64,000 bases of DNA from Bacteroidia bacterium. Lineage in GTDB: Bacteria; Bacteroidota; Bacteroidia; Chitinophagales; Chitinophagaceae. Positions 1-64,000 of this stretch are shown here, piece after piece. The position numbers and the translations under genes are program-made. The stretch is taken from positions 186,001 through 250,000 of the forward strand of contig JAUHYD010000003.1 of the NCBI GenBank assembly GCA_030426665.1, read 5' to 3'. The notes below the pieces were generated by a model. The model made no database searches and was not told where the DNA came from. It saw only the letters and a list, made by a program, of their open reading frames with translations. Each line of letters starts with the position of its first letter. Position 1 is the stretch's first letter.

Positions 1-573
1 GGTTGTAACCGTTACAATAGCCCAGTAGATACTTTGCGGAATACTGGTAAACCCCTTTTCGCCTCCTTCTACCACGTACATTATTGTCCCCAGAAAAATG
101 ACTATGGCAACAATGGAAAACAGAAATATACTGACTTTATAGACGCTGGAACGCAATGCCGCTACCAAACCTTGCGCCTCCCTATTGAACCTCACTAACT
201 TAAGAATGCGAAAGACGCGCAACAAGCGGAATACCCTAACCACCAGAAAGTAATGATACCCCACGATGAACAAACTCAGGTATGTCGGTAAGATTGACAG
301 AAAGTCAATAAGCCCCCAAAAGCTTAACAGATACCGGACGGGCTTTTTGCTTATCAGTATTCTGAGTAGATATTCTATCGAAAACAATACGGTCAGGACC
401 CATTCTGTTGCAACAAAAACTTCATGATACTGTTTTCCTACCTCCGGAATACTCTCCAGCATCACTACCACTATACTCAACAGTATTGTCCACAACAGCA
501 CGACATCAAACTGCCGGCCGCCCCTTGTGTCCGTCTCAAAAACTACCTTATATAGTCGCTCCTTTATTGTCAT
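1..573 (-). CDS. Voltage-gated potassium channel (Kv-type), 3' end cut by window edge
   Basis: The frame opens at the ATG complementary to 571-573 and stays open for 191 codons to base 1, so the C-terminus lies outside the window. The product has hydrophobic segments typical of S1-S6 channels. It carries an S4-like voltage sensor with regularly spaced arginines (RVFRLLRVFRILKLVRF) and a pore helix ending SIYWAIVTVTT. That ending is where the K+ selectivity filter (VGYGD in the family) should follow, just beyond the edge. The family forms tetrameric inner-membrane K+ channels. Identification rests on the S4 and pore motifs; the filter itself is not visible, so K+ rather than another cation is inferred. 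Confidence 0.85.
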   Translation of the reverse strand, partial: MTIKERLYKVVFETDTRGGRQFDVVLLWTILLSIVVVMLESIPEVGKQYHEVFVATEWVLTVLFSIEYLLRILISKKPVRYLLSFWGLIDFLSILPTYLSLFIVGYHYFLVVRVFRLLRVFRILKLVRFNREAQGLVAALRSSVYKVSIFLFSIVAIVIFLGTIMYVVEGGEKGFTSIPQSIYWAIVTVTT

Positions 574-633
574 TGTTATTATTGCGGAATCAACAGATTA
601 GCCTTAACGGATAAGCCAGACTTTGTACAACTC

Positions 634-1416
634 TTACAGTAGCAAGAATTTATCGCCATCTTTCAAAAAAGGCAATTTTTCTCTTGTTTCCTGCAGCATG
701 TCTTTGTCCAGAGTCACAGTATGTACCGCCACCTCATTCGACTGTTGCCATATCATAGCTCCCAAAGGGTCAAACACGCTGCTGTCTCCGGAGTAATTAA
801 TTTCTTTTCCATCCTTCCCTACCCGATTTACACCTACCACGTAACACTGATTCTCTATTGCCCGTGCCTGCAACAAAGTCTTCCATGCCAGATTTCTTTT
901 TTCCGGCCAGTTGGCAACATATAACAGCACATCGTACACTTCGTTGTGATTGCGAACCCACACCGGAAAACGCAAATCATAACACACCTGCAGGTTTATC
1001 TTCCAGCCATTTACCTGAACAATGGTACGGGTGTCACCTGCTGTATAGTGTTTATCCTCATCGGCATATCCAAACAGATGCCGTTTGTCATAGTATCCTA
1101 TTTTGCCATCAGGCTGCACCCATAGCATTCTGTTGTAGTACCGTCCCTCTTCTTCAATAATCAGGCTGCCGGTAAGTATACATCTGTGCCGGGTAGCCAT
1201 GGATGCCATCCAGCCTACTGTATCCCCTTCCATTGTCTCTGCCAGTCGCTCCGGTGCCATGCTAAAACCGGTGCTGAACATTTCCGGTAGTACTACTACC
1301 TGCCGTTTATTGCCTATTCCAGCTATGAATTGCTCATATTGCCGGAGGTTGGCAGATTTGTTCTCCCATACTATATCGGGCTGTATCAGCGTTATGTGTA
1401 GTGTAGACGATGCCAT
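634..1416 (-). CDS. Carbon-nitrogen hydrolase, omega-amidase/YafV type
   Basis: 260 aa, full length for the nitrilase superfamily. The catalytic triad is readable: Glu45 in LPEMFSTGF, Lys111 in YYDKRHLFGYADE and Cys145 in QVCYDLRFPVW. These context sequences match the omega-amidase branch (E. coli YafV, human NIT2). That branch hydrolyses alpha-ketoglutaramate or alpha-ketosuccinamate left by glutamine or asparagine transamination, in the cytoplasm, and is linked to methionine salvage. The gene is divergent from the exported protein that starts at 1525; the promoter for that gene lies between the two. Substrate is inferred from family, not shown. Confidence 0.9.
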   Translation of the reverse strand: MASSTLHITLIQPDIVWENKSANLRQYEQFIAGIGNKRQVVVLPEMFSTGFSMAPERLAETMEGDTVGWMASMATRHRCILTGSLIIEEEGRYYNRMLWVQPDGKIGYYDKRHLFGYADEDKHYTAGDTRTIVQVNGWKINLQVCYDLRFPVWVRNHNEVYDVLLYVANWPEKRNLAWKTLLQARAIENQCYVVGVNRVGKDGKEINYSGDSSVFDPLGAMIWQQSNEVAVHTVTLDKDMLQETREKLPFLKDGDKFLLL

Positions 1417-1418
1417 AT

Positions 1419-1450
1419 TTTGTTATGAAGCTACGATTAAATTACATTTG
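1419..1450 (+). promoter_or_regulatory. Bacteroidota-type promoter (TTTG / TACATTTG)
   Basis: TTTG at 1419-1422 and TACATTTG at 1443-1450 are separated by 20 nt, an exact fit to the Bacteroidota consensus TTTG-N19-21-TAnnTTTG. It points at the gene starting at 1525 and would leave a leader of roughly 65-70 nt. Confidence 0.7.
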
Positions 1451-1524
1451 TACAGAATGCTACCAATAGCAAAACTACAATACACACACAAAAAGTATTG
1501 AACGCTACAGGGGCAATTGAAAAT

Positions 1525-2238
1525 ATGAAAAAAATACTGGTTCTCTTATTGGTGCTTATTCCCTTCATTGCGATTTGCGGCGGCAAGTACAAACGGAAGG
1601 TGATAAAGCCGGGTCGATGGCGGGAAACTGTACGAATGCTGCCCGATAGTACTTCCCTTATGTTTCGGGATACTTTGTACATGCGATTTATGGCTAAAGA
1701 TTCTTTTTCCTATCACCACCGCAACGGCTTTGTTTACGAGGGTGTTTTCAGGCTGAGCGAAGACAGCATACTTGATTTGGGTACCGTCAGATATAAAGTA
1801 TTAGAAGCAAAAGACGATCGGCTGGTCTTTATGAATTCAAAAGGTGTTTACCACTTTAACGTGGACCACTCAGATACGGCAGAGGTGATTGTTCTGGACA
1901 AAAATGATACTGCCCGCCCCGTGACGCACATCGACTCGATGATTGGTAAGTGGACAGTCTACAAGAGAGCATCTGAGGGGTTTGGAAAGATTAGCGCTGA
2001 CGAGAATATCCGGTCTGCCTACATTACAGGACAATCTACCGATGGCAAGCAAGGGTATCTCTACAGTGGTTCAGACCCCGACAACAGACCTTCCTGGTAT
2101 ATTACAGAATTAGGTGCCGGCCAGTCCCTCAACTGCGACGGCAAAGGATTGCGTACACTCAAAGTACTCAGATGTCAGGACCGGGAGATGATACTGGAGG
2201 AAAACGGCAATAAATATTTCTTTAAATTAAATAAGTGA
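1525..2238 (+). CDS. Exported hypothetical protein
   Basis: The start is taken at the ATG of MKKILVLLLVLIPF, which gives a clean N-terminal signal sequence. An in-frame ATG at 1498 would add a nine-residue polar tail and is less likely. The signal ends near an A-I-C-G sequence, so a lipoprotein is possible, but Ile at -1 is unusual for a lipobox and ordinary Sec export is as likely. The mature part of about 215 aa is polar, with beta-strand-like segments and no motif I recognise. It sits between the divergent amidase and comF. Function unknown. Confidence 0.7.
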   Translation: MKKILVLLLVLIPFIAICGGKYKRKVIKPGRWRETVRMLPDSTSLMFRDTLYMRFMAKDSFSYHHRNGFVYEGVFRLSEDSILDLGTVRYKVLEAKDDRLVFMNSKGVYHFNVDHSDTAEVIVLDKNDTARPVTHIDSMIGKWTVYKRASEGFGKISADENIRSAYITGQSTDGKQGYLYSGSDPDNRPSWYITELGAGQSLNCDGKGLRTLKVLRCQDREMILEENGNKYFFKLNK

Positions 2239-2286
2239 CAGTCTGATTGTTGGTTATTAATTTAATTGCTGATAATTTGTCAAAGT

Positions 2287-2994
2287 ATGGAGATACCCAA
2301 TTTATCGGATATCCACGAAGGTTTAGTTCACCTTTTTTACCCCACACTCTGTGAAGGATGCAACCGCCCCCTCATTTCAGGTGAAATAGTCCTCTGCCTC
2401 GAATGTGAAGATATGCTTCCGTTGACCAACTACCATGCACAAAACAATAATGAAACAACGCTGCGTTTAGCCGGACGGGTACCGTTTGTACGAGCCTCTT
2501 CTTTCGCGTTCTTTACAGAAGACAGCCTTTTGCAACACCTGATGCACGGATTAAAATATAAAGGAAAGAAGAATATCGGGACCTACCTGGGCACGCAACT
2601 TGCTCAATCACTTAACACAACAGACTGGTTATCAGACATTAATGTCATTATCCCGGTACCGCTCCACCCCTCTAAAGAGGCATTGAGGGGTTTTAATCAA
2701 AGTACCGTTATCGCCAAAGCAATCGGCAAGTCCACCGGCATCCCGATATCTGACCAAATACTAATACGAACCCGCGAAACGGACAGCCAGACCAAAAAGA
2801 CACGTAGCGAAAGAACTGCTAATATGCAGGGGGCATTCAGTCTTTCAGAAGCAACCTCCCTAAACGGAAAGCATATCCTTTTGCTGGACGATGTACTCAC
2901 TACCGGTGCCACTATCGAAGCGTGTGCAGCAGCATTTTCGGCTATTCCTGACCTAAAAATAAGCGTCGTAACCATTGGAATTGCAGTATCTTAA
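2287..2994 (+). CDS. comF: ComF-family phosphoribosyltransferase-like protein
   Basis: 235 aa from the ATG; an in-frame TTG at 2266 would add seven residues. The N-terminus has the double-zinc-finger cysteines of ComF proteins (C22, C25, C37, C40, the last pair in CLEC). The C-terminal half ends in the PRPP-binding loop DDVLTTGATIEAC near residue 201. In competent bacteria ComF acts in DNA uptake together with ComFA and PriA; in other bacteria its role is less clear. No other competence gene is nearby. A TAATTTG element at 2273-2279 lies just before the start. Family assignment is strong; a role in transformation here is only inferred. Confidence 0.88.
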   Translation: MEIPNLSDIHEGLVHLFYPTLCEGCNRPLISGEIVLCLECEDMLPLTNYHAQNNNETTLRLAGRVPFVRASSFAFFTEDSLLQHLMHGLKYKGKKNIGTYLGTQLAQSLNTTDWLSDINVIIPVPLHPSKEALRGFNQSTVIAKAIGKSTGIPISDQILIRTRETDSQTKKTRSERTANMQGAFSLSEATSLNGKHILLLDDVLTTGATIEACAAAFSAIPDLKISVVTIGIAVS

Positions 2995-3006
2995 CACTTA
3001 TATTTG
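2975..3006 (+). promoter_or_regulatory. Promoter for the FadL-like gene, overlapping the end of comF
   Basis: TTG at 2975-2977 and TATATTTG at 2999-3006 lie 21 nt apart, fitting the Bacteroidota consensus. The -33 element is inside the last codons of comF, and the leader to the start at 3114 would be about 100 nt. Confidence 0.65.
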
Positions 3007-3113
3007 CAGTAAAATTAATCGTGGTATTTGTTTTTATAGTTATTTCACTATACCTTAATACCCGATTATCTAAATCAAAAACTGAATCATTGAATTTTTT
3101 AACAAGAATGATT

Positions 3114-4358
3114 ATGAAGAAACACGTATTAACGGCATCATTTCTGCTGTCGGCAATGGCGTCATTTGCTGGTGGGTACCAACTCAACCTGCAGGGATTG
3201 CGGCAGTTGGCAATGGGTGGTTCGGGAACGGCCTGGCCATGGGATGCTTCTACTATATTTTATAACCCGGGCGGGCTTGCCCGCCTGCATGGCATTCAGA
3301 TTTATGGTAGCGCGTCTTTTGTGATGCCTGTTACTGCCTACGGGAACAGAGATAACTCCGGTACAACACCGGCAAGTTTCCAGACAACTCGCCAAACGTT
3401 CACCCCCTTTAACTTTTACGTGGGTGGCCGTATTCAGGAATATAGCCGTTTTGCGGTAGGTCTTGGCATCTATACACCATTTGGTACGGGTGTTAGTTGG
3501 GATGACAACTGGATAGGTAAATACATCGTTCAGTCTATTGACCTTAAAACAGTATTCTTTCAACCGACTATCAGCTTCAGAGCAAGCGAAGCTCTTTCTT
3601 TCGGAGGTGGATTTGTATTCGGAACGGGAACAGTTGATTTCCGTCGCGCAATGCCGATACATGGTTCGTTGGGAGCCGATAATGATGACGGACAAGCGCA
3701 CCTACGTGGAAACGGTACCGGTGTTGGCTTCAACCTTGGCGTTAACTTCCGTGCAAGACACAATCTTCAGTTCGGACTGACTTACCGCTCGCAGGTAAAC
3801 ATGGATGTTGACGGCGGATCTGCAACATTCAATGTACCGGCTTCGCTCACAGACTCATTTCCGAATACCACTTTCCGCTCTCGTTTGCCACTGCCACAAG
3901 TTGCATCTGTAGGAATGGGCTGGCGTTTAGGCGATGTCACATTGCAGCTTGACCTAAATTACACAGGATGGAATTCTTATGACTCACTTCGTTTCGACTT
4001 CAAACAAACTACCTCTACGCTCGATAACATTCGCGCTCCGAGAAAATATCGCAACACACTGACTACCCGCTTTGGTCTTAATTATAAAATCAGCAGATCA
4101 GTAGCATTGATGTGCGGTGGCGCTTACGACCCAACGCCTGTTACAAATGGCTACGTATCGCCTGATTTGCCTGATGCTGACAGAATAGTACTTTCTTGTG
4201 GTATTAGCGTTAAGCCGCTTCGCGGGCTTACTGTAATGGCAGCTTTGGAATCAATTAATGCAGTTAAGCGCACAGGAACTTACGATTTCGCAGGCTTCAG
4301 CGGCGTATATAAAACCGGCGTTGTTAACCCCGGAGTAGGTTTGTACTATTATTTCTAA
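3114..4358 (+). CDS. FadL/OmpP1-family outer-membrane transport protein
   Basis: The start is placed at MKKHVLTASFLLSAMASFA, which gives a standard signal peptide; upstream in-frame codons would add about 31 non-signal residues. The mature protein begins QLNLQGLRQLAMGG, the conserved N-terminal hatch region of FadL/TodX porins. It continues with DASTIFYNPGGLARL and a series of amphipathic beta strands, ending in the aromatic YYYF. About 414 aa, normal for the family. These porins move hydrophobic molecules such as fatty acids across the outer membrane. The next gene, 19 bp downstream, is an SGNH lipoprotein, suggesting a shared role in lipid uptake or processing. Confidence 0.88.
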   Translation: MKKHVLTASFLLSAMASFAGGYQLNLQGLRQLAMGGSGTAWPWDASTIFYNPGGLARLHGIQIYGSASFVMPVTAYGNRDNSGTTPASFQTTRQTFTPFNFYVGGRIQEYSRFAVGLGIYTPFGTGVSWDDNWIGKYIVQSIDLKTVFFQPTISFRASEALSFGGGFVFGTGTVDFRRAMPIHGSLGADNDDGQAHLRGNGTGVGFNLGVNFRARHNLQFGLTYRSQVNMDVDGGSATFNVPASLTDSFPNTTFRSRLPLPQVASVGMGWRLGDVTLQLDLNYTGWNSYDSLRFDFKQTTSTLDNIRAPRKYRNTLTTRFGLNYKISRSVALMCGGAYDPTPVTNGYVSPDLPDADRIVLSCGISVKPLRGLTVMAALESINAVKRTGTYDFAGFSGVYKTGVVNPGVGLYYYF

Positions 4359-4377
4359 AAGACAGAATAAAACGAGA

Positions 4378-5754
4378 ATGATGAAAAAGATATATACCAT
4401 TGGCGCGTTGGCAATTGCATTTGCATCTTGTACGCCCAATGCTAAAATAACACCACCCATATCTTCGGGCAACGCCACCTTTACCAATTATATGGCTATC
4501 GGTTGCTCCTATACTGCCGGTTTTGCCGACAATAGCCTTACGGTATCGGGTCAGCTTAATTCTTATCCTCAAAGGCTGTTTGAACAATTCGAGATTATCT
4601 CGGATAACAAACGCGCTGTAGGTCCATTCATCCAACCACTGGTAACGGGCGACAATGGTTATCCGAACCCGAAACTTGTGTTGAGCACCAAAACATACTG
4701 TGACGGGACAATGAAACTGGCGCCATCACCTACCACTGTTCCCTTAGACTCTAATGGCAGCTGGCAATATATCAGCCCGGTAAACAACGGACAGGTAAAC
4801 AATATTTCTATTCCCTATATCCGTGTTGCTGACTACCGTGTTTCCGGCTATGCCGCTAACATTAATCACTACGGCAATAGATTCTATTATGACCCGGCAG
4901 CTCGCCCGATGGATGAGCTGTATTCTCGTGTATTTAACCTACACCCTACATTCTTTACCATTTGGCTGGGCATGTATGATATATTCGGGTATGCAGCAGC
5001 AGGTGGCCAGGGCGACGGTACAGGTCTTGCAACTCCGGTTTCGCTGAACTACTACAACCCACAGGACATTACACCGACAGCCGTATTTACAGACATATAC
5101 GACAGTATAGTCAATGCTGCTGCAAGTGTTTCCGGTAGTGGTGCATTGCTCAACATTCCGGATATTTCGGCTTTACCTTACTTCACAGCCATCCCTGCAA
5201 ACGGATTGTACCTGACACGAAAAGGTCAGGCAGATACGCTTCAGGCGCTTTATGCAAACTCCAAATTCGATAAGGTATTCCAGGAAGGCTACAACTACTT
5301 TATTATAAGAGATCACAACGATCAGGTAAGGCAAGCTGTTCCGGGTGAGTTAATACTTATGTCTATTCCGATAGACTCTATCAAATGTGCAGGATGGGGT
5401 AGTACTACACCTATACCAAGAGAGTATGTACTGACAACCGGTGAATTACAGAACATAAGAAATACGGTAAACAGCTTTAATGCATACATTAAACAGCAAT
5501 GTACGCTTCGTCAACTGGCATACGTAGATATGAATGCCTTTATGGAATCGCTATCATCAGGTATATCCTACAATGGCATAGATTACACAGCAGAGTTTGT
5601 TTCGGGTGGTGCGTTCTCTCTTGATGGCGTTCACTTCAATGCTCGTGGTAATGCGTTGGTTGCCAACCACATCATCAATACCATTAATGATTATTACAAA
5701 TCTTCTATTCCAAGAACAGACGCAAACAGATACCCGGGTATTAAATATCCGTAA
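4378..5754 (+). CDS. SGNH/GDSL-family hydrolase lipoprotein
   Basis: 458 aa (or one less from the adjacent ATG). A lipoprotein signal ends at Cys18 (AFASC). The SGNH nucleophile Ser44 sits in YMAIGCSYTAGF, and the block V Asp/His pair is D416 and H419 in FSLDGVHFNARGN. The long middle, about 370 aa, is larger than in a minimal SGNH esterase. The family hydrolyses ester bonds of lipids or acetylated sugars, here probably at the outer membrane. It follows the FadL-like gene by 19 bp and ends at a strong terminator, so the two form an operon. Substrate unknown; lipid is inferred from the pairing. Confidence 0.85.
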   Translation: MMKKIYTIGALAIAFASCTPNAKITPPISSGNATFTNYMAIGCSYTAGFADNSLTVSGQLNSYPQRLFEQFEIISDNKRAVGPFIQPLVTGDNGYPNPKLVLSTKTYCDGTMKLAPSPTTVPLDSNGSWQYISPVNNGQVNNISIPYIRVADYRVSGYAANINHYGNRFYYDPAARPMDELYSRVFNLHPTFFTIWLGMYDIFGYAAAGGQGDGTGLATPVSLNYYNPQDITPTAVFTDIYDSIVNAAASVSGSGALLNIPDISALPYFTAIPANGLYLTRKGQADTLQALYANSKFDKVFQEGYNYFIIRDHNDQVRQAVPGELILMSIPIDSIKCAGWGSTTPIPREYVLTTGELQNIRNTVNSFNAYIKQQCTLRQLAYVDMNAFMESLSSGISYNGIDYTAEFVSGGAFSLDGVHFNARGNALVANHIINTINDYYKSSIPRTDANRYPGIKYP

Positions 5755-5780
5755 ACGTCAGTTCCTAGATGATATTACAA

Positions 5781-5808
5781 AAAAGCTCTGCAATCGCAGG
5801 GCTTTTTT
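5781..5808 (+). terminator. Rho-independent terminator after the FadL/SGNH operon
   Basis: An 11-bp stem (5781-5791 with 5796-5806, one G-T pair), loop AATC, then a T run. Confidence 0.9.
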
Positions 5809-5885
5809 GTTGGTGGCAATATTTCACGTTTTCAAAACACCTTACCCGACGTCGCATTGTGTAGCTTTGCACCTAAAACAGGCTG

Positions 5886-8066
5886 TTGACGTATTTAGAG
5901 TCATATAAACGACTGAACAAAATATTTCGGAACGAGAGTTTCGAGCCGTTGTTAAGTTGGGGTATACGTATGGCATTAGCAGGGACCGTACCGGTAATCT
6001 GGGGCATTGTTACCAATCACTTGTCTGACGCGGTATGGATAGCGCTGACAGCTGAGGGTGTTTCCTGGCTGGAGCTAAAGGGTTCTTTCTCGTGGCGTTT
6101 TCGCTCTTTACTGGCAGCCGCCGTATTGGCCGTACTGGCTGCAATAACAGGCTCAGTTACCGGCAGCAATCTGGTGCTTGGGTGCATGGCCATGTTTGTA
6201 ATAGGCTTTATAGCTACACTGCTAAAAAGCATCGGAGACCGGGCGAGCGGATTGGCAATCGTACTCTACCTTCTTTTTATTATCTGCAATGCCTACCCTG
6301 TTGATACATTTGCCGCGGTAAAGCACCGAACGCTGCTTATAGCTATCGGGGCGCTCTGGCCGCTAGTAGCGGGTCTGGCCGTTTCGGGAACGATGCCGGT
6401 GCAGGAACCGTTTCGGCGACAAATTGCGCTGATATGGCGTTCTGTATCTGCCCTTACGGAGGCGGTTTCAAAAATTGACACGCGTGCCGGCTTTTCCGAA
6501 ATGCTTGCAGAAGTTTATAACAGAGAACGAGCGGTGCGTACCGCCATCAACAATTCGTATGAGTTTCATGGCGAGATGACGCATCAAGCAAATCAGAATG
6601 ACAATCGAAAATATCAACTAACACTCCTTCGAAAAACTGCTGCGCTTGTTGCGGTAAATGTCATTGCGATGGGTGATGAGATGGAACACCTTTCCATCCA
6701 CGAACAGGACAAAACGCTACAGCTGAAAATCGAGACAATGTTTGGCGCATTGAAATCGGCTACAAGCCGTATGACCATATTTGTTATGGTGATGAAGCCG
6801 GAAGACAGGATGCTCACCATATCGCAAATCAACCGGCTGCGCAAACTCACGACTATCATTAAAGAGTACCAGCTCCCAGAGGATAAGCGCGAGGCTGCCG
6901 CGCTAGCGAGAATCATACAACTCATAGAGCGTACTATAAGGTTGCTGGATAATGCCATTCTGAGGATAGAACAAATGGGCAATGATACACCGGTGTTTAA
7001 GTCTTATTCGCTAATCAAAACCTCGTTCGTACTAAAGCCTAAATACCTGATACGCAACATACGGGTGCTTTTTAATATCAATACGTTCACTTTCCGCTAT
7101 GCGCTACGTTCCGCCATTGCAGCTACGGCTGCTCTATTTGTGTCTAAGTGGTTCGATATAGATCATGGCTTCTGGTTGCCTTTCAGCCTGATGATTGTTA
7201 TTCAGCCCTACTTTGGAGCCACTTTCAAGAAAGCGGTACAGCGCATTGCCGGCACATTGCTCGGTGTGATAGGAGGTAGTGCTTTGCTCTATCTACCCGA
7301 ACGGTGGTACGTGCAAGACAGTATCCTATTTGTGACGTTCATTCTCATGGTGTACTACGTCCGCAAGAACTACACCATATCTGCGTTCTTCATCACGCTA
7401 AACCTCCTGTTGCTCCTTAACATAGAATCGGATTACAGGGATGGCATCATGGCTACGAGAGTAATCTGTACTGTAGGAGGTTCGCTACTGGCTATCGCTT
7501 CGGGTTGGTTGGTGCTACCTACCTGGGACGAAAAGTGGCTGCCCCGGCACATGGTAAATGCTGTTGCGGCAAACTACGCCTATTTCACAGGGACATTCTG
7601 CTCCCCCGAAACCAGCGATTGGACCAAACTTAAAAGACAAGCAGAGTCAGACAACAGCAACGCATTTGACTCCTTCAACCGATACCTGCAAGAGCCGGGT
7701 AAAGCCAAGACAGAAGCATGGTACGGACTCATAAACACCAATGTGCGCATATCCCGTAACCTCAATAACATACATGTAGAGCAAGAGGAAAAAGAGATTG
7801 CAGACACGCTACCTCCAACGGATGAGCAAATGGGAAGGCTATGGGAGTGTCTGGAGCTGTTCAATACCGTTATGGGGTATATGCATCACCTGCGCCCCGG
7901 CTACCGCTATACTGCTGTTACCGCCGACAAGCTGGCAAACTGCAACTTCGCACTTAATGAAGTCCAACAATTATCGCTTGAAAAAATTATCCTCGACCTT
8001 AAAACAATGCTTGTCGATTTCGAGAAAAAGGAACAACCGATACGGGTGAAAGCGAAGGTGGGTTAG
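5886..8066 (+). CDS. FUSC-family inner-membrane protein (YccS/YhfK type)
   Basis: 726 aa. It has two membrane clusters, about residues 25-170 and 400-555, each followed by a large cytoplasmic helical region. This is the duplicated layout of FUSC proteins (fusaric-acid resistance/YccS/aromatic-acid exporter). The second half carries the typical ALRSAIAATAALFVSKWF and HGFWLPFSLMIVIQPYFGATFKKAVQRIAGTLLG region (parts shown only). The start codon is TTG; no better ATG precedes the first membrane region. A -7 box TAGCTTTG at 5862-5869 lies just upstream, implying a short leader. Substrate unknown; efflux of aromatic acids is a family-level guess. Confidence 0.85.
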   Translation: MTYLESYKRLNKIFRNESFEPLLSWGIRMALAGTVPVIWGIVTNHLSDAVWIALTAEGVSWLELKGSFSWRFRSLLAAAVLAVLAAITGSVTGSNLVLGCMAMFVIGFIATLLKSIGDRASGLAIVLYLLFIICNAYPVDTFAAVKHRTLLIAIGALWPLVAGLAVSGTMPVQEPFRRQIALIWRSVSALTEAVSKIDTRAGFSEMLAEVYNRERAVRTAINNSYEFHGEMTHQANQNDNRKYQLTLLRKTAALVAVNVIAMGDEMEHLSIHEQDKTLQLKIETMFGALKSATSRMTIFVMVMKPEDRMLTISQINRLRKLTTIIKEYQLPEDKREAAALARIIQLIERTIRLLDNAILRIEQMGNDTPVFKSYSLIKTSFVLKPKYLIRNIRVLFNINTFTFRYALRSAIAATAALFVSKWFDIDHGFWLPFSLMIVIQPYFGATFKKAVQRIAGTLLGVIGGSALLYLPERWYVQDSILFVTFILMVYYVRKNYTISAFFITLNLLLLLNIESDYRDGIMATRVICTVGGSLLAIASGWLVLPTWDEKWLPRHMVNAVAANYAYFTGTFCSPETSDWTKLKRQAESDNSNAFDSFNRYLQEPGKAKTEAWYGLINTNVRISRNLNNIHVEQEEKEIADTLPPTDEQMGRLWECLELFNTVMGYMHHLRPGYRYTAVTADKLANCNFALNEVQQLSLEKIILDLKTMLVDFEKKEQPIRVKAKVG

Positions 8067-8166
8067 GGTTTGGGGAATATCGCCAGCGATTCAAAAGTTG
8101 AACCATTATGTAACAGATGCAGACGACAACACCATAAGCAGAAACACGGGGGTCTTTATTTGCACA

Positions 8167-8826
8167 TTATTCCTTTTGGGGTACTTTACGTTTTGTCAAT
8201 GGCAATTGATAAGAAAATGCGACACCGTAGTTATAGTAAGTGAGGCGAGACGTGGGACCTTCGGCCTTATTGAGGTTTGTAAATATTTTCTGAAAATAGG
8301 CTCTTGTTGAAAAACCCTTTTTAAATTCATATCCGACATTTACTCCGGCACCTGCACTGAAGCGCTTCCAACTACTCACAGGTTTGCCTATTTGTATTTT
8401 ACCCTTTCTTGTTCCCCATAAATAATCAGTTATTTCAAATTTCCCACCGACATTTACTGCCAAATACGGACCAGCACTAAAGAAAATATGATTACCATTC
8501 TTCTGTTGTGTTTTATAAGTAACGTATACAGGAACTTCAATAACATGCAAATGGAAGGACTCTTTATATCCCTCATGGGTACTTTCCCATTTGTAACTAT
8601 TGCTACTAAAAATGACGGCGGGTTGTAAATGCCAATGAACATCAAACGGAACATTGAAAAGTGCACCTGCTCGGGGGTCAATAACCAGCTTGTCGTCTTT
8701 GATAGGCCTGGCACCTTGGTGGAACACAGTAATGTTCAAGCCTGCTACAGGCCCAACGGACACCTGAGCATCAACACCGGCAGACACAAGAATCGCAAAT
8801 ACTAAAAGAGGGAAAGTGGCTTTCAT
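8167..8826 (-). CDS. Outer-membrane beta-barrel protein (PorT-like family)
   Basis: 219 aa with a clear signal peptide (MKATFPLLVFAILVSAGVDA, cleavage before QVSVG). The mature part alternates short polar and aromatic strands (VGPVAGLNITVF, VPVYVTYKT, FFSAGPYLAVNVGGKFE, AGAGVNVGYEF), as in the small 8-stranded barrels common in Bacteroidota. The sequence TATTTTTG on the minus strand (8843-8850) fits a -7 box only 17 bp before the start. No specific ligand or partner can be named. It stands alone, convergent with the FUSC gene. Confidence 0.75.
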   Translation of the reverse strand: MKATFPLLVFAILVSAGVDAQVSVGPVAGLNITVFHQGARPIKDDKLVIDPRAGALFNVPFDVHWHLQPAVIFSSNSYKWESTHEGYKESFHLHVIEVPVYVTYKTQQKNGNHIFFSAGPYLAVNVGGKFEITDYLWGTRKGKIQIGKPVSSWKRFSAGAGVNVGYEFKKGFSTRAYFQKIFTNLNKAEGPTSRLTYYNYGVAFSYQLPLTKRKVPQKE

Positions 8827-9004
8827 AAGATTTCATTTGCCGCAAAAATACCTTTATCCCTTCATTATAGCTATGTTGTGTCCATATTAATTACACTACT
8901 CGTCGCCGTTGGTAATGGCGATGCCATGAATAGGCGTTTGGAACCCATTGCTCACGCCAATTGCATGGCACAGTTTTTGTCAGATAATTAATATGAAAAT
9001 TTAT

Positions 9005-9062
9005 CCCACTGGCGCGAGTTTGCCGCTTAGCATCGAGCGTGTGCGAACTCGCGCCAGTTGGG
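9005..9062. repeat. Long imperfect palindrome, REP-like
   Basis: A 19-nt left arm (9005-9023) pairs with 9043-9062 with one bulge and one mismatch; the core is ACTGGCGCGAGTT. Inside it CGCT and AGCG (9024-9027 and 9036-9039) extend the hairpin. It lies in the 297-bp gap between the OMP gene and the toxin gene. A diverged relative is at 10433-10470. Confidence 0.75.
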
Positions 9063-9122
9063 TTGCATATGACAGCGTATGTAAACTTTGTAAGAATCCG
9101 TCTATACCCCCTTACTACTACA

Positions 9123-9410
9123 CTAGCCAATCCTGTCTTTGGGGTTGCGACTTGTATGAAAAACAGCGTACACAACTACTGTTTTCTCAATTATTCTAAA
9201 CACAATCACATAGGGGAACTTCCTAAGTACTATGTGACGATAGCTATCGTTTCTCTTGCCGTATGCTGTTGGGTTATTTGATATTTTATGGTATTTGTCT
9301 TCAAGTTCATTAATGAATCTCTCGCCTAGACCCTGCTTTTGCTGCTCATACCAGTAGTAGGCTTCTTGCTGCATCAGTACAGCTCTCGACTTAATAATAA
9401 GCTGATACAT
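9123..9410 (-). CDS. RelE/ParE-family toxin
   Basis: 95 aa. The sequence follows the ParE pattern: an N-terminal strand (YQLIIKSRA), two helices with WYEQQKQGLGERFINELED, then ISNNPTAYGKRNDSYRHIVLRKFPYVIVFRIIEKTVVVYAVFHTSRNPKD in pieces. The RKFPYVIVFRI and VYAVFHTSRNP strands are hallmarks of the family. The start overlaps the antitoxin stop by one base (TAATG), so translation is coupled. ParE toxins usually inhibit DNA gyrase and RelE cleaves mRNA in the ribosome; the lack of clear RelE catalytic residues favours ParE. Target not shown. Confidence 0.85.
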   Translation of the reverse strand: MYQLIIKSRAVLMQQEAYYWYEQQKQGLGERFINELEDKYHKISNNPTAYGKRNDSYRHIVLRKFPYVIVFRIIEKTVVVYAVFHTSRNPKDRIG

Positions 9411-9649
9411 TACATAGCTTTTTTGCCCCTTAGTATTTCTTTAGTTTCCTCCCAACTGTAAGATTTTGATTTGCCAGCTATGTGCAAAGCATGTTCTTCG
9501 TCTAGGATTTGAAGCTGTTCTTTCGTGAGTGAAAAGCTTGCACTTTCCTCTATTTCGTCTTGTAGCAATGTGTACAATGCTTTGACCTTCTTGTCGTCTA
9601 CATCATCCACATAATTCTTTATTTTTTCCCTGATAGCAGCTACAGTCAT
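9410..9649 (-). CDS. Antitoxin of the ParE-type pair
   Basis: 79 aa, first gene of a two-gene operon with the toxin. The N-terminus is a helical DNA-binding or dimerisation-like segment (VAAIREKIKNYVDDVDDKKVKALYTLLQ). The C-terminus (LDEEHALHIAGKSKSYSWEETKEILRGKK) resembles the toxin-wrapping tails of small antitoxins seen in Bacteroidota. No classic RHH or PhD motif is obvious, so family assignment relies mainly on position. A -7 box TATCTTTG lies 20 bp upstream on the same strand. Such antitoxins normally repress their own promoter. Confidence 0.75.
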   Translation of the reverse strand: MTVAAIREKIKNYVDDVDDKKVKALYTLLQDEIEESASFSLTKEQLQILDEEHALHIAGKSKSYSWEETKEILRGKKAM

Positions 9650-9669
9650 AGGACAGCTTATTTATTGTT

Positions 9670-9677
9670 CAAAGATA
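9670..9677 (-). promoter_or_regulatory. -7 box of the toxin-antitoxin operon
   Basis: Reads TATCTTTG on the minus strand, 20 bp before the antitoxin ATG. No convincing -33 TTG is present. Confidence 0.55.
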
Positions 9678-9714
9678 CGAATAATGCAGCATATATAAGT
9701 ATTGCGTATTTTGT

Positions 9715-9739
9715 GTTGTTGGTCAGGAAGGCCAACAAC
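9715..9739. repeat. Inverted repeat upstream of the toxin-antitoxin promoter
   Basis: GTTGTTGG (9715-9722) and CCAACAAC (9732-9739) form a perfect 8-bp inverted repeat about 40 bp upstream of the -7 box. It is a candidate operator for autoregulation, though it lies further upstream than is usual. Confidence 0.5.
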
Positions 9740-9854
9740 GGCGGAAAATGAGTTAGCGGTAGAGCGATGTTTATTTGCATTTCAAACGCTATGCCGTTGC
9801 ATACTTTCTGAAAGCATAATATTGGCGCGAGATTCCTGATACTAAACGCTAATC

Positions 9855-10373
9855 CTACTCGTTCTCAATATAGTCTGAGAGAATGAACATGTCTATTTTT
9901 ATCGGCGAGACAACGTCCTCATCTTTTACTGTTTCCTGTTCAGAATCAAGTCTGTAACATTTTTTCTGCAATTTATTTAGGTAAAGTGTCGCATCTTTAA
10001 ACTCAAAATTGAAAGTTCTTTCATAAAAATAGTTTCCACCTCCCCAGCTTACTGATAGCTTAAGCCCATTGTTGATAGTTTGTATTTTGTTTACTGAAAA
10101 ATTCTTTACATCATTATCGGCCACTGGCAGTAAAATATCCGCCACAACCCTTCCGTATTTAATCAACCGAATTTTGTCACCAAAGCCATCTACAAAATTT
10201 AAATGAAAGACTTTATAACCATTCTCTATATCCAACACCTGTAAAGTGTCTACATTTTTCTGACCTTCAATTGCACTAGCGTTTTCTGATTTTATGTTAC
10301 TCGATTGACCAATGCTGGATGTCGAGTAAAATAAATATGCAATGATAAAAACCTCCTTTGGGGCTAAGCGCAT
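9855..10373 (-). CDS. Exported hypothetical protein
   Basis: 172 aa. The N-terminus (MRLAPKEVFIIAYLFYSTSSIGQ) fits a signal peptide with cleavage after SIG-Q or nearby. The rest is mainly beta-like, with segments such as GYKVFHLNFVDGFGDKIRLIKYGRV and LKLSVSWGGGNYFYERTFNFEF. No conserved catalytic motif is visible and no family is recognised. It is alone between the toxin-antitoxin pair and the fadN-like gene. Its composition and lack of operon partners fit an accessory gene. Confidence 0.6.
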   Translation of the reverse strand: MRLAPKEVFIIAYLFYSTSSIGQSSNIKSENASAIEGQKNVDTLQVLDIENGYKVFHLNFVDGFGDKIRLIKYGRVVADILLPVADNDVKNFSVNKIQTINNGLKLSVSWGGGNYFYERTFNFEFKDATLYLNKLQKKCYRLDSEQETVKDEDVVSPIKIDMFILSDYIENE

Positions 10374-10432
10374 TATCTCCTTGATTTAATGATAAGCTAA
10401 TATATTAAATTGACTTTTCGCCGTACCACTAG

Positions 10433-10470
10433 CCCTAGTTTGCCGCAGGCATCGTGCACTAGCAAACGCG
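10433..10470. repeat. Diverged copy of the 9005-9062 REP-like element
   Basis: Shares AGTTTGCCGC, then CATCG-x-GC and GC-x-AAC in the same order with the element at 9005-9062. The outer stem has decayed. It sits between the hypothetical gene at 9855-10373 and the fadN-like gene. Confidence 0.5.
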
Positions 10471-10523
10471 TGACATCAACAGTCTAACAAGTTGCAAACG
10501 GAAATACAGCGCTCCCTCCGTCC

Positions 10524-12944
10524 CTAATTCCTCAATGGCTTTCCGGTTTGTATGATGCTCTGCAAACGCTCGAGTGTTTTCTTTTGGCCACATAGGCTTA
10601 GGAACGCCTCACGCTCTATATCCAGCAAGTATTGTTCTGTAACCATTGTCGCTTGTGAGAGGTCGCCGCCACACATGACCCATGCCAGCTTTTCAGCGAT
10701 GTGTTTATCGTAGTCAGAGATGTAGTTGCCGCGCCACATACCATGTATGCCGGACATCAAACCTCCCAAACCACCGCGCCCCTGCACCTTAATGTCGGTA
10801 CGTGGTGCGGGCTGTGTGTAGCCACTCTCCCATAGCGATAGCACTTTACGCTTGGCATCTGCTATGCGCCTGTCGGGGTTGATGGATATACTATCATACC
10901 CTTTGCGTAGTATAAAGTTGTCATACGCCTCGTGTGCCGATGTAGATACCTTGGCAGTGCCTACATTGATAAACAGCTGTTGCAGGTAGTTCACTTCTAT
11001 GTCCTCCTTTATGTTGCGGTCACTAGCTCTCAATGCCATTTCCTTGGTGCCACCGCCACCGGGTATCAGTCCCACTCCTACCTCTACCAATCCTATATAA
11101 CTCTCTGCTGCTGCCTGTACGGCGTCGGCATGCAAGCACATCTCGCAGCCACCACCGAGGGTGAGTCCATGAGGTGCAACTACCACCGGTACGCTGCTGT
11201 AGCGCATACGCATGGTTGCTCCCTGAAACATGCGGATAGCCATATCCAGCTCATCATACTCCTGCTCTACGGCATACATAAATATCAACCCCACGTTAGC
11301 ACCTGCACTGAAGTTGGCACCGCTGTTGGCTATCACCAATCCTTTATAGCTTTTCTCCGCTATCGCTACGGACTTCTGTACCGCATCCAGCACTTCGCCG
11401 CCTATGGTGTTCATCTTGGTATCCCAGCTCAGGCAAACCACTCCATCTCCTATATCACGAAGTTTGCAAGCACTGTTGCTCCAAACTATTTTATCGTCCA
11501 GTTGCTCCGGGAAAATAAACGAACCTGCACCCGGTATTGCTTTGTACGACTTTGACGGAATATCGTAATACTTTCGTACGCCATTTTCTGTTTTGTAGAA
11601 AGAGGTGATGCCACTATCCAGCATCTCCTGAACCCACGATGCATACTTGATGCCTGCAGTTGTCATTTGCTCAGCTACCTCTTTTACGCCAAGCGCATCC
11701 CAGCTTTCGAAAGCACCTATCTCCCAGCCGAAACCCGCCTTCAGCGCATCATCTATTTTGTATAGTTCATCTGCTATCTCCGGAATCCGGTTGGAGCTGT
11801 ATGCAAACAACAGATAGTGAAACTGCCTGTAAAACTCTCCCGCCTTATCAGTGCCCTTGCACAACACCCGCAATCGTTTTGGGAGGCTGTCCACCTGTTT
11901 GGCGGAATCTATGGTCGCAAACTTTGCCCTTACCTTGGGCGCATATTCCATTGTCTCCGGGTTCAGCGTGAGTATCTGCGTTACGGGAGCAGCACCCGGC
12001 ATGTCGCCCGGTACTTTTGTTTTCTTATAAAAGCCTTGCCCTGTTTTGTCGCCGAGCCACTTGTTGGCAATCATAGTCTCCACAAAATCCGGCAACTCAA
12101 ATATTTCCTTTGCTTCGTCGTTCGGTACGTTGGGGGGTAGGTTTTTCGCTACATGCACTAGTGTATCTAACCCTATCACATCTCCCGTCCGGAAGGTTGC
12201 CGACTTAGGCCTACCCATGACAGGACCTGTGAGCGAGTCTACCTCATCAATAGTCAGCCCCAGAGATTGCATAGTCTTGAAGACCGCCATAAACCCGAAT
12301 ACACCTACCCTGTTGGCAATAAACGCCGGCGTGTCTTTGCAGAGAACCGTCGTCTTTCCGAGGAAACGACTACCGTAGTCCATCAGGAAGTCCAGTACCT
12401 CTTGCTTGGTATCCGGTCCGGGTATTATCTCTAACAAACGCAGATAGCGGGGCGGATTGAAAAAATGCGAACCGCAAAAGTGCCGGCGGAAGTCTTCGCT
12501 GCGTCCCTCTGTCATCAGGTGTATGGGTATGCCCGAGGTATTGGTAGTTATCAGCGTACCGGGTTTGCGGTATTGTTCCACCTTTTCAAACAACTGCTGC
12601 TTGATGTCCAGCCGCTCTATCACTACTTCTACTATCCAGTCGCAGTCGCTTATTTTGGGAAGATCGTCGTCTATGTTACCCGTAGTGATAAGCGCCGCAA
12701 CTGACTTAGTATATACTGCCGATGGCTTACTCTTCAGTGTTGCCTGAAGGTCGTCATTAACTATGCGGTTCCGAACAACTTTATCGGTAAGAGTAAGGCC
12801 CTTTGCCTCCTCCTTATCTGTCAGCTGTGCCGGTACTATGTCCAGCAACAAAACCTGCACACCTATACCTGCAAAATGGCACGCAATCCGCGACCCCATG
12901 ACACCACTACCTATTACCGCTACCTTACGAATACTCCTGTTCAT
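10524..12944 (-). CDS. fadN: 3-hydroxyacyl-CoA dehydrogenase / enoyl-CoA hydratase fusion (FadN type)
   Basis: 806 aa. Residues about 1-300 are a 3-hydroxyacyl-CoA dehydrogenase with the NAD-binding loop VAVIGSGVMGSRIACHFAG at the very N-terminus. The C-terminal third is an enoyl-CoA hydratase/crotonase domain (GLTLGGGCEMCLHADAV, IGLVEVGVGLIPGGGGTKE). This domain order is that of Bacillus FadN and its Bacteroidota relatives and the reverse of E. coli FadB. It carries out two consecutive beta-oxidation steps in the cytoplasm. The usual partners, a thiolase (FadA) and acyl-CoA dehydrogenase (FadE), are not adjacent. Both flanks are repeat-bearing accessory DNA. Confidence 0.92.
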   Translation of the reverse strand: MNRSIRKVAVIGSGVMGSRIACHFAGIGVQVLLLDIVPAQLTDKEEAKGLTLTDKVVRNRIVNDDLQATLKSKPSAVYTKSVAALITTGNIDDDLPKISDCDWIVEVVIERLDIKQQLFEKVEQYRKPGTLITTNTSGIPIHLMTEGRSEDFRRHFCGSHFFNPPRYLRLLEIIPGPDTKQEVLDFLMDYGSRFLGKTTVLCKDTPAFIANRVGVFGFMAVFKTMQSLGLTIDEVDSLTGPVMGRPKSATFRTGDVIGLDTLVHVAKNLPPNVPNDEAKEIFELPDFVETMIANKWLGDKTGQGFYKKTKVPGDMPGAAPVTQILTLNPETMEYAPKVRAKFATIDSAKQVDSLPKRLRVLCKGTDKAGEFYRQFHYLLFAYSSNRIPEIADELYKIDDALKAGFGWEIGAFESWDALGVKEVAEQMTTAGIKYASWVQEMLDSGITSFYKTENGVRKYYDIPSKSYKAIPGAGSFIFPEQLDDKIVWSNSACKLRDIGDGVVCLSWDTKMNTIGGEVLDAVQKSVAIAEKSYKGLVIANSGANFSAGANVGLIFMYAVEQEYDELDMAIRMFQGATMRMRYSSVPVVVAPHGLTLGGGCEMCLHADAVQAAAESYIGLVEVGVGLIPGGGGTKEMALRASDRNIKEDIEVNYLQQLFINVGTAKVSTSAHEAYDNFILRKGYDSISINPDRRIADAKRKVLSLWESGYTQPAPRTDIKVQGRGGLGGLMSGIHGMWRGNYISDYDKHIAEKLAWVMCGGDLSQATMVTEQYLLDIEREAFLSLCGQKKTLERLQSIIQTGKPLRN

Positions 12945-13559
12945 AACACTATCTGTTTATAATCTGAAAGTTACGGCATTATCGGCATTACCTACATGAC
13001 CAACACCTGCAAAGCACAAGTTTTAGCACTTTAATAATTCGCAATCAGTTTAGCTCTATTTACTCCGGCCGCAAACCAGTTAGACTGTTTTGTCACGAGT
13101 TGGCACACGCACAAAGCCTTGCTGCAAACCTGCGCCAGAGACCGGAAGCCACCCATAAAAATTGCGCATTTTTCTAAGGGTTTTTCTATTTTTTCTAAAT
13201 CAATAATAATCAATCAGTTACGTAAAAATGCCCTATAAAATTGCGCATTTTTTGCGCAATTGTTACCATTCTTACCCAATGCAACGTCCTGAAATAAGTT
13301 TACAGTATGACAGGGTTAGCGTAGGGTTATAGTCATTATAAATACCATGCCGACACAGTATAAACCCCACAAAAAGTGAGCCAAAAAATGAATTTACTTC
13401 GTTAGATATCCACATTTTAGGGATGGGTGGCTTCGCCAGTCGAAAAGTCTGGTAATGAGGTAGACACGAGCGGGAAATGACCATGCGTCAAACGGACGCT
13501 ATGCCAAGCATATTTTAAATTGTCAGTAAATTGCTGTCAGATTCAATTCAGAGAGTGCG
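12945..13559. other. 615-bp gene-free stretch with TTGCGCA repeats
   Basis: No convincing gene is present; the short minus-strand frames at 13031-13213 and 13272-13484 lack a start context and family features. The notable content is the TTGCGCA repeat cluster at 13157-13262, listed separately. The remainder is AT-rich and featureless to my reading. Confidence 0.6.
13157..13262. repeat. TTGCGCA repeat cluster
   Basis: TTGCGCA occurs at 13162-13168, 13241-13247 and 13252-13258. The first two are embedded in a longer direct repeat (AAAATTGCGCATTTTT) about 79 bp apart. The second and third form an inverted repeat (AATTGCGCA facing TGCGCAATT across a T-rich loop). Confidence 0.65.
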
Positions 13560-14384
13560 ATGCAAGGAACAATTACTGTGGAAAATGCGTTAAGGCGGGC
13601 CGATAAGATGTTAAAGTATCCCTTCTTGTTAATCTTTTTAGGCCTTTTTGTTGCAAGTCCTATTATTGCCGTAAACATTGGCGTTAAAGTATATTGGGGT
13701 ATGCTCGCCGGTTTTGTCTTTGGTGGTTTTTTCGGATTTCTATATTCAGCCTATATGACTACCAAATGGCGCATCTGGGCTTTTGGCAATGTGACAGATA
13801 TACATGAGTTGAAGCGTGCAGCGATAATAGAAAAATATATTCCAAAAGCTGGTTCCTGGCTGGAAAAAATTGAAATAAGAACTGCATCCGACAAGGAGGC
13901 ATTATCGCAGATTGAGGAAAGATTCAATGAGCAATATATCTTTTCCGATGACCTAACCATACCAGATGAAACGCAAATTTATTATTCAATAACCATACGG
14001 ACATTCCTGGTAATTGTCTGTTTTTTAGGAGTAGCTCTCATAATATATAGCGCCATCTACTTTGAAGAAATGCTAATATCCTTAATGGCTTTACTTCCCA
14101 TCGGGCTGGCTATTTATTACTACAATAAATTATCAGATAACAACCCCCAAATAGTATTGAATTCCGAAGGCATTGAGACATCCTCGTCAGGGTTCAAAAG
14201 CTGGAAAGAAATAAGGGGTGAAAAGGCGGAGCTTCAGGGTCTGGGAAAGCATAGCAGATACTATTTAGTTTACCAGTTTAATGGTGGCGACGAGCGCTAT
14301 GAACTAGAGCACCTTGACATAACGCCCAGAAAGCTAAATCATTTGATGACAGTTTATCGGAATCGTTTTCAAAACAAGCAGTAA
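13560..14384 (+). CDS. Membrane protein with two TM hairpins, unknown function
   Basis: 274 aa. Two hydrophobic hairpins are visible, about residues 20-68 (YPFLLIFLGLFVASPIIAV, then GMLAGFVFGGFFGFLYSAY) and about 140-185. A charged soluble stretch of about 75 residues lies between them. The C-terminal 80 residues (VLNSEGIETSSSGFKSW, RYYLVYQFNGGDERYELEHLD) resemble the strand pattern of bacterial PH-like domains that follow TM hairpins in many Bacteroidota proteins; this is an inference. No operon partner. Function unknown. Confidence 0.7.
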   Translation: MQGTITVENALRRADKMLKYPFLLIFLGLFVASPIIAVNIGVKVYWGMLAGFVFGGFFGFLYSAYMTTKWRIWAFGNVTDIHELKRAAIIEKYIPKAGSWLEKIEIRTASDKEALSQIEERFNEQYIFSDDLTIPDETQIYYSITIRTFLVIVCFLGVALIIYSAIYFEEMLISLMALLPIGLAIYYYNKLSDNNPQIVLNSEGIETSSSGFKSWKEIRGEKAELQGLGKHSRYYLVYQFNGGDERYELEHLDITPRKLNHLMTVYRNRFQNKQ

Positions 14385-14529
14385 GCTTTGTCGAAGCGTC
14401 GTTTGTAAGCCAATTGTGCCTTGTTATACCTATTTATGGCACATCAGTAATAAATTTTGAAATCAATTGAACGCCGTTAATGACGGCAACAATTCAGCAG
14501 GTTCACTCGACCCATAATATGTCTATAAA

Positions 14530-14580
14530 AAACGAGATTAGAGACCAAAGGTTACAAACGGATACGAGCGTAAGTATTAT
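14530..14580. repeat. Dispersed repeat, copy 1
   Basis: AAACGAGATTAGAGACCAA at 14530-14548 matches 17 of 19 positions of 31158-31176. The following 30 nt are loosely similar too (GTTA...ACGAGCG...TATTAT). It abuts the 3' end of the small gene at 14580-14819. Confidence 0.5.
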
Positions 14581-14819
14581 CACCGGAACTCGTTATGCGC
14601 TCTTTTATATTTTCGGATTCGATTGATGCCTGTAACCAGACTATTAATAGCCATCCAGAAGAATAGGTATCCCACTCCGCTTGCAGGTCTACCATCGGAA
14701 TTTGTGTGCCTGTAAAGTAAAATTACTCCAAGCAATAAGCAGCCCGCACACAACACGAAATATCCGACAATTGCTGTCTTGGGACCAACAAGGGTCACTT
14801 CGGGTTTAGATGTGCTCAT
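14580..14819 (-). CDS. Small two-TM membrane protein
   Basis: 79 aa. Two hydrophobic segments (IVGYFVLCAGCLLLGVILLY and GYLFFWMAINSLVTGINRI) flank a short polar turn, with positively charged ends (RIRKYKRAHNEFR). No family recognised. The coding assignment rests on the coherent membrane topology and an ATG start; the gene is isolated. It could be a small accessory membrane protein. Confidence 0.5.
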   Translation of the reverse strand: MSTSKPEVTLVGPKTAIVGYFVLCAGCLLLGVILLYRHTNSDGRPASGVGYLFFWMAINSLVTGINRIRKYKRAHNEFR

Positions 14820-14923
14820 TTCTCTTTGTTTAGGTTATCAGTCAATAAAGGGCTGTCATCCCATTCCGGAAGACAGCAATACTAAGATAATAAAAACCCA
14901 TCACGTGTACAAGCCCCTACAAT

Positions 14924-15643
14924 TTAAATATTATCTACCCTCTGTTGTGCCTCCGGGACATTAGTTTCAACCCCCTTCTTATACACCAGATTACTAACCG
15001 GATAACCTTCGAGATAGCCGTCCGGAAGCGGTTGCATGAGTTCAACTATTTGTTCTTGAGTCAGGCTGCCTAACCACTTTGACCTGTTCTCAGGTGTGAT
15101 GATTAGCGGCATTCTTTGCCCATCGTTGTGAATTTTTCCCAGAAGTGTGTTGGGCGGTGTAGTTATTACGCTGAAGGTCTTTATAACTTCAACTGTATCC
15201 TGATTTACCCAATTGGCGTAAACACAGCCTAATGTAAATGGCTCCCCATTCATGGCTCTTATATAGTAGGGTATGGTTTTCTTGGGTGCAGGATGATTGG
15301 GTTCGTAAAAACCATTCACCCAAAGAAGTCCTCTGGTTTTACCGATATAACTTTTGAATGAAAATTTAGAAAAGATATCCTCGCTCCGTGCGTTAAGGGT
15401 GTTGGCATACTTCCAGGCATCCGCATCTGACTTGACTAAAAAAGGGAGCAATTTCCACTGCGCCAACTCTATCGAAGCCGGATCTTCGGACGACGTAAAA
15501 GGCAAAAGAGGCCGTGTAAAGCCGTCGACATGAAAGAACTCATCAATGTCACCCAATTTAATGAGTGCACCTTGATCAACTTCCTGCTTGTCGAAGTATC
15601 CTTTCAGCTGGTCACTACCGGGAGTTGAAACTTTGTAACACAT
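14924..15643 (-). CDS. SRAP-family DNA-protein crosslink protein (YedK/HMCES)
   Basis: 239 aa from the ATG at 15643. This start is chosen because the catalytic Cys must be residue 2 after Met removal (MCYKVS); an upstream in-frame start would bury it. Other conserved elements: N84 in NARSE, E114 in GFYEP and H172 in IHNDGQRMPLII. The family covalently traps abasic sites in single-stranded DNA and is often induced by DNA damage. The usual PxxWGL segment reads AQWKLLPF and the GFYEW motif is GFYEP, so this is a divergent member. A TATATTTG -7 box lies 63 bp upstream. Confidence 0.9.
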   Translation of the reverse strand: MCYKVSTPGSDQLKGYFDKQEVDQGALIKLGDIDEFFHVDGFTRPLLPFTSSEDPASIELAQWKLLPFLVKSDADAWKYANTLNARSEDIFSKFSFKSYIGKTRGLLWVNGFYEPNHPAPKKTIPYYIRAMNGEPFTLGCVYANWVNQDTVEVIKTFSVITTPPNTLLGKIHNDGQRMPLIITPENRSKWLGSLTQEQIVELMQPLPDGYLEGYPVSNLVYKKGVETNVPEAQQRVDNI

Positions 15644-15705
15644 ATTGTCGCCTATTAGATTGAAAACGTCTTTACAACTACTCAGGGGTCGCTGCCTCTT
15701 ATATA

Positions 15706-15713
15706 CAAATATA
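15706..15713 (-). promoter_or_regulatory. -7 box for the SRAP gene
   Basis: Reads TATATTTG on the minus strand, giving a leader of about 55 nt. The -33 element is weak. Confidence 0.5.
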
Positions 15714-15842
15714 TGCAAGCCGCGCAACTCGGGCGATACGCAAGTACGGTAGTACAAAACGTATCGATTTCACTTGCCGGAGGCGTCAAAACCCTGGGGT
15801 CTTCCGCACGGCGGAATTAATGTCCACAACATGGAATAAATT

Positions 15843-15850
15843 TACTTTTG
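15843..15850 (+). promoter_or_regulatory. -7 box for the DUF4402 gene
   Basis: TACTTTTG fits TAnnTTTG. It lies in the 316-bp gap between the divergent SRAP gene and the DUF4402 gene, and would give a leader of about 100 nt that contains the palindrome at 15860-15882. Confidence 0.6.
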
Positions 15851-15859
15851 CCAAAACAC

Positions 15860-15882
15860 AATTAATTGATTATCAATTAATT
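15860..15882. promoter_or_regulatory. Perfect 11-bp palindrome in the DUF4402 leader
   Basis: AATTAATTGAT (15860-15870) and its exact complement (15872-15882) flank a single T. Its position about 10 nt after the -7 box suggests an operator at the transcription start or an mRNA 5' hairpin. Confidence 0.6.
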
Positions 15883-15959
15883 ACAATACTGGCACGTCGT
15901 TGGTATTATACTAAGCAAATAACGAAATCGAAAACTTAAACAAATAAAAACCAAACAAA

Positions 15960-16481
15960 ATGAAAAACATCTTCAAGTCAATCGCAATCGCAGTAACAGT
16001 ATTAGGTTTCTCAAACGTTTCTTTCGCTCAGGCTACAGCAACTGCTTCTGCCTCTGCTAACATCATCACTCCAATCTCCATTGCAAAAACAGTTGACATG
16101 AACTTCGGTAATGTTGCCGTTTCTGCTACAATAGCAGGTACTGCTGTTCTGGCTCCTGCAGGTACTCGTACTACAGGTGGTGCAGGTGGTGTAACACTTC
16201 CAGCAACTACAGGAACTGTTTCTGCTGCCAGCTTTGATGTAGCAGGACAAGCAAGCTATACATATGCAATCACTTTACCATCTTCTACTACAATCACTGA
16301 TGGTGCATCTCATACAATGACTGTTGATAACTTCACAAGTGTTCCGGCTACTACCGGTACATTGAGTGGTTCAGGTACACAAACACTGAATGTAGGTGCT
16401 ACGCTTAACGTATCTGCCGGTCAGGCTTCAGGAACTTACACCAATGCAACTGGTGTTCCGGTAACAGTTAACTATAACTAA
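15960..16481 (+). CDS. DUF4402-family exported protein
   Basis: 173 aa with a signal peptide (MKNIFKSIAIAVTVLGFSNVSFA, cut before QATATASA). The mature sequence has the DUF4402 signature order: ANIITPISIAKTVDMNFGN, an AGTAVLAPAGTRTTGG turn, ASFDVAGQASYTYAITLP, and the end GTYTNATGVPVTVNYN. The family is made of small beta-sandwich, pilin-like surface or periplasmic proteins of unknown role. It is very rich in Ala, Thr, Gly and Ser, suggesting an abundant structural protein. Own promoter and strong terminator, so monocistronic. Confidence 0.9.
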   Translation: MKNIFKSIAIAVTVLGFSNVSFAQATATASASANIITPISIAKTVDMNFGNVAVSATIAGTAVLAPAGTRTTGGAGGVTLPATTGTVSAASFDVAGQASYTYAITLPSSTTITDGASHTMTVDNFTSVPATTGTLSGSGTQTLNVGATLNVSAGQASGTYTNATGVPVTVNYN

Positions 16482-16550
16482 TAATCACTATGATAAACCA
16501 TAAAGCCGCATAATGATAAACAGGCTATAACTCGTTTTTCATTCCCTATC

Positions 16551-16579
16551 AAAACGCCCCCGGTCCCGGGGGCGTTTTT
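16551..16579 (+). terminator. Strong terminator after the DUF4402 gene
   Basis: A GC-rich stem (16551-16563 pairing with 16566-16578; the inner pairs must open to leave a loop) followed by a T run. Confidence 0.9.
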
Positions 16580-16640
16580 GTGTGGTTAACGTCCTGTCAT
16601 TTTTACCTAACTTTACTTTGTTGCAGCAACAATTACATAT

Positions 16641-17258
16641 ATGGAAACTCCATTAGCATATCGCCAACTCAAAAGCTATTACAAAGCTCTAATGCCAACG
16701 CTCACTGAAGCTGAATGGCAACTGTGTGAAGGACAACTTCGGGTGCGAACGCTTAAGAAAGGAACTATGTTGCAACAACAGGGTACTGTTTGCAATTACG
16801 TTTCGTTTGTGAATTACGGTCTGGTGCGGACATACTATCTATCGGATGGGAAGGAAAAAATTACTGAATTTTTCAAAGAAGGCGAATATACCTGCGATTA
16901 CCGGAGCTTTCTAACACGAGAACCATCTATTTCTCTTATTCAGGTATTGGAGGATACTGAAGTAGTGGAAACACCGTATGACGGCTTACAAATGCTTTAC
17001 CGGGAAATACCTGCCGCAAACATTCTCGGTCGGCTGATTGCTGAAAAACTGTTTATTGATGTATGCACCCGCTCAGAAGTGCAAGCCAACGACAGCATTG
17101 AACAGCAATATCAAAGCCTTATCAATAACAGGTCCTGGCTGATACAGCGAGTACCGCAATACATGATTGCATCCTACCTCGGCGTTACACCCGAAGCTCT
17201 CAGCCGCATAAAAGCGCGTGTCAATAAAAGGCCATTGCAATCTGCGCTAGTATATTGA
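16641..17258 (+). CDS. Crp/Fnr-family transcription regulator
   Basis: 205 aa. The N-terminal 130 residues fit a cyclic-nucleotide-binding-like beta roll (KKGTMLQQQGTVCNYVSFVNYGLVRTYYL, part). The C-terminus is a winged HTH (VPQYMIASYLGVTPEALSRIKAR). The recognition helix has E-x-x-S-R (EALSR), the same contact residues E. coli FNR uses to read TTGAT. The FNR iron-sulfur cysteine pattern is absent, so it is not an oxygen sensor of the FNR kind. Immediately after its stop lie two TTGAT-N4-ATCAA-like boxes, then a TonB receptor gene. Confidence 0.88.
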   Translation: METPLAYRQLKSYYKALMPTLTEAEWQLCEGQLRVRTLKKGTMLQQQGTVCNYVSFVNYGLVRTYYLSDGKEKITEFFKEGEYTCDYRSFLTREPSISLIQVLEDTEVVETPYDGLQMLYREIPAANILGRLIAEKLFIDVCTRSEVQANDSIEQQYQSLINNRSWLIQRVPQYMIASYLGVTPEALSRIKARVNKRPLQSALVY

Positions 17259-17268
17259 TTCGGATCAA
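17255..17268. promoter_or_regulatory. FNR-like binding box 1
   Basis: TTGATTCGGATCAA is a perfect TTGAT-N4-ATCAA site. It overlaps the stop codon of the Crp/Fnr gene and lies 88 bp before the TonB receptor start. Confidence 0.65.
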
Positions 17269-17291
17269 GAAATTTCTGGCTTTTAATTTTA

Positions 17292-17305
17292 TTGATTCAG
17301 GTCAA
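17292..17305. promoter_or_regulatory. FNR-like binding box 2
   Basis: TTGATTCAGGTCAA differs by one base from the symmetric consensus and is nearly identical to box 1, 37 bp centre to centre. It ends 50 bp before the TonB receptor start. Confidence 0.6.
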
Positions 17306-17355
17306 TGGATTTTTGTTTCATTGTATGGATTTTTGTCTTATCAAACCATACGAAT

Positions 17356-19728
17356 ATGACACGTCTGATACTACTTGTTGCACTACTCATAAATACTATC
17401 GGGTCAAACGCCCAACAACAGACACAAACCATTTCCGGTTATGTATATGACGACGCATCGCGCGCGCCACTTACGGGGGTTGTTGTTACTGTAATGAACA
17501 CCACTCCGCAAAAAGGAGCTGTAACAGATGCAGATGGCCGATTCCGAATAGATAGTGTGCCAATCGGCAGACAAACCGTGGTAGTATCTTACATGTCTTA
17601 TGAAAATAAGGTGCTCAGCAATCTGGTGGTAACCGCAGGTAAGGAGGTATCATTAGACATTGCCATGCAAGAGGCCGTACATAGCCTGAAAGAGGTAACA
17701 GTTAGTTACGACCGGAGTCAGGACAAGAACCGCACAATCAATGACATGGCACTTATCAGTGCACGTTCGTTCAATGTAGATGAAACCAAACGATACGCAG
17801 GTTCCCTCGGTGACCCATCGCGCATGGCCGCCAATTTTGCGGGTATAGTGGCAGGCAATGACAGCCGGAACGATATAGTGGTACGTGGCAACTCGCCCAA
17901 TGGTATGCTGTGGCAGGTAGAAGGATTGAATGCACCTAACCCCAACCACTTCGGGACAGTAAACAGTACAGGCGGGCCGGTGAGTATGCTGAATAACAAC
18001 AACATTGCCAAGTCCGACTTCCTGACGGGTGCGTTCCCGGCACAATACGGCAATGCCCTGGCAGGGGCTTTCGATATACGACTGCGCAACGGGAACAGAG
18101 ATAAAGCAGAGTATGTTGGTCAAATCGGCTTTAACGGATTTGAAGGCGGTGCAGAAGGGCCGATCGGCAAGAACAAAAAGACGTCTTACCTTATCAACTA
18201 CCGCTATAGTACATTGGGTGTATTCAAGGCTTTGGGGCTTAACCTGGGTGCCGGCACAGCGGTACCCATCTACCAGGATGTTAACTACAAGCTGATGTCG
18301 GATCTGAGTAAAAAAAGTAAGCTTACTGTATTCGGAATTGCCGGTAACAGTCGCGTTAATTTCCTGGGCGCAGACATAGACACTACCAAACCAGACCTGT
18401 ACGGTGGCAACCCGTTTGAAGACCAGCGAGCCAACTTCGCAACTACCATCACAGGAGCGTCGTATGAGTACCAATTGTCAGAGAAATCATCTACCAAACT
18501 GATAGTCGGCTATTCAACCACAAAACAACGCTACACCAATGACTCAATCAGTCAGGTCGACAACTCAACTTATCCCAGTCAGGATGCCGACTTCAGAACG
18601 GGCAAGCTGTCTGTACAATGGATATACCGCCACAAGTTCAATGCTAAAAACAACATACAAGCAGGGCTGACCTATGAAAACATCAGCTACGACCTTTCGT
18701 TTAAACGCTTGTTCCCGCAGCAACCTACACGGGTATATTCTGATGAACAGGGAAACATGAATCTGGAACAGGGGTATATGCAATGGAAGCACCGGTTCAA
18801 TAACGACCTCTCATTTGTAGGAGGTATGCACTTGCAGTACCTGGACCTCAATGGCAGTTTTGCAGCTGAGCCACGTGCTGCTCTCCGATACAGACTCAAC
18901 AACAAAAACTCAGTAAGTATTGGTTATGGACTGCACAGTCAGGCGCAAAACGTGTATAACTACTTTGTACAGACACCGACGGCAATGGGGAGCATACGCA
19001 CCAATGAAAACTTAGGCTTTACCCGCAGCAATCATTTCATCGCCTCCTACGACCTGAACATATCCCGCAATCTGCGAGTGAAAGCAGAAGGCTATTATCA
19101 GGCGATAAGTAATGTACCAGTAGAATCAAGAGCATCGTCCTATTCTGTATTGAACTCCGGGGCGCGCTTTGAATTAGACAATGAAGACAGCCTGGTCAAT
19201 AACGGAACCGGCACTAACTACGGGGCCGAAGTAACAATAGAACACTTCCTGAGTAAGGGTTTTTACTTTCTGATTACCGGGTCGCTAATCAACTCCCGTT
19301 ACACCGGCAGCGATGGCGTAGAACGCAATACAGCTTTTAATACCGGCCATGTACTGAATGTACTTGCCGGCAAGGAGTTTAAGGTTGGGAAGAAGGGAAG
19401 TGTGCTTGCACTCAACATTAGAGTATCAACAATAGGCGGCAGATACCTGACACCTATAGACCCTGTGGCATCGCAGGCTGTGGGAGATGCCGTGTTCAAC
19501 ACTACAAAGGCCTATTCTGTAAAGCAACCCGACTACTTCCGTACCGACTTCAGGATAGCCTATAGAAAGGAATTTAAGAAAAGCACGATGGAATTCTCAC
19601 TGGACCTGCAAAACATAACAAACCATAAAAACGTTTTCAACCAGACTTACGACTCCCGTACCAACCGCATCGTATACAACTACCAGCAAGGCTTCTTCCC
19701 CGTGCCATTGTTCCGGTACACTTTTTAG
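17356..19728 (+). CDS. TonB-dependent receptor with carboxypeptidase-regulatory-like domain
   Basis: 790 aa from MTRLILLVALLINTIGSNA (signal peptide); an upstream in-frame start would place 17 extra residues before it. Residues about 22-105 form the CarboxypepD_reg-like domain (ISGYVYDDASRAPLTGVVVTV, part; DGRFRIDSVPIG). The plug follows (NDIVVRGNSPNGMLWQVEGL), then a beta barrel ending in an aromatic residue (LFRYTF). It energises uptake of an unknown ligand across the outer membrane. No SusD partner follows, so it is not a glycan-utilisation pair. Two FNR-like boxes precede it, suggesting control by the adjacent Crp/Fnr protein. Confidence 0.9.
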   Translation: MTRLILLVALLINTIGSNAQQQTQTISGYVYDDASRAPLTGVVVTVMNTTPQKGAVTDADGRFRIDSVPIGRQTVVVSYMSYENKVLSNLVVTAGKEVSLDIAMQEAVHSLKEVTVSYDRSQDKNRTINDMALISARSFNVDETKRYAGSLGDPSRMAANFAGIVAGNDSRNDIVVRGNSPNGMLWQVEGLNAPNPNHFGTVNSTGGPVSMLNNNNIAKSDFLTGAFPAQYGNALAGAFDIRLRNGNRDKAEYVGQIGFNGFEGGAEGPIGKNKKTSYLINYRYSTLGVFKALGLNLGAGTAVPIYQDVNYKLMSDLSKKSKLTVFGIAGNSRVNFLGADIDTTKPDLYGGNPFEDQRANFATTITGASYEYQLSEKSSTKLIVGYSTTKQRYTNDSISQVDNSTYPSQDADFRTGKLSVQWIYRHKFNAKNNIQAGLTYENISYDLSFKRLFPQQPTRVYSDEQGNMNLEQGYMQWKHRFNNDLSFVGGMHLQYLDLNGSFAAEPRAALRYRLNNKNSVSIGYGLHSQAQNVYNYFVQTPTAMGSIRTNENLGFTRSNHFIASYDLNISRNLRVKAEGYYQAISNVPVESRASSYSVLNSGARFELDNEDSLVNNGTGTNYGAEVTIEHFLSKGFYFLITGSLINSRYTGSDGVERNTAFNTGHVLNVLAGKEFKVGKKGSVLALNIRVSTIGGRYLTPIDPVASQAVGDAVFNTTKAYSVKQPDYFRTDFRIAYRKEFKKSTMEFSLDLQNITNHKNVFNQTYDSRTNRIVYNYQQGFFPVPLFRYTF

Positions 19729-19883
19729 AGCAACGTTAGTACTTCCTGGGCTTCGGTGCTCCCGTCCCCTTTATCCTATCGGAGTAGATACAGGCGGAAA
19801 TTGAGTGAGAGCAGTTTGTCCGATATTACTATATATTTGTAATTAGGTTTCTTCAGATATACCTTTATTACAAAACACCTCAT

Positions 19884-21338
19884 TTGAAAAATAGCAGGCA
19901 CCTGCCCTTCTGGTTATTTACTGCTGGTTGTATTCTATGCCTTACCCTTTCGGTATTGATTCAGGATGGCATGTTTATGGACGCTGTTCTCTACTCCAGT
20001 GTTGCCCACAATCAGAGTATTGGTGTTGGCACATTCTGGTTTCCCCAGTATAGTACACTCAATATTGCGCAGTTACCCTCCTTTCATGAACAGCCACCAT
20101 TGATGTTTGGAATTGTTTCGCTGTTCTATCGGGTGTTGGGTGACAGTCTTTATGTAGAGCGACTATATACGTTCCTCATGTTGTGCATTACTATGTGGCT
20201 GATGGCTGCTCTTTGGCGGAACCTATATAATGACAAACCTGTCTTGAAGAAGTACGTATGGGTATCGTTTGTTTTATGGATTTCGATACCGTGTGTCTAT
20301 TGGGCATACAGTAACAATATGTGTGAAAACACGATGGGGATATTTGCGCTCGGCTCAGTATTGATAAGCTACACGACCCTGAAACGGGGTGATGACCGAA
20401 CGGCAAACTGGTTGTTATCGGGATTATTTATATTTCTGGCAACTTTTACAAAGGGTTTTCCGGCCTTTTTTCCGGTATGTGTTCCGCTTCTATATTTTCT
20501 TATCGTCAAAACCGGTAAGCTTTCCAGGGCAATCCGCAGTTCTTTTATCCTTGTAGCGGTACCTCTGCTTATTTATGCAATATTGTTCAGTATACCGGTA
20601 AGCAGAGAAAGTCTGTCCATCTATCTGTTCAAGCGGGCCTTCCATAGAATTGGCAATGACCCGACGGTAGAATATCGTCTGGATATACTGTATCGAATTT
20701 TTTGTCAGCTCATTCCACCACTGGTGATTATGCTGCTGCTGTATGTAGCGGCACGCAAGCAAAAAACAGAACATAAAATGCGGTGGTCAGACAGGCAAGC
20801 GTGGTTTTTTATTTCGGTCGGACTTTCGGCATCTGCACCGTTGGTCCTGACGCTGGTACAGAAGGATATCTACCTTATTCCATCATTTCCGTATTTCGCC
20901 ATAGGGATGGCAGCAATGGTGTTGCCAGCAATAGTGCAATGGGTGGAAGCAATAAATCTCAAAAGGAACACCTACAAAGCGTTGCTGGTTGTGAATGTTG
21001 TCTTCTTTGTAAGCTCTTTATTTTTTCTTGGTTGCCGGTATGGAGGGGTACACAGGGAGCAGGATACTATACACGATGTGAGGGTGTTGGGAACGGTAGT
21101 TCCGAAGTTTGCAACCATGACTGTCCCCCGACAAATGTATAACGAGTATGATTTTGTGTTACATGGTTTCCTGATGCGCTATGATAATATCAGTATCAGT
21201 CCGTATGAACTGTATGACTACTTCCTGATTGAAAAAAACATGGTTGATACTATACCCGAAAATTATACAAAGCTTGCACTGCCAACAAAGAAATTCGACC
21301 TCTATAAAAGAGGTGACGGCACACGAGGGGGGCATTAG
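19884..21338 (+). CDS. GT-C glycosyltransferase (GT39/ArnT-like)
   Basis: 484 aa, multi-spanning inner-membrane protein. The first extracytoplasmic loop has the acidic DGMFMDAVLYSSVAHN segment, the place of the catalytic Asp in GT39/ArnT/PMT enzymes that use lipid-linked sugars. About 10-11 hydrophobic segments follow, then a short soluble tail. The start codon is TTG (TTGAAAAATAGC); no ATG lies before the first membrane segment. The family glycosylates lipid A, glycans or proteins at the periplasmic face. Acceptor unknown. No clear promoter or operon partner. Confidence 0.8.
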   Translation: MKNSRHLPFWLFTAGCILCLTLSVLIQDGMFMDAVLYSSVAHNQSIGVGTFWFPQYSTLNIAQLPSFHEQPPLMFGIVSLFYRVLGDSLYVERLYTFLMLCITMWLMAALWRNLYNDKPVLKKYVWVSFVLWISIPCVYWAYSNNMCENTMGIFALGSVLISYTTLKRGDDRTANWLLSGLFIFLATFTKGFPAFFPVCVPLLYFLIVKTGKLSRAIRSSFILVAVPLLIYAILFSIPVSRESLSIYLFKRAFHRIGNDPTVEYRLDILYRIFCQLIPPLVIMLLLYVAARKQKTEHKMRWSDRQAWFFISVGLSASAPLVLTLVQKDIYLIPSFPYFAIGMAAMVLPAIVQWVEAINLKRNTYKALLVVNVVFFVSSLFFLGCRYGGVHREQDTIHDVRVLGTVVPKFATMTVPRQMYNEYDFVLHGFLMRYDNISISPYELYDYFLIEKNMVDTIPENYTKLALPTKKFDLYKRGDGTRGGH

Positions 21339-21457
21339 TTTCAGATTGGCAGGGTAGTTGCCGAAATCCAGAAAACGTGCGATAGCAAACACAAATGACA
21401 CCACCCTGATATAGCACTTTGGCAAAGGTTTTTGTATATTCACAAAAAGTAGCAAGC

Positions 21458-23377
21458 ATGAAACCCTATATTATACCCTGCATTTTTACATTTCTCCTAT
21501 TATCTACCAATGCACGCGCTCAAATTATAACCACCATTGCAGGTACAGGTATATCCGGCTATAGCGGAGATGGGGGTGCTGCTACGGCTGCGCAAATTGG
21601 AAATGTATTTGCGATAGCCATTGATACCGCCGGGGATATTTTTATTGCGGGATACGGAAGTAAGAGAGTCAGAAAAGTAAGCACATCGGGGATTATTACC
21701 ACTATAGCCGGAACTGGTACAATCGGACATAGCGGCGATGGCGGGCCGGCAACAGATGCGGAGCTTACTGCTATTCAAGGAATTGTCACTGACACTCATG
21801 GCAATGTATTTGTAACGGAGCAAGGAACTGTATTTAGTGGAGTCCGTAAAATTGATGCTTCCGGTACTATCAGTACTATTGCAGGCACTATTACAACCGG
21901 TTATGCCGGCGATGGTGGACCTGCCACAGGTGCTGTATTTAACCTGCCGATGGGTCTAACCGTTGATGCCTCCGGAAATATCTATGTAGCAGATGCTACG
22001 AATGGAAGAGTCAGAAAAATAAATTCTGGTGCAGGAGGTATTATTACCACAATAGCAGGCAATGGCACTTTAGGGTATAGTGGTGATGGCGGAGCAGCTA
22101 CATTGGCAGCATTGTCACCCTATGATGTAGCGATAGATGCAGCAGGCAATATTTTTATTGCATGTTGGGGACCTTCTGGTAACAACTATATCCGAAAAGT
22201 AAATACCTCGGGTATTATATCAACAATTGCCGGCATCGGTACGGCTGGTTACTCAGGGGACGGTGGGCCTGCTACTGCTGCCGCATTAACTACTCGCAAG
22301 CTACATGTAGATATTGCGGGAAATATCTATTTCCCTGACTTTAGCCACCGCATTCGAAAGATTGACCCATCCGGCATTATAACCACTATAGCAGGGACAG
22401 GCATTGCAGGGTATAATGGCGATGGCTGTGCTGCTGACTCAACTCAATTAAACAGCCCTGGTGATGTGGTGCTAAATACGGTTGACGGACAACTCTATAT
22501 TGCAGACAACCTCAACTACCGGATACGCAAAATATCCCCCGACAACCCGATTGTGTTCACAGGCGGAGCTATCCAATATCTGAATGTATGTAGCGAGGGA
22601 AGCATTGGAATAGATACGTTGCTTTCGGTATCAGATGCAGATATTGGTCAGGGTATTGAATGGAGTCTTTTAGCTGCTCCGTCGCATGGTGCTGCATCTG
22701 TTGCATATACTGCTACCAGTACCGGAAGTATTGTTGTACCGACCGGCTTGCTGTATAACCCTTTGTTTGGCTATTCCGGTATGGATACACTCAGGGTAGT
22801 CGCAACAGACTGCGGCAACAACAGCGACACCACCACCATTTGTGTAACAGTTGATGCGTCAACTGATGCAGGCACAATATCGGGAGCTGATACTGTATGT
22901 ATAGGAACAACAGAAGGATACACCAATGCTGTTTTCGGGGGAGCATGGTCCAGCAGCAACACTGCGGTTTGCAGCATCAGCAGTACCGGTGTCGCAACAG
23001 GGGTGGCAGTGGGTTCTTCAACAATCAGCTATACTGCCACTAATAGTTGTGGCACTACTACGTCTGTCAAAGACGTTGCTGTGATTAGTGCCGATGAATG
23101 CAGTACATCTGTCAGTAATGGCGCCGCATCGCAACGTGGATTCATGCAAATCATTCCCAACCCACTTTCCGGCGGCAAGGGGACTATTTACATTGATTTA
23201 CCACAACGAGAGTTAATTGCTGTCACCATTGTGGCATCCGACGGTCGGACGATACAATCGTTCAATACCTATAGCAACACCCACACGCAATTTTTGCTTG
23301 ATGTACCGACGGGTTTGTATTTTATCAGAGTGGTATCGGCAAGTTATATTGCCTCGGAAAAGGTGTTAGTAAACTGA
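21458..23377 (+). CDS. Secreted NHL-repeat protein with T9SS sorting domain
   Basis: 639 aa with a signal peptide (MKPYIIPCIFTFLLLSTNARA). About six NHL-type repeats of roughly 55 aa follow, each with ITTIAGTG...GYSGDGG and a GN-x-[FY]IA...RVRKV element, forming a beta propeller. Then come cadherin-like or Ig-like segments and a T9SS type A C-terminal domain (MQIIPNPLSGG...SEKVLVN). It should be exported through the type IX system to the cell surface or medium. A close paralog is at 57192-59051. Start chosen by the signal peptide; a TTG at 21419 would add 13 residues. Confidence 0.85.
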   Translation: MKPYIIPCIFTFLLLSTNARAQIITTIAGTGISGYSGDGGAATAAQIGNVFAIAIDTAGDIFIAGYGSKRVRKVSTSGIITTIAGTGTIGHSGDGGPATDAELTAIQGIVTDTHGNVFVTEQGTVFSGVRKIDASGTISTIAGTITTGYAGDGGPATGAVFNLPMGLTVDASGNIYVADATNGRVRKINSGAGGIITTIAGNGTLGYSGDGGAATLAALSPYDVAIDAAGNIFIACWGPSGNNYIRKVNTSGIISTIAGIGTAGYSGDGGPATAAALTTRKLHVDIAGNIYFPDFSHRIRKIDPSGIITTIAGTGIAGYNGDGCAADSTQLNSPGDVVLNTVDGQLYIADNLNYRIRKISPDNPIVFTGGAIQYLNVCSEGSIGIDTLLSVSDADIGQGIEWSLLAAPSHGAASVAYTATSTGSIVVPTGLLYNPLFGYSGMDTLRVVATDCGNNSDTTTICVTVDASTDAGTISGADTVCIGTTEGYTNAVFGGAWSSSNTAVCSISSTGVATGVAVGSSTISYTATNSCGTTTSVKDVAVISADECSTSVSNGAASQRGFMQIIPNPLSGGKGTIYIDLPQRELIAVTIVASDGRTIQSFNTYSNTHTQFLLDVPTGLYFIRVVSASYIASEKVLVN

Positions 23378-23388
23378 TAGCGGTTTGG

Positions 23389-23601
23389 CTACTCTTTTAC
23401 AAACTTTCGTACAACAGTACCGTTTATCTTAACGAAATAGATACCCGCAGCAAGGTTACTGACATCTACGTTCGCACTCTTGTCATTATGGTCACGAGCA
23501 TAAACCACTTTGCCCATAATACTGTAAATGCTGAGTTCCGTTATTTTGACGGGTGCAGCTGTGGTTAGCTGATTGGTAGCGGGATTGGGGAACAACTGCA
23601 C
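23389..23601 (-). pseudogene. Orphan T9SS type A C-terminal domain (gene remnant)
   Basis: The 70 codons encode only a sorting domain: LFPNPATNQLTTAAP, then LSIYSIMGKVVYA and AAGIYFVKINGTVVRKFVKE. No signal peptide or passenger precedes it; the same frame reaches a TAA five codons upstream of the apparent GTG start. A sorting domain alone has no use, so this is the 3' relic of a lost secreted-protein gene. It lies tail to tail with the NHL gene and at the left border of the AT-rich island, which suggests the island's arrival or a deletion removed the rest. Confidence 0.75.
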
Positions 23602-23704
23602 TTGTTCAGATAATTAAAATAATATCGACCGACTCGAAAATCACATTCGTCAAAAAGTGTATCAAAAGAGAAGTGGAATGTATTAAGTATTCTAAAGCTG
23701 AATA

Positions 23705-24199
23705 CTATTTAATGGGTGGACGTGTTGACCACATCGCCATTCCCACGTCATTCGCTACCACTCCATATTCTCCTCTATCTATAGAAATATTGTGTGCATG
23801 AACTATGGCTTTCATAAGCCTAAATAGATCTGAAAAAAACAAAGGGATATCGCCATTTTCAACTTCTGCCTTGAACTCCATTGAGCTACCTTCCTCGTTA
23901 ATCTGTTTTAATTTTTTCAAAACAAGCATAACGAATTTCGACTTATATTCGTCTCCAATTGTACTCAGAGGTGTTATTCGTAACACGTCTGCATTAACCG
24001 AAAAGAATGTATTCTGACTTTCACCTAAAGATTCCATAACTACATTCAGAAACACTCCCCAATCTAATTCAATATCAACATCAACAGAGTATTTCTTTAT
24101 AGTCGTAGAGTTCAAGCACTCTTTCGATTCTTTACTTGGAATATTTCGATCTGAAATCTTGATTATGCTGTTTGAATTCATAACTTCAATTTGCAACAT
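23705..24199 (-). CDS. Unknown small protein, island gene 3
   Basis: 164 aa (158 if started at the second Met, 24181). Soluble, acidic, with no signal peptide or TM segment. It reads as a mix of strands and helices (YSVDVDIELDWGVFLNVVMESL, part; SKFVMLVLKKLKQI; LFFSDLFRLMKAIVHAHNI). No family recognised. It lies 177 bp downstream of the metallophosphoesterase gene on the same strand and shares the AT-rich composition of the island. Its own TATATTTG -7 box (24222-24229) suggests separate or additional transcription. It may be an accessory or an immunity-like partner of the system, which is a guess. Confidence 0.6.
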   Translation of the reverse strand: MLQIEVMNSNSIIKISDRNIPSKESKECLNSTTIKKYSVDVDIELDWGVFLNVVMESLGESQNTFFSVNADVLRITPLSTIGDEYKSKFVMLVLKKLKQINEEGSSMEFKAEVENGDIPLFFSDLFRLMKAIVHAHNISIDRGEYGVVANDVGMAMWSTRPPIK

Positions 24200-24221
24200 G
24201 GCGGTACTTTGAATTTGACGC

Positions 24222-24229
24222 CAAATATA
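24222..24229 (-). promoter_or_regulatory. -7 box before island gene 3
   Basis: Reads TATATTTG on the minus strand, 22 bp upstream of the first possible start; no clear -33. Confidence 0.45.
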
Positions 24230-24376
24230 GCATATCTTATCACATAAAACACATAATAAACATGAAAAATATTGTTAAAAATACTAAAATTATGTTAAAA
24301 AACAAACAATTAACCGGCATATTGTAAATTTTTACCTATAGAGTAGAGGTATTGCATCATGAATTTTTTCAAACGT

Positions 24377-25921
24377 TTATTTTTGACCGTGTAGAATACT
24401 AACATATGCATCAACGGAATTGGCCATTCCAAAACCGCCATCTTCTCTCAATAACTTGTTTTTCTTCATTATCTGAAAACACTCATTTTCTGACCTGTGG
24501 GGTAAATAAAACTTCCCTTTTGCGTCCTTTGGTTTTAGCTCTGTGATAAAGATATTTTCTTTTTGTTGCCATAGCCAGCCATCCTTATTTCCATTTTCTT
24601 TAAACTCATACACTTCCCTTGACAGAGTATTGAACCCAAAATCTAACGAATATACGGAAAAAGTATTATCCGAAAATAAATCTCTATTTCTGAAAGTGCC
24701 ACCAACCTTCAAAAGATAGGCCTCTAACCCTAGTAAAGTAGGCTCTGTTTCTTTATGTTCATGCCCACACAATATGATGTCCGAGAAATCTATTATCGTC
24801 TGAATAGAAGACCTATCCTTATTATTACTGATATTGTTGAAATGGTGATCTTTTATCGAATGCCAATTGAAATCGTTATGCAACATCGTTATGATATATT
24901 TCCCGTCTATCGACTTACCATCGTCCCCAACATACTTTTTTGCTTTTAGCTGATCTAAAATAGCAGACACGATAGGCTGACCGACTACTAGTTGACCATG
25001 GCATTCCTTTGAATCTACGTTAAGCCATGCGCTATTCAACACGACGACTGCAATATGTTCATTAACAATCGAAACTCCAGTTGTATATAAGGTTGTTTTT
25101 TCAAAATTTAAAAAATTCTCATTAATAGATGCATTTTCAAAACCTACATTCTTGTCAATAAATAATGCATTTTCATATTTTTTAATTATTGAATACATCT
25201 CGCTTTTGTCAGGAATGCTTTCTGGACTTATAACACCAGCTATTACTTCTTTGTATTCGCGATATGTTTTACCGACAATATCGAAAAAACCACCGTTTAA
25301 AGACTCATTAACAGAGGCACATATCACCCCTTTTTTTAGATGATAACACATATCATGGTTCCCAAACGCTACAAATATCCCCTCTGACATTTCGACAATT
25401 TTACTCAAAAGCGTTTTCACATTTTCATCTTTAGATACATCTATTTTTCCGAAATCATAAATATCGCCAGTAACTACCGTTACATCATATTTTGTATTTG
25501 CAAATTCAGCAAAAGACGATATCATATCTTTAAGGCGTGACTTATAATGCAACTCTGTTAGGATGAAATATTCTGTCTTAATGTCGTTATATTTCGTTTT
25601 GAATCCTCCTTCTGAATCTAAAAATGATTTTAGGAAACTAATAGCACTTTTATAATCATTGCCAAAACACCTATTATCAGCAAAATTTGACAATACAACT
25701 TCGCTATCCTGAAAATTATAAGTCTCAGATTCTGCAGTTCCATCTAGAACTATTCTTTTGACGATATTAGTGAGTCCTCTTTTATCGCCGTTGATAATTT
25801 GTTCAATATCACGTTTCAGTTGTTCAGAATAACTCTCTTCTTTGATTAAAAAATCAAGACCAGTTTCGATTAGATGGAGATCGCTCAAATGCAGTATCTT
25901 GTATTTTGGTTTTTTGTTCAT
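24377..25921 (-). CDS. Calcineurin-like metallophosphoesterase, island gene 2
   Basis: 514 aa from the ATG at 25921, chosen because it overlaps the upstream stop by one base (TAATG). All five metal-binding motifs are present: D14-x-H16 (LSDLHL), GD at 152-153 (VVTGDIYDF), GNHD at 187-190, H348 (MLHND) and GHEH at 386-389. The spacing between motifs I and II is about 137 residues instead of the usual 30-40, so a large insertion (about 20-145) sits there. A C-terminal extension of about 120 residues follows the core. The family hydrolyses phosphodiesters, such as nucleic acids or cyclic nucleotides. Coupled translation with the 1026-aa protein implies one complex or pathway. Confidence 0.88.
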   Translation of the reverse strand: MNKKPKYKILHLSDLHLIETGLDFLIKEESYSEQLKRDIEQIINGDKRGLTNIVKRIVLDGTAESETYNFQDSEVVLSNFADNRCFGNDYKSAISFLKSFLDSEGGFKTKYNDIKTEYFILTELHYKSRLKDMISSFAEFANTKYDVTVVTGDIYDFGKIDVSKDENVKTLLSKIVEMSEGIFVAFGNHDMCYHLKKGVICASVNESLNGGFFDIVGKTYREYKEVIAGVISPESIPDKSEMYSIIKKYENALFIDKNVGFENASINENFLNFEKTTLYTTGVSIVNEHIAVVVLNSAWLNVDSKECHGQLVVGQPIVSAILDQLKAKKYVGDDGKSIDGKYIITMLHNDFNWHSIKDHHFNNISNNKDRSSIQTIIDFSDIILCGHEHKETEPTLLGLEAYLLKVGGTFRNRDLFSDNTFSVYSLDFGFNTLSREVYEFKENGNKDGWLWQQKENIFITELKPKDAKGKFYLPHRSENECFQIMKKNKLLREDGGFGMANSVDAYVSILHGQK

Positions 25922-28900
25922 TATTGATTTTTTTCTTTCCAATTCTGGATATGGTAAAAATATTCTATTTTGCAAACCAAAGTATGGTTATACAACATTT
26001 TAAATAATATATTATTTGCGTGGAAGTAATACTGTTTAAGTTGACCGTTTACAAAAAAACCACCATTCGGGTCAGGCTGTATTTTGTCACTTTTGATACT
26101 ACTTGCATTTATCTGTCCACTCTTATCTTCATCAATACGATTTCTAAATATTGGCACATCCACATATTCTAACAATGCCTTCAAATAACCCATGAATGCC
26201 CCGCTAACAAATCCGAAAAGGACACTTTTATCTCCAACAAGACGCTTGTGCCTGCCAACGTTTAAGTAACTTTTTGATGATAATATTTCGGAATAGAGTG
26301 TTGAATCACACTTTCCATTTATCAAAATTTTTGAAAATAATTTGTAACAATTTTCACTATATCTAAATACATCGTCTGTCTGTACAACATTAGGGGTCAG
26401 ACTTTGGGCATATTCCTTTATGTCCTTCATGTTTAAGAACCCTGACAAAAATGAATTCTCATGAAGCAGGCGGCAAATAGCAAATGCGCTCTCATGATGT
26501 AATTCATACAATTCAGGTTTAAATTCTTTCAGTTTTCTATACCACATCTGTTCTCCCATGTTTGCAAATAGGTTCTCATAGTCACAGGTTGTCCCATTAT
26601 CGGCTACAAGAATATAAACCATTGTGATTCTGAAGATAGCCTTCAAAAACATGATGTGGCTTATTTTTCCGTTAGTCGTATATACGTCAGGCTCTTGAAA
26701 AAAATGTATCCAATACCAGTCAGAATATAATCCTATGTCTTTATTAAAATAGAATAAAAAATTACTATAATCAACCAAAACATATTGAATCAGCTCATCA
26801 TCGATAAACTTCAAATATTGGTAAGTTTGAACTAAAACATCTAAATTTTCTGATATTTTCGATTTCTGTATTTCCCCTAGTAGTTCTTGCTGAAGATGAA
26901 GGGAGCCTCGTTGTGGATATTCTTTGAATAGGTAATACAACATACCAAAATCAAGTTCAATTTTCTGTTTACTATCCAAAGTATGTGTTTGGTAATAGTC
27001 CTTTTTTATTTTCACTATTTCTTCACTTTTCCATGCTAGAAGGTAATCACATACGTCTTCGGCTCTTTCTATTACAGTATGCCTTGTTTTTTCAAAGAAC
27101 ATATTAAACGATTCTTTAAAAATAGTTACCAAAAATGTTGCTGGCTCTGTAATATGAAAATAGTTTAACTGGAGACTATACTCATAAGATTTTATACCTG
27201 ACGTGTTTGACAAGTATGCCACACTGGGGGAATGAAATACCGGTTTCCATTTAAGATATGCAAAATCGCTTTCATAGAATCCAAGTGTACTGCGGAATAG
27301 CCCAAATACAAAATTTGCTACCGTTGAGTTTTGCTGAATACCACCATTAAAATCTAGATTGAACTCCGACAAATCCATCGTCCTTAGGCTATGTTGCATT
27401 ATGTTGAAATGAACACGTTCGAACAAACGAGCAAAGCCATTTATTTTATTCATTAAGCGGTGCGCATCTGTTGCTGCATGAAGGGGCTTTTTTTGTTTAT
27501 CTGCTTCATCCTTTAGATAACCAATCATGGCCATAATAAAAGGGTGCACGCCTATAATGTATATATATAGCTGCCTATCTGAAATAATATCGTTATAATT
27601 GCTTAATACTTTTAATACTCTTTGCCGCACTGCCTTCGATACGCGGAGCGAAGTCATATTATGCCATACTTCATCAACCTCATTTGCATTAAATTGCAGT
27701 TTTTCATCTAGTTTTTTGGCTATATTTGTCCGAACAATTGATTCATTTGAACCAGAAAAGATTGTTTTGATATCTACATCTTCTCTTATTTTAGGAGTAG
27801 TGTTAGTACGCCTGATACCATTCCTCACAGTAGCATTGGCGTCCTTTGCTAGTAAATTGTCCCGATAGTAACGAACCATCTTCCCAAGTGTGTTTTCTAC
27901 AGTGACGGCACCATTCGTATGGCTGCCACTTTTATATGAACCTGGTTCAATATCTGCATCATTATACAATACATATCCCATCTCGAAGTCTCCAATTTTA
28001 CCGTCGGGACTATTGGTATGTGCTGTTGGGATTGTAGTTATTCTAGCAAAAGCGTCAACGTTTCCATTATGTTTAGTAATACTGTTGGCAACCCATGCAT
28101 TAAAGGTTTCATTGCTCTTTTCATCTAACTTATCGTAATCTATACCAAAATACGTATTACTCGCTGAAAACACATTAGTATTCTGATAATTTTTTTTGTC
28201 TTCGTCCTCAAGCCAATTATAGTATAGAGATTTTTTCACAATATTTTCATCGTCCGAAATTGACTTATCTTTTTCAATGCTTTCTTTGTTCGGGTTTAAT
28301 ATGTCTTCAATATCTTCAATTGATATAGATTCTCGTATTCGATATAAAATATTGCCCAAGATACTAAGACAGTCTCCCAGAATCAATACAGTTATCTCAT
28401 GCCACGATGTTGTATCAAGTATTAAGTATCTTACTTTCTTATCAACATGTAAGTCTGGTGTTGCATTATAATGGTTTATCCTCCTAGCTATGCCTTTTTT
28501 TATCGCTTCTATTATTTCTACTCCAGACCCGATTAGCAAACTGTTTTTTATTTTAAAAGAGGTAATGGTGCAAAAAGATGGAGTACTTAAAGTGGAAGTA
28601 CTTTCTGATTCCTTTTTGGGGAAAAGGTCATCATATCCATACTTGTAAGTAGTATCTTTTGCGGATAATGTACAGTTATAAATATGGTAATTAAAGGATC
28701 TAACCTTTTTATCTTCTGCATCATTTATGTCCTGTTCGCCAAAAGAAATATTCGGATTAAACTTTTGGTATCCAAAAACAAAGTCATCCACTTTAGCAAT
28801 TACAGCAAGGTCATAGCAGCCCAGTAATGCATAAAACGTTGGCCTAAATAGGTTTGAATTCTCATCTATATACTTTTCTCTAAACCGATTTAGAACTTTT

Positions 28901-29001
28901 ATATAATCTTCAAATGTTGTATTTATTTTCTCCTTTGTTGCTTTTTCTTTTCCTAAAGGTGCATTTACTAAACCAATGAAAGCACCGTGTTTATCAATCA
29001 T
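25921..29001 (-). CDS. Unrecognised 1026-aa protein, island gene 1
   Basis: 1026 aa, no signal peptide and no obvious TM helix. The N-terminal 260 residues contain two similar hydrophobic strand-turn segments (FYALLGCYDLAVIAKVDDF and RYLILDTTSWHEITVLILG). These resemble ligand-sensing ferredoxin-like folds; that is inference. A low-complexity acidic linker follows, and then a long helical region (about 480-1000) with no P-loop, nuclease or protease motif that I can see. The stop overlaps the metallophosphoesterase start (TAATG). Codon use is strongly AT-rich, unlike the panD and NHL genes on either side, suggesting recent transfer. No family assigned. Confidence 0.8.
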   Translation of the reverse strand: MIDKHGAFIGLVNAPLGKEKATKEKINTTFEDYIKVLNRFREKYIDENSNLFRPTFYALLGCYDLAVIAKVDDFVFGYQKFNPNISFGEQDINDAEDKKVRSFNYHIYNCTLSAKDTTYKYGYDDLFPKKESESTSTLSTPSFCTITSFKIKNSLLIGSGVEIIEAIKKGIARRINHYNATPDLHVDKKVRYLILDTTSWHEITVLILGDCLSILGNILYRIRESISIEDIEDILNPNKESIEKDKSISDDENIVKKSLYYNWLEDEDKKNYQNTNVFSASNTYFGIDYDKLDEKSNETFNAWVANSITKHNGNVDAFARITTIPTAHTNSPDGKIGDFEMGYVLYNDADIEPGSYKSGSHTNGAVTVENTLGKMVRYYRDNLLAKDANATVRNGIRRTNTTPKIREDVDIKTIFSGSNESIVRTNIAKKLDEKLQFNANEVDEVWHNMTSLRVSKAVRQRVLKVLSNYNDIISDRQLYIYIIGVHPFIMAMIGYLKDEADKQKKPLHAATDAHRLMNKINGFARLFERVHFNIMQHSLRTMDLSEFNLDFNGGIQQNSTVANFVFGLFRSTLGFYESDFAYLKWKPVFHSPSVAYLSNTSGIKSYEYSLQLNYFHITEPATFLVTIFKESFNMFFEKTRHTVIERAEDVCDYLLAWKSEEIVKIKKDYYQTHTLDSKQKIELDFGMLYYLFKEYPQRGSLHLQQELLGEIQKSKISENLDVLVQTYQYLKFIDDELIQYVLVDYSNFLFYFNKDIGLYSDWYWIHFFQEPDVYTTNGKISHIMFLKAIFRITMVYILVADNGTTCDYENLFANMGEQMWYRKLKEFKPELYELHHESAFAICRLLHENSFLSGFLNMKDIKEYAQSLTPNVVQTDDVFRYSENCYKLFSKILINGKCDSTLYSEILSSKSYLNVGRHKRLVGDKSVLFGFVSGAFMGYLKALLEYVDVPIFRNRIDEDKSGQINASSIKSDKIQPDPNGGFFVNGQLKQYYFHANNILFKMLYNHTLVCKIEYFYHIQNWKEKNQ

Positions 29002-29172
29002 TTGTTAAATATTTTTAGCAAGTATAAATATTTTTTGTTTTAAAACACAGCTTTCAGAGTATAATTTAAGAAAATAGGCTATAGACTATTTTAGTTTCCT
29101 CTGAACTCAATTTAACTATACAGGTCGCCACCGCTGTATTTTATTTAACTATTCGCTATACACGTAGCAAGC

Positions 29173-29201
29173 TTGTTGCAAATGGTTTTTGCCTACCTTT
29201 G
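29173..29201 (+). promoter_or_regulatory. panD promoter, nearly leaderless
   Basis: TTG at 29173-29175 and TACCTTTG at 29194-29201, 18 nt apart. The panD ATG is at 29209, only 7 nt after the -7 box, so the transcript may start at or within a few bases of the start codon. Confidence 0.65.
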
Positions 29202-29208
29202 CGCCGCA

Positions 29209-29553
29209 ATGCGGATAGAAGTATTAAAATCTAAAATACATAGGGTAAAAATATCTGAGGCTAACCTGAACTATATAGGCAGCATCACTATAGATGAAGA
29301 CCTGATGGATGCAGCTAACCTGATAGAGCACGAGAAAGTGCAGGTACTATGTATAGAAAACGGTGAGCGATTAGAAACATATATCATTAAGGGCATACGT
29401 GGCTCTAAAATGGTGTGTATGAATGGCCCTGCCGCCCGAAAAATAACGGCAGGTGACACCGTTATTATTATATCGTATGCGACTATGGAGTTTGAGGATG
29501 CAAAAACACATAAACCTACCGTGATATTCCCGAAGGAGGGCAATAGTCTTTAA
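29209..29553 (+). CDS. panD: Aspartate 1-decarboxylase
   Basis: 114 aa. The self-cleavage site Gly24-Ser25 is present (NYIGSITID), producing the pyruvoyl cofactor. Other conserved parts are the [22 protein letters not shown] start and [19 protein letters not shown]. The enzyme makes beta-alanine from aspartate for pantothenate and CoA synthesis in the cytoplasm. The ATG at 29209 is used because upstream in-frame codons would run into the promoter. It begins a three-gene group with the flippase-like gene and rfaE2. Confidence 0.97.
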
Positions 29554-29626
29554 TTACCTGCTAACCGGTTTTCTTAATAAATATTTAGTATTTTTCGTAC
29601 ACGTTCTTTAGTATCTTTAATAGCTC

Positions 29627-30634
29627 ATGAAGAAAACCATCCTGACCATACTACAATACATGCTGTTTCTGGGGTTGGGCATCTGGATTATCTATCACAT
29701 GCTGCACCAGCTTACCGACAAGCAGGTTACAGAGCTGGGTAATGCAATAAGCAATGCTAATGTATGGTTCCTGATACCGGTGTTTATTATCGGTTTTCTT
29801 TCTCACTTTTTCCGGGCCATTCGCTGGCGGTATCTACTGGAGACAGTAGACCTGAAACCGTCCGTTGTAAACACGACTTTTGCAGTGCTTATAGGGTATA
29901 TTGCCAATCTGGCGTTGCCTCGTGCTGGAGAGGTTGCCAAGTGTACGGTGCTCGCCAAGTACGAAAAAATGCCGGCACATAAGATGATTGGTACTATTGT
30001 AGCAGAGCGTGCCTTTGATATGGTGAGCCTTGTGGTGATAGCTTTGCTGGCATTCGTATTGCAGGCTCAGTTTCTGGGCAGCTACGTTGCTTCGGCTACC
30101 GGTGCGATTAACGATAAATTTCAGAACAGCAAAATGATATTGCTGATAGTATTGGCGGTGGGAGCACTGGCAATACCGCTTGGTATAATGCTGTACAAAA
30201 AGAATAAGGAAACCAAGGTGGGGAAGTTTGTGAAAGAGCTAGGCAGGGGCATTTTTTCGATAATATACATGAAGAAACGCTGGCCTTTTCTTGCGTATTC
30301 TGCACTCATATGGCTGTGTTACCTGCTGCAACTTTACATTGGGTTCTGGTGCCTTGCCGAGACAGCGGAGTTGTCATTATCTACTGCGCTGGTAGTTCTG
30401 GTATATGGCAGCTTAGGCATGATAGTAACACCAGGAGGCATTGGTCTGTACACATTGCTTGTGGCACAAATGCTGGTTGCGTACGGCGTCAGCGAGGTAC
30501 CTGCACAGGCGTTCGGATGGATAGCCTGGGTAGCACAGACAGCTGTTATCATCATTTTGGGTCTTATTTCTCTGTTATCTATTCAAACATATAACCGCAA
30601 AAGAAATGGACAAACTTCAATGGATAAAGCATAA
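29627..30634 (+). CDS. Flippase-like membrane protein (LPG synthase TM / UPF0104 family)
   Basis: 335 aa with about eight TM helices and no soluble synthase domain. The region SHFFRAIRWRYLLETVDLKP and ANLALPRAGEVAKCTVLAKYEKMPAHKMIGTIVAERAFDM (pieces) matches the family that includes the membrane half of MprF and AglD. Members without a catalytic domain are thought to flip lipids or serve cell-envelope assembly. It lies 73 bp after panD and overlaps rfaE2 by 29 bp, a conserved neighbourhood in Bacteroidota. Confidence 0.85.
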   Translation: MKKTILTILQYMLFLGLGIWIIYHMLHQLTDKQVTELGNAISNANVWFLIPVFIIGFLSHFFRAIRWRYLLETVDLKPSVVNTTFAVLIGYIANLALPRAGEVAKCTVLAKYEKMPAHKMIGTIVAERAFDMVSLVVIALLAFVLQAQFLGSYVASATGAINDKFQNSKMILLIVLAVGALAIPLGIMLYKKNKETKVGKFVKELGRGIFSIIYMKKRWPFLAYSALIWLCYLLQLYIGFWCLAETAELSLSTALVVLVYGSLGMIVTPGGIGLYTLLVAQMLVAYGVSEVPAQAFGWIAWVAQTAVIIILGLISLLSIQTYNRKRNGQTSMDKA

Positions 30635-31097
30635 AGTATATGACCGTGAAGCACTCATAAAAGAGTGCAATGGCTGGAGGGTAAGAAATGAAAAGATAGT
30701 TTTTACCAACGGTTGCTTCGACATTCTCCATCACGGGCACCTCGATTTACTGGCCAAAGCAGCCAGCCTTGGCACGAAACTGATAGTCGGAATTAATACC
30801 GACAGTTCGGTAAAGAGACTCAAAGGAGATGCAAGACCAGTTACTCATGAGCAAGACAGGCTGTTTCAGATGGCATCTTTGCTTTGTACCAGTGCTATTT
30901 GTTTGTTTGATGAAGACACCCCGGAAGCGCTGATAAACCTTATAAAACCTGACGTGCTGGTTAAGGGTGGCGATTACACCATTGACACTATAGTAGGAGC
31001 AGACTTTGTGCAAAGCTATGGTGGCGAAGTAAGCATCATTCCGTTTGTAGAGGGCTACTCCACCACGTCCCTAATCAGCCGGATTCAGAAATTGTAG
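30606..31097 (+). CDS. rfaE2: D-glycero-beta-D-manno-heptose 1-phosphate adenylyltransferase
   Basis: 163 aa, the stand-alone nucleotidyltransferase half of HldE. The HxGH motif is H42-H-G-H45 in FDILHHGHLDLL. Other conserved residues are GINTDSSVKRLKG and LVKGGDYTIDTIVGADFV. It makes ADP-heptose for the LPS core in the cytoplasm. The start lies inside the last 29 bp of the upstream membrane-protein gene, so translation is probably coupled. Confidence 0.93.
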   Translation: MDKLQWIKHKVYDREALIKECNGWRVRNEKIVFTNGCFDILHHGHLDLLAKAASLGTKLIVGINTDSSVKRLKGDARPVTHEQDRLFQMASLLCTSAICLFDEDTPEALINLIKPDVLVKGGDYTIDTIVGADFVQSYGGEVSIIPFVEGYSTTSLISRIQKL

Positions 31098-31116
31098 GAG
31101 CGGAGGTTTCGAGTCA

Positions 31117-31142
31117 CTATTGCGATGCGACGGTCGCAATAG
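31117..31142. repeat. Perfect 9-bp hairpin after rfaE2
   Basis: CTATTGCGA (31117-31125) pairs with TCGCAATAG (31134-31142) around an 8-nt loop. No T run follows on either strand, so it is not a classic terminator. Confidence 0.55.
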
Positions 31143-31157
31143 AAATTAATCTCAAGT

Positions 31158-31211
31158 AAACGAGAATATAGACCAACCCGTTAAAGTTTACGACGTGACG
31201 ACAAGCATTAT
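31158..31211. repeat. Dispersed repeat, copy 2
   Basis: AAACGAGAATATAGACCAA (31158-31176) matches 14530-14548 at 17 of 19 positions, and the downstream part is loosely similar. Both copies are in non-coding DNA. Confidence 0.5.
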
Positions 31212-31305
31212 GTAGCTACCTGATTAATATTGGTTTCTTATTCCTGTGTTTTTCTTTACTTTGCGCTCCACAATTACCTGATACTTTTTTAGTTATACCA
31301 ACACT

Positions 31306-31812
31306 ATGGAACGAACATTGGTAATGATACGGCACGCAAAATCGAGTTGGGCAAACCCCTTGCAAAGCGATTTTGAGCGACCGTTGAATGAGAGAGGACA
31401 GCACGACGCCCCTATTATGGGTAAGAGGCTGAAGGATAATGGGCTGAAGCCGGATTTAATAATTTCAAGCACTGCCAAGCGTACCAGACAAACAGCCAAA
31501 CATATAGCCGAAGCAACGGGCTACGATTTTAAAGACATCAAATGGGAAGAAAAACTGTATCATTGTATACCTTCGGTTTTTGATGAACTGTTGTATGAAA
31601 TCAATGACGCTGTAAAAACAGTTTTTATTATTGCTCACAACCCGGGAATAACCGAATTTGTGAACAATCTTTCATCGGCATTCAATACCGGCAATATGCC
31701 AACTTGTTGTATCGCCGGCACACATTTTGAAGCTGAAGGATGGAGTGGATTTTCGATGGCAAAACAAAACATATTTTTATTTGACTACCCCAAAAATGAA
31801 CATGACTCCTAA
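31306..31812 (+). CDS. SixA-like histidine phosphatase
   Basis: 168 aa. The phosphohistidine motif is H10 in VMIRHAKSSWANP, typical of the SixA branch; H111 in IIAHNPGI is the second catalytic His. Other conserved parts are FERPLNERGQHDA and SSTAKRTRQTA. E. coli SixA dephosphorylates histidine on phosphotransfer proteins, but the true substrate in Bacteroidota is unknown. It overlaps the following kinase-RapZ gene by 11-17 bp, so the two are probably co-translated. A TACTTTG element at 31257-31263 may be the promoter. Confidence 0.88.
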   Translation: MERTLVMIRHAKSSWANPLQSDFERPLNERGQHDAPIMGKRLKDNGLKPDLIISSTAKRTRQTAKHIAEATGYDFKDIKWEEKLYHCIPSVFDELLYEINDAVKTVFIIAHNPGITEFVNNLSSAFNTGNMPTCCIAGTHFEAEGWSGFSMAKQNIFLFDYPKNEHDS

Positions 31813-33265
31813 CAAAAATGCCGTGCAGGTGACCTCTGTACTGGAAGAGCTTTTTGAAGAACACTTTGAAAAAAAACCTTCATCTATCGAAGCCCTGGCA
31901 GTGTCAGGCTCAGATAGAAGATACTATCGCCTGACAGCTGACGACATTACGGCTATCGGCACATACAACACCAATATCGCCGAAAACAACACTTACTTTT
32001 ATTTTACGGAGCTGTTTCGGAAGCATAAAATAAATGTACCTGAGGTCTACAATATCAATAAAGACCGCAGGGCATATCTACAGCAAGACCTGGGAAAACA
32101 ATCTCTGTTTGACCTTATTACTACTGAAGGCTATACGGAGCCTGTACGGGCGCTTTATCACAAAGCATTGGCGCAACTGGCCAAAGTGCAGTGGGTTGCC
32201 GGCAGAGAAGCAGACTACAAACAATGCTTTGCCTCTAAGCAATTTGATGAGAAGGCTATTATGTCTGACCTTCTGTATTTCAAATATTACTTTGCCGACC
32301 TACAGGGAATCACCTATGACCGCTCGCTACTAATCAGCGAAATGGAGCTATTGAGTAAAGACCTGGGGCGCGTGCAGCCACAAACACTTATGTACCGTGA
32401 CTTCCAGAGCCGGAATATAATGGTACACGAGGGCAAAATATACTTTATTGATTTTCAGGGCTGTATGCAGGGGCCGCCACAATACGATCTGGCATCTCTA
32501 CTGTGGCAGGCAAGAGCACAGCTGCCGGATAACTGGAAAGAAGATCTGCTGAATGGCTATATCAGCAGCCTATCGGAGCTCAATGTCCCTCGCATGGATG
32601 AGATTCACTTCCGCAGAGGCTATGTACAGTTTGTATTAGTACGGCTGCTACAGGTATTAGGGTCTTATGGCTTCAGGGGATTGTTGCAGCACAAGGCACA
32701 CTTCATTACAAGTATCGGGCCCGCACTTAAGAACCTGAGTTCATTTTTATCGAACCACCCGCAGACTCCTGCCTACCCGGAATTGCGCTCGCTATTAGAC
32801 AAAGTGTCGTCGAAAGACATGCAGGAGCGGTACGCAACTACGGAGCCGGATGCAGCCAATAAGTTAGAAATTCAGATTTGCAGTTTCTCTTACAAAGCAG
32901 GTATACCTAAGACTGCCAGCCCTCATGGCGGCGGTTTCGTTTTTGACTGCAGGGGCATACTTAACCCCGGCAGATATGACGACTACAAATACCTAACGGG
33001 AAATGACGAGATGGTCTGCCAGTTTCTGGAGCGCGAAACCCGTATGCCTGATTTTATGAACCATGTGTATGCCCTAATATCTATTAACGTAGAGAATTAT
33101 ATCGCACGAGGGTTTGAGCAACTGATTATCTGTTTCGGTTGTACCGGAGGACAGCACCGCTCTGTATATGCGGCTAACCAATTAGCTATGCACCTGAAAG
33201 CACGATATGGTATAGATGTGGCGGTAACCCACCTGAATGAGAAGAAATGGTTGCGGGAGGGATAA
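31802..33265 (+). CDS. APH-type sugar kinase fused to a RapZ C-terminal domain
   Basis: 487 aa from MTPNKN (an ATG at 31796 would add two). Residues about 25-330 are an aminoglycoside-phosphotransferase-like kinase with the catalytic loop YRDFQSRNIM (D200, N205) and the metal-binding D217 in FIDFQG; this loop is close to AmgK amino-sugar kinases. Residues about 365-487 are a RapZ C-terminal domain with the phosphate-binding FGCTGGQHRSVY near 445. RapZ's C-terminal domain senses glucosamine-6-phosphate in E. coli. Both halves point to amino-sugar metabolism for the cell wall. The RapZ nucleotide-binding N-terminus is absent. Confidence 0.88.
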   Translation: MTPNKNAVQVTSVLEELFEEHFEKKPSSIEALAVSGSDRRYYRLTADDITAIGTYNTNIAENNTYFYFTELFRKHKINVPEVYNINKDRRAYLQQDLGKQSLFDLITTEGYTEPVRALYHKALAQLAKVQWVAGREADYKQCFASKQFDEKAIMSDLLYFKYYFADLQGITYDRSLLISEMELLSKDLGRVQPQTLMYRDFQSRNIMVHEGKIYFIDFQGCMQGPPQYDLASLLWQARAQLPDNWKEDLLNGYISSLSELNVPRMDEIHFRRGYVQFVLVRLLQVLGSYGFRGLLQHKAHFITSIGPALKNLSSFLSNHPQTPAYPELRSLLDKVSSKDMQERYATTEPDAANKLEIQICSFSYKAGIPKTASPHGGGFVFDCRGILNPGRYDDYKYLTGNDEMVCQFLERETRMPDFMNHVYALISINVENYIARGFEQLIICFGCTGGQHRSVYAANQLAMHLKARYGIDVAVTHLNEKKWLREG

Positions 33266-33299
33266 GAACCTAACCGCTTTTCAAAACACTTAACACCGG

Positions 33300-33331
33300 C
33301 AGCTGCATTTATCAATGTAGCTGTTTTGTTT
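33300..33331 (+). terminator. Terminator after the kinase-RapZ gene
   Basis: CAGCTGCATT pairs with AATGTAGCTG (one G-T pair) around TATC, followed by a T-rich stretch. Confidence 0.7.
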
Positions 33332-33443
33332 ATATCCCTCAAAGATTTCAGAAAGATATTTACAAATCGCCCTTCAAAAGATTCGCATATATTTATGTTG
33401 AATATCCTACTTTTACTCCGCCTTATATAGAAAAATAAACAAC

Positions 33444-34793
33444 ATGCTAAAATTCTTGCTCCTTGCCATAACCACCATAATTCTGTTTCCCGGGTATGCC
33501 ATAGCACAAGACCTCCACCGACATAGCCTTCCCTCAATACCACATTTCAGACGTATGACTACCAACGTCAATTATCAAGGACTAATGTTTGTCGAAGAGA
33601 ATGCGAAAAAAACAACTGCGGCTGATGTTCGGCTAAAGTCGCAGGGAGTTTTAGGATACGATGGGTCATCCTTTTTACAGACTGATTCTGTCAATTACTC
33701 TTACTCCGGAACTATGGGTGGCTATTTTGACACATGGGAAGATAGCTGGAAGTGGAAGTATGACGAAATTAAGTTTTTTATATATAACGGTACCGGTTAC
33801 GACCCCGCCCATGAAAAAATAACACAAACATTCGATGCATCTGACAAAGTAACTTCAATGTCTTTACAAGATTGGAACACAACATCAAGTAGTTGGGATA
33901 ACGTTTATCATAATTTCTTCAGCTACGATGCGTCGGGCAGGGTGGCATCGGAAATTAGTCAGACGTGGAACACTTCGACTGCTGCATGGGAAAACACTAT
34001 CAAGGCCACCTATACCTATACAACTTCGGGCAAAGTGGCAACGTATCTGTGGGAAGGTTGGAATTCACCAACCGCTGCATGGGTAAACCGTCATATCTAT
34101 ACTAACACCTATGATGCATCCGATAACGTTATAAGCTCATTATACGAATTATGGGCTGGCGCTACTCCGTCTTGGGAAAACTCCCACCGCTATACATACA
34201 CCTACAATGCCTCGGGCAACCGTCTGACTGAATTAGATGAAAGTTGGGATGCATCTGTTCCGGGATGGGTTAATTATTCTAGAAAAGATTTCAGCGACTT
34301 TGTCGGATATCATCAGCCCAAAAAGATAATATATATGGATTGGAATAGCAGTACATCTACCTATGACAACAGCTCGAAGGAAGAGTACACTTACAATTCC
34401 TATGATAAGCCGGACTATTACGAGGAACAAGACTGGAACAGCACAACAAGTAGCTGGGAAGCAACCACATCGAACAGGGCCATCCGGTTCCACTATGAAC
34501 CAGTAACCGCAACAGGCTTTTCAGACATAAAATCAATCGAAACAAGTGCCTTGTCTGTCTTTCCTGTACCGGCATCGAATAATACTACCATTTCTGTTCA
34601 TTGGGATGTGGCTCAGCCATTCAGTATGTCCATTACAGATATGCAGGGAAGGGCTTTAGTATCCTGGAACATGCCAGCTATGAGGGATTATACTGAAAAC
34701 ATCTCTTTGGACGACTTATCGGCAGGTAGCTACATAGTAACACTGCATGGCAAAAGCGGAACAGTAAGCAAACAGCTATCTGTGGTTAAATAG
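33444..34793 (+). CDS. T9SS-secreted protein with W-rich tandem repeats
   Basis: 449 aa with a signal peptide (MLKFLLLAITTIILFPGYAIA). From about residue 130 to 350 there are repeats of about 36-38 aa with the pattern WN-x(3-6)-W-x-N...Y-x-YDASG/Y-x-YNASG, resembling YD/RHS-like strands. The C-terminus is a T9SS type A sorting domain (LSVFPVPASNNTTISV, MSITDMQGRALVSW, LSAGSYIVTLHGKSG). It is predicted to be an exported surface or extracellular protein; the repeats suggest a beta-rich binding or structural role. No enzyme motif. Alone between two terminated units. Confidence 0.82.
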   Translation: MLKFLLLAITTIILFPGYAIAQDLHRHSLPSIPHFRRMTTNVNYQGLMFVEENAKKTTAADVRLKSQGVLGYDGSSFLQTDSVNYSYSGTMGGYFDTWEDSWKWKYDEIKFFIYNGTGYDPAHEKITQTFDASDKVTSMSLQDWNTTSSSWDNVYHNFFSYDASGRVASEISQTWNTSTAAWENTIKATYTYTTSGKVATYLWEGWNSPTAAWVNRHIYTNTYDASDNVISSLYELWAGATPSWENSHRYTYTYNASGNRLTELDESWDASVPGWVNYSRKDFSDFVGYHQPKKIIYMDWNSSTSTYDNSSKEEYTYNSYDKPDYYEEQDWNSTTSSWEATTSNRAIRFHYEPVTATGFSDIKSIETSALSVFPVPASNNTTISVHWDVAQPFSMSITDMQGRALVSWNMPAMRDYTENISLDDLSAGSYIVTLHGKSGTVSKQLSVVK

Positions 34794-35025
34794 GTAGATT
34801 AGATACATTGCCATACTGCTTCCTTTATCTACCCCTTTTTGTGATTAATAAGGAGGTGATTGGTGTTGGGTTATTGAAATGCTTCCCGGAAACACACCTT
34901 TTGAGTAGTGTAAAAATCTGATTGTATAAATTTTTGTTTGTGAAAAGAAACAATTACAACCCACCATATCACCAATATCACTATCAGTATCATTGGAAAC
35001 AATTCGGTATACGATAATATTTCAG

Positions 35026-35033
35026 TAATTTTG
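35026..35033 (+). promoter_or_regulatory. -7 box for the nfu gene
   Basis: TAATTTTG fits TAnnTTTG, 17 bp before the ATG at 35051; this is why the GTG at 35033 is rejected as the start. Confidence 0.55.
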
Positions 35034-35050
35034 TGACAAATAATATTGAC

Positions 35051-35641
35051 ATGTTGAAGACAGGCAATGCTATAGTAAGCATATATACAGAAATGACCCC
35101 CAATCCGGAAACCATGAAGTTTGTTGCTAACAAACTATTGTATCCGGGCAAAAGTATTGACTTCCCTGAGGAGGCTTCGGCAACTCCATCGCCATTGGCT
35201 AAAGAGTTGTTTGCGTTTCCGTTTATCAGAAGCGTATTTATAGCAAGCAACTTTGTGACGCTTACCAAAACACCTGAAACCAATTGGGACGATGTTATCC
35301 CTTCTGTTCGTGACTTCCTGAAAGAGTATCTGGAGGAAGGTCGTGTGGTGATTAACGAAGATCAGGTGGTAGTACCTAAGGACACTAATACCGTAAATGC
35401 AGACGATACTGATGTAGTGGCAAGGATAAAGGAGCTTTTAGAGAATTATGTGAAGCCGGCCGTAGAAATGGATGGTGGTGCTATCAGTTTCAAAGGTTTT
35501 GACAATGGTACAGTTACACTGATGCTGCAAGGCTCTTGTTCCGGTTGCCCTTCCTCTATGATTACACTAAAGACGGGCATAGAAGGAATGATGAAGCGTA
35601 TGATACCTGAAGTAAAAGAAGTAGTGGCAGAAGCAGAATAA
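35051..35641 (+). CDS. NFU-type iron-sulfur cluster scaffold/carrier
   Basis: 196 aa. The N-terminal domain (IYTEMTPNPETMKFVANKLL) is the Nfu_N domain, and the C-terminal NifU-like domain has the cluster-binding CxxC, C163 and C166, in GSCSGCPSSMITLK. It carries Fe-S clusters from the assembly system to target proteins in the cytoplasm. It is transcribed alone, with its own -7 box and a good terminator. Length and domain order match bacterial and mitochondrial NFU1. Confidence 0.93.
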   Translation: MLKTGNAIVSIYTEMTPNPETMKFVANKLLYPGKSIDFPEEASATPSPLAKELFAFPFIRSVFIASNFVTLTKTPETNWDDVIPSVRDFLKEYLEEGRVVINEDQVVVPKDTNTVNADDTDVVARIKELLENYVKPAVEMDGGAISFKGFDNGTVTLMLQGSCSGCPSSMITLKTGIEGMMKRMIPEVKEVVAEAE

Positions 35642-35666
35642 TATGCTGTTAAAATATTGAATATTG

Positions 35667-35694
35667 CGGCGACCATTTTGGTCGCCGTTTTTTG
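35667..35694 (+). terminator. Terminator after nfu
   Basis: CGGCGACCA and TGGTCGCCG form a perfect 9-bp stem around a short T loop, followed by six T. Confidence 0.92.
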
Positions 35695-35838
35695 TGATTA
35701 AAAATTGACCTTAATTTACCTTAATTTTATGCCCTGACGAGCTTATTCGTCAATAATTGACTTCATTAAAGCCGGGGAGAAGTGATTTTAGAATAATAAC
35801 TACTCATCGCTATCTGCTCACTATTCTATCGTCAGAAA

Positions 35839-36924
35839 ATGAACATTCAAAATAATTATGTAGCCATCATGGCGGGAGGTATCGGGAGTCGTTTCTGGCC
35901 GGAGAGCCGTACGCGTCACCCGAAGCAGTTTCTGGACTTGCTTGGTACCGGTAAATCGCTGATACAATGGACCTACAATCGCTTTAAGCATATATGCCCT
36001 AAAGAGAACATATACTTCATTACTAATGAACAGTATATGGCAACGCTAAAAGAGCAAATACCGGAAATTAGCGACGACAATATCATCAGTGAACCCTCTC
36101 GCAAGAATACGGCGCCCTGCGCAGCCTACATTGCTCATAAGATAATGGCGCTCAACCCTGAAGCCAACATAATTATGTCGCCTGCGGATCACCTGATAAT
36201 GGATGAACACGCATTTGAGCAAGCGGCACATGACGCGCTGGAGTTTGTCTCAGAAAACGACTCTTTACTAACGCTCGGCATCAAGCCTACACGCCCTGAC
36301 ACGGGTTATGGGTACATACAATACAATACTGAAAAACAAATAGGCAAAGCATATCAGGTAAAAACATTTACTGAAAAGCCTGATCTGGATTTAGCCAGAA
36401 CTTTTCTGAAGAGCGGTGACTTCCTGTGGAACTCCGGCATATTCGTTTGGAATGTAAAGACAATTATGGCTGCGCTGGAAAAGCATCTTCCGGAAATGAA
36501 CGAAGTCTTTGCGCAAGCAAAATACCTGTACAATACTCCTGCCGAGCATGATGCCATTGTACGCCTCTACCCGCATTGCAACAATATATCTATAGACTAC
36601 GGTATTATGGAGAAGGCGCGCAATGTGTACGTAATACCATCATACTTTGGTTGGTGCGACCTGGGCACCTGGGAGTCTGCATACGACAATAGCGAAAAAG
36701 ACTATCTGGGCAATGCCGTTCTTGGTAATAATGTGATGGTTATAGACGCTACCGAGTGCATGGTAAAAGCACCCAATAACAAGTTGGTAGTGCTGCAGGG
36801 TCTTGAAAAATTCATCGTGGTAGACACCCCTGATGTGTTGTTGATTTGTGAAAGGACACGTGAGCAACAAATAAAGGAATACGTCGCCGAGGTGAAACGC
36901 AACAAAGGGGATAAATTTCTGTAA
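35839..36924 (+). CDS. manC: Mannose-1-phosphate guanylyltransferase
   Basis: 361 aa. The nucleotide-binding start is MAGGIGSRFWPESRTRHPKQF, the sugar-nucleotide pyrophosphorylase signature; FTEKPD, FLWNSGIFVW and IDYGIMEKA are also conserved. It makes GDP-mannose from GTP and mannose-1-phosphate, the precursor of GDP-fucose and of mannose in surface glycans. It lacks the C-terminal isomerase half of bifunctional ManC/AlgA, giving the shorter monofunctional form. Convergent with the cytochrome c gene; no operon partner. Confidence 0.93.
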   Translation: MNIQNNYVAIMAGGIGSRFWPESRTRHPKQFLDLLGTGKSLIQWTYNRFKHICPKENIYFITNEQYMATLKEQIPEISDDNIISEPSRKNTAPCAAYIAHKIMALNPEANIIMSPADHLIMDEHAFEQAAHDALEFVSENDSLLTLGIKPTRPDTGYGYIQYNTEKQIGKAYQVKTFTEKPDLDLARTFLKSGDFLWNSGIFVWNVKTIMAALEKHLPEMNEVFAQAKYLYNTPAEHDAIVRLYPHCNNISIDYGIMEKARNVYVIPSYFGWCDLGTWESAYDNSEKDYLGNAVLGNNVMVIDATECMVKAPNNKLVVLQGLEKFIVVDTPDVLLICERTREQQIKEYVAEVKRNKGDKFL

Positions 36925-36949
36925 ACGGCTAAGGAGAAGATAGGTACGA

Positions 36950-37378
36950 TTACTGCTTGGCTCTTACCGCTTTTACTTCTTCAGCGGTTACTGTTCCTCC
37001 CTTATTGCCCATATTATTGTATACATAGGTTAGTACTGCGGCAACTTCATTGTCATTAAGCTGCTGAGGCGGCATGGTATTGTTGTACTTCTTACCATTT
37101 ACAATTATTTCGCCACTACTACCGGCCAGAACCTGAAGTATTGTTCCTTCTTTGTTTGCCAGATAGTCAGACCCCGCGAGCGGTGGATAAACATTTGCGA
37201 TACCATCCCCTCCCCCCATGTGACAAGACACACATTTACGCTTATAAATATCTTCTCCGGATACCTGCGCTGCAGATTCATCAGTTTTTTCCTGGCTTTC
37301 TTCGTGATTTGCCTCTCCGCATGATGATACAAACAAAACGAACGGCAACGCAGCAAAAAGCAATTTGGCTAATCTCAT
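36950..37378 (-). CDS. Cytochrome c lipoprotein
   Basis: 142 aa from MRLAKLLFAALPF; the longer frame upstream has no signal. The lipoprotein signal ends at Cys20 (FVSSC). Heme attachment is C49-x-x-C52-H53 (CVSCH) and the distal ligand is probably Met102 in NNTMPPQ. It is a small class I cytochrome c on the periplasmic side, carrying electrons to or from respiratory complexes. Divergent from gldH. Confidence 0.92.
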   Translation of the reverse strand: MRLAKLLFAALPFVLFVSSCGEANHEESQEKTDESAAQVSGEDIYKRKCVSCHMGGGDGIANVYPPLAGSDYLANKEGTILQVLAGSSGEIIVNGKKYNNTMPPQQLNDNEVAAVLTYVYNNMGNKGGTVTAEEVKAVRAKQ

Positions 37379-37474
37379 GATAAAGGATTGTATCTGGTTA
37401 TTGCCTAAAATTAACAGAAATCGACAGAAATACTTAAAAGCAAGTATCAATAATCGAGAAAACTCTGTTTTTCG

Positions 37475-37507
37475 TTGCCCAATTAGGATTGCGGTTTTGT
37501 ACCTTTG
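37475..37507 (+). promoter_or_regulatory. gldH promoter
   Basis: TTG at 37475-37477 and TACCTTTG at 37500-37507, 22 nt apart; 19 bp before the gldH ATG. Confidence 0.7.
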
Positions 37508-37526
37508 CACGACCTGAAAGGTATAT

Positions 37527-38024
37527 ATGCGCATCTATCGTATTGTCATTGTTTCATTTTTGAGTTGCTGCCTGTTGGCAGCTTGTATGCCTGCCCCCCA
37601 CTACCAAAAGCAGGAGGCCATTCCGGATAATGCCTGGGCGTACGACTTTATTCCGGAATTCAACTATAGTATTTCGGATACAACGGCGGTGTATCAACCT
37701 TACTTCATTTTCAGACATACGCAGGCATACCCATACAACAATATATGGGTGTGGGTTTCGGTGAAAGGGCCCGGAGACACCATAGCAAAGAAAGTACGGG
37801 TAGATGTAGTGTTAGCGGAGGCTGGTGGAAAGTGGTTGGGTAGAGGTATGGGTGAAATATATGAACAGCGTATGCCACTGGAACTCGGTGACTCTATAAA
37901 CTTATCGAGATACGGAGACTACGAAATTAAAGTAGAACAAAACATGCGCATCAATCCCTTACCGGAAGTGCTACATGTAGGTCTGCGCGTAGAAAAAACA
38001 GTACCGCGACGGTTCGGAAGTTAA
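37527..38024 (+). CDS. gldH: Gliding motility lipoprotein GldH
   Basis: 165 aa. The lipobox is LLAAC with Cys20. The body has the GldH pattern: FIPEFNYSISDTTAVYQPYFIFRHTQAYPYNNIWVWV (in pieces), VLAEAGGKWLGRGMGEIYE, and the tail ALRV-like HVGLRVEKT. GldH is needed for gliding in Flavobacterium johnsoniae and is associated with the type IX secretion/gliding machinery. Its presence agrees with the T9SS cargo proteins in this window. The T9SS core genes are not here. It is followed by aroC after 40 bp. Confidence 0.88.
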   Translation: MRIYRIVIVSFLSCCLLAACMPAPHYQKQEAIPDNAWAYDFIPEFNYSISDTTAVYQPYFIFRHTQAYPYNNIWVWVSVKGPGDTIAKKVRVDVVLAEAGGKWLGRGMGEIYEQRMPLELGDSINLSRYGDYEIKVEQNMRINPLPEVLHVGLRVEKTVPRRFGS

Positions 38025-38064
38025 CGCAGGACTACCCTGCAAAGAATTTTACGAAAAGATATTC

Positions 38065-39033
38065 ATGAACTCATTCGGCAAAATATTCAGGGTAAGCATC
38101 TTTGGCGAATCTCACGGCAAGTGGGTCGGGGTTACAATAGATGGTTGCCCTGCCGGAGTGCCGATTACGGAAACAGACTTATTGCCTGACCTCGGGCGAA
38201 GAAAAGCAGGCGCTGCCGGCACCACCCCCCGCAAAGAATCAGACATTCCGACGTTTGTTAGCGGCGTTTTCAACAACCACACTACCGGCGCTCCTATCAC
38301 AATAATTTTTGAAAACAATAATACACGTTCTGCCGACTATAATGCCATCCGAAACACACCTCGTCCCGGCCATGCGGACTTTGTGTTACAAAAAAAGCAC
38401 AATGGGTTTAATGACTATCGGGGCGGCGGACATTCGTCGGGCAGGCTCACCGTTGCGCTTGTTGCTGCTGGAGTAATCGCGAAAAAACTACTTAATGAAG
38501 TTAAGATTGAAGCCACCTTATCGGAAGCCGGTGGAAATAGTGATATAGAAGAAGCAATAGAGCAGGCAATAGAAAAGCAGGATAGTATAGGTGGCATTGT
38601 CAGTTGCCGGGTAAGCGGATTGCAAATTGGTGTTGGCGAACCTTTTTTCGATTCGGTAGAATCGGTTATCAGTCATGCTATATTTTCCATTCCTGCCGTG
38701 AAAGGTATCGAGTTCGGGGCTGGTTTTGCTGCCACCCGTATGACAGGCAGTCAACACAACGATGCGATAACTAATGCAGAAGGCGCCACCCAAACGAATA
38801 ACGCAGGGGGAATAAACGGGGGAATTTCGAATGGAAATGAAATATATTTCAGAGTCGCTGTTAAACCAACAAGCAGCACACCTCAGACACAGCATACGTG
38901 GAACTCTGAATCAGGTACTGTGGCACCGTTTACAGTAAAGGGGCGCCACGACCTTTGCATTGCGCTAAGGGTGCCGGTAGTTGTAGAATCTGTTACAGCT
39001 ATTGCCCTTGCCGACCTCCAACTTCGGCGGTAA
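38065..39033 (+). CDS. aroC: Chorismate synthase, short variant
   Basis: 322 aa against about 350-365 for most AroC. The signatures are present: GESHGKWVGVTIDGCPAG, RPGHADFVLQKKHNGFNDYRGGGHSSGR (in pieces) and GRHDLCIALRVPVVVES. The GGGHSSGRLT form follows the clostridial-type branch rather than the more usual GGRSSARET form. The enzyme makes chorismate from EPSP and needs reduced FMN. The residue count is short mainly in the middle. No other shikimate gene is near. Confidence 0.92.
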   Translation: MNSFGKIFRVSIFGESHGKWVGVTIDGCPAGVPITETDLLPDLGRRKAGAAGTTPRKESDIPTFVSGVFNNHTTGAPITIIFENNNTRSADYNAIRNTPRPGHADFVLQKKHNGFNDYRGGGHSSGRLTVALVAAGVIAKKLLNEVKIEATLSEAGGNSDIEEAIEQAIEKQDSIGGIVSCRVSGLQIGVGEPFFDSVESVISHAIFSIPAVKGIEFGAGFAATRMTGSQHNDAITNAEGATQTNNAGGINGGISNGNEIYFRVAVKPTSSTPQTQHTWNSESGTVAPFTVKGRHDLCIALRVPVVVESVTAIALADLQLRR

Positions 39034-39140
39034 ATACCCCCAAAACCAATATTTTAACGTGAACTTAATGGTTATGCCACCGTAGTTGGCATGTTTTTTG
39101 CGCTTAAAAGGTTTTAATCAAACATCTTTAAACGTAACAA

Positions 39141-40253
39141 ATGAAAAAAACATTACTATTGACTATTGCTGCCCTTATCACCCTTTCTTCTTACGCGCAG
39201 TACAACATCCAACGAAACACCAACAAATCGGCGATTGAATTTGGTGCATACAAAAACCTGAACGAGCAATCGAATCAGATGTATGCAGCGAAGTCTACTG
39301 CGGTAGGTGATACTTTTTCGATATCACATTTCAGCTCGGGCGACACTAGCACAGTGTATAGCTTTTTGAACGACAGCGGTTTCGTTGTAGGTATGAATGC
39401 ATTTGAAGATCAAGGATTTGCGGAGAGATACGACGTGGACCCTGTCGACAGCACAATAAAAGTACTTGGCGTTGTAGCTCTGTTCAGCGGTTCATTTATG
39501 CCATCTACTACCCAAACGGTTTCATTCCATGTTTGGTCTGAAGGTGCAAAATCAGGTGCTTTCCGCCCAACAATCTTCAATAGCGGTTTACCCAGCACCT
39601 CACTGACATCAGGTTCAAGGTCTATTACTCAATTGGGAATTGGATTAGGCTCTGATCCGGATACTGCGAAAGCACATGTATTCGCAACACCGACAGGATA
39701 CCTTACAGATAACTTTTTTGTAGGCTACACCATCAGCTACACATGGGCAGGTACTGCAGGGGATACAATAGGATTGTATACCAATAAAGATAATGACAGA
39801 GACGAAGTAGGCTATACCGTTGTATCAGCGTCGGACACTACGCTCAACAACCTAAACGTAACTCAGGGCTCAGACAATGTATGGCGTGACAATGGTAGCG
39901 GGCTTTATGGCTTGTTCAACAACCTGTACATTTTCCCAATCGTAAAAATCGGAGCCGGAACCGGTTCTGTACACGGTATCACAAGAAAAGATTTTACATT
40001 CTACGGCAACTACCCTAACCCTGCAAACAACAGCACTAATGTGAAAATTGCACTTGCGCACACCTCAGACGTAACCATTGAAATTATGGACCTTACCGGT
40101 AAGCACGTTAGTACAATTAATAAAGAAAATTTGACTGCCGGCGAACATTCGATTCCGGTAAATACTTCGGATTTTGCTTCCGGCGAATACATTTACTCTG
40201 TGCGAACCAGCTCAGGAGCAGGTATTGCCAGCAAATTCGTCGTAATAAAATAA
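39141..40253 (+). CDS. T9SS-secreted protein, tandem paralog A
   Basis: 370 aa with a signal peptide (MKKTLLLTIAALITLSSYA, cut before QYNIQ). The middle is a beta-rich domain of unknown function (LGVVALFSGSF, TVSFHVWSEG, FFVGYTISYTW, YIFPIVKIG). The C-terminus is a T9SS type A sorting domain (FYGNYPNPANNSTNV, VTIEIMDLTGKHV, ASGEYIYSVRTSSG). It is homologous over the whole length to the next gene. Ends at a strong terminator, so the two paralogs are transcribed separately. Confidence 0.85.
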   Translation: MKKTLLLTIAALITLSSYAQYNIQRNTNKSAIEFGAYKNLNEQSNQMYAAKSTAVGDTFSISHFSSGDTSTVYSFLNDSGFVVGMNAFEDQGFAERYDVDPVDSTIKVLGVVALFSGSFMPSTTQTVSFHVWSEGAKSGAFRPTIFNSGLPSTSLTSGSRSITQLGIGLGSDPDTAKAHVFATPTGYLTDNFFVGYTISYTWAGTAGDTIGLYTNKDNDRDEVGYTVVSASDTTLNNLNVTQGSDNVWRDNGSGLYGLFNNLYIFPIVKIGAGTGSVHGITRKDFTFYGNYPNPANNSTNVKIALAHTSDVTIEIMDLTGKHVSTINKENLTAGEHSIPVNTSDFASGEYIYSVRTSSGAGIASKFVVIK

Positions 40254-40290
40254 CCTACCCCTAAACCTATATCATTGTGAAATACTCTAT

Positions 40291-40328
40291 AAAGCACTTC
40301 TGCGCATGCAGAAGTGCTTTATTTTTAT
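40291..40328 (+). terminator. Terminator between the T9SS paralogs
   Basis: A perfect 13-bp stem (40291-40303 with 40308-40320), loop GCAT, then an ATTTTTAT tail. Confidence 0.93.
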
Positions 40329-40395
40329 ATTAACGCCCTTTTATGACGGATAGTAATAGGGGAAATGTATTTTTACAGCCCATCTACGATAATTA

Positions 40396-41487
40396 ATGAA
40401 ACACATAATATTATTCATATCAGCAATAGCAATCGCCGGTAGCAGTTTCGGTCAGAGAAGTATGCACGGCCATCGGTCTATTGTCCAGCATGCAAGCGAA
40501 GGCGCTAAAGTGACAGCTACGGGTGACACACTCACGCTTTCGAACATTCCGGAATCAGATACTGTCAGGATGCTGTATCAACATCCCGACGGCAACGGAT
40601 ATACCACCGGTACAAACGCATTTGGAGACATAGCATTCGCGGAACGATATGAATTTGACGGGAACGACAGTTCGGTAAAAATATTGGGCGTAGTGGCAGA
40701 ATTCGGAGGGACAGTCACCACATCATCAACCAAAAGTGTCACCTTGAAAATCTGGCAACATGGCGACCTTCAGTATGTAGCACCAAACCTGTACTATCTT
40801 GGGTATCCCACAGAGAGTATTGATAGCATTACGGTGCCCATAACCGACCTGGGCATTACAGGCAGTGGCGGTACCGCACAAACATTTATGTTTGATAACC
40901 CTACGGGATATCTGTCAGGACCGTTCTATGCCGGGTATACGATAGAATATGACTATAACACGCTGAACGGCGATACCGTTGCGCTTATGACATCTGCTGA
41001 CGGCAGCCGCACAACTCCTGACTACAAGCTCAGATATGTAACAGATGCCACCGGCGACACAACAGCTATTGACACCTTTGTAGTCGTACAAAATGCAACA
41101 CAATGGTCTGACGGGAAATGGCGGGACAACTACTCTCAAAACGACTCGCTTTACAACCACCTGGCGATATTTCCGATAGTGGTTATCGGTGACCCGACAG
41201 GCGTAAAGGGTGTCACACGCAAGCAGCTTACTTTGTTTGGTGCCTATCCAAACCCTGCCACCAATACGGCGACGGTTCGTTTTTCTCTGGCATCATCGGC
41301 AAACATAACGTTGACGTTAATGGATATGACCGGAAAGCAACTTAAAACACAAAGTTCAATCGGACTTTTGAAAGGTGAGCACACAATTTCTGTGTCAGTT
41401 GCTGATTTACCTACCGGACAATACCTTTATGTAATAAGAACCAACAACGGCATCGGTATGGCCGGGAAATTAGAAGTGGGAAGGTAA
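40396..41487 (+). CDS. T9SS-secreted protein, tandem paralog B
   Basis: 363 aa, signal peptide MKHIILFISAIAIAGSSFG. It shares the order of motifs of paralog A: GTNAFGDIAFAERYE matching GMNAFEDQGFAERYD, then LGVVAEFGG, GPFYAGYTIEYDY, LAIFPIVVIG and the linker GVTRKQLTLFGAYPNPATN leading into the sorting domain. A is about as long, so this is a simple tandem duplication followed by divergence. The function of the shared middle domain is unknown; it is probably a secreted binding or structural protein. Confidence 0.85.
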   Translation: MKHIILFISAIAIAGSSFGQRSMHGHRSIVQHASEGAKVTATGDTLTLSNIPESDTVRMLYQHPDGNGYTTGTNAFGDIAFAERYEFDGNDSSVKILGVVAEFGGTVTTSSTKSVTLKIWQHGDLQYVAPNLYYLGYPTESIDSITVPITDLGITGSGGTAQTFMFDNPTGYLSGPFYAGYTIEYDYNTLNGDTVALMTSADGSRTTPDYKLRYVTDATGDTTAIDTFVVVQNATQWSDGKWRDNYSQNDSLYNHLAIFPIVVIGDPTGVKGVTRKQLTLFGAYPNPATNTATVRFSLASSANITLTLMDMTGKQLKTQSSIGLLKGEHTISVSVADLPTGQYLYVIRTNNGIGMAGKLEVGR

Positions 41488-41556
41488 TTGGGGGAGCAAC
41501 TTAACGACTTAATACCTCCCGAAGGATTTGTATTTCCCTTTTACACAATAACTCCC

Positions 41557-41564
41557 TATTTTTG
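41557..41564 (+). promoter_or_regulatory. -7 box for the DUF6580-type gene
   Basis: TATTTTTG fits TAnnTTTG, 17 bp before the ATG; a TTTG at 41527-41530 is 26 nt upstream, too far for a good -33. Confidence 0.45.
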
Positions 41565-41581
41565 CCATAACAAGCAACGAC

Positions 41582-42142
41582 ATGAATAACAAGAATATCA
41601 ATATCATTATCGCAGTATTTTTGGTTTTGGCAGCAGCAACTTCCAGAGTAGTTAATGCAAGCCTGCATCTACCTAACTTTGTACCAATAGCGGCTATCGG
41701 TCTGTTTAGCGGAGCTATTCTGAAAGATAATCGTCCTCTTGCCTTCCTTATTCCGCTGTTAGGGCAGTTTTTAGCAGATGTTTATTTCCAGCTATTTACT
41801 AATGTTCCTGGCTTTTATTCTATTGTAGCTCAACTGTTTACATACGGTGCCATTTGCGGTGCCACATTATTGGGGGTTACCATGAAGCAACCGAAGGCAC
41901 TTCGCATTTTCGGATATACATTAGGCGCTTCTACATTATTCTTTTTGGTTTCAAACTTTGGCTATTTCGCTCAGGGATGGAACGGGTACACCTTCTCCGG
42001 TCTTACGAAGACCTATATAGACGCCATTCCTTTCTACAGAAATGCTTTCCTATCGGATATGCTGGGTAGTGTATTGCTATTTGGTGGTTACTTCGTTACT
42101 CAGAAAGCACTTGAAAATAGCGCGCAAAAAGTGAAAGCATAA
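41582..42142 (+). CDS. Putative membrane transport protein, DUF6580-like
   Basis: 186 aa with five to six hydrophobic segments. The first part (ATSRVVNASLHLPNFVPIAAIGLFSGAIL, pieces) and the helix ending GQFLADVYFQLF resemble DUF6580, small integral membrane proteins similar in size to ECF-type substrate-binding subunits. No ECF ATPase is near. Substrate unknown. Followed by a strong terminator shared with the convergent recQ gene. Confidence 0.75.
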   Translation: MNNKNINIIIAVFLVLAAATSRVVNASLHLPNFVPIAAIGLFSGAILKDNRPLAFLIPLLGQFLADVYFQLFTNVPGFYSIVAQLFTYGAICGATLLGVTMKQPKALRIFGYTLGASTLFFLVSNFGYFAQGWNGYTFSGLTKTYIDAIPFYRNAFLSDMLGSVLLFGGYFVTQKALENSAQKVKA

Positions 42143-42167
42143 AACTATATATAAGATAAAGACATAG

Positions 42168-42196
42168 AATGCTCCGGTAACGGGGCATTTTTTTTG
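42168..42196 (+). terminator. Terminator between the DUF6580-like gene and recQ
   Basis: AATGCTCCG pairs with CGGGGCATT (one G-T pair) around GTAA, followed by eight T. Located between convergent genes, it could act for both. Confidence 0.88.
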
Positions 42197-42207
42197 AGTA
42201 CAAGTGG

Positions 42208-44379
42208 TTAACGCATCAGCCTTTTGTAATGTTCCAGCACCATGCGAATCTCACCATAAGTGTACTCGTCGCTCAGGAGGTCTTTGATAGGTTTTGCAGC
42301 TACATATTGCTTAGTGACCTTGATAATATCAATAATGGCGTTCTTCTTCTCTGTGGTTACAACCCTGTCAATATCGAGTTCACCAGCAGCTATAAAGGCA
42401 GCGAGATGGCTTTCTATTGTAGACTCCGCAAGATTACGTTCTGCGGCAATCTGCTGAATGGTCAGTCCGTCATTTAGCATACCCAACGAAACATCCATTG
42501 TGCTACCGACAACGGGTTTTGCTGACTTTTCTTTTCTTGCGGCTTTGGGTTTCTTAAAATACATCTTAGACTGCGCGTTGTGCTCTGTCGCATATTTTCC
42601 TATTACATCGAGAAACCGTGCACCGTACCTGCTTACCTTGTAGTCGCCAAATCCGGAAATCAGTTTCATGTCATCAAAGGACATAGGCAGGTACGTCGCC
42701 AACTCAACCAAGGAGCTATCTGCTACTATTGCATAAGCAGGTACATTTTCGGCAATCGCCATTTCCTTGCGCAGGCTCTTCAACTGTTCCAGTAAACGGA
42801 TGTCATAGTCAGGCTCGGTTGCAACCTGATTTTCTTTTACCGCCTTTTTCATGACAAGTCTTAGTTGCGTCTCTCCTCTGAGAATCTTCCATCCTTTTTC
42901 GGTAACGCTTAGTGTCACATACTGGTCCTCAGACTTATAAACATAACCACCATTAACCAATTGCTGGACTATCCACAACCACTGGTCCTTTTTAAGGCCT
43001 TTTCCTATACCATAGGTAGTCAGCTCTTTATGCGCCGGATTTATCTTTTCTGCTGCGGAACCTCTCAGAAAATCGACGATATAGTTTGCACCATACCGTT
43101 CCCCTGTACGTACTACCGCCGACAAAATCTTTTGAGCGTCGATGGTGGCATCTTTTTCTTCCAATGAGCTGAGGCAATAGTCGCAACTACCACAATATGC
43201 CGGGAACTGCTCTCCGAAATAGTGCATCAGGTACTGCCTGCGACACCCCTCCTGCTCACAGTATTCCTGCATAAGTTTCAGCTTCCGCAATGAGATTGCC
43301 GATTGCTGCGGATTATCATCAATCTGTGCAAAACGCCGCAACTTCATGATATCGCCCGGAGAGTAAAACAGTAATGCATCGCTTTTCAATCCGTCACGAC
43401 CCGCACGTCCGGTCTCCTGATAATAGCCTTCTATATTTTTGCTGACATCGTGATGAATGACAAACCTGACATTAGACTTATCGATACCCATACCAAAGGC
43501 TATGGTTGCGACAATGACTTTATATTCGTCTTTTTGAAACGCCTCCTGCACTCTACTACGCTCTACTGCGTCCATACCGGCGTGGTAAGCAGCCGCATTA
43601 ATACCATTGTCCACCAATCGGGAAGCAATCTCTTCTGTCGACGCACGCGATAATGCATATATGATACCGCAATCATCGGGATTGCGCTTAATATATTCGA
43701 TGATATTGCCTACGGCGTTTTTCTTGGGAAGAATATGATAGTGAATATTGGGCCTGTTGAAACTGGATACAAAAATATTCGGGTTGTGTAGCTCTAACCT
43801 ATCTACGATATCCTTTTGCGTTACTTTGTCGGCACTGGCAGTCAATGCCACTATAGGTACGGTTGGAAATTCCTTCTTAAGAACTGCCAACTTCAAATAT
43901 TCCGGTCTGAAATCATGCCCCCAGGAAGAAATACAATGTGCCTCATCAATTGCAAACAGAGAAGGGTTGATACGTCGGAGAAAATCGAAAAACTGCCTAC
44001 TACCAGCCGGGATTCGTTCCGGTGCTATATAAAGCAACTTCAAATCACCGTTTTGTGCATCTATAATTACTTGCTGCTGTTCTTCATTAGATTGCGAAGA
44101 ATTGAGATATGCCGCTCTGATACCATTGGCGAGTAGCGCATCAACCTGATCTTTCATCAATGCTATAAGCGGCGAAATAACTATTGCGATACCGGGTTGT
44201 AAAACAGCCGGCAACTGATAACAGACAGATTTCCCTCCGCCTGTCGGCATTATAGCTAAAGCATCCCCACCACCAAGGATACTTTGTATGACTGATAATT
44301 GTGTATGACGAAATGCACTGTACCCAAAAAAATGGTTGAGTGCCTGCAATAACCGCTCTGTCGAATATGTACGCACCAA
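42208..44379 (-). CDS. recQ: ATP-dependent DNA helicase RecQ
   Basis: 723 aa. Walker A MPTGGGKS, Walker B/DEAH (AIDEAHCISSWGHDFRPEY), the aromatic-rich loop, and motif VI (YYQETGRAGRDG) are all present. The RecQ zinc site follows with four Cys (EYCEQEGCRRQYL and YCGSCDYC), then the winged helix and an HRDC domain (around 520-600). A C-terminal HTH (LNDGLTIQQIAAERNLAEST) closes the protein, an extra domain common in Bacteroidota RecQ. It unwinds 3'-5' DNA in recombination and repair. Confidence 0.96.
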   Translation of the reverse strand: MVRTYSTERLLQALNHFFGYSAFRHTQLSVIQSILGGGDALAIMPTGGGKSVCYQLPAVLQPGIAIVISPLIALMKDQVDALLANGIRAAYLNSSQSNEEQQQVIIDAQNGDLKLLYIAPERIPAGSRQFFDFLRRINPSLFAIDEAHCISSWGHDFRPEYLKLAVLKKEFPTVPIVALTASADKVTQKDIVDRLELHNPNIFVSSFNRPNIHYHILPKKNAVGNIIEYIKRNPDDCGIIYALSRASTEEIASRLVDNGINAAAYHAGMDAVERSRVQEAFQKDEYKVIVATIAFGMGIDKSNVRFVIHHDVSKNIEGYYQETGRAGRDGLKSDALLFYSPGDIMKLRRFAQIDDNPQQSAISLRKLKLMQEYCEQEGCRRQYLMHYFGEQFPAYCGSCDYCLSSLEEKDATIDAQKILSAVVRTGERYGANYIVDFLRGSAAEKINPAHKELTTYGIGKGLKKDQWLWIVQQLVNGGYVYKSEDQYVTLSVTEKGWKILRGETQLRLVMKKAVKENQVATEPDYDIRLLEQLKSLRKEMAIAENVPAYAIVADSSLVELATYLPMSFDDMKLISGFGDYKVSRYGARFLDVIGKYATEHNAQSKMYFKKPKAARKEKSAKPVVGSTMDVSLGMLNDGLTIQQIAAERNLAESTIESHLAAFIAAGELDIDRVVTTEKKNAIIDIIKVTKQYVAAKPIKDLLSDEYTYGEIRMVLEHYKRLMR

Positions 44380-44537
44380 TTTGTCTTTAACCTCCGCAAG
44401 GTATAAAATTATTCAGGCAGATTTTCACAATCAATTGTTACCAAATGCCGGTTTGAGCCATTGATTTATTAAGAAATATTTACCAAACATGCAGAGAAAT
44501 TCAATACTTAATATTAGGTGGTACAATGTAGTTTTAA

Positions 44538-44545
44538 TACCTTTG
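44538..44545 (+). promoter_or_regulatory. -7 box of the bamD-rpoZ operon
   Basis: TACCTTTG, with the bamD ATG only 9 bp downstream, so the leader is very short. Confidence 0.6.
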
Positions 44546-44554
44546 TCGCCCTGT

Positions 44555-45370
44555 ATGAGTTTACGCTTGAAAAATTTATTTTATTTATTTGTCGTTGCAA
44601 CGTCTCTATACTCATGTGGTGGGTTTGAAAAAATCCGCAAGAGCAGTGATGTAAACTATAAGTTGACACGCGCAAATGAGTATTATGACAAGAAAGACTA
44701 CCAGCATGCAAATTTGCTGTACAATGAACTGTTGCCCATAATGAAGAGCACCCGGAACTACGAAGCCCTTTTTTATAAATATGCCTACACGTTTTATCAC
44801 CTCAAAGATTACATCGAAGCGTCATACTACTTTAAGAGCTTTTCACAGTACTTTCCTACCAGTAAGCAGAGCGAAGAATGCGAGTATATGAGCGCACTTG
44901 CACTATATAAATACTCTCCAAAATATACATTGGATCAAACAAACACTTTTAAGTCATTGGAAGCCCTGAGGACGTTTATTATAAAACACCCTGAATCGCC
45001 AAGGGCTGCCGAGGCGCAGAAGTATGTAGATGCCTCAAAAGAAAAACTGGAAAAAAAGCAGGCAAATGCTGCCCTTCTATATTATAATATCAGTCAGTAC
45101 AAAGCCGCGACTGTTACGTATAAGAGTGTAATGCGTAACTATCCTGAATCCAAGCATGCGGATAAGTATCTGTACATGATAATGAAGGCAAACTACAAAT
45201 ATGCAAAAGCAAGCGTATCTTCGAAGCAGGAAGAACGATATGCATCTGCGCTCAGCGCTTACAGAGAACTAAAAGATACTTACCCTGATTCGCCTTATAT
45301 GGAGGATGCAGAGAAGTTATATACCGAAACAGATAATAACGTAAAAAAAATACGCAATGAGTACAAATAG
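44555..45370 (+). CDS. bamD: Outer-membrane assembly lipoprotein BamD
   Basis: 271 aa from MSLRLKNLFYLFVVA; the longer frame upstream overlaps the promoter. The lipobox is LYSC. The body is a set of TPR-like helical repeats (YYDKKDYQHANLLYNEL, AYTFYHLKDYIEASYYFKSF, YKAATVTYKSVMRNYPES) as in BamD/ComL. BamD is part of the machine that inserts beta barrels into the outer membrane. It overlaps rpoZ by 14 bp. Confidence 0.92.
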   Translation: MSLRLKNLFYLFVVATSLYSCGGFEKIRKSSDVNYKLTRANEYYDKKDYQHANLLYNELLPIMKSTRNYEALFYKYAYTFYHLKDYIEASYYFKSFSQYFPTSKQSEECEYMSALALYKYSPKYTLDQTNTFKSLEALRTFIIKHPESPRAAEAQKYVDASKEKLEKKQANAALLYYNISQYKAATVTYKSVMRNYPESKHADKYLYMIMKANYKYAKASVSSKQEERYASALSAYRELKDTYPDSPYMEDAEKLYTETDNNVKKIRNEYK

Positions 45371-45677
45371 AAGAGTGCTGACATCTCTCAGCCCATTGAT
45401 TGAAACACGTGACGTAATAGCCCTGAAAAACAAGACAGGTAACCTGTACGAATCTATCGCTATTATTTCGCGTCGCGCCAATCAGATTTCTGTAACTATG
45501 AAGGAAGAGTTGCACCGCAAACTGGATGAGTTTACCGTACATGGCGACAACCTTGAAGAGGTGCACGAAAACAAGGAGCAGATTGAAATTTCTCGTATCT
45601 ATGAGCGTATGGCAAACCCTGCACTTCAGGCGATGAACGAGTTCAACGAAGATCAGATTTACTCAAGAAAGAAGTAA
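45357..45677 (+). CDS. rpoZ: RNA polymerase omega subunit
   Basis: 106 aa. The conserved core LYESIAIISRRANQIS is the omega helix that clasps the beta-prime C-terminus. The longer polar tail (EFTVHGDNLEEVHENKEQIEISRIYERM, pieces) is the Bacteroidota form. The start lies inside the last codons of bamD; this bamD-rpoZ pairing is common in the phylum. A terminator follows. Confidence 0.92.
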   Translation: MSTNRRVLTSLSPLIETRDVIALKNKTGNLYESIAIISRRANQISVTMKEELHRKLDEFTVHGDNLEEVHENKEQIEISRIYERMANPALQAMNEFNEDQIYSRKK

Positions 45678-45697
45678 GCCTCATAAAAATTTTCTTC

Positions 45698-45737
45698 AAA
45701 AAAGAAGTTGCACCCACTGGGCGTGACTTCTTTTTTG
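45698..45737 (+). terminator. Terminator after bamD-rpoZ
   Basis: AAAAAAGAAGT (45698-45708) pairs with ACTTCTTTTTT (45726-45736); an inner CCC/GGG stem closes the loop. Confidence 0.88.
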
Positions 45738-45869
45738 TGTTTATTGCAGATAGACCTTAAAATTGTATCTTTCAATATTGTACTATTTAAATTGGAATAC
45801 TAAGTACTGAGCGTATTAATTGATAGTATCTGTGCTTGTAGAAACATATTTATAAGAAAACACGATGAC

Positions 45870-47561
45870 ATGAGTGAGTTTATCAAATTGAACACTGTAA
45901 TAGGAAATGGCAAATCTTATGTAGTTCCAAAATATCAGCGAGACTATTCATGGGGAAAGGATGATTGGGAAGATCTTTGGAATGACATTATGGAAATTCC
46001 TCAGGATAAGAACCACTATCTGGGTTACCTCGTTTTACAGCCTATAGACAATGGTGAAGAAAGCTACTGGGTAATAGATGGGCAACAACGCCTCATAACC
46101 TGCTCATTAATTGCTTTGGCAGTAACGGCTTTGTTAAAAGAGTGGTCAGAAATGGGAATCGATACTCAAGACAATGAAACCCGATATAAGGTAGAGAAGG
46201 AGCGTTATCTAGGGAACTTTTCTGCATCTAAACTGACAATGAGCTCTAAGTTAGTTCTCAATAAAAATAATGACGACTATTACAAAAGTTGGCTACTAAA
46301 TCTACGCAGACCCAAAGCTATTTCGAGGCTGAAGCCTTCTGAGAAATTACTGCAACAAGCATTTGATTACTTTCATGAAAGACTAACTGAGAAATTCGGC
46401 GAATTGAAATCAGGTGCAGAGTTGGTCGACTTTTTAGAGAAAACTGTCGGGAACGGACTTGAGTTCACAGCCATACATGTTAAAAATGACCTCGATGCAT
46501 TTAAAGTGTTTGAAACGCTAAATGCAAGAGGTGTAAAATTATCTCCAGCCGACCTGCTAAAAAACTTTCTTTTCAGTCAGGTAGCACAAAGTGGCGAACT
46601 GGATCTGGAAGAAGCTGAGCGGCGTTGGCAAAATATCAGTGACAGCTTACAAAACAACGAATTAACAACCTATCTGCGTTATTTCTGGAATAGCAAGTAT
46701 AAAATCAGACGACAGCCGGAACTGTTTAAGGCAATTAAGAAGCATGTATCAAAAGGTGATAACCCAAGTAAAAATGCATTGGACTTACTGAACGACTTAG
46801 AAAATCAGGTTGCTTTCTATGCTGCTTTCAAAAAGCCACATGACGATGTATGGACTATTGAAGAAACACCACTCCTGAGCGTACTTAAACTGCTGGAAGT
46901 TTCCACCTGCTATCCATTGATGCTTGCTGTTATTGATAAATTAGACAGAGTCCAGTTCAAAGATGTATTACGGGAAATAGTTGCAATTACATTGCGGTAC
47001 AACTTGAGCGGTCTTAACCCGAATGAAGCTGAGCGGCAATTCTCAAATACAGCAAATGAAGTAAGTGACGGAAAGCTTACTACCCCCCAGAGTATTACAT
47101 CCTCCCTGAAATCCATTTATGTGGACGACGATCAGTTTCAATCGGCTTTTACCACATTGTCAATTAACACCAGACGCAAAAAAGAATTTGTTAAATACCT
47201 GCTTGTAAAAATTGAGAACCAGATATCGGGAAGCGATATTCAATACGAAGAAGCAACAGCAACCATTGAGCACATATTACCAGTAAACCCAGGAAGTGTA
47301 TGGGAGGTTGCTTTCCCACATGAAACGCAGGACGAATACATATACAGAGTTGGCAACTATACACTTTTACCTGCAAATATCAATAACAAACTGGACAATG
47401 AAACCTCGTTTCAGTCAAAGCTTGAATACTATAAACAGACAAATTACAAGCTAAGTAATGAGTACTGTTTGTATGACGAATTTAATCCGGAAACCTTAAC
47501 TAACAGACAGAAACGAATGGCAAAAGTGGCAAAGAGTATTTGGAAAAGTAAATTCCTATAG
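45870..47561 (+). CDS. GmrSD-like DUF262/DUF1524 protein
   Basis: 563 aa. The N-terminal DUF262 domain has YQRDYSW (22-28) and the DGQQR box (70-74, WVIDGQQRLIT), the ParB/Srx-like NTPase site. The C-terminal DUF1524 domain has an HNH-type nuclease core, IEHILPVNPG near residue 466 followed by RVGNYTLLPANINNKLDN. In GmrSD enzymes this combination cleaves DNA with glucosylated hydroxymethylcytosine in an NTP-dependent way, a phage defence function. It is alone between bamD-rpoZ and uvrA, with no modification gene nearby. Specificity is inferred. Confidence 0.88.
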   Translation: MSEFIKLNTVIGNGKSYVVPKYQRDYSWGKDDWEDLWNDIMEIPQDKNHYLGYLVLQPIDNGEESYWVIDGQQRLITCSLIALAVTALLKEWSEMGIDTQDNETRYKVEKERYLGNFSASKLTMSSKLVLNKNNDDYYKSWLLNLRRPKAISRLKPSEKLLQQAFDYFHERLTEKFGELKSGAELVDFLEKTVGNGLEFTAIHVKNDLDAFKVFETLNARGVKLSPADLLKNFLFSQVAQSGELDLEEAERRWQNISDSLQNNELTTYLRYFWNSKYKIRRQPELFKAIKKHVSKGDNPSKNALDLLNDLENQVAFYAAFKKPHDDVWTIEETPLLSVLKLLEVSTCYPLMLAVIDKLDRVQFKDVLREIVAITLRYNLSGLNPNEAERQFSNTANEVSDGKLTTPQSITSSLKSIYVDDDQFQSAFTTLSINTRRKKEFVKYLLVKIENQISGSDIQYEEATATIEHILPVNPGSVWEVAFPHETQDEYIYRVGNYTLLPANINNKLDNETSFQSKLEYYKQTNYKLSNEYCLYDEFNPETLTNRQKRMAKVAKSIWKSKFL

Positions 47562-47617
47562 TGAACTCTTATTTCCACATGTTACTTTGTACCTATTTCC
47601 CGTAAATTGCACTTGAG

Positions 47618-50464
47618 ATGAGTAGTATAGTAACTCCTAAAAATGGGTTTATTACGGTGCAGGGTGCACGGGTACACAACCTGAAAAACATTGACGTAAG
47701 TATTCCAAAAAACAAGCTGGTAGTAATAACCGGAATCAGCGGCAGCGGAAAATCATCGCTGGCTTTTGATACCATATTTGCCGAGGGACAACGGCGGTAT
47801 ATGGAGAGCTTTGCCGCCTATGCCCGTCAATTTATGGGTGACCTTGACCGTCCGGATGTAGATAAAATATCGGGACTTTCGCCTGTCATCTCTATTGAAC
47901 AAAAGACTACCAACCGCAACCCTCGCTCGACCGTTGGTACTGTAACTGAAGTTTATGATTTCCTGCGATTGCTGTATGCCCGTATAGCAGATGCCTACTC
48001 GTACAATACCAACAAGAAAATGGTCAAGTTCAGCGAGGATGAAATAGCCTCGCATGTTTATGAAAACTTTTCCGGGAAAAAGATAATACTTCTGGCGCCA
48101 TTGGTGAGGGGGCGTAAAGGACACTACCGGGAGCTATTTGAACAAATCCGGAAACAGGGCTATCTGAAAGTACGTATTGATGGAGAGATAACCGACCTGA
48201 AAGAAAAAATGCAACTGGACCGGTATAAAATCCATGAAATAGAGTTGGTGGTAGATAGGATAATTGTACAGGACACAAGCAAGAACCGGCTGTCGCAAGG
48301 CATACAAAAGTGTCTGCAAATGGGGAAAGACCTCATGTTTGTCGCGGAAGCGGAGAGCGATAAAATACATCAGTACAGTAAACACCTGATGTGTATAGAC
48401 TCCGGAATATCGTACGAAGAGCCGTCTCCAAATACGTTTTCTTTTAACTCTCCCTACGGTGCTTGTCCGGGATGTAAGGGACTCGGCAAGGTTTATGCCG
48501 TGAATATGGAGGAAGTGCTGCCGGACAAAACAAAAAGCATCAAGAAAGGTGGCGTTGCTCCACTTGGTGAAGAAAGGGATTCCTGGTCATTTAAGATGGT
48601 GACGACACTAGCGAGAAAGAATAAAATCCCATTAGACAAACCGATACAAGATATTTCTGAAAAACACCTGAATATACTTCTCTATGGCAACGAAGAGGGC
48701 GTAATTACTTATAACGATGATGATGGCAGCCAAACAACCGAAGACCTGACACAACACAACTATGAAGGTGTTGTAAATATGGTGCTGCGATGGTTTAACG
48801 AAACTAAATCTGAAGGCGTAAGAAGATGGGCAGAAAGCTTTATGGAGTTGAATGCATGCCCCGAATGTAATGGCACTCGACTGAAAAAGGAAAGCCTGTA
48901 TTTCAGAATTGCAGACAAAAACATTGCGGAGTTGGCAAACAAGTCGCTACAGGAACTTTCTGACTGGTTTGTAGATGTAGAGAATAGCCTGAGCAAAAAG
49001 CAAAACACGATTGCCAAAGACATTCTTAAGGAGATACGTGACAGGTTAATCTTTTTACTTGATGTGGGTCTTCATTACCTCACGCTAGACCGGCCTACAC
49101 GCAGCCTTAGTGGTGGAGAATCGCAAAGGATACGTCTGGCAACACAAATAGGCTCTCAACTAACGGGCATCACCTACATACTTGATGAGCCGAGTATCGG
49201 GCTACACCAGCGAGACAATCAGAAACTGATACAGGCACTAAAAAGCCTGAGAGATAGTGGCAACTCGGTGTTGGTAGTAGAGCATGACAAAGACATTATG
49301 TTGGCATCGGACCACCTGATAGATATTGGTCCGGCAGCGGGATTTCATGGTGGAAAAATAGTGAGTGCGGGCACCCCGGCAGACATACTTAAGGAAAACA
49401 CAACTACATCCAAGTACCTGAATAAGACACTGCAGATAGAAGTTCCTGCAGAGCGAAGAAAAGGGAATGGTAAAAAGATAGCGTTAACCGGAGCCACCGG
49501 TAATAACCTGAAAGATGTAACTGTGAAGCTACCCCTCGGCACGTTCATTTGTGTTAGCGGAGTATCCGGTAGCGGGAAGAGCACGCTCATCAATGAAACG
49601 CTTTACCCATTGCTGGCAAAGCATTGCTACCCTACTTTCAAGCAAACACCCATGCCCTACCGAAAAATCACGGGGCTGGAGCATATAGATAAAGTAATAG
49701 AAATAGATCAAAGCCCCATCGGGCGGACTCCGCGCAGCAACCCGGCTACATACTGTGGTTTTTTCAATGAAATCAGACAGCTTTTTTCACAAGTACCGGA
49801 AGCCAAAATAAGAGGGTACAACCCCGGTAGGTTCTCATTTAACGTGAAAGGCGGCAGATGTGAAGAGTGCCGTGGAGGTGGTATGCGCACAATAGAAATG
49901 AACTTCCTGCCGGACGTATATGTACGTTGCGAAAAATGTAACGGACAGCGCTACAACAGGGAAACGTTGGAGATTCGCTACAAGGGAAAATCTATCTATG
50001 ACATTCTGAACATGACCGTAGAAGAAGCTGTGGAGTTCTTTGTGAATGTTTCGTTCCTGCATCGTAAAATAAAAACTTTGCAGGATGTAGGACTTGGGTA
50101 TGTGACCCTCGGACAAAGCGCAGTAACACTAAGCGGCGGAGAAGCTCAACGTGTAAAGCTGGCAACAGAACTGTCTAAGCGGGATACCGGACAAACAATT
50201 TACATACTGGACGAGCCAACTACCGGTCTGCACTTCGAAGACATAAAACATCTGCTCTCGGTACTTAACAGGTTGGTGGACAGGGGCAACACAGTATTAG
50301 TGATTGAGCACAATCTGGACGTTGTAAAGATTGCAGACTTTGTAATAGACATGGGGCCCGAAGGTGGTGGCGGCGGCGGCACCGTAGTAGGTACCGGAAC
50401 ACCGGAAAAGATAGCCTCCGTAAAAGAGAGCCATACCGGTCGGTTCCTGAAAGATGAGCTATAA
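47618..50464 (+). CDS. uvrA: Excinuclease ABC subunit A
   Basis: 948 aa. Two ABC ATPase modules are present: Walker [10 protein letters not shown] near residue 40 and GVSGSGKST in the second half; ABC signatures [12 protein letters not shown] and [12 protein letters not shown]; zinc modules [18 protein letters not shown] and [18 protein letters not shown]. It recognises damaged DNA in nucleotide excision repair and loads UvrB. The element TACTTTG 34 bp before the ATG may be its promoter. Single gene, followed by an unrelated membrane protein after 46 bp. Confidence 0.97.
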
Positions 50465-50510
50465 TATGATAAGAATAGTATATCGTATATTTGGGAACAA
50501 CCAATGATTT

Positions 50511-51857
50511 ATGGATAGACTTTTCTCCATTTGCAAACCCTACTTCATATACATTGTTGGAGCACTAATGCTGATGGCACTGTGCTTTTACAACGGATAT
50601 CCGTTGTATATGGGCGATACGCATGCCTATGTTTCTGTTGCTGGCACTGGTATGATTCCCGCTGACCGAAGCCCATTTTACGGATGGTTTATTAAGCATA
50701 CCAGCCTCAGGGAGTCACTATGGCTGACTATATTGGCACAAAATCTAATATTGTCGTATGTGCTGTTACGGTACTACAGGATGTTATCCGGTGCGCAGGA
50801 AATCAGGGACATGGCTATTTTCATGATATTGACGGTAAGCTTTACCTATGTTACCTGGGTAATGTCTTGCCTGATGTCTGATGTTTTTACACCTATATTG
50901 TTGCTGACGACAATGTTGTACTTCTTTGAGGAAAACACAGCGAGACCAAGACAACTTGTATATCTCATTCTGATTTTCATTTCTATTTCTATGCACAACT
51001 CGCACTTTCTGATACTGTGTTTGGTTGCGCTGGCCCTGTTGGTTTATGCTTTGATAAAAAGGGTGAAAGTGATGACCAGAAAAGCATTGTTAGTTATGTT
51101 CACCGGTGTGATTTACTACTTTACAATGTGTGCTATAAATGCTGCTAACGACAAGGGTTTTATATTCTCACGTGGAAGTAACCTCTTCCTTGTTACAAAG
51201 TTTGCCGAAACCGGCATCCTTGATGAATATCTCAATAATAATTGTGAAAATAAGAACCTGAAAATCTGCGAATACAAAAATGAAATCAGCCCTTACCCAT
51301 GGGACTTTATGTTTGGGGGCAACAGCATTTATAGTAAGATGGGCGGATATGAAGGTAGCAATGAAGAATTCAAAACTATAATTCACGATGTCCTGACGGA
51401 CCCACATTACTTGAAGCTTTACTCGATTAAGTCTGCCAGCTTTACAATGCGACAGCTTTCAGAAATACAATCTCCAAGTAATGTCACGAGGTCCGGGCCG
51501 GGGGAAATGCGGTTTGTAGAACAATACTACCCTATAGAACAAAAAGAGTTTATCAGATCGAAGCAAAACCAGGGAGCCTTGAACAACGCACCATTTAATC
51601 AGTTAAACGGGCTGTTCTTTATTTTTACTTCATTGGCAATGCTGTGGCATTATCCGAAAATGAACAAGAAGAACATAGCAAGAGTGTATTTGTTCCTGCT
51701 TCTGTTTTACTTTATCAATTCTTTTGTGACTGCGTCTGTTTCAACAGTGGAAAGCAGGTTTTCATACCGGATATTTTGGCTGCTTCCTGCTACGAACGTT
51801 GCCTTTCTGCTCAATTACTTTGTACAAAAGAAAAGGCAGGAATTTTATCCAAACTAA
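50511..51857 (+). CDS. Polytopic membrane protein, possible GT-C glycosyltransferase
   Basis: 448 aa, about ten hydrophobic segments. The first loop contains YNGYPLYMGDTHAYVSVAG, with an acidic residue in the position used by GT-C enzymes; a second loop holds a soluble part of about 120 residues (Lys/Asn-rich, residues about 230-350). No clear family match, and it differs from the ArnT-like protein at 19884. It could be a glycosyltransferase or another envelope protein. It may be cotranscribed with uvrA by proximity. Confidence 0.6.
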   Translation: MDRLFSICKPYFIYIVGALMLMALCFYNGYPLYMGDTHAYVSVAGTGMIPADRSPFYGWFIKHTSLRESLWLTILAQNLILSYVLLRYYRMLSGAQEIRDMAIFMILTVSFTYVTWVMSCLMSDVFTPILLLTTMLYFFEENTARPRQLVYLILIFISISMHNSHFLILCLVALALLVYALIKRVKVMTRKALLVMFTGVIYYFTMCAINAANDKGFIFSRGSNLFLVTKFAETGILDEYLNNNCENKNLKICEYKNEISPYPWDFMFGGNSIYSKMGGYEGSNEEFKTIIHDVLTDPHYLKLYSIKSASFTMRQLSEIQSPSNVTRSGPGEMRFVEQYYPIEQKEFIRSKQNQGALNNAPFNQLNGLFFIFTSLAMLWHYPKMNKKNIARVYLFLLLFYFINSFVTASVSTVESRFSYRIFWLLPATNVAFLLNYFVQKKRQEFYPN

Positions 51858-51864
51858 CCCTTTA

Positions 51865-52575
51865 TTAACTCACCAAAGTTCCTACGCGCTTACCGGTAAC
51901 AACATTGAGCAAGTTGCCGGGCCTATTCATGTCAAAGACGATAATAGGCAATGCATTCTCCTGGCAAAGGGTAAAAGCAGTCATGTCCATAACTTTCAGT
52001 TTACGGCTGATGACTTCAGTAAAAGATAATGATTCGAACATGGTAGCAGTCGGGTCTTTTTCCGGGTCAGCGGTATAGATACCGTCTACACGGGTACCTT
52101 TCAATATTACATCTGCCTGTATTTCTACGGCTCTCAATGAGCCTGCGGTATCCGTAGTAAAGTATGGGTTTCCGGTACCGGCTCCAAAAATAACTACCCT
52201 ACCTTTCTCGAGGTGGCGAATTGCCTTTCTGCGGATGTACGGTTCTGCCACCTGTTCCATCTTAATAGCACTTTGTAGGCGGGTTTTGACTCCTGCTTTT
52301 TCCAGTGCCGCCTGCAATGCCATGCCGTTGATAACGGTTGCCAGCATCCCCATATAATCACCCTGAGCTCTTTCTATTCCTGTTTCTGCCTCATTCATAC
52401 CGCGGTATATGTTGCCGCCGCCTATCACTATCGCCACCTGTACACCGATGTCTGTTACTTCTTTAATTTCCTTTGCGTATTGCTCCAGCATATGGGCATC
52501 AATACCAAAATTGCGGTCACCCATCAGCGACTCACCGGAAAGCTTTAACAGAATGCGATTGTACTTTTGAAGCAT
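51865..52575 (-). CDS. pyrH: UMP kinase
   Basis: 236 aa. Conserved parts of bacterial UMP kinase: [53 protein letters not shown] (pieces) and [16 protein letters not shown]. It phosphorylates UMP to UDP in the cytoplasm and is usually activated by GTP. The frr gene that often follows pyrH is not adjacent here. Convergent with the membrane-protein gene. Confidence 0.96.
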
Positions 52576-52671
52576 GTTTTTTTGTTTTACTCTAAACCTC
52601 TACCAAACCTGGACTACACAAGCCGGAAAAGATGAAAATTATCACTGTGTTTTGTAAACGTAGTCTAACTT

Positions 52672-52704
52672 ATAAAATAAAGGCGGGTATACAAACCCGC
52701 CTTT
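52672..52704 (-). terminator. Terminator of gcvT
   Basis: AAAGGCGGGT (52679-52688) pairs with ACCCGCCTTT (52695-52704); on the minus strand a T-rich tail follows. Confidence 0.85.
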
Positions 52705-52712
52705 CAAATCAA

Positions 52713-53798
52713 TTACATAAATGGCATTTTCACCACCTTGGCCTTAACGCCCCGGTCGCGAATCATCACAAATACCTCAGTATCTGCAGCAGCATTTGGC
52801 TTGGTAACATAAGCCATACCTATTGGTCTTCCCAAACTTGGCGACTGAGTACCGGATGTCACTACTCCTATTTCCTCGCCTGCTGCATTCTGTACTTTAT
52901 ATCCATGACGTGGTATGCCTTTGTCAACCATTTCTATGCCCACCAACTTACGCGTAACGCCTTCTGCTTTCTGCGCTTCCAGAATAGGCCGTGCTGTAAA
53001 GTCTTTAGTGAATTTAGTTATCCAACTCAGCCCTGCTTCAAGCGGACTGGTGGTATCGTCTATATCATTGCCGTACAAGCAAAAACTCTTTTCTAAACGA
53101 AGCGTATCTCTGGCGGCCAGACCAATAGGTTTAAGGCCGTCCGGAGTACCTGTTTTGAAAATCTCTGTCCAGATTTTTTCTGCATTATCCCCTTCATCCT
53201 CAAAATATATCTCTACACCACCTGCACCAGTATAGCCGGTAGCACTTACCAGCACATTATCTACTCCGGCAAATTTGCCCTTTGTAAACGTATAATATTT
53301 CAGGTTGGTAATATCCATGTCAGTAAGCCGCTGCATGTACTCAGTAGCCTTGGGGCCTTGCACTGCCAGCAATGCTGTCTTGTCTGAGATGTTGTGCATT
53401 TCCACTCCTTTTGTATTGTGGCTGCTTATCCAGTTCCAGTCTTTCTCTATGTTGGAAGCATTTACAACCAGCATGTATACTTTATTTTCCTCAACACAAT
53501 ACACCAGCAGGTCGTCTACAATGCCTCCTTGCTCATTAGGCAGACAAGAATATTGTGCTTTGCCGTCAGTCAGCTTTGCAGCATCATTCGAAGTAACCCT
53601 TTGTATCAGATCAAGAGCGTCCGGTCCTTTCAGGATAAACTCGCCCATGTGACTCACATCGAATACTCCGGCATTGTTACGAACACAGTGATGTTCGTCA
53701 TTTATACCTGTGTATGAGATAGGCATGTTATAGCCTGCAAATTCTGCCATTTTTGCCCCTAGAGCTTCGTGTTTTGCTGTAAACGGAGTGTTTTTCAT
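52713..53798 (-). CDS. gcvT: Glycine cleavage system T protein (aminomethyltransferase)
   Basis: 361 aa, normal length. Conserved folate-binding and catalytic segments: [39 protein letters not shown] (pieces), [25 protein letters not shown] (pieces), and a C-terminal [21 protein letters not shown]. It releases ammonia and passes the C1 unit from the H protein to tetrahydrofolate. gcvH and gcvP are not in the window. A TATTTTTG -7 box (53819-53826, minus) is 20 bp before the start. Confidence 0.97.
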
Positions 53799-53818
53799 AT
53801 GCTTAATGTATCTGTGGG

Positions 53819-53826
53819 CAAAAATA
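53819..53826 (-). promoter_or_regulatory. -7 box for gcvT
   Basis: Reads TATTTTTG on the minus strand, 20 bp before the gcvT ATG. Confidence 0.5.
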
Positions 53827-53909
53827 AACTTCTATTCCCATCTTTTCAGGAAAAGTTGGAAAGAATAAACACATTGTGTAAACCGTGATTTATTGACAAA
53901 ACATCAACA

Positions 53910-54302
53910 CTACACCCACCCGTTCATCTTGTATTGCAGGTACCCCACTTTCAGTGCAGCCTTTACTTGTTTAAGTATTTCTGCATCAGCCTTTTTTATA
54001 TGGAAACAGGATTTTCCTTTCAGGCATTTCAGTAATGCTGGGTCGAGTAGCGGCTTCACTTCCTCGGGATTGGAATAAACAGGCATAAAGTAAAACCCTA
54101 CGTAGCTGCTTTGAAGAATAAGCCCGACAAAAAAGACCTCATCTCTCATCTTTCCATGTGCTTCTACTTTCTTTATCGACCATAAATCGTACCTACCCTC
54201 GATGTCTATCTTTGCCTTTATCGTCCCCTTTTCATAGGGTTGGACGAGCGGTTTTAATGAATTAAATATCTCAAGTAGTTCTGTTTGATTTAATTTCGCC
54301 AT
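53910..54302 (-). CDS. DUF1801-like small soluble protein
   Basis: 130 aa. The order VGLILQSSYVGFYFMPVYSNPEEVKPLL, then LKCLKGKSCFHIKKADAEILKQVKAALKVGY (pieces), resembles the YdhG/DUF1801 fold, where an F-x-IKK segment and a terminal helix are conserved. No catalytic site. Function unknown. Monocistronic, between gcvT and clpP on opposite sides. Confidence 0.65.
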   Translation of the reverse strand: MAKLNQTELLEIFNSLKPLVQPYEKGTIKAKIDIEGRYDLWSIKKVEAHGKMRDEVFFVGLILQSSYVGFYFMPVYSNPEEVKPLLDPALLKCLKGKSCFHIKKADAEILKQVKAALKVGYLQYKMNGWV

Positions 54303-54429
54303 GTTTTTAAGTCTTAAATTAATGCCAATTATGCGCTAATTTACGGCTTTATTGCACCATTTATGCCGTTATGGCACTATCTTTAGAATGGTTTGAAATT
54401 TGTAACACTGTAAATAAACATACTAATAA

Positions 54430-55137
54430 ATGAGCCAAAACGAGTTTCGTAAATACGCAATTAAGCACCATGGCATTAGCAGCCTTACTGTAGACAGCTA
54501 CACTTCTTCACTGAGAATGCCGCAGGCGCTTACTCCCTATATTATTGAAGAACGCCCTATGAATGTGGCGTCTATGGACGTTTTTTCGCGTCTGATGATG
54601 GATCGTATCATCTTTTTGGGTGAGCCAATCAATGACTATGTCGCTAATATAGTGACCGCACAGCTTCTGTTTCTGGAAAGCACTGACCGTGCACGTGATA
54701 TACAGATGTATCTGAATACACCGGGCGGCAGTGTATATGCAGGGCTAGGTATATACGACACCATGCAGATTATTAATCCCGATGTATCAACTATATGCAC
54801 CGGTATAGCAGCCTCTATGGGTGCTGTGCTGATGTGTGCCGGCACAAAGGGTAAGCGCACTGCGCTGAAGCACAGTCGCGTAATGATACACCAGCCATTA
54901 GGTGGTGCAGAAGGACAGGCAAGTGATATAGAAATTACTGCGAGAGAAATCGGCAAGCTTAAGAAAGAGCTTTATGAAATCATTGCGTTGCATTCCGGTC
55001 AGAAACTAAGCAAAGTGGAGAAAGATAGTGACCGAGACTACTGGATGACGGCAATTGAGGCGAAAGAGTACGGCATGGTTGATGAAGTACTGGACCGCAA
55101 TCCTCGTAAATCAGAAAACAAAGACTCCGACAAATAA
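54430..55137 (+). CDS. clpP: ATP-dependent Clp protease proteolytic subunit
   Basis: 235 aa. The catalytic triad is Ser129 (GIAASMGAVLM), His154 (RVMIHQPLGG) and Asp203 (SDRDYW), with spacing as in E. coli ClpP. The N-terminal extension of about 35 residues is longer than in E. coli and seems typical of Bacteroidota forms. It forms the barrel that degrades proteins fed by ClpX or ClpA-type unfoldases. clpX does not follow; the next gene is adk after 145 bp. Confidence 0.96.
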   Translation: MSQNEFRKYAIKHHGISSLTVDSYTSSLRMPQALTPYIIEERPMNVASMDVFSRLMMDRIIFLGEPINDYVANIVTAQLLFLESTDRARDIQMYLNTPGGSVYAGLGIYDTMQIINPDVSTICTGIAASMGAVLMCAGTKGKRTALKHSRVMIHQPLGGAEGQASDIEITAREIGKLKKELYEIIALHSGQKLSKVEKDSDRDYWMTAIEAKEYGMVDEVLDRNPRKSENKDSDK

Positions 55138-55282
55138 TCGGGTAATGATTTTATAATACTGTGGTGATAAATAGTTAAAAATCATAGCATTACAACAATT
55201 GATACTTCCCCGGCAATTAAAATACTAATAAGTATTGGGCAAGTATAGTTACTTTTACATCATATTAACCAACAATAAGTAC

Positions 55283-55867
55283 ATGTTCAATTTAGTGTTA
55301 TTCGGCCCTCCGGGCAGTGGTAAAGGAACACAATCAGAAAATATTGTAAAGAAATATCAGCTACAGCACATTTCTACCGGCGATTTGCTTAGGGATGAGG
55401 TGAGCCGTCAGACTACGCTGGGAACAGAGGCGAAAAAATATATGGATCAGGGCATGCTGGTGCCCGACGAGGTGGTGATAGGCATGATAAGTGTAAAAAT
55501 AGACGAAGCACAAGATGCCCGCGGGTTTATTTTTGACGGTTTTCCACGCACCCGAACACAGGCAGAAGCGTTAGACAAACTATTGGAGTTTAAGAATACA
55601 AAAATAGATTTGGTACTTGCGCTTGAAGTTCCGGAAAAGGACCTAATAGAAAGACTCGTAAAAAGAGGCATAACTTCCGGCAGAAGTGATGACAATGAAG
55701 AAGTGATAACTGCCCGGATTAAGGAATACTACCTTAAAACTGAACCTGTTGCGCAATATTACAGCCATCAGGAAAAACTGGAACGTGTCGAAGGGCACAG
55801 ACCAATTGAAGATACCTTCAATGTGCTGGGAAAGCACATTAACAAGTACTTGTTACCAATAGCTTAG
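55283..55867 (+). CDS. adk: Adenylate kinase (short-LID form)
   Basis: 194 aa from [16 protein letters not shown], where the P-loop begins at residue 8. A start at 55235 would add a hydrophobic 16-residue tail and is rejected. The LID segment ([20 protein letters not shown]) is short and has no zinc cysteines, as in Bacteroidota enzymes. It interconverts AMP, ADP and ATP. Its stop overlaps the GTG start of obg by one base (TAGTG), so translation is coupled. Confidence 0.96.
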
Positions 55868-56871
55868 TGGAAAAAGGAAACTTTGTAGATCATATACGTA
55901 TTTTCGTTCGCTCCGGAAAAGGAGGGGCGGGCAGTGTTCACTTTGAGCGCAACAAGATGGATGCCATGGCCGGACCCGACGGAGGTAACGGCGGCAGGGG
56001 CGGACACATCAAATTGAGAGGCAACTCCCAATTGTGGACGCTGCTGCACATGCGCTATCACAAAAACGTATTGGCAAAGGATGGTGTAAACGGAAGCCGG
56101 AATAACCGGACCGGGCACGATGGTGCAGATATAGTTTTGGAGGTACCACTCGGCACCGTTGCCAAGGATATGGAAACGGGAGAACAGGAGTTAGAAATAC
56201 TAGAAGACGGGCAAGAGGTAATCTGGATAAAGGGTGGACGAGGAGGCCTGGGTAATGCCAACTTTGCTACTGCCACCAACCAAACGCCCGAGCATGCACA
56301 ACCGGGAGAACTCGGTCATGAGGGCTGGAAAGTTCTGGAACTGAAGATACTGGCAGATGTAGGGCTGGTGGGCTTCCCGAATGCAGGAAAGTCAACATTG
56401 CTATCTGTATTAAGTGCTGCCAAACCCAAAATAGCCGATTACGCCTTCACCACGCTAACTCCCCAATTGGGTATTGTCTCTTACCGGGACAATAAATCTT
56501 TTTGCATGGCAGATCTGCCGGGAATTATTGAGGGGGCTGCCGAAGGAAGAGGACTGGGACATCGTTTCCTGCGCCATATAGAGCGTAACGCAGCCCTGCT
56601 ACTACTTGTACCAGCTGACAGCGAAGACCACCGAAAGGAGTACGAAATACTAATGAATGAGCTGCAGGAGTATAATCCTGAACTGCTCGACAAAAACATC
56701 GTGCTTGCTATAAGCAAGAGCGAAATGCTGGACGATGAATTGAAGCGGGAAATAGCAAAGCTGCTCCCGACAGAAGTACCGCATGTGTTTGTATCGTCAT
56801 TGGCTAATCAAGGTCTTGTTGCGCTTAAGGATGAACTATGGCGTGCGCTGACAGTTACCAATAACAGCTGA
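55867..56871 (+). CDS. obg: Obg-family GTPase
   Basis: 334 aa, GTG start. The glycine-rich Obg domain ([26 protein letters not shown]) fills residues 1-158. G motifs follow: G1 GFPNAGKST (169-177), G3 DLPG, and G5 SSLANQG. G4 reads SKSE (283-286), with Glu in place of the usual Asp of NKxD, a minor departure. It acts in ribosome assembly and stress control. Coupled to adk; a rhodanese gene follows after 17 bp. Confidence 0.96.
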
Positions 56872-56888
56872 TTAGAAAAGTCACTACC

Positions 56889-57182
56889 ATGAAACAAATC
56901 ACTCCTGCTCAGCTAAAACAGCAGTTGGCATCGGGTACAGACCTGTTGCTGATAGACGTACGTGAGGCATGGGAACATGAGGCTTTTAATATAGGCGGCC
57001 AACTGCTACCCATGAGCGAACTCCCATCAAGGCTGAACGAAATACCAAGAGACAAAGACGTAGTTGTTTATTGCGAAAAGGGCATCAGAAGTGTGATAAC
57101 TATACAACGGCTAGAAAGTGCAGGCTTTGACAACCTAATTAACCTGATGGGCGGCATGTATGCCTGGAAGGCTGCGGAGTAA
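56889..57182 (+). CDS. Single-domain rhodanese
   Basis: 97 aa. The active-site loop has Cys62 in VVVYCEKGIRS; LLIDVREAWEHEAFNIGG is the conserved CH2 motif before it. Small rhodaneses carry sulfur as persulfide for thio-modification or sulfide handling. Probably last gene of the adk-obg operon; the gap to the convergent NHL gene is 9 bp. Confidence 0.9.
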   Translation: MKQITPAQLKQQLASGTDLLLIDVREAWEHEAFNIGGQLLPMSELPSRLNEIPRDKDVVVYCEKGIRSVITIQRLESAGFDNLINLMGGMYAWKAAE

Positions 57183-57191
57183 CGTGCCACC

Positions 57192-59051
57192 CTAATGCAC
57201 CACCAACCTCCCGTTCCATACACCGTGCTGCGTCTGTACTGATACCAGATACACACCATCTGGTACGTCTAACGAAAACGTAGCAGAAGTGTTTGCAGCA
57301 AACTGCTGTACCACTCGTCCTGTGACGTCGCTTATGCTTACAGCAGCATGCATACCCTGCGGTAGTTGCAGCGCAAACATGCTATTGCCAGGGTTAGGAA
57401 ATATCCTGATGTCAGTTTGTGACAACGTGTTTTCCCATGTCGGGCAACCTGCTTCCGGTAGTATAGTTATGGTACGTGTTGTGATATCTGACCCACAAGG
57501 GTTAGTTACGGTATAGGATATAATGGCTGTTCCTGCAACAACTCCTGTTACAAATCCCGTACTAGCATCTACGTCTACAGTAGCATCATGGCTGCTCCAT
57601 ATGCCCCCTGTGGTTGTGACAGTATAGCTAACTGTATTGCTCACACATATAGTATCATCTCCCGTTATTGGTGCAGCAACAGGAAAAACTTGTACATCTA
57701 TGGCGATAACAATTGTGTCGGCTCCTCCTCCATCCCATACGCAGACACTAAACGTATCTGACCCTACATACCCGAAATAGGGAACATAAGATAATAGCGA
57801 TGGTGTAAGCGTATCTCCGGAAGCGTACATAAAGTAGTTGGCCGTCAGTGAGCCGTGAGCGGGAGACAAAAGTATCTGCCACGTTATTGGTTGTGCAGTA
57901 TCTCTATCCATTACCTGTAGCATCGTATCGAGTTGTAATGACTCGCTGCAAAGATTGCGACTAAGCGTATCTCCTTGTACAAAATAAGGCACCTCATTGG
58001 GCATGGTTACCATACGTATCCGGTAATTATCGCGGTCACAGAAATACAGATTGCCACCTCCATAGCGGGCTAAATGATTAGAGTAATTTATTGACGCTGC
58101 GGTTGCAGGGCCTCCATCACCACTATAGCCGGGTGTACCGTTACCTGCAATAGTGGTGATTATACCACTAGGGTCAATCATGCGAACTCTCTGGCTACCA
58201 ACGTCAGATATATATATATAGTTTCCGCTGACGGCTAATCCATTCGGCCCTAACAGTGCTGCAGTGGCAGCCCCCCCATCACCGGAAAACCCGAATGTGC
58301 CGGTACCGGCTACTGTGCTGATTATACCTGCCGTATTTACCTTTCGCACTCTATAGTCAAAATAATCGGCAATATACAGGTTGCTCAAATAATCAGTGCA
58401 TATACTTCTAGGCCCCTTCAGTTGGGCTGCCGTAGCAGGGATGCCATCTCCGTTATAGCCGGCTACACCTGTACCGGCTACCGTAGATATTATACCGGAA
58501 GGGTCTATTTTCCGTACACAGTGATTAACGCCATCACATAAATATATGTTACCATGCTTATCAGTAGCAATGTCAAGAATTGGTCCGAATTGTGCAACAG
58601 ATGCCGGACCTCCATCTCCGGAGTATCCGCTTACCCCGGTCCCGGCAATAGTATTGATAATGCCCATGGTATTTACCATTCGTATCTTACACGTTGTAGT
58701 TGCCAGATACAGATTCCCAACTGTATCAAGAGCAATACCCAATAAAGACGAAATGCCTGCTGCAGTAGCAGGTCCTCCGTCGCCACTGTCTGTACCGCTG
58801 CCAGTACCTGCATATGTGGTGATTATACCGGAAGTATCAACTTTCCTGACACTTTGAGCACCATCACTGATGTACACATTTCCTATTGGGTCTACAGCGA
58901 TGCCATGTGGTGTGATTAGTGCAGCATCTGTGGCAGGGATACCATCACCACTATAAACAAAACTACCATCACCAGCTATCGTGGTAATGATTTGGGCGTC
59001 TGCGGCATGACCACACAACACCAATAAGATACTCAGGATATACTTTTGCAT
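57192..59051 (-). CDS. Secreted NHL-repeat protein with T9SS sorting domain, paralog 2
   Basis: 619 aa with signal peptide MQKYILSILLVLCGHAADA. The N-terminal 350 residues hold six NHL-type repeats with IIT[TY]AGTG...GYSGDGGPAT and GNVY/GNLYI elements, and the order and spacing match the protein at 21458-23377. A cadherin-like middle and a T9SS type A sorting domain (IRIFPNPGNSMFALQL, AAVSISDVTGRVVQQF, DGVYLVSVQTQHG) follow. The two genes are paralogs placed 34 kb apart in opposite directions. Confidence 0.85.
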   Translation of the reverse strand: MQKYILSILLVLCGHAADAQIITTIAGDGSFVYSGDGIPATDAALITPHGIAVDPIGNVYISDGAQSVRKVDTSGIITTYAGTGSGTDSGDGGPATAAGISSLLGIALDTVGNLYLATTTCKIRMVNTMGIINTIAGTGVSGYSGDGGPASVAQFGPILDIATDKHGNIYLCDGVNHCVRKIDPSGIISTVAGTGVAGYNGDGIPATAAQLKGPRSICTDYLSNLYIADYFDYRVRKVNTAGIISTVAGTGTFGFSGDGGAATAALLGPNGLAVSGNYIYISDVGSQRVRMIDPSGIITTIAGNGTPGYSGDGGPATAASINYSNHLARYGGGNLYFCDRDNYRIRMVTMPNEVPYFVQGDTLSRNLCSESLQLDTMLQVMDRDTAQPITWQILLSPAHGSLTANYFMYASGDTLTPSLLSYVPYFGYVGSDTFSVCVWDGGGADTIVIAIDVQVFPVAAPITGDDTICVSNTVSYTVTTTGGIWSSHDATVDVDASTGFVTGVVAGTAIISYTVTNPCGSDITTRTITILPEAGCPTWENTLSQTDIRIFPNPGNSMFALQLPQGMHAAVSISDVTGRVVQQFAANTSATFSLDVPDGVYLVSVQTQHGVWNGRLVVH

Positions 59052-59125
59052 TTATTCCTGTTTGTTCCACTACAAGTTAGTATAATTTCAGCTTACCGCA
59101 CCGCTCCCATGCAGCGTAATTCGTG

Positions 59126-59782
59126 TTACTTCTCCCATTTAGCAACACCGTCCTTAACTACGACTGCACCGTCACTTAAAGATATATCGCAAAGGACAGC
59201 AACATTTTTACCATCAACTTTTACCGGCGTTATTGCCGGTGCATGCATCAAGACACTGTCAATTCCGGGCTTCAGATAATCACTTGCTAAGGTGCGGTGC
59301 TGATTTCCTGTTGTAGTACAATGAAGTCCTTCAAGGCTATAATAAATCACATGGCCGTCCTCACCTATCACTATGTCGCGAAGGTTAATCCGGTAAGACA
59401 CTATATTTGAATCTCTATAGGTCGTTATCATATCTTTCAGGTTGTCCATCAAGTAGGTAACAATAGGATCCGTAACCGACGGCGAGGCCACATCTGCAAT
59501 TTTGTATATTGGCTTACCATTTACGGCTATCGGTATCTGATGGGTATTTACGACAGTTGTTACATTTTCTTCTTTTATCGGGTCAAAGACTATAATAGTA
59601 TCCGGCATTGCCTCCGACAAGGTAAAGGTATTTCCATTGTAAGCAACTACGTCTCCCTCAACAATAGTAGCAGCTTGTTGCCCCTCCTTTGTGCCCGAAG
59701 CACAACCCAAAAGCACTATTGACAATGCAAGGGATAACAACCCGACTTGCGACCTTAAAAGGTTATTTTTTCTTATCTGCAT
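59126..59782 (-). CDS. Lipoprotein with an M56-type C-terminal domain
   Basis: 218 aa. A lipobox is present (VLLGC, Cys27). The body repeats the order seen in the C-terminus of the two M56 peptidases of this cluster: AYNGNTF, VNGKPIY, then NLRDIVIGEDGHVIYYSLEG and VKVDGKNVAVL. It lacks any peptidase. It is the last gene of the minus-strand cluster, 122 bp after the M56 gene. It may compete with, or report to, the peptidase's sensor domain; this is inference from homology. Confidence 0.75.
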   Translation of the reverse strand: MQIRKNNLLRSQVGLLSLALSIVLLGCASGTKEGQQAATIVEGDVVAYNGNTFTLSEAMPDTIIVFDPIKEENVTTVVNTHQIPIAVNGKPIYKIADVASPSVTDPIVTYLMDNLKDMITTYRDSNIVSYRINLRDIVIGEDGHVIYYSLEGLHCTTTGNQHRTLASDYLKPGIDSVLMHAPAITPVKVDGKNVAVLCDISLSDGAVVVKDGVAKWEK

Positions 59783-59904
59783 AGAGGTGCGTTTTCAATG
59801 TAAGTAAACGGATGTGCAGTATAAATATAATAAATATGCAGCGATTTGTAAACTAACACTGCTACAGCACTTCCATCCCTATTTATCAGCAACCCATCAT
59901 TATA

Positions 59905-61347
59905 CTATCTATCTTTTCGATACGTAGCTTTCTTATCATTCACCTCAATAGCATAACTGCTCATATATACATCGGTATTTGCATTTACCGCTTTCCCATT
60001 CAGCTTTGCAGGTATCCTATCCGGAACATTAGACATTAGCAGATTAATTTTCTCATCTAACTTTTGTCGTATCACAGAATCAATTTCGATGCGTTCCCCA
60101 TCCTTATCTCTACCAAACACACCATTGTACTTGTAAAATACAACCTTCCCTTTGTCATCTACTATTACTTCATTCATGCTTATTCTGTACAGCCCATTGG
60201 AAAGTGTTGCGATATCGCTGCTGATGTTTGACAACAAATATTCTTCAATCGATTTTTCGTTTTCCATTGGCTGCTGCGGTGTGGTAAACTCATCGCTATT
60301 GTACAGTTTTGCATCGTTCATCTTTATTAGCGTCGGATCCGTCCACATTACCATCGATTCTTCTTCACCGGTTGTCGGATTAGTTCTAAATAATGTGTCG
60401 GGGTCTTTTTGTTTTGAATATTCAAACTTATTTCCTCGATAGGTTACAAAACTTCCATCCTTTACAAATTCTGCAGGTGCAACCATTTCCTTTTCTTTTG
60501 TAAAACATCCGGCTGCAATAGCAACAATAGGAACTAATAACAGCATCTTTATTTTCGACGCATTCGTTGACTTTTGTGTGAGCATAATAATTCGTCTTTT
60601 TATGGGTGAACGATTAAATGAGTGGGTAACTGAAGGAGCCGTGTTTAACAATGACTGCTCCAAAAGAAATTTTCCATAAACCGCATGGTTGTCTATTGCG
60701 GTACTATCAGCCTGATACTCCTGCACCATCAGCAAACGCCGATTATACACATATACTAATGGATGAAACCAGAATACAACCCGGGCGATTTGTAGTACCA
60801 ACAAATCTGCTATGTGCATCAATGATGTATGCCGTTGCTCATGTGCCAGCAACATCTGCCACTCTGCGTCGCTATACTGTGCCGTGCTGTTTACAAACAG
60901 AAAATGTCTGAACGAAAATGGCGCATGATCTTTTCCGGTTTCTACAATTGTCCAATTACCGAAACTGCTAATACTACCTCCTTTATACAGCCGTATTGTT
61001 CTGTAAATATCAATCAGCAACAGGCAAATCGCCACCGTCATTCCGGCTACATATACTACCGTTATCCATTGTGCCCAGTTAATACTGCTTTCCGGTGCAG
61101 CAGCGGTTATAACCGTTTGTCTGGCCGTGGCGATACGCTGCGCAGGCTCCTTCCATATACTTACACTACCAGCACGCTCTGCTACTCCCGACGACCATTG
61201 AACTAATGGCAACAATGCACCACACAATAGCGTGAACAGCAAGTAAAACCTGTTGTAAGCATGAAAGTTCTCCCGACGCAGAAACGCATCATAAAACAAC
61301 AGACTCAGCAGCCAGATAGCAGTAGCATTAAATAAGTATTGTTGCAT
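59905..61347 (-). CDS. M56 (BlaR1-type) membrane metallopeptidase
   Basis: 480 aa. Three TM helices precede the zinc motif H169-E-Q-R-H173 (LAHEQRHTS); the third ligand is probably E210 in VQEYQADSTAI. A fourth TM (MLLLVPIVAIAAGC) follows at about 267-283, and a periplasmic C-terminal domain of about 185 residues ends the protein. Family members sense an outside signal and cut a cytoplasmic repressor. In BlaR1 the C-terminal domain binds the antibiotic; here it is unrelated and resembles the TonB C-terminal fold. No BlaI repressor lies downstream; upstream of the cluster is out of the window. Confidence 0.88.
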   Translation of the reverse strand: MQQYLFNATAIWLLSLLFYDAFLRRENFHAYNRFYLLFTLLCGALLPLVQWSSGVAERAGSVSIWKEPAQRIATARQTVITAAAPESSINWAQWITVVYVAGMTVAICLLLIDIYRTIRLYKGGSISSFGNWTIVETGKDHAPFSFRHFLFVNSTAQYSDAEWQMLLAHEQRHTSLMHIADLLVLQIARVVFWFHPLVYVYNRRLLMVQEYQADSTAIDNHAVYGKFLLEQSLLNTAPSVTHSFNRSPIKRRIIMLTQKSTNASKIKMLLLVPIVAIAAGCFTKEKEMVAPAEFVKDGSFVTYRGNKFEYSKQKDPDTLFRTNPTTGEEESMVMWTDPTLIKMNDAKLYNSDEFTTPQQPMENEKSIEEYLLSNISSDIATLSNGLYRISMNEVIVDDKGKVVFYKYNGVFGRDKDGERIEIDSVIRQKLDEKINLLMSNVPDRIPAKLNGKAVNANTDVYMSSYAIEVNDKKATYRKDR

Positions 61348-61365
61348 ATTGTCCGGTTTTTGTGA

Positions 61366-62043
61366 TTACATTTTTACCCTATGCCCCTTAACCTTTACCG
61401 AGAAACCACCTATCGAATAGGGGACAGGCTTCCCATTCTCGTACAGCACGTCAAACTTCGGGGCACCCAACATCAGTCTGATAACCTTGTTATCTATTTG
61501 CTTCTTTAGCGCAGGGTCAATGTATTGGGAAGCTTTCATCTGTGCGGCGGTCGCACCCGGAAACACCTTAGCCGTTTTAACTAGCCCCCACATCTCGAAA
61601 TAAGCGACGCTTCCCTGCTCATCAATCGTAGGGTAATCCGGACAGAAAGTGTATTCACCATCCTTTAGTTCTTCTAAAAGATTACGTACACCCTTGGTAA
61701 GATATACACTAAACTTCTTCATACTCTTCGCAATAGTTTCCGGATGAGTGCCATGCTCATCCACTGTAGCCTGCCGAATGAGTTTACCGTTCAGCGTTTT
61801 GATATTTCCTCCGGAATTGTTGATCTGAATCGATATTTCGCCCGTTTCGTCGTCCGTCATTGTTATGGTATCAGAAACCTTGTCGGAGTATGTAACCTTT
61901 GCCCCCCCAATTATGTAGGTATCGTCATAGCGGTCGTAGTTTCTATATTCAACTTTTTGCGAGAACCCCCCGAAGCTTATAAACACAATTGGAACCAGTA
62001 TAAGCAGCCTGACAACTTTTGCTTTTAATCTGTATTGTAGCAT
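61366..62043 (-). CDS. Secreted copy of the M56 C-terminal domain, starting at the last TM
   Basis: 225 aa. The N-terminus (MLQYRLKAKVVRLLILVPIV) aligns with the fourth TM region of the neighbouring peptidases (MLTQKSTNASKIKMLLLVPI and MLSRKSSGNAKAKLLLVVPL). The downstream part repeats their domain (TLNGKLI, EELKDGEYTFCPD, IDEQGSVAYFEMWGL, YENGKPVPYSI). It therefore looks like an M56 gene that lost its peptidase half, leaving the fourth TM as signal or anchor. 18 bp from the full M56 gene. Confidence 0.78.
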   Translation of the reverse strand: MLQYRLKAKVVRLLILVPIVFISFGGFSQKVEYRNYDRYDDTYIIGGAKVTYSDKVSDTITMTDDETGEISIQINNSGGNIKTLNGKLIRQATVDEHGTHPETIAKSMKKFSVYLTKGVRNLLEELKDGEYTFCPDYPTIDEQGSVAYFEMWGLVKTAKVFPGATAAQMKASQYIDPALKKQIDNKVIRLMLGAPKFDVLYENGKPVPYSIGGFSVKVKGHRVKM

Positions 62044-62070
62044 AGAAAACGTTTTAAGTACATTGACAAA

Positions 62071-62517
62071 TTACGGAATACTGGTAAAAATGGCTGCCAT
62101 AGCTATCGAATCCTTTCCGGCACAATCGAGGTGAATATCCTCAACGAAAATCCTAACCTTCATATTTGTAAACGCTTTCAAAAAATTCACTTGATTTTCG
62201 CCGAGTGAAGCACCCTCTATTTTGAACGGACCAAAAAGGTTACCCTCTTTAGGCAAAAACGATACAGCAAACCTTGACACCTCACAACCCGGCAGTCGGG
62301 AAACGAGCGTGGGTTCTTTAACTAATTCGCCCAAGGGCACGGTATGGTCGCTTGCACTATTTACAAAAGCAACTGCACTTTTTCCTTTGCTATTGCTCTG
62401 TGCAATAACACTGCCGGAAGCGATTAATGTAAAAAACATCATCAATGCCATAGCTCCATAGCAAGACGTATGGCATTTCATTAATCGTGTCTTCATTGTT
62501 TTGGTTTGCATATTCAT
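62071..62517 (-). CDS. Small exported protein with GldM-like C-terminal pattern
   Basis: 148 aa; several Met codons are possible starts, so the N-terminus is uncertain. A signal-like segment (YGAMALMMFFTLIASGSVIA) is followed by a single small domain. The order VSRFAVSFLPKEG, GASLGENQVNFLKAF, then VRIFVEDIHLDCAGKDS resembles the repeats of the C-terminal part of GldM and related Bacteroidota periplasmic proteins; moderate support only. It is in the middle of the M56 cluster, 27 bp upstream of the secreted C-terminal-domain gene. Confidence 0.55.
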   Translation of the reverse strand: MNMQTKTMKTRLMKCHTSCYGAMALMMFFTLIASGSVIAQSNSKGKSAVAFVNSASDHTVPLGELVKEPTLVSRLPGCEVSRFAVSFLPKEGNLFGPFKIEGASLGENQVNFLKAFTNMKVRIFVEDIHLDCAGKDSIAMAAIFTSIP

Positions 62518-62569
62518 AAAATGTGTGTTTTATGGTTAAAAAAAATGATGGAGTTACCCCCTCGCAGTA

Positions 62570-63217
62570 CTACACTTTTGGCTTGTTATCCCACAGTTTT
62601 AATGTTGTTACCTGATGGTCTAATATGCGTATCTCATAGGCGTTAAAAAACAAATCCAACAACACAGGAACCGGCTCACCTCCTATACGTCCCGGCTGCC
62701 TTGCGGGGATTTCTTTAACTAAGTCTCTAATCATGTCTAGTATGCGGCTTTCTGCAAAGCTGCTAATGTTTCCAAATCGCATGCCGTGAGAAATACCTAT
62801 CGAATTTGAGTAGCACGCAATCCTTCCCTGTTTATCAATTACAACATCGCACAAGTAAATCTGAAATGTATCGTCAGGTAGACCATCCAGCATTTCCGGT
62901 AGGCCTTTCAGAATAACGTCCGCTATTTTCTCTTCAGTTAATCCCGGCTCTTCCGTCAACTCGTTTTTCCTGAAAATCTCCTCCCCGTTAAGCTTTGCCG
63001 GCACTTCATGCTTGCTAAATGAGCCGATATTCGCTCCGTCCTTTACCATCAATTGTGCATAGGTATCAGTATGCTCATACCAAACCACATTGTCATTAAA
63101 TGCATTTACACCTGGTTCCAAAGTACCATTTTGGGCAAAGGAATTAGTTGAAAGCATTAGTATAGTACATGCCATCAACCTTTGTAGACTCTTTGCAATA
63201 AGGTTACGCATTTCCAT
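62570..63217 (-). CDS. Secreted protein with an M56-type C-terminal domain
   Basis: 215 aa with a signal peptide (MEMRNLIAKSLQRLMACTILMLSTNSFA, part). The domain pattern of the cluster repeats: PAKLNGEEIF, YLCDVVIDKQGRIACYSNSIG, ARQPGRIGGEPVPVLL. The middle is more divergent than in the other copies. It lies 19 bp after the second M56 gene and 52 bp before the GldM-like gene, on the same strand, so one operon is likely. Confidence 0.75.
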   Translation of the reverse strand: MEMRNLIAKSLQRLMACTILMLSTNSFAQNGTLEPGVNAFNDNVVWYEHTDTYAQLMVKDGANIGSFSKHEVPAKLNGEEIFRKNELTEEPGLTEEKIADVILKGLPEMLDGLPDDTFQIYLCDVVIDKQGRIACYSNSIGISHGMRFGNISSFAESRILDMIRDLVKEIPARQPGRIGGEPVPVLLDLFFNAYEIRILDHQVTTLKLWDNKPKV

Positions 63218-63236
63218 AGTCCATGTTTTTTAGAAC

Positions 63237-64000
63237 TTACCGTTTTGCTATCCACTTAACTGTATGATTCCGTACTTCAATCTCTGTATATCCGCCATAG
63301 CCATAAGTGTCCGGGAACAGGCTTCTGTAATAGCATGCAACCGCAGAGCCATTTAGGTTTGCCGGAGTGTAAGTCGTGCTCTGCTGCAACATGCTACTTA
63401 TTTTTTCGTCTATCTTATTTTTAAGTTCAAAACCATCACCGACGCCATTTTTGAGTATTCCCTTATTTTCATAGTAGGCTACCCTACCACCCTTGTCAAC
63501 TACTACATCGCTGATGAGTATGAAGTATTCGCCGTCTTCCAGCTGCTCCACTTCTTTTTGTATTTCTTTCATTATCCGGGCAGCCAATCCATTTTCTTTT
63601 GAGACAAGCGATGAAGAGATCACATCCTTACGCTCACCATCATATATCGGTTCCCCATTTAGCTGCTCAGGAGGTTCGGGCCACCCTATCGGCATTCTTT
63701 CTAACTTTCCCGTCTTTTCGTTCCGGTGCATATAACTGTCAGGTTGCTTCGGCTTTCTGAACTCTATGACATTTCCTCGCCACGTGCATTTGCTACCCTC
63801 TTTGTGCGGACCATTGGCATAACCATCCTTGGTAAAACATGCCAAACAAATAACTACCAACGGCACTACCAGCAGTAGCTTCGCCTTAGCATTGCCGGAC
63901 GACTTTCTAGATAGCATCGAAATGCGATAACGGACAGAGCCGCTGTTAAATGCATGGGTGATTACAGGGGCTGACTGCAGCAGGGCCTGCTCTATCAGGA
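63237..64000 (-). CDS. Second M56-type membrane peptidase, C-terminal part; 5' end cut by window edge
   Basis: The frame is open from the stop at 63237 to the right edge. An internal ATG at 63917 could be mistaken for the start. The residues before it (LIEQALLQSAPVITHAFN) align with LLEQSLLNTAPSVTHSFN in the complete M56 protein of this cluster, so this is the end of another M56 peptidase. Then come the last TM (AKLLLVVPLVVICLACF) and the same C-terminal domain (TWRGNVIEF, LNGEPIY, DVVVDKGGRVAYYENKGI, ANLNGSAVACYY). Two M56 proteins in one cluster suggest duplication. Confidence 0.82.
   Translation of the reverse strand, partial: LIEQALLQSAPVITHAFNSGSVRYRISMLSRKSSGNAKAKLLLVVPLVVICLACFTKDGYANGPHKEGSKCTWRGNVIEFRKPKQPDSYMHRNEKTGKLERMPIGWPEPPEQLNGEPIYDGERKDVISSSLVSKENGLAARIMKEIQKEVEQLEDGEYFILISDVVVDKGGRVAYYENKGILKNGVGDGFELKNKIDEKISSMLQQSTTYTPANLNGSAVACYYRSLFPDTYGYGGYTEIEVRNHTVKWIAKR

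Follow-up and report, generated by a model that had tools for sequence, protein, structure and literature searches.

A Bacteroidota cassette that couples a metallophosphoesterase gene to that of a large protein without a family name: a candidate mobile conflict module

What might be the function of an AT-rich island in which the gene of a 1026-aa protein overlaps that of a calcineurin-type metallophosphoesterase (MPE)? We addressed this question for one such island in the window, by which we mean the whole 64-kb stretch of DNA that was analysed. The position of the cassette varies from genome to genome, with phage-defence genes as neighbours in some cases, and this gives it the look of an immune system not yet described. 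We lean towards reading it as a conflict module that is self-contained and moves horizontally, its most likely targets being phage or other mobile DNA.

A preliminary description had placed three reading frames on one strand, all of which lie at the stated positions on the minus strand (Table 1), and the one-base overlap that it reported between the large and MPE genes is borne out by the junction, TCAATAATGAAC, in which TAA (stop) and ATG (start) have one base in common. The island is also as AT-rich as had been claimed: the 4625-base pair of large and MPE genes has a GC fraction of 0.337, against a mean of 0.439 (sd 0.014, minimum 0.399) in 984 overlapping segments of 4625 bases elsewhere in the 64 kb. 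At its left edge stands the broken T9SS gene that had been noted beside it, now seen to be a remnant that reads as a C-terminal domain, with no gene body upstream; this remnant marks the boundary of the island and is outside the system. Frames of 1026 and 514 codons, with relatives that are open and alignable at no less than about 20% identity in eight other loci, are not a product of chance. No Rfam family matched within positions 21000-31000, no tRNA lies within the window and no insertion-end terminal repeats stood out.

Table 1. Features of the island and its flanks (positions within the window)
Feature	Position	Strand	Remarks
Large gene	25921..29001	-	1026 aa, family without a name; no credible family match
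MPE (calcineurin-type metallophosphoesterase) gene	24377..25921	-	514 aa; Pfam Metallophos match
Small third gene	23705..24199	-	164 aa; homologue in G009
T9SS-type C-terminal domain remnant	23389..23613	-	74 residues; read as such by eye, with weak BLAST matches to other ends of this type
Promoter-like motif TATATTTG	24222..24229	-	30 bases ahead of the ATG of the small gene; a lead only
NHL-like flanking gene	21419-23377		Named by eye
panD-like flanking gene	29173-29553		Named by eye

Whole-genome searches returned eight further intact relatives of the large protein, 20-50% identical, which gives nine large genes that we label intact (the window, G009, G463, G755, G743, G823, C22, C5 and G778). 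Each of the nine adjoins an MPE gene, and the pairing suggested for the window is in this respect conserved. The large gene comes before the MPE gene in the first six of these copies, with an overlap of 1-14 bases or a 12-base gap between them, and the order is MPE, small, large in C22, C5 and G778. Cassette GC is below that of the rest of the stretch at all nine loci. Two lesser relatives, a truncated large gene of 677 aa (G629) and a fragment in a 213-aa frame (G518, E 3.2e-4), were kept outside the nine and have no MPE gene adjoining; a third candidate, G208 (a 63-residue match, E 6e-4, whose frame has a stop), was not recovered by profiles and was dropped. Nine-row FastTree trees of the large proteins and of the MPEs agree on (window, G009), on (G778, (C22, C5)) and on the join of these groups, whereas a larger MPE-domain tree supports both groups and not their join.

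The MPE itself is placed in its superfamily and keeps its metal site. The window protein matches Pfam Metallophos (PF00149) with E 1.1e-7 and 33 bits, passing the gathering score of 21.5, and the MPEs of C22 and G463 score 51.8 and 45.7. Calcineurin-like metal sites follow the scheme D-x-H, GD, GNHD, H, GHxH, and residues D14, H16, D153, N188, H189, D190, H348, H387 and H389 are kept in 9/9 members; position 156, where GDxxD has its second D, is variable, with D in 4/9. Two of the metal-site residues first proposed, D14 and H189, are among those kept, and the third, given as H386, is in fact H387 (G386 precedes it and H389 follows).

The spread of the cassette is patchy. With its own genome counted, it is found in 2/60 relatives, 5/294 in the family (including the truncated copy and the fragment) and 5/198 in the order, and its own genome carries three intact cassettes, that of the window and two elsewhere. 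One congener has the cassette at another locus and lacks it at panD, which bears on the question, raised earlier, of whether the pair sits at different loci in relatives, and the 11 panD-side stretches of congeners that were examined gave no cassette match. Relatives of the large protein were found in none of the viral, phage and plasmid collections, the viral ones having been scanned with short-peptide patterns that reach near relatives only; the G463 MPE has one weak plasmid match (20% covered), and the G778 MPE has none in plasmid or phage collections.

Some copies are visibly mobile. The two further copies in the window's own genome, C22 and C5, are divergent cargo (their large proteins are 44% identical) between common flanks of a mobilizable element, and these flanks agree at 88.9% over 5.87 kb, a part that holds relaxase and coupling-protein genes, and at 94.9% over 630 bp. 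A third copy of the element is without cargo in this assembly, and the adjacent frame reads as a tyrosine recombinase. Directly upstream of the G778 cassette lies a coupling-protein gene. Other copies have known or candidate defence genes beside them: an Argonaute gene (PADLOC pAgo, 5e-240) stands 30 bp upstream of the G743 cassette, with MmeI-type and T5orf172/helicase genes nearby, and WYL, DUF2779 and AAA genes are found near the G463 cassette. The neighbours of the window, G009, G755 and G823 copies are ordinary-looking genes. As raw counts at the nine loci alone, the contexts divide into two of nine near known or candidate defence genes, three with mobilization genes and four that look ordinary.

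Such contexts raise the alternative that the cassette serves the mobile element, through toxin-antitoxin-like stabilisation or element exclusion, with a toxic MPE restrained by the large and small proteins. In its favour are the two places in which the cassette is cargo of an element with relaxase and coupling-protein genes, a third in which it adjoins a coupling-protein gene, and the related small genes flanking the C22 and C5 large genes. However, in 6/9 copies no mobilization gene was recognised by eye in the stretches read (family searches there covered parts of the G463 and G743 stretches), stabilisation needs fewer than the three intact cassettes that the window's own genome carries, and usual antitoxins are far smaller than the large partner. 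We consider it unlikely that the cassette exists for the element's sake.

A further alternative, which we judge improbable, is that transfer recently brought in an ordinary housekeeping operon concerned with nucleotides or nucleic acids. MPE enzymes are common in metabolism, and, in the same family, genes are widespread for MPEs of ~620 aa with matches to the DS8 model similar to that of the window MPE; in a whole-genome search with this model, the window MPE (2.2e-9) did no better than the best of them (1.8e-9). Housekeeping fits poorly, however, with a cassette of such rarity among relatives, with the panD-side congener stretches that gave no match, with a partner that has no family match and with the mobile contexts. 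The pair is neither syntenic in all relatives with ordinary composition nor assignable to a well-known metabolic family. Of the window's two proteins, neither attains any specific NCBIfam cut-off, and the MPE passes the general Pfam superfamily cut-off.

The large protein represents a conserved family that is nameless in the four family libraries searched. For the window member, searches of Pfam, NCBIfam, PADLOC and PHROGs gave nothing credible, and none of the nine matches an NCBIfam or PADLOC model. Their alignment nonetheless has 27 invariant columns, including D64, D72, K150, E202, R223, H328, D350, D550, E630, D744, R791, R953, D977, G980 and G981. Searches of solved structures gave no match with single proteins, two entries at chance level with the large-protein profile and one, also at chance level, with a profile of the N-terminal half. 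AlphaFold models from two rows (window and L002) were unusable for the large protein (mean pLDDT 30.1) and the MPE (33.5) alike.

Profile comparisons hint weakly that the N-terminal half may consist of ferredoxin/RAM-like sensor folds. Three E. coli Lrp-family proteins served as the yardstick, PF01037 having no match in the window's own genome; hhalign gave modules 1 and 3 a probability of <5% against them, with 0/200 column shuffles reaching the score (for module 1, 18.9 against 18.0 for the best shuffle), and for module 2 the score was reached by 27/200. In a test for internal repeats, 5/200 shuffles reached the score of modules 1-3 and 64/200 that of modules 2-3.

A divergent SbcCD/Mre11-Rad50-type DNA end-processing pair, that is, a calcineurin-fold nuclease whose gene overlaps that of a ~1000-aa ABC-type ATPase, is very improbable: size and gene overlap resemble E. 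coli sbcD-sbcC, SbcD/Mre11 entries are among the best PDB matches of the MPE profile (about equal to Lmo2642) and NCBIfam sbcd is matched by 3/9 MPEs, but we rejected this identity because the ATPase motif, Walker A, is missing from all nine large proteins (and from the window MPE), and the large proteins have no ATPase match in Pfam (window, C22 and G463) or in NCBIfam and PADLOC (all nine).

Known defence systems offer further comparisons for a conflict module. For 2026, metallophosphatases are listed as newly validated in defence against phage; mutants in the MPE sites of the systems DS-8 and DS-9 lose defence, with the enzyme's target stated to be unknown for both (PMC13092281). Equating the NCBIfam DS8 and DS9 models with these systems by reading of the model names, we find that among 18,950 models most MPEs of the cassette family match DS9_1 (8/9, best 1e-17) and DS8 (6/9, best 3.4e-29). 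For the window MPE, DS8_antiphage ranks first (1.5e-10), followed by sbcd (1.2e-6) and then DS9_1_antiphage (4.1e-5), all below cut-off. DS-8 (DefensePredictor, NF053861) has its MPE domain in one protein with a NACHT domain, whereas the cassette keeps separate genes; the window MPE reaches 39.5 bits against a cut-off of 790, the window proteins have no NACHT match and no Walker A, and the partner matches no model. The MPE profile of the cassette family detects 3/6 DS8 or DS8-like proteins, missing the one true DS-8 homologue (G499), and 7/7 housekeeping or E. coli MPEs tried; in a tree of MPE domains that also includes DS8-like, housekeeping and E. coli proteins, the deep branches are without support. 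DS-9, in which NF053862 is the MPE protein, is likewise a two-gene unit with a separate MPE protein (PMC13092281), but its partner is a HAD phosphatase, whereas the window partner has no HAD family match and the nine large proteins no HAD motif in common; the window MPE scores 22.6 bits against a cut-off of 420.

PADLOC models show a similar partial likeness, with MPEs matching the candidates PDC-S60 (3/9, best 3.2e-18) and PDC-S10 (2/9, 2.6e-7) and the 'Effector, Endonuclease' model PDLC00736 (4/9, 1e-14). The G778 match to PDC-S60 spans only positions 2-97 of 1027, however, the large proteins match none of these models, and the window MPE matches PDLC00736 only, weakly (4.3e-5). Among the matches listed in a literature search of titles and abstract openings, none describes the large/MPE pair.

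From the sequences compared here, the likeliest reading of the cassette is a new module of defence type, whose effector would be the MPE and whose sensor or scaffold would be the large protein. The products of the coupled genes probably form one complex, in which the large protein may hold the MPE inactive and recognise a sign of infection. Once freed or reoriented, the MPE would hydrolyse a phosphodiester, whether of nucleic acid or of a nucleotide signal, and this activity could stop growth of the phage or of the cell, with the small protein probably acting as an adaptor or damper. More tentatively, we can envision a new type of immune system in which sensors of ~830-1026 aa, one half of which may be a repeated ferredoxin/RAM-like unit that binds ligands, control an MPE effector in trans and spread as exchangeable cargo of mobilizable elements; they would stand where DS-8 has its NACHT and DS-9 its HAD partner. 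A stand-alone MPE with a partner of unnamed fold, genetically dissectable, provides a clean route to the enzyme's trigger and substrate, and natural variants for such work are present in the nine loci, in the two orders of the genes and in the one genome that has three intact copies.

The small third gene keeps its place in most loci, and a sequence relation is demonstrated for the window and G009, whose homologue is 32% identical (E 2.4e-18); in G463, G743 and G823 a small gene stands in the same place with no detectable similarity. Scans for sigma-70 promoters and terminators gave no excess over shuffled sequence. The Bacteroidota -7 promoter motif is TAnnTTTG, and TATATTTG, ahead of the small gene, fits it.

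A calcineurin-type metallophosphoesterase (MPE) and a large protein of unnamed family, encoded side by side, form a real, conserved and mobile module. In the window the two frames overlap at TAATG, the A being common to the large gene's stop and the MPE gene's start, just as the preliminary description had it, and its third small gene on the same strand is likewise present. For the MPE gene, a TTG start 54 bases upstream of the ATG is also possible. The pair has a GC content of 0.337, below the minimum (0.399) of 984 overlapping equal-length windows outside it (mean 0.439, sd 0.014), which bears out the AT-rich island; cassette GC is lower than that of the rest of the fetched stretch at 9/9 loci. 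The broken T9SS gene reported next to the island reads as a C-terminal remnant whose gene body is gone. At the cassette ends in the window there is neither a tRNA nor an Rfam match, nor a clear terminal repeat.

Features of the cassette and its left edge in the window
Feature	Positions	Strand	Remark
Large gene	25921-29001	minus	1026 aa frame
MPE gene	24377-25921	minus	514 aa counted from ATG
Small gene	23705-24199	minus	164 aa frame
T9SS-type C-terminal domain remnant	23389-23613	minus	74 residues, at left edge of island; by reading of residues

All nine intact large genes have an MPE gene adjoining on the same strand, which answers whether the pair is conserved in relatives. Two gene orders occur. 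In order I (the window, G009, G463, G743, G823 and G755), the large gene precedes the MPE gene with an overlap of 1-14 bases or a 12-base gap; in order II (contigs C22 and C5 of the window's own genome, and G778), the MPE gene is followed by a small gene and then the large gene. One further relative, G629, has a large gene truncated at 677 aa with no adjoining MPE (L022 8859-10892), apparently a decayed copy.

The panD side was fetched from 11 of 34 other searched genomes of the genus, in stretches of 3.6-15 kb, and none contains a cassette-gene match. In G010, panD directly adjoins a homologue of the window's 17305-19728 gene, so the 9.4 kb between the two in the window, cassette included, are absent there; the remaining stretches have different neighbours again or are too short. 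The G009 cassette is on a different contig, next to a gene that looks moaA-like by eye, and the panD locus of G009 lacks it. The cassette therefore occupies different loci in relatives, and the synteny with ordinary composition that the preliminary description had set against its own proposal was not what these stretches and the low GC at every intact locus revealed. In G002, the corresponding side of panD has a 2700-aa gene whose end is T9SS-type and whose orientation matches that of the window remnant. The remnant resembles this end weakly (E 6.5e-4, no better than another T9SS-type end in the window); the cassette could possibly have replaced such a gene.

Among the genomes sampled, the cassette is patchily distributed and found in one order of Bacteroidota only. 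A single-protein search of related genomes matched 2/60, own included, and a scan of genome contigs gave one locus, JAUIBA010000024.1, whose genes match those of G009:C32; two more copies, both divergent, are in the own genome on C22 and C5. Profile searches, in samples that overlap, matched 5/294 genomes of the family (own, G009, G463, the truncated copy of G629 and a fragment in G518), 5/198 of the order (own, G743, G755, G778 and G823), and the own genome alone in the class (1/295) and phylum (1/395) samples. In the family of G743, 1/6 genomes matched. A single-protein search of the phylum sample (2/395) also returned G208, which we rejected and which the profile did not recover.

The C22 and C5 large proteins are 44% identical, and their cassettes are set between common flanks (88.9% identity over 5.87 kb on one side, 94.9% over 630 bp on the other). 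The 5.87-kb flank, scanned on C22, encodes a relaxase (PF03432) and a coupling protein (PF02534) over cut-off and a NikA-like gene under it. Contig C29 begins with a third set of flanks (L058 1-3968), cargo-free in this assembly: its 621-bp end joins a truncated coupling-protein gene directly, then come MobC-like and relaxase genes, and one frame there reads by eye as a tyrosine recombinase. On C5, an Mrr_cat restriction-like gene (L084 6878-7801) lies ~2.4 kb before the element's relaxase gene. G778 has a coupling-protein gene immediately upstream of its cassette.

Other neighbourhoods differ. In G743 (L081 5508-12015), the large gene begins 30 bp after the end of an Argonaute gene on the same strand (Pfam Piwi; PADLOC pAgo 5e-240), and they may share one operon or just be neighbours in an island; also close by are MmeI-type, helicase and T5orf172 genes. 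Near the G463 cassette, WYL, DUF2779 and AAA genes score over cut-off, HEPN_AbiU2 is matched below it and one frame reads as HipA by eye; the truncated copy of G629 has ThiF and BilC-like genes nearby. Around the window, G009, G755 and G823, genes look ordinary by eye. From these locus-by-locus readings, defence genes lie near 2/9 intact copies, mobilization genes beside 3/9 and neither at 4/9, as raw counts with no random-locus control. Defence or inter-element conflict, the two together, is the best reading and a probable one; an anti-phage role in which the MPE is the effector, judged from sequence, would be somewhat favoured.

Described systems offer the closest comparison. The DefensePredictor paper presents DS-8 as a metallophosphatase with NACHT and DS-9 as a metallophosphatase protein with a HAD protein; both protect against phage, lose protection in metal-site mutants and have an unknown enzyme target (PMC13092281). 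The NCBIfam models named DS8 and DS9_1 are read here as standing for these systems. The cassette shares the MPE with DS-8, and a separate MPE protein with DS-9, but it scores below both cut-offs and has neither NACHT nor a HAD partner; membership in either is ruled out on these grounds, although it may work like them. It would be a variant of MPE-effector systems distinct from described ones, and the large/MPE pair was undescribed in titles and abstract openings among the literature matches listed. In 147 sampled family genomes, the DS8 model matched 55, over cut-off in one only; there the window MPE (2.2e-9) did no better than the best ~620-aa housekeeping-like MPE (1.8e-9), which the C22, G463 and C5 MPEs outscored (4e-16 to 3e-11). 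With our MPE family profile, three DS8-like proteins score 50-60 bits and the seven MPEs of housekeeping type or from E. coli score 28-42 bits; the true DS-8 homologue in G499 is not detected, nor are two further DS8-like proteins (G584, G208). Six MPE proteins of 662-1106 aa from the same bacterial family match the DS-8 model (L104-L109); L109, from G499, passes its cut-off.

The window MPE exceeds the Pfam calcineurin-like phosphoesterase cut-off (33 bits vs 21.5); in NCBIfam, DS8_antiphage is best (1.5e-10), then SbcD (1.2e-6) and DS9_1_antiphage (4.1e-5), all under cut-off. Across the nine members, DS9_1 matches 8/9, DS8 6/9, and SbcD and CpdA-type models 3/9 each. The active metal site is likely kept, because D14, H16, D153, N188, H189, D190, H348, H387 and H389 are identical in 9/9; position 156 varies. 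In the PDB, the family profile matches Lmo2642, SbcD/Mre11 and Rv0805, so that the substrate may be DNA, RNA or a cyclic nucleotide.

The window's large protein has no credible family match in Pfam, PADLOC, NCBIfam or PHROGs (best E 0.074), and none of the nine members matches NCBIfam or PADLOC. Identity to it is 20-50%, with 27 invariant columns, 17 of them, picked from that list, checked residue by residue. As a lead, its first ~410 residues may form three ferredoxin-type modules and hold a sensor fold. For modules 1 and 3, alignment to E. coli Lrp/AsnC/DecR centres on a G-x-Y-D-type hairpin (hhalign probability <5%), and 0/200 column shuffles reach the score of either; module 2 does not align like them (27/200). 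Likeness between modules is not clear (5/200 for modules 1-3, 64/200 for 2-3), and AlphaFold models from two-row alignments were unusable.

Searches of the same four libraries with the 164-aa small protein gave nothing better than E 0.01. In order I, a small gene (130-172 aa) lies 3' of the MPE gene at 5/6 loci, and by BLAST only those of the window and G009 are alike (E 2.4e-18); G755 has just a 63-aa frame there (L080 4963-5154), whose end looks by eye like that of the 141-aa small protein in G463. In order II, a small gene separates MPE and large genes at 3/3 loci, with another after the large gene in C22 and C5; these are mutually related (C5_s1 vs C5_s2 4.6e-5; C22_s2 vs C5_s2 1.2e-6) and show no significant similarity to order-I small genes (best E 0.29). 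In both element-borne cassettes, related small genes flank the large gene as if duplicated (L010 10555-11091 and 7287-7724; L011 10994-11545 and 7687-8076). TAnnTTTG is the Bacteroidota -7 promoter motif. It occurs in the 150 bases preceding the small gene at 3/5 order-I loci, the large gene at 2/6 and the MPE gene at 0/6; at order-II loci it precedes the first small gene in 2/3 and no other gene, only a hint that the small gene might have a separate promoter.
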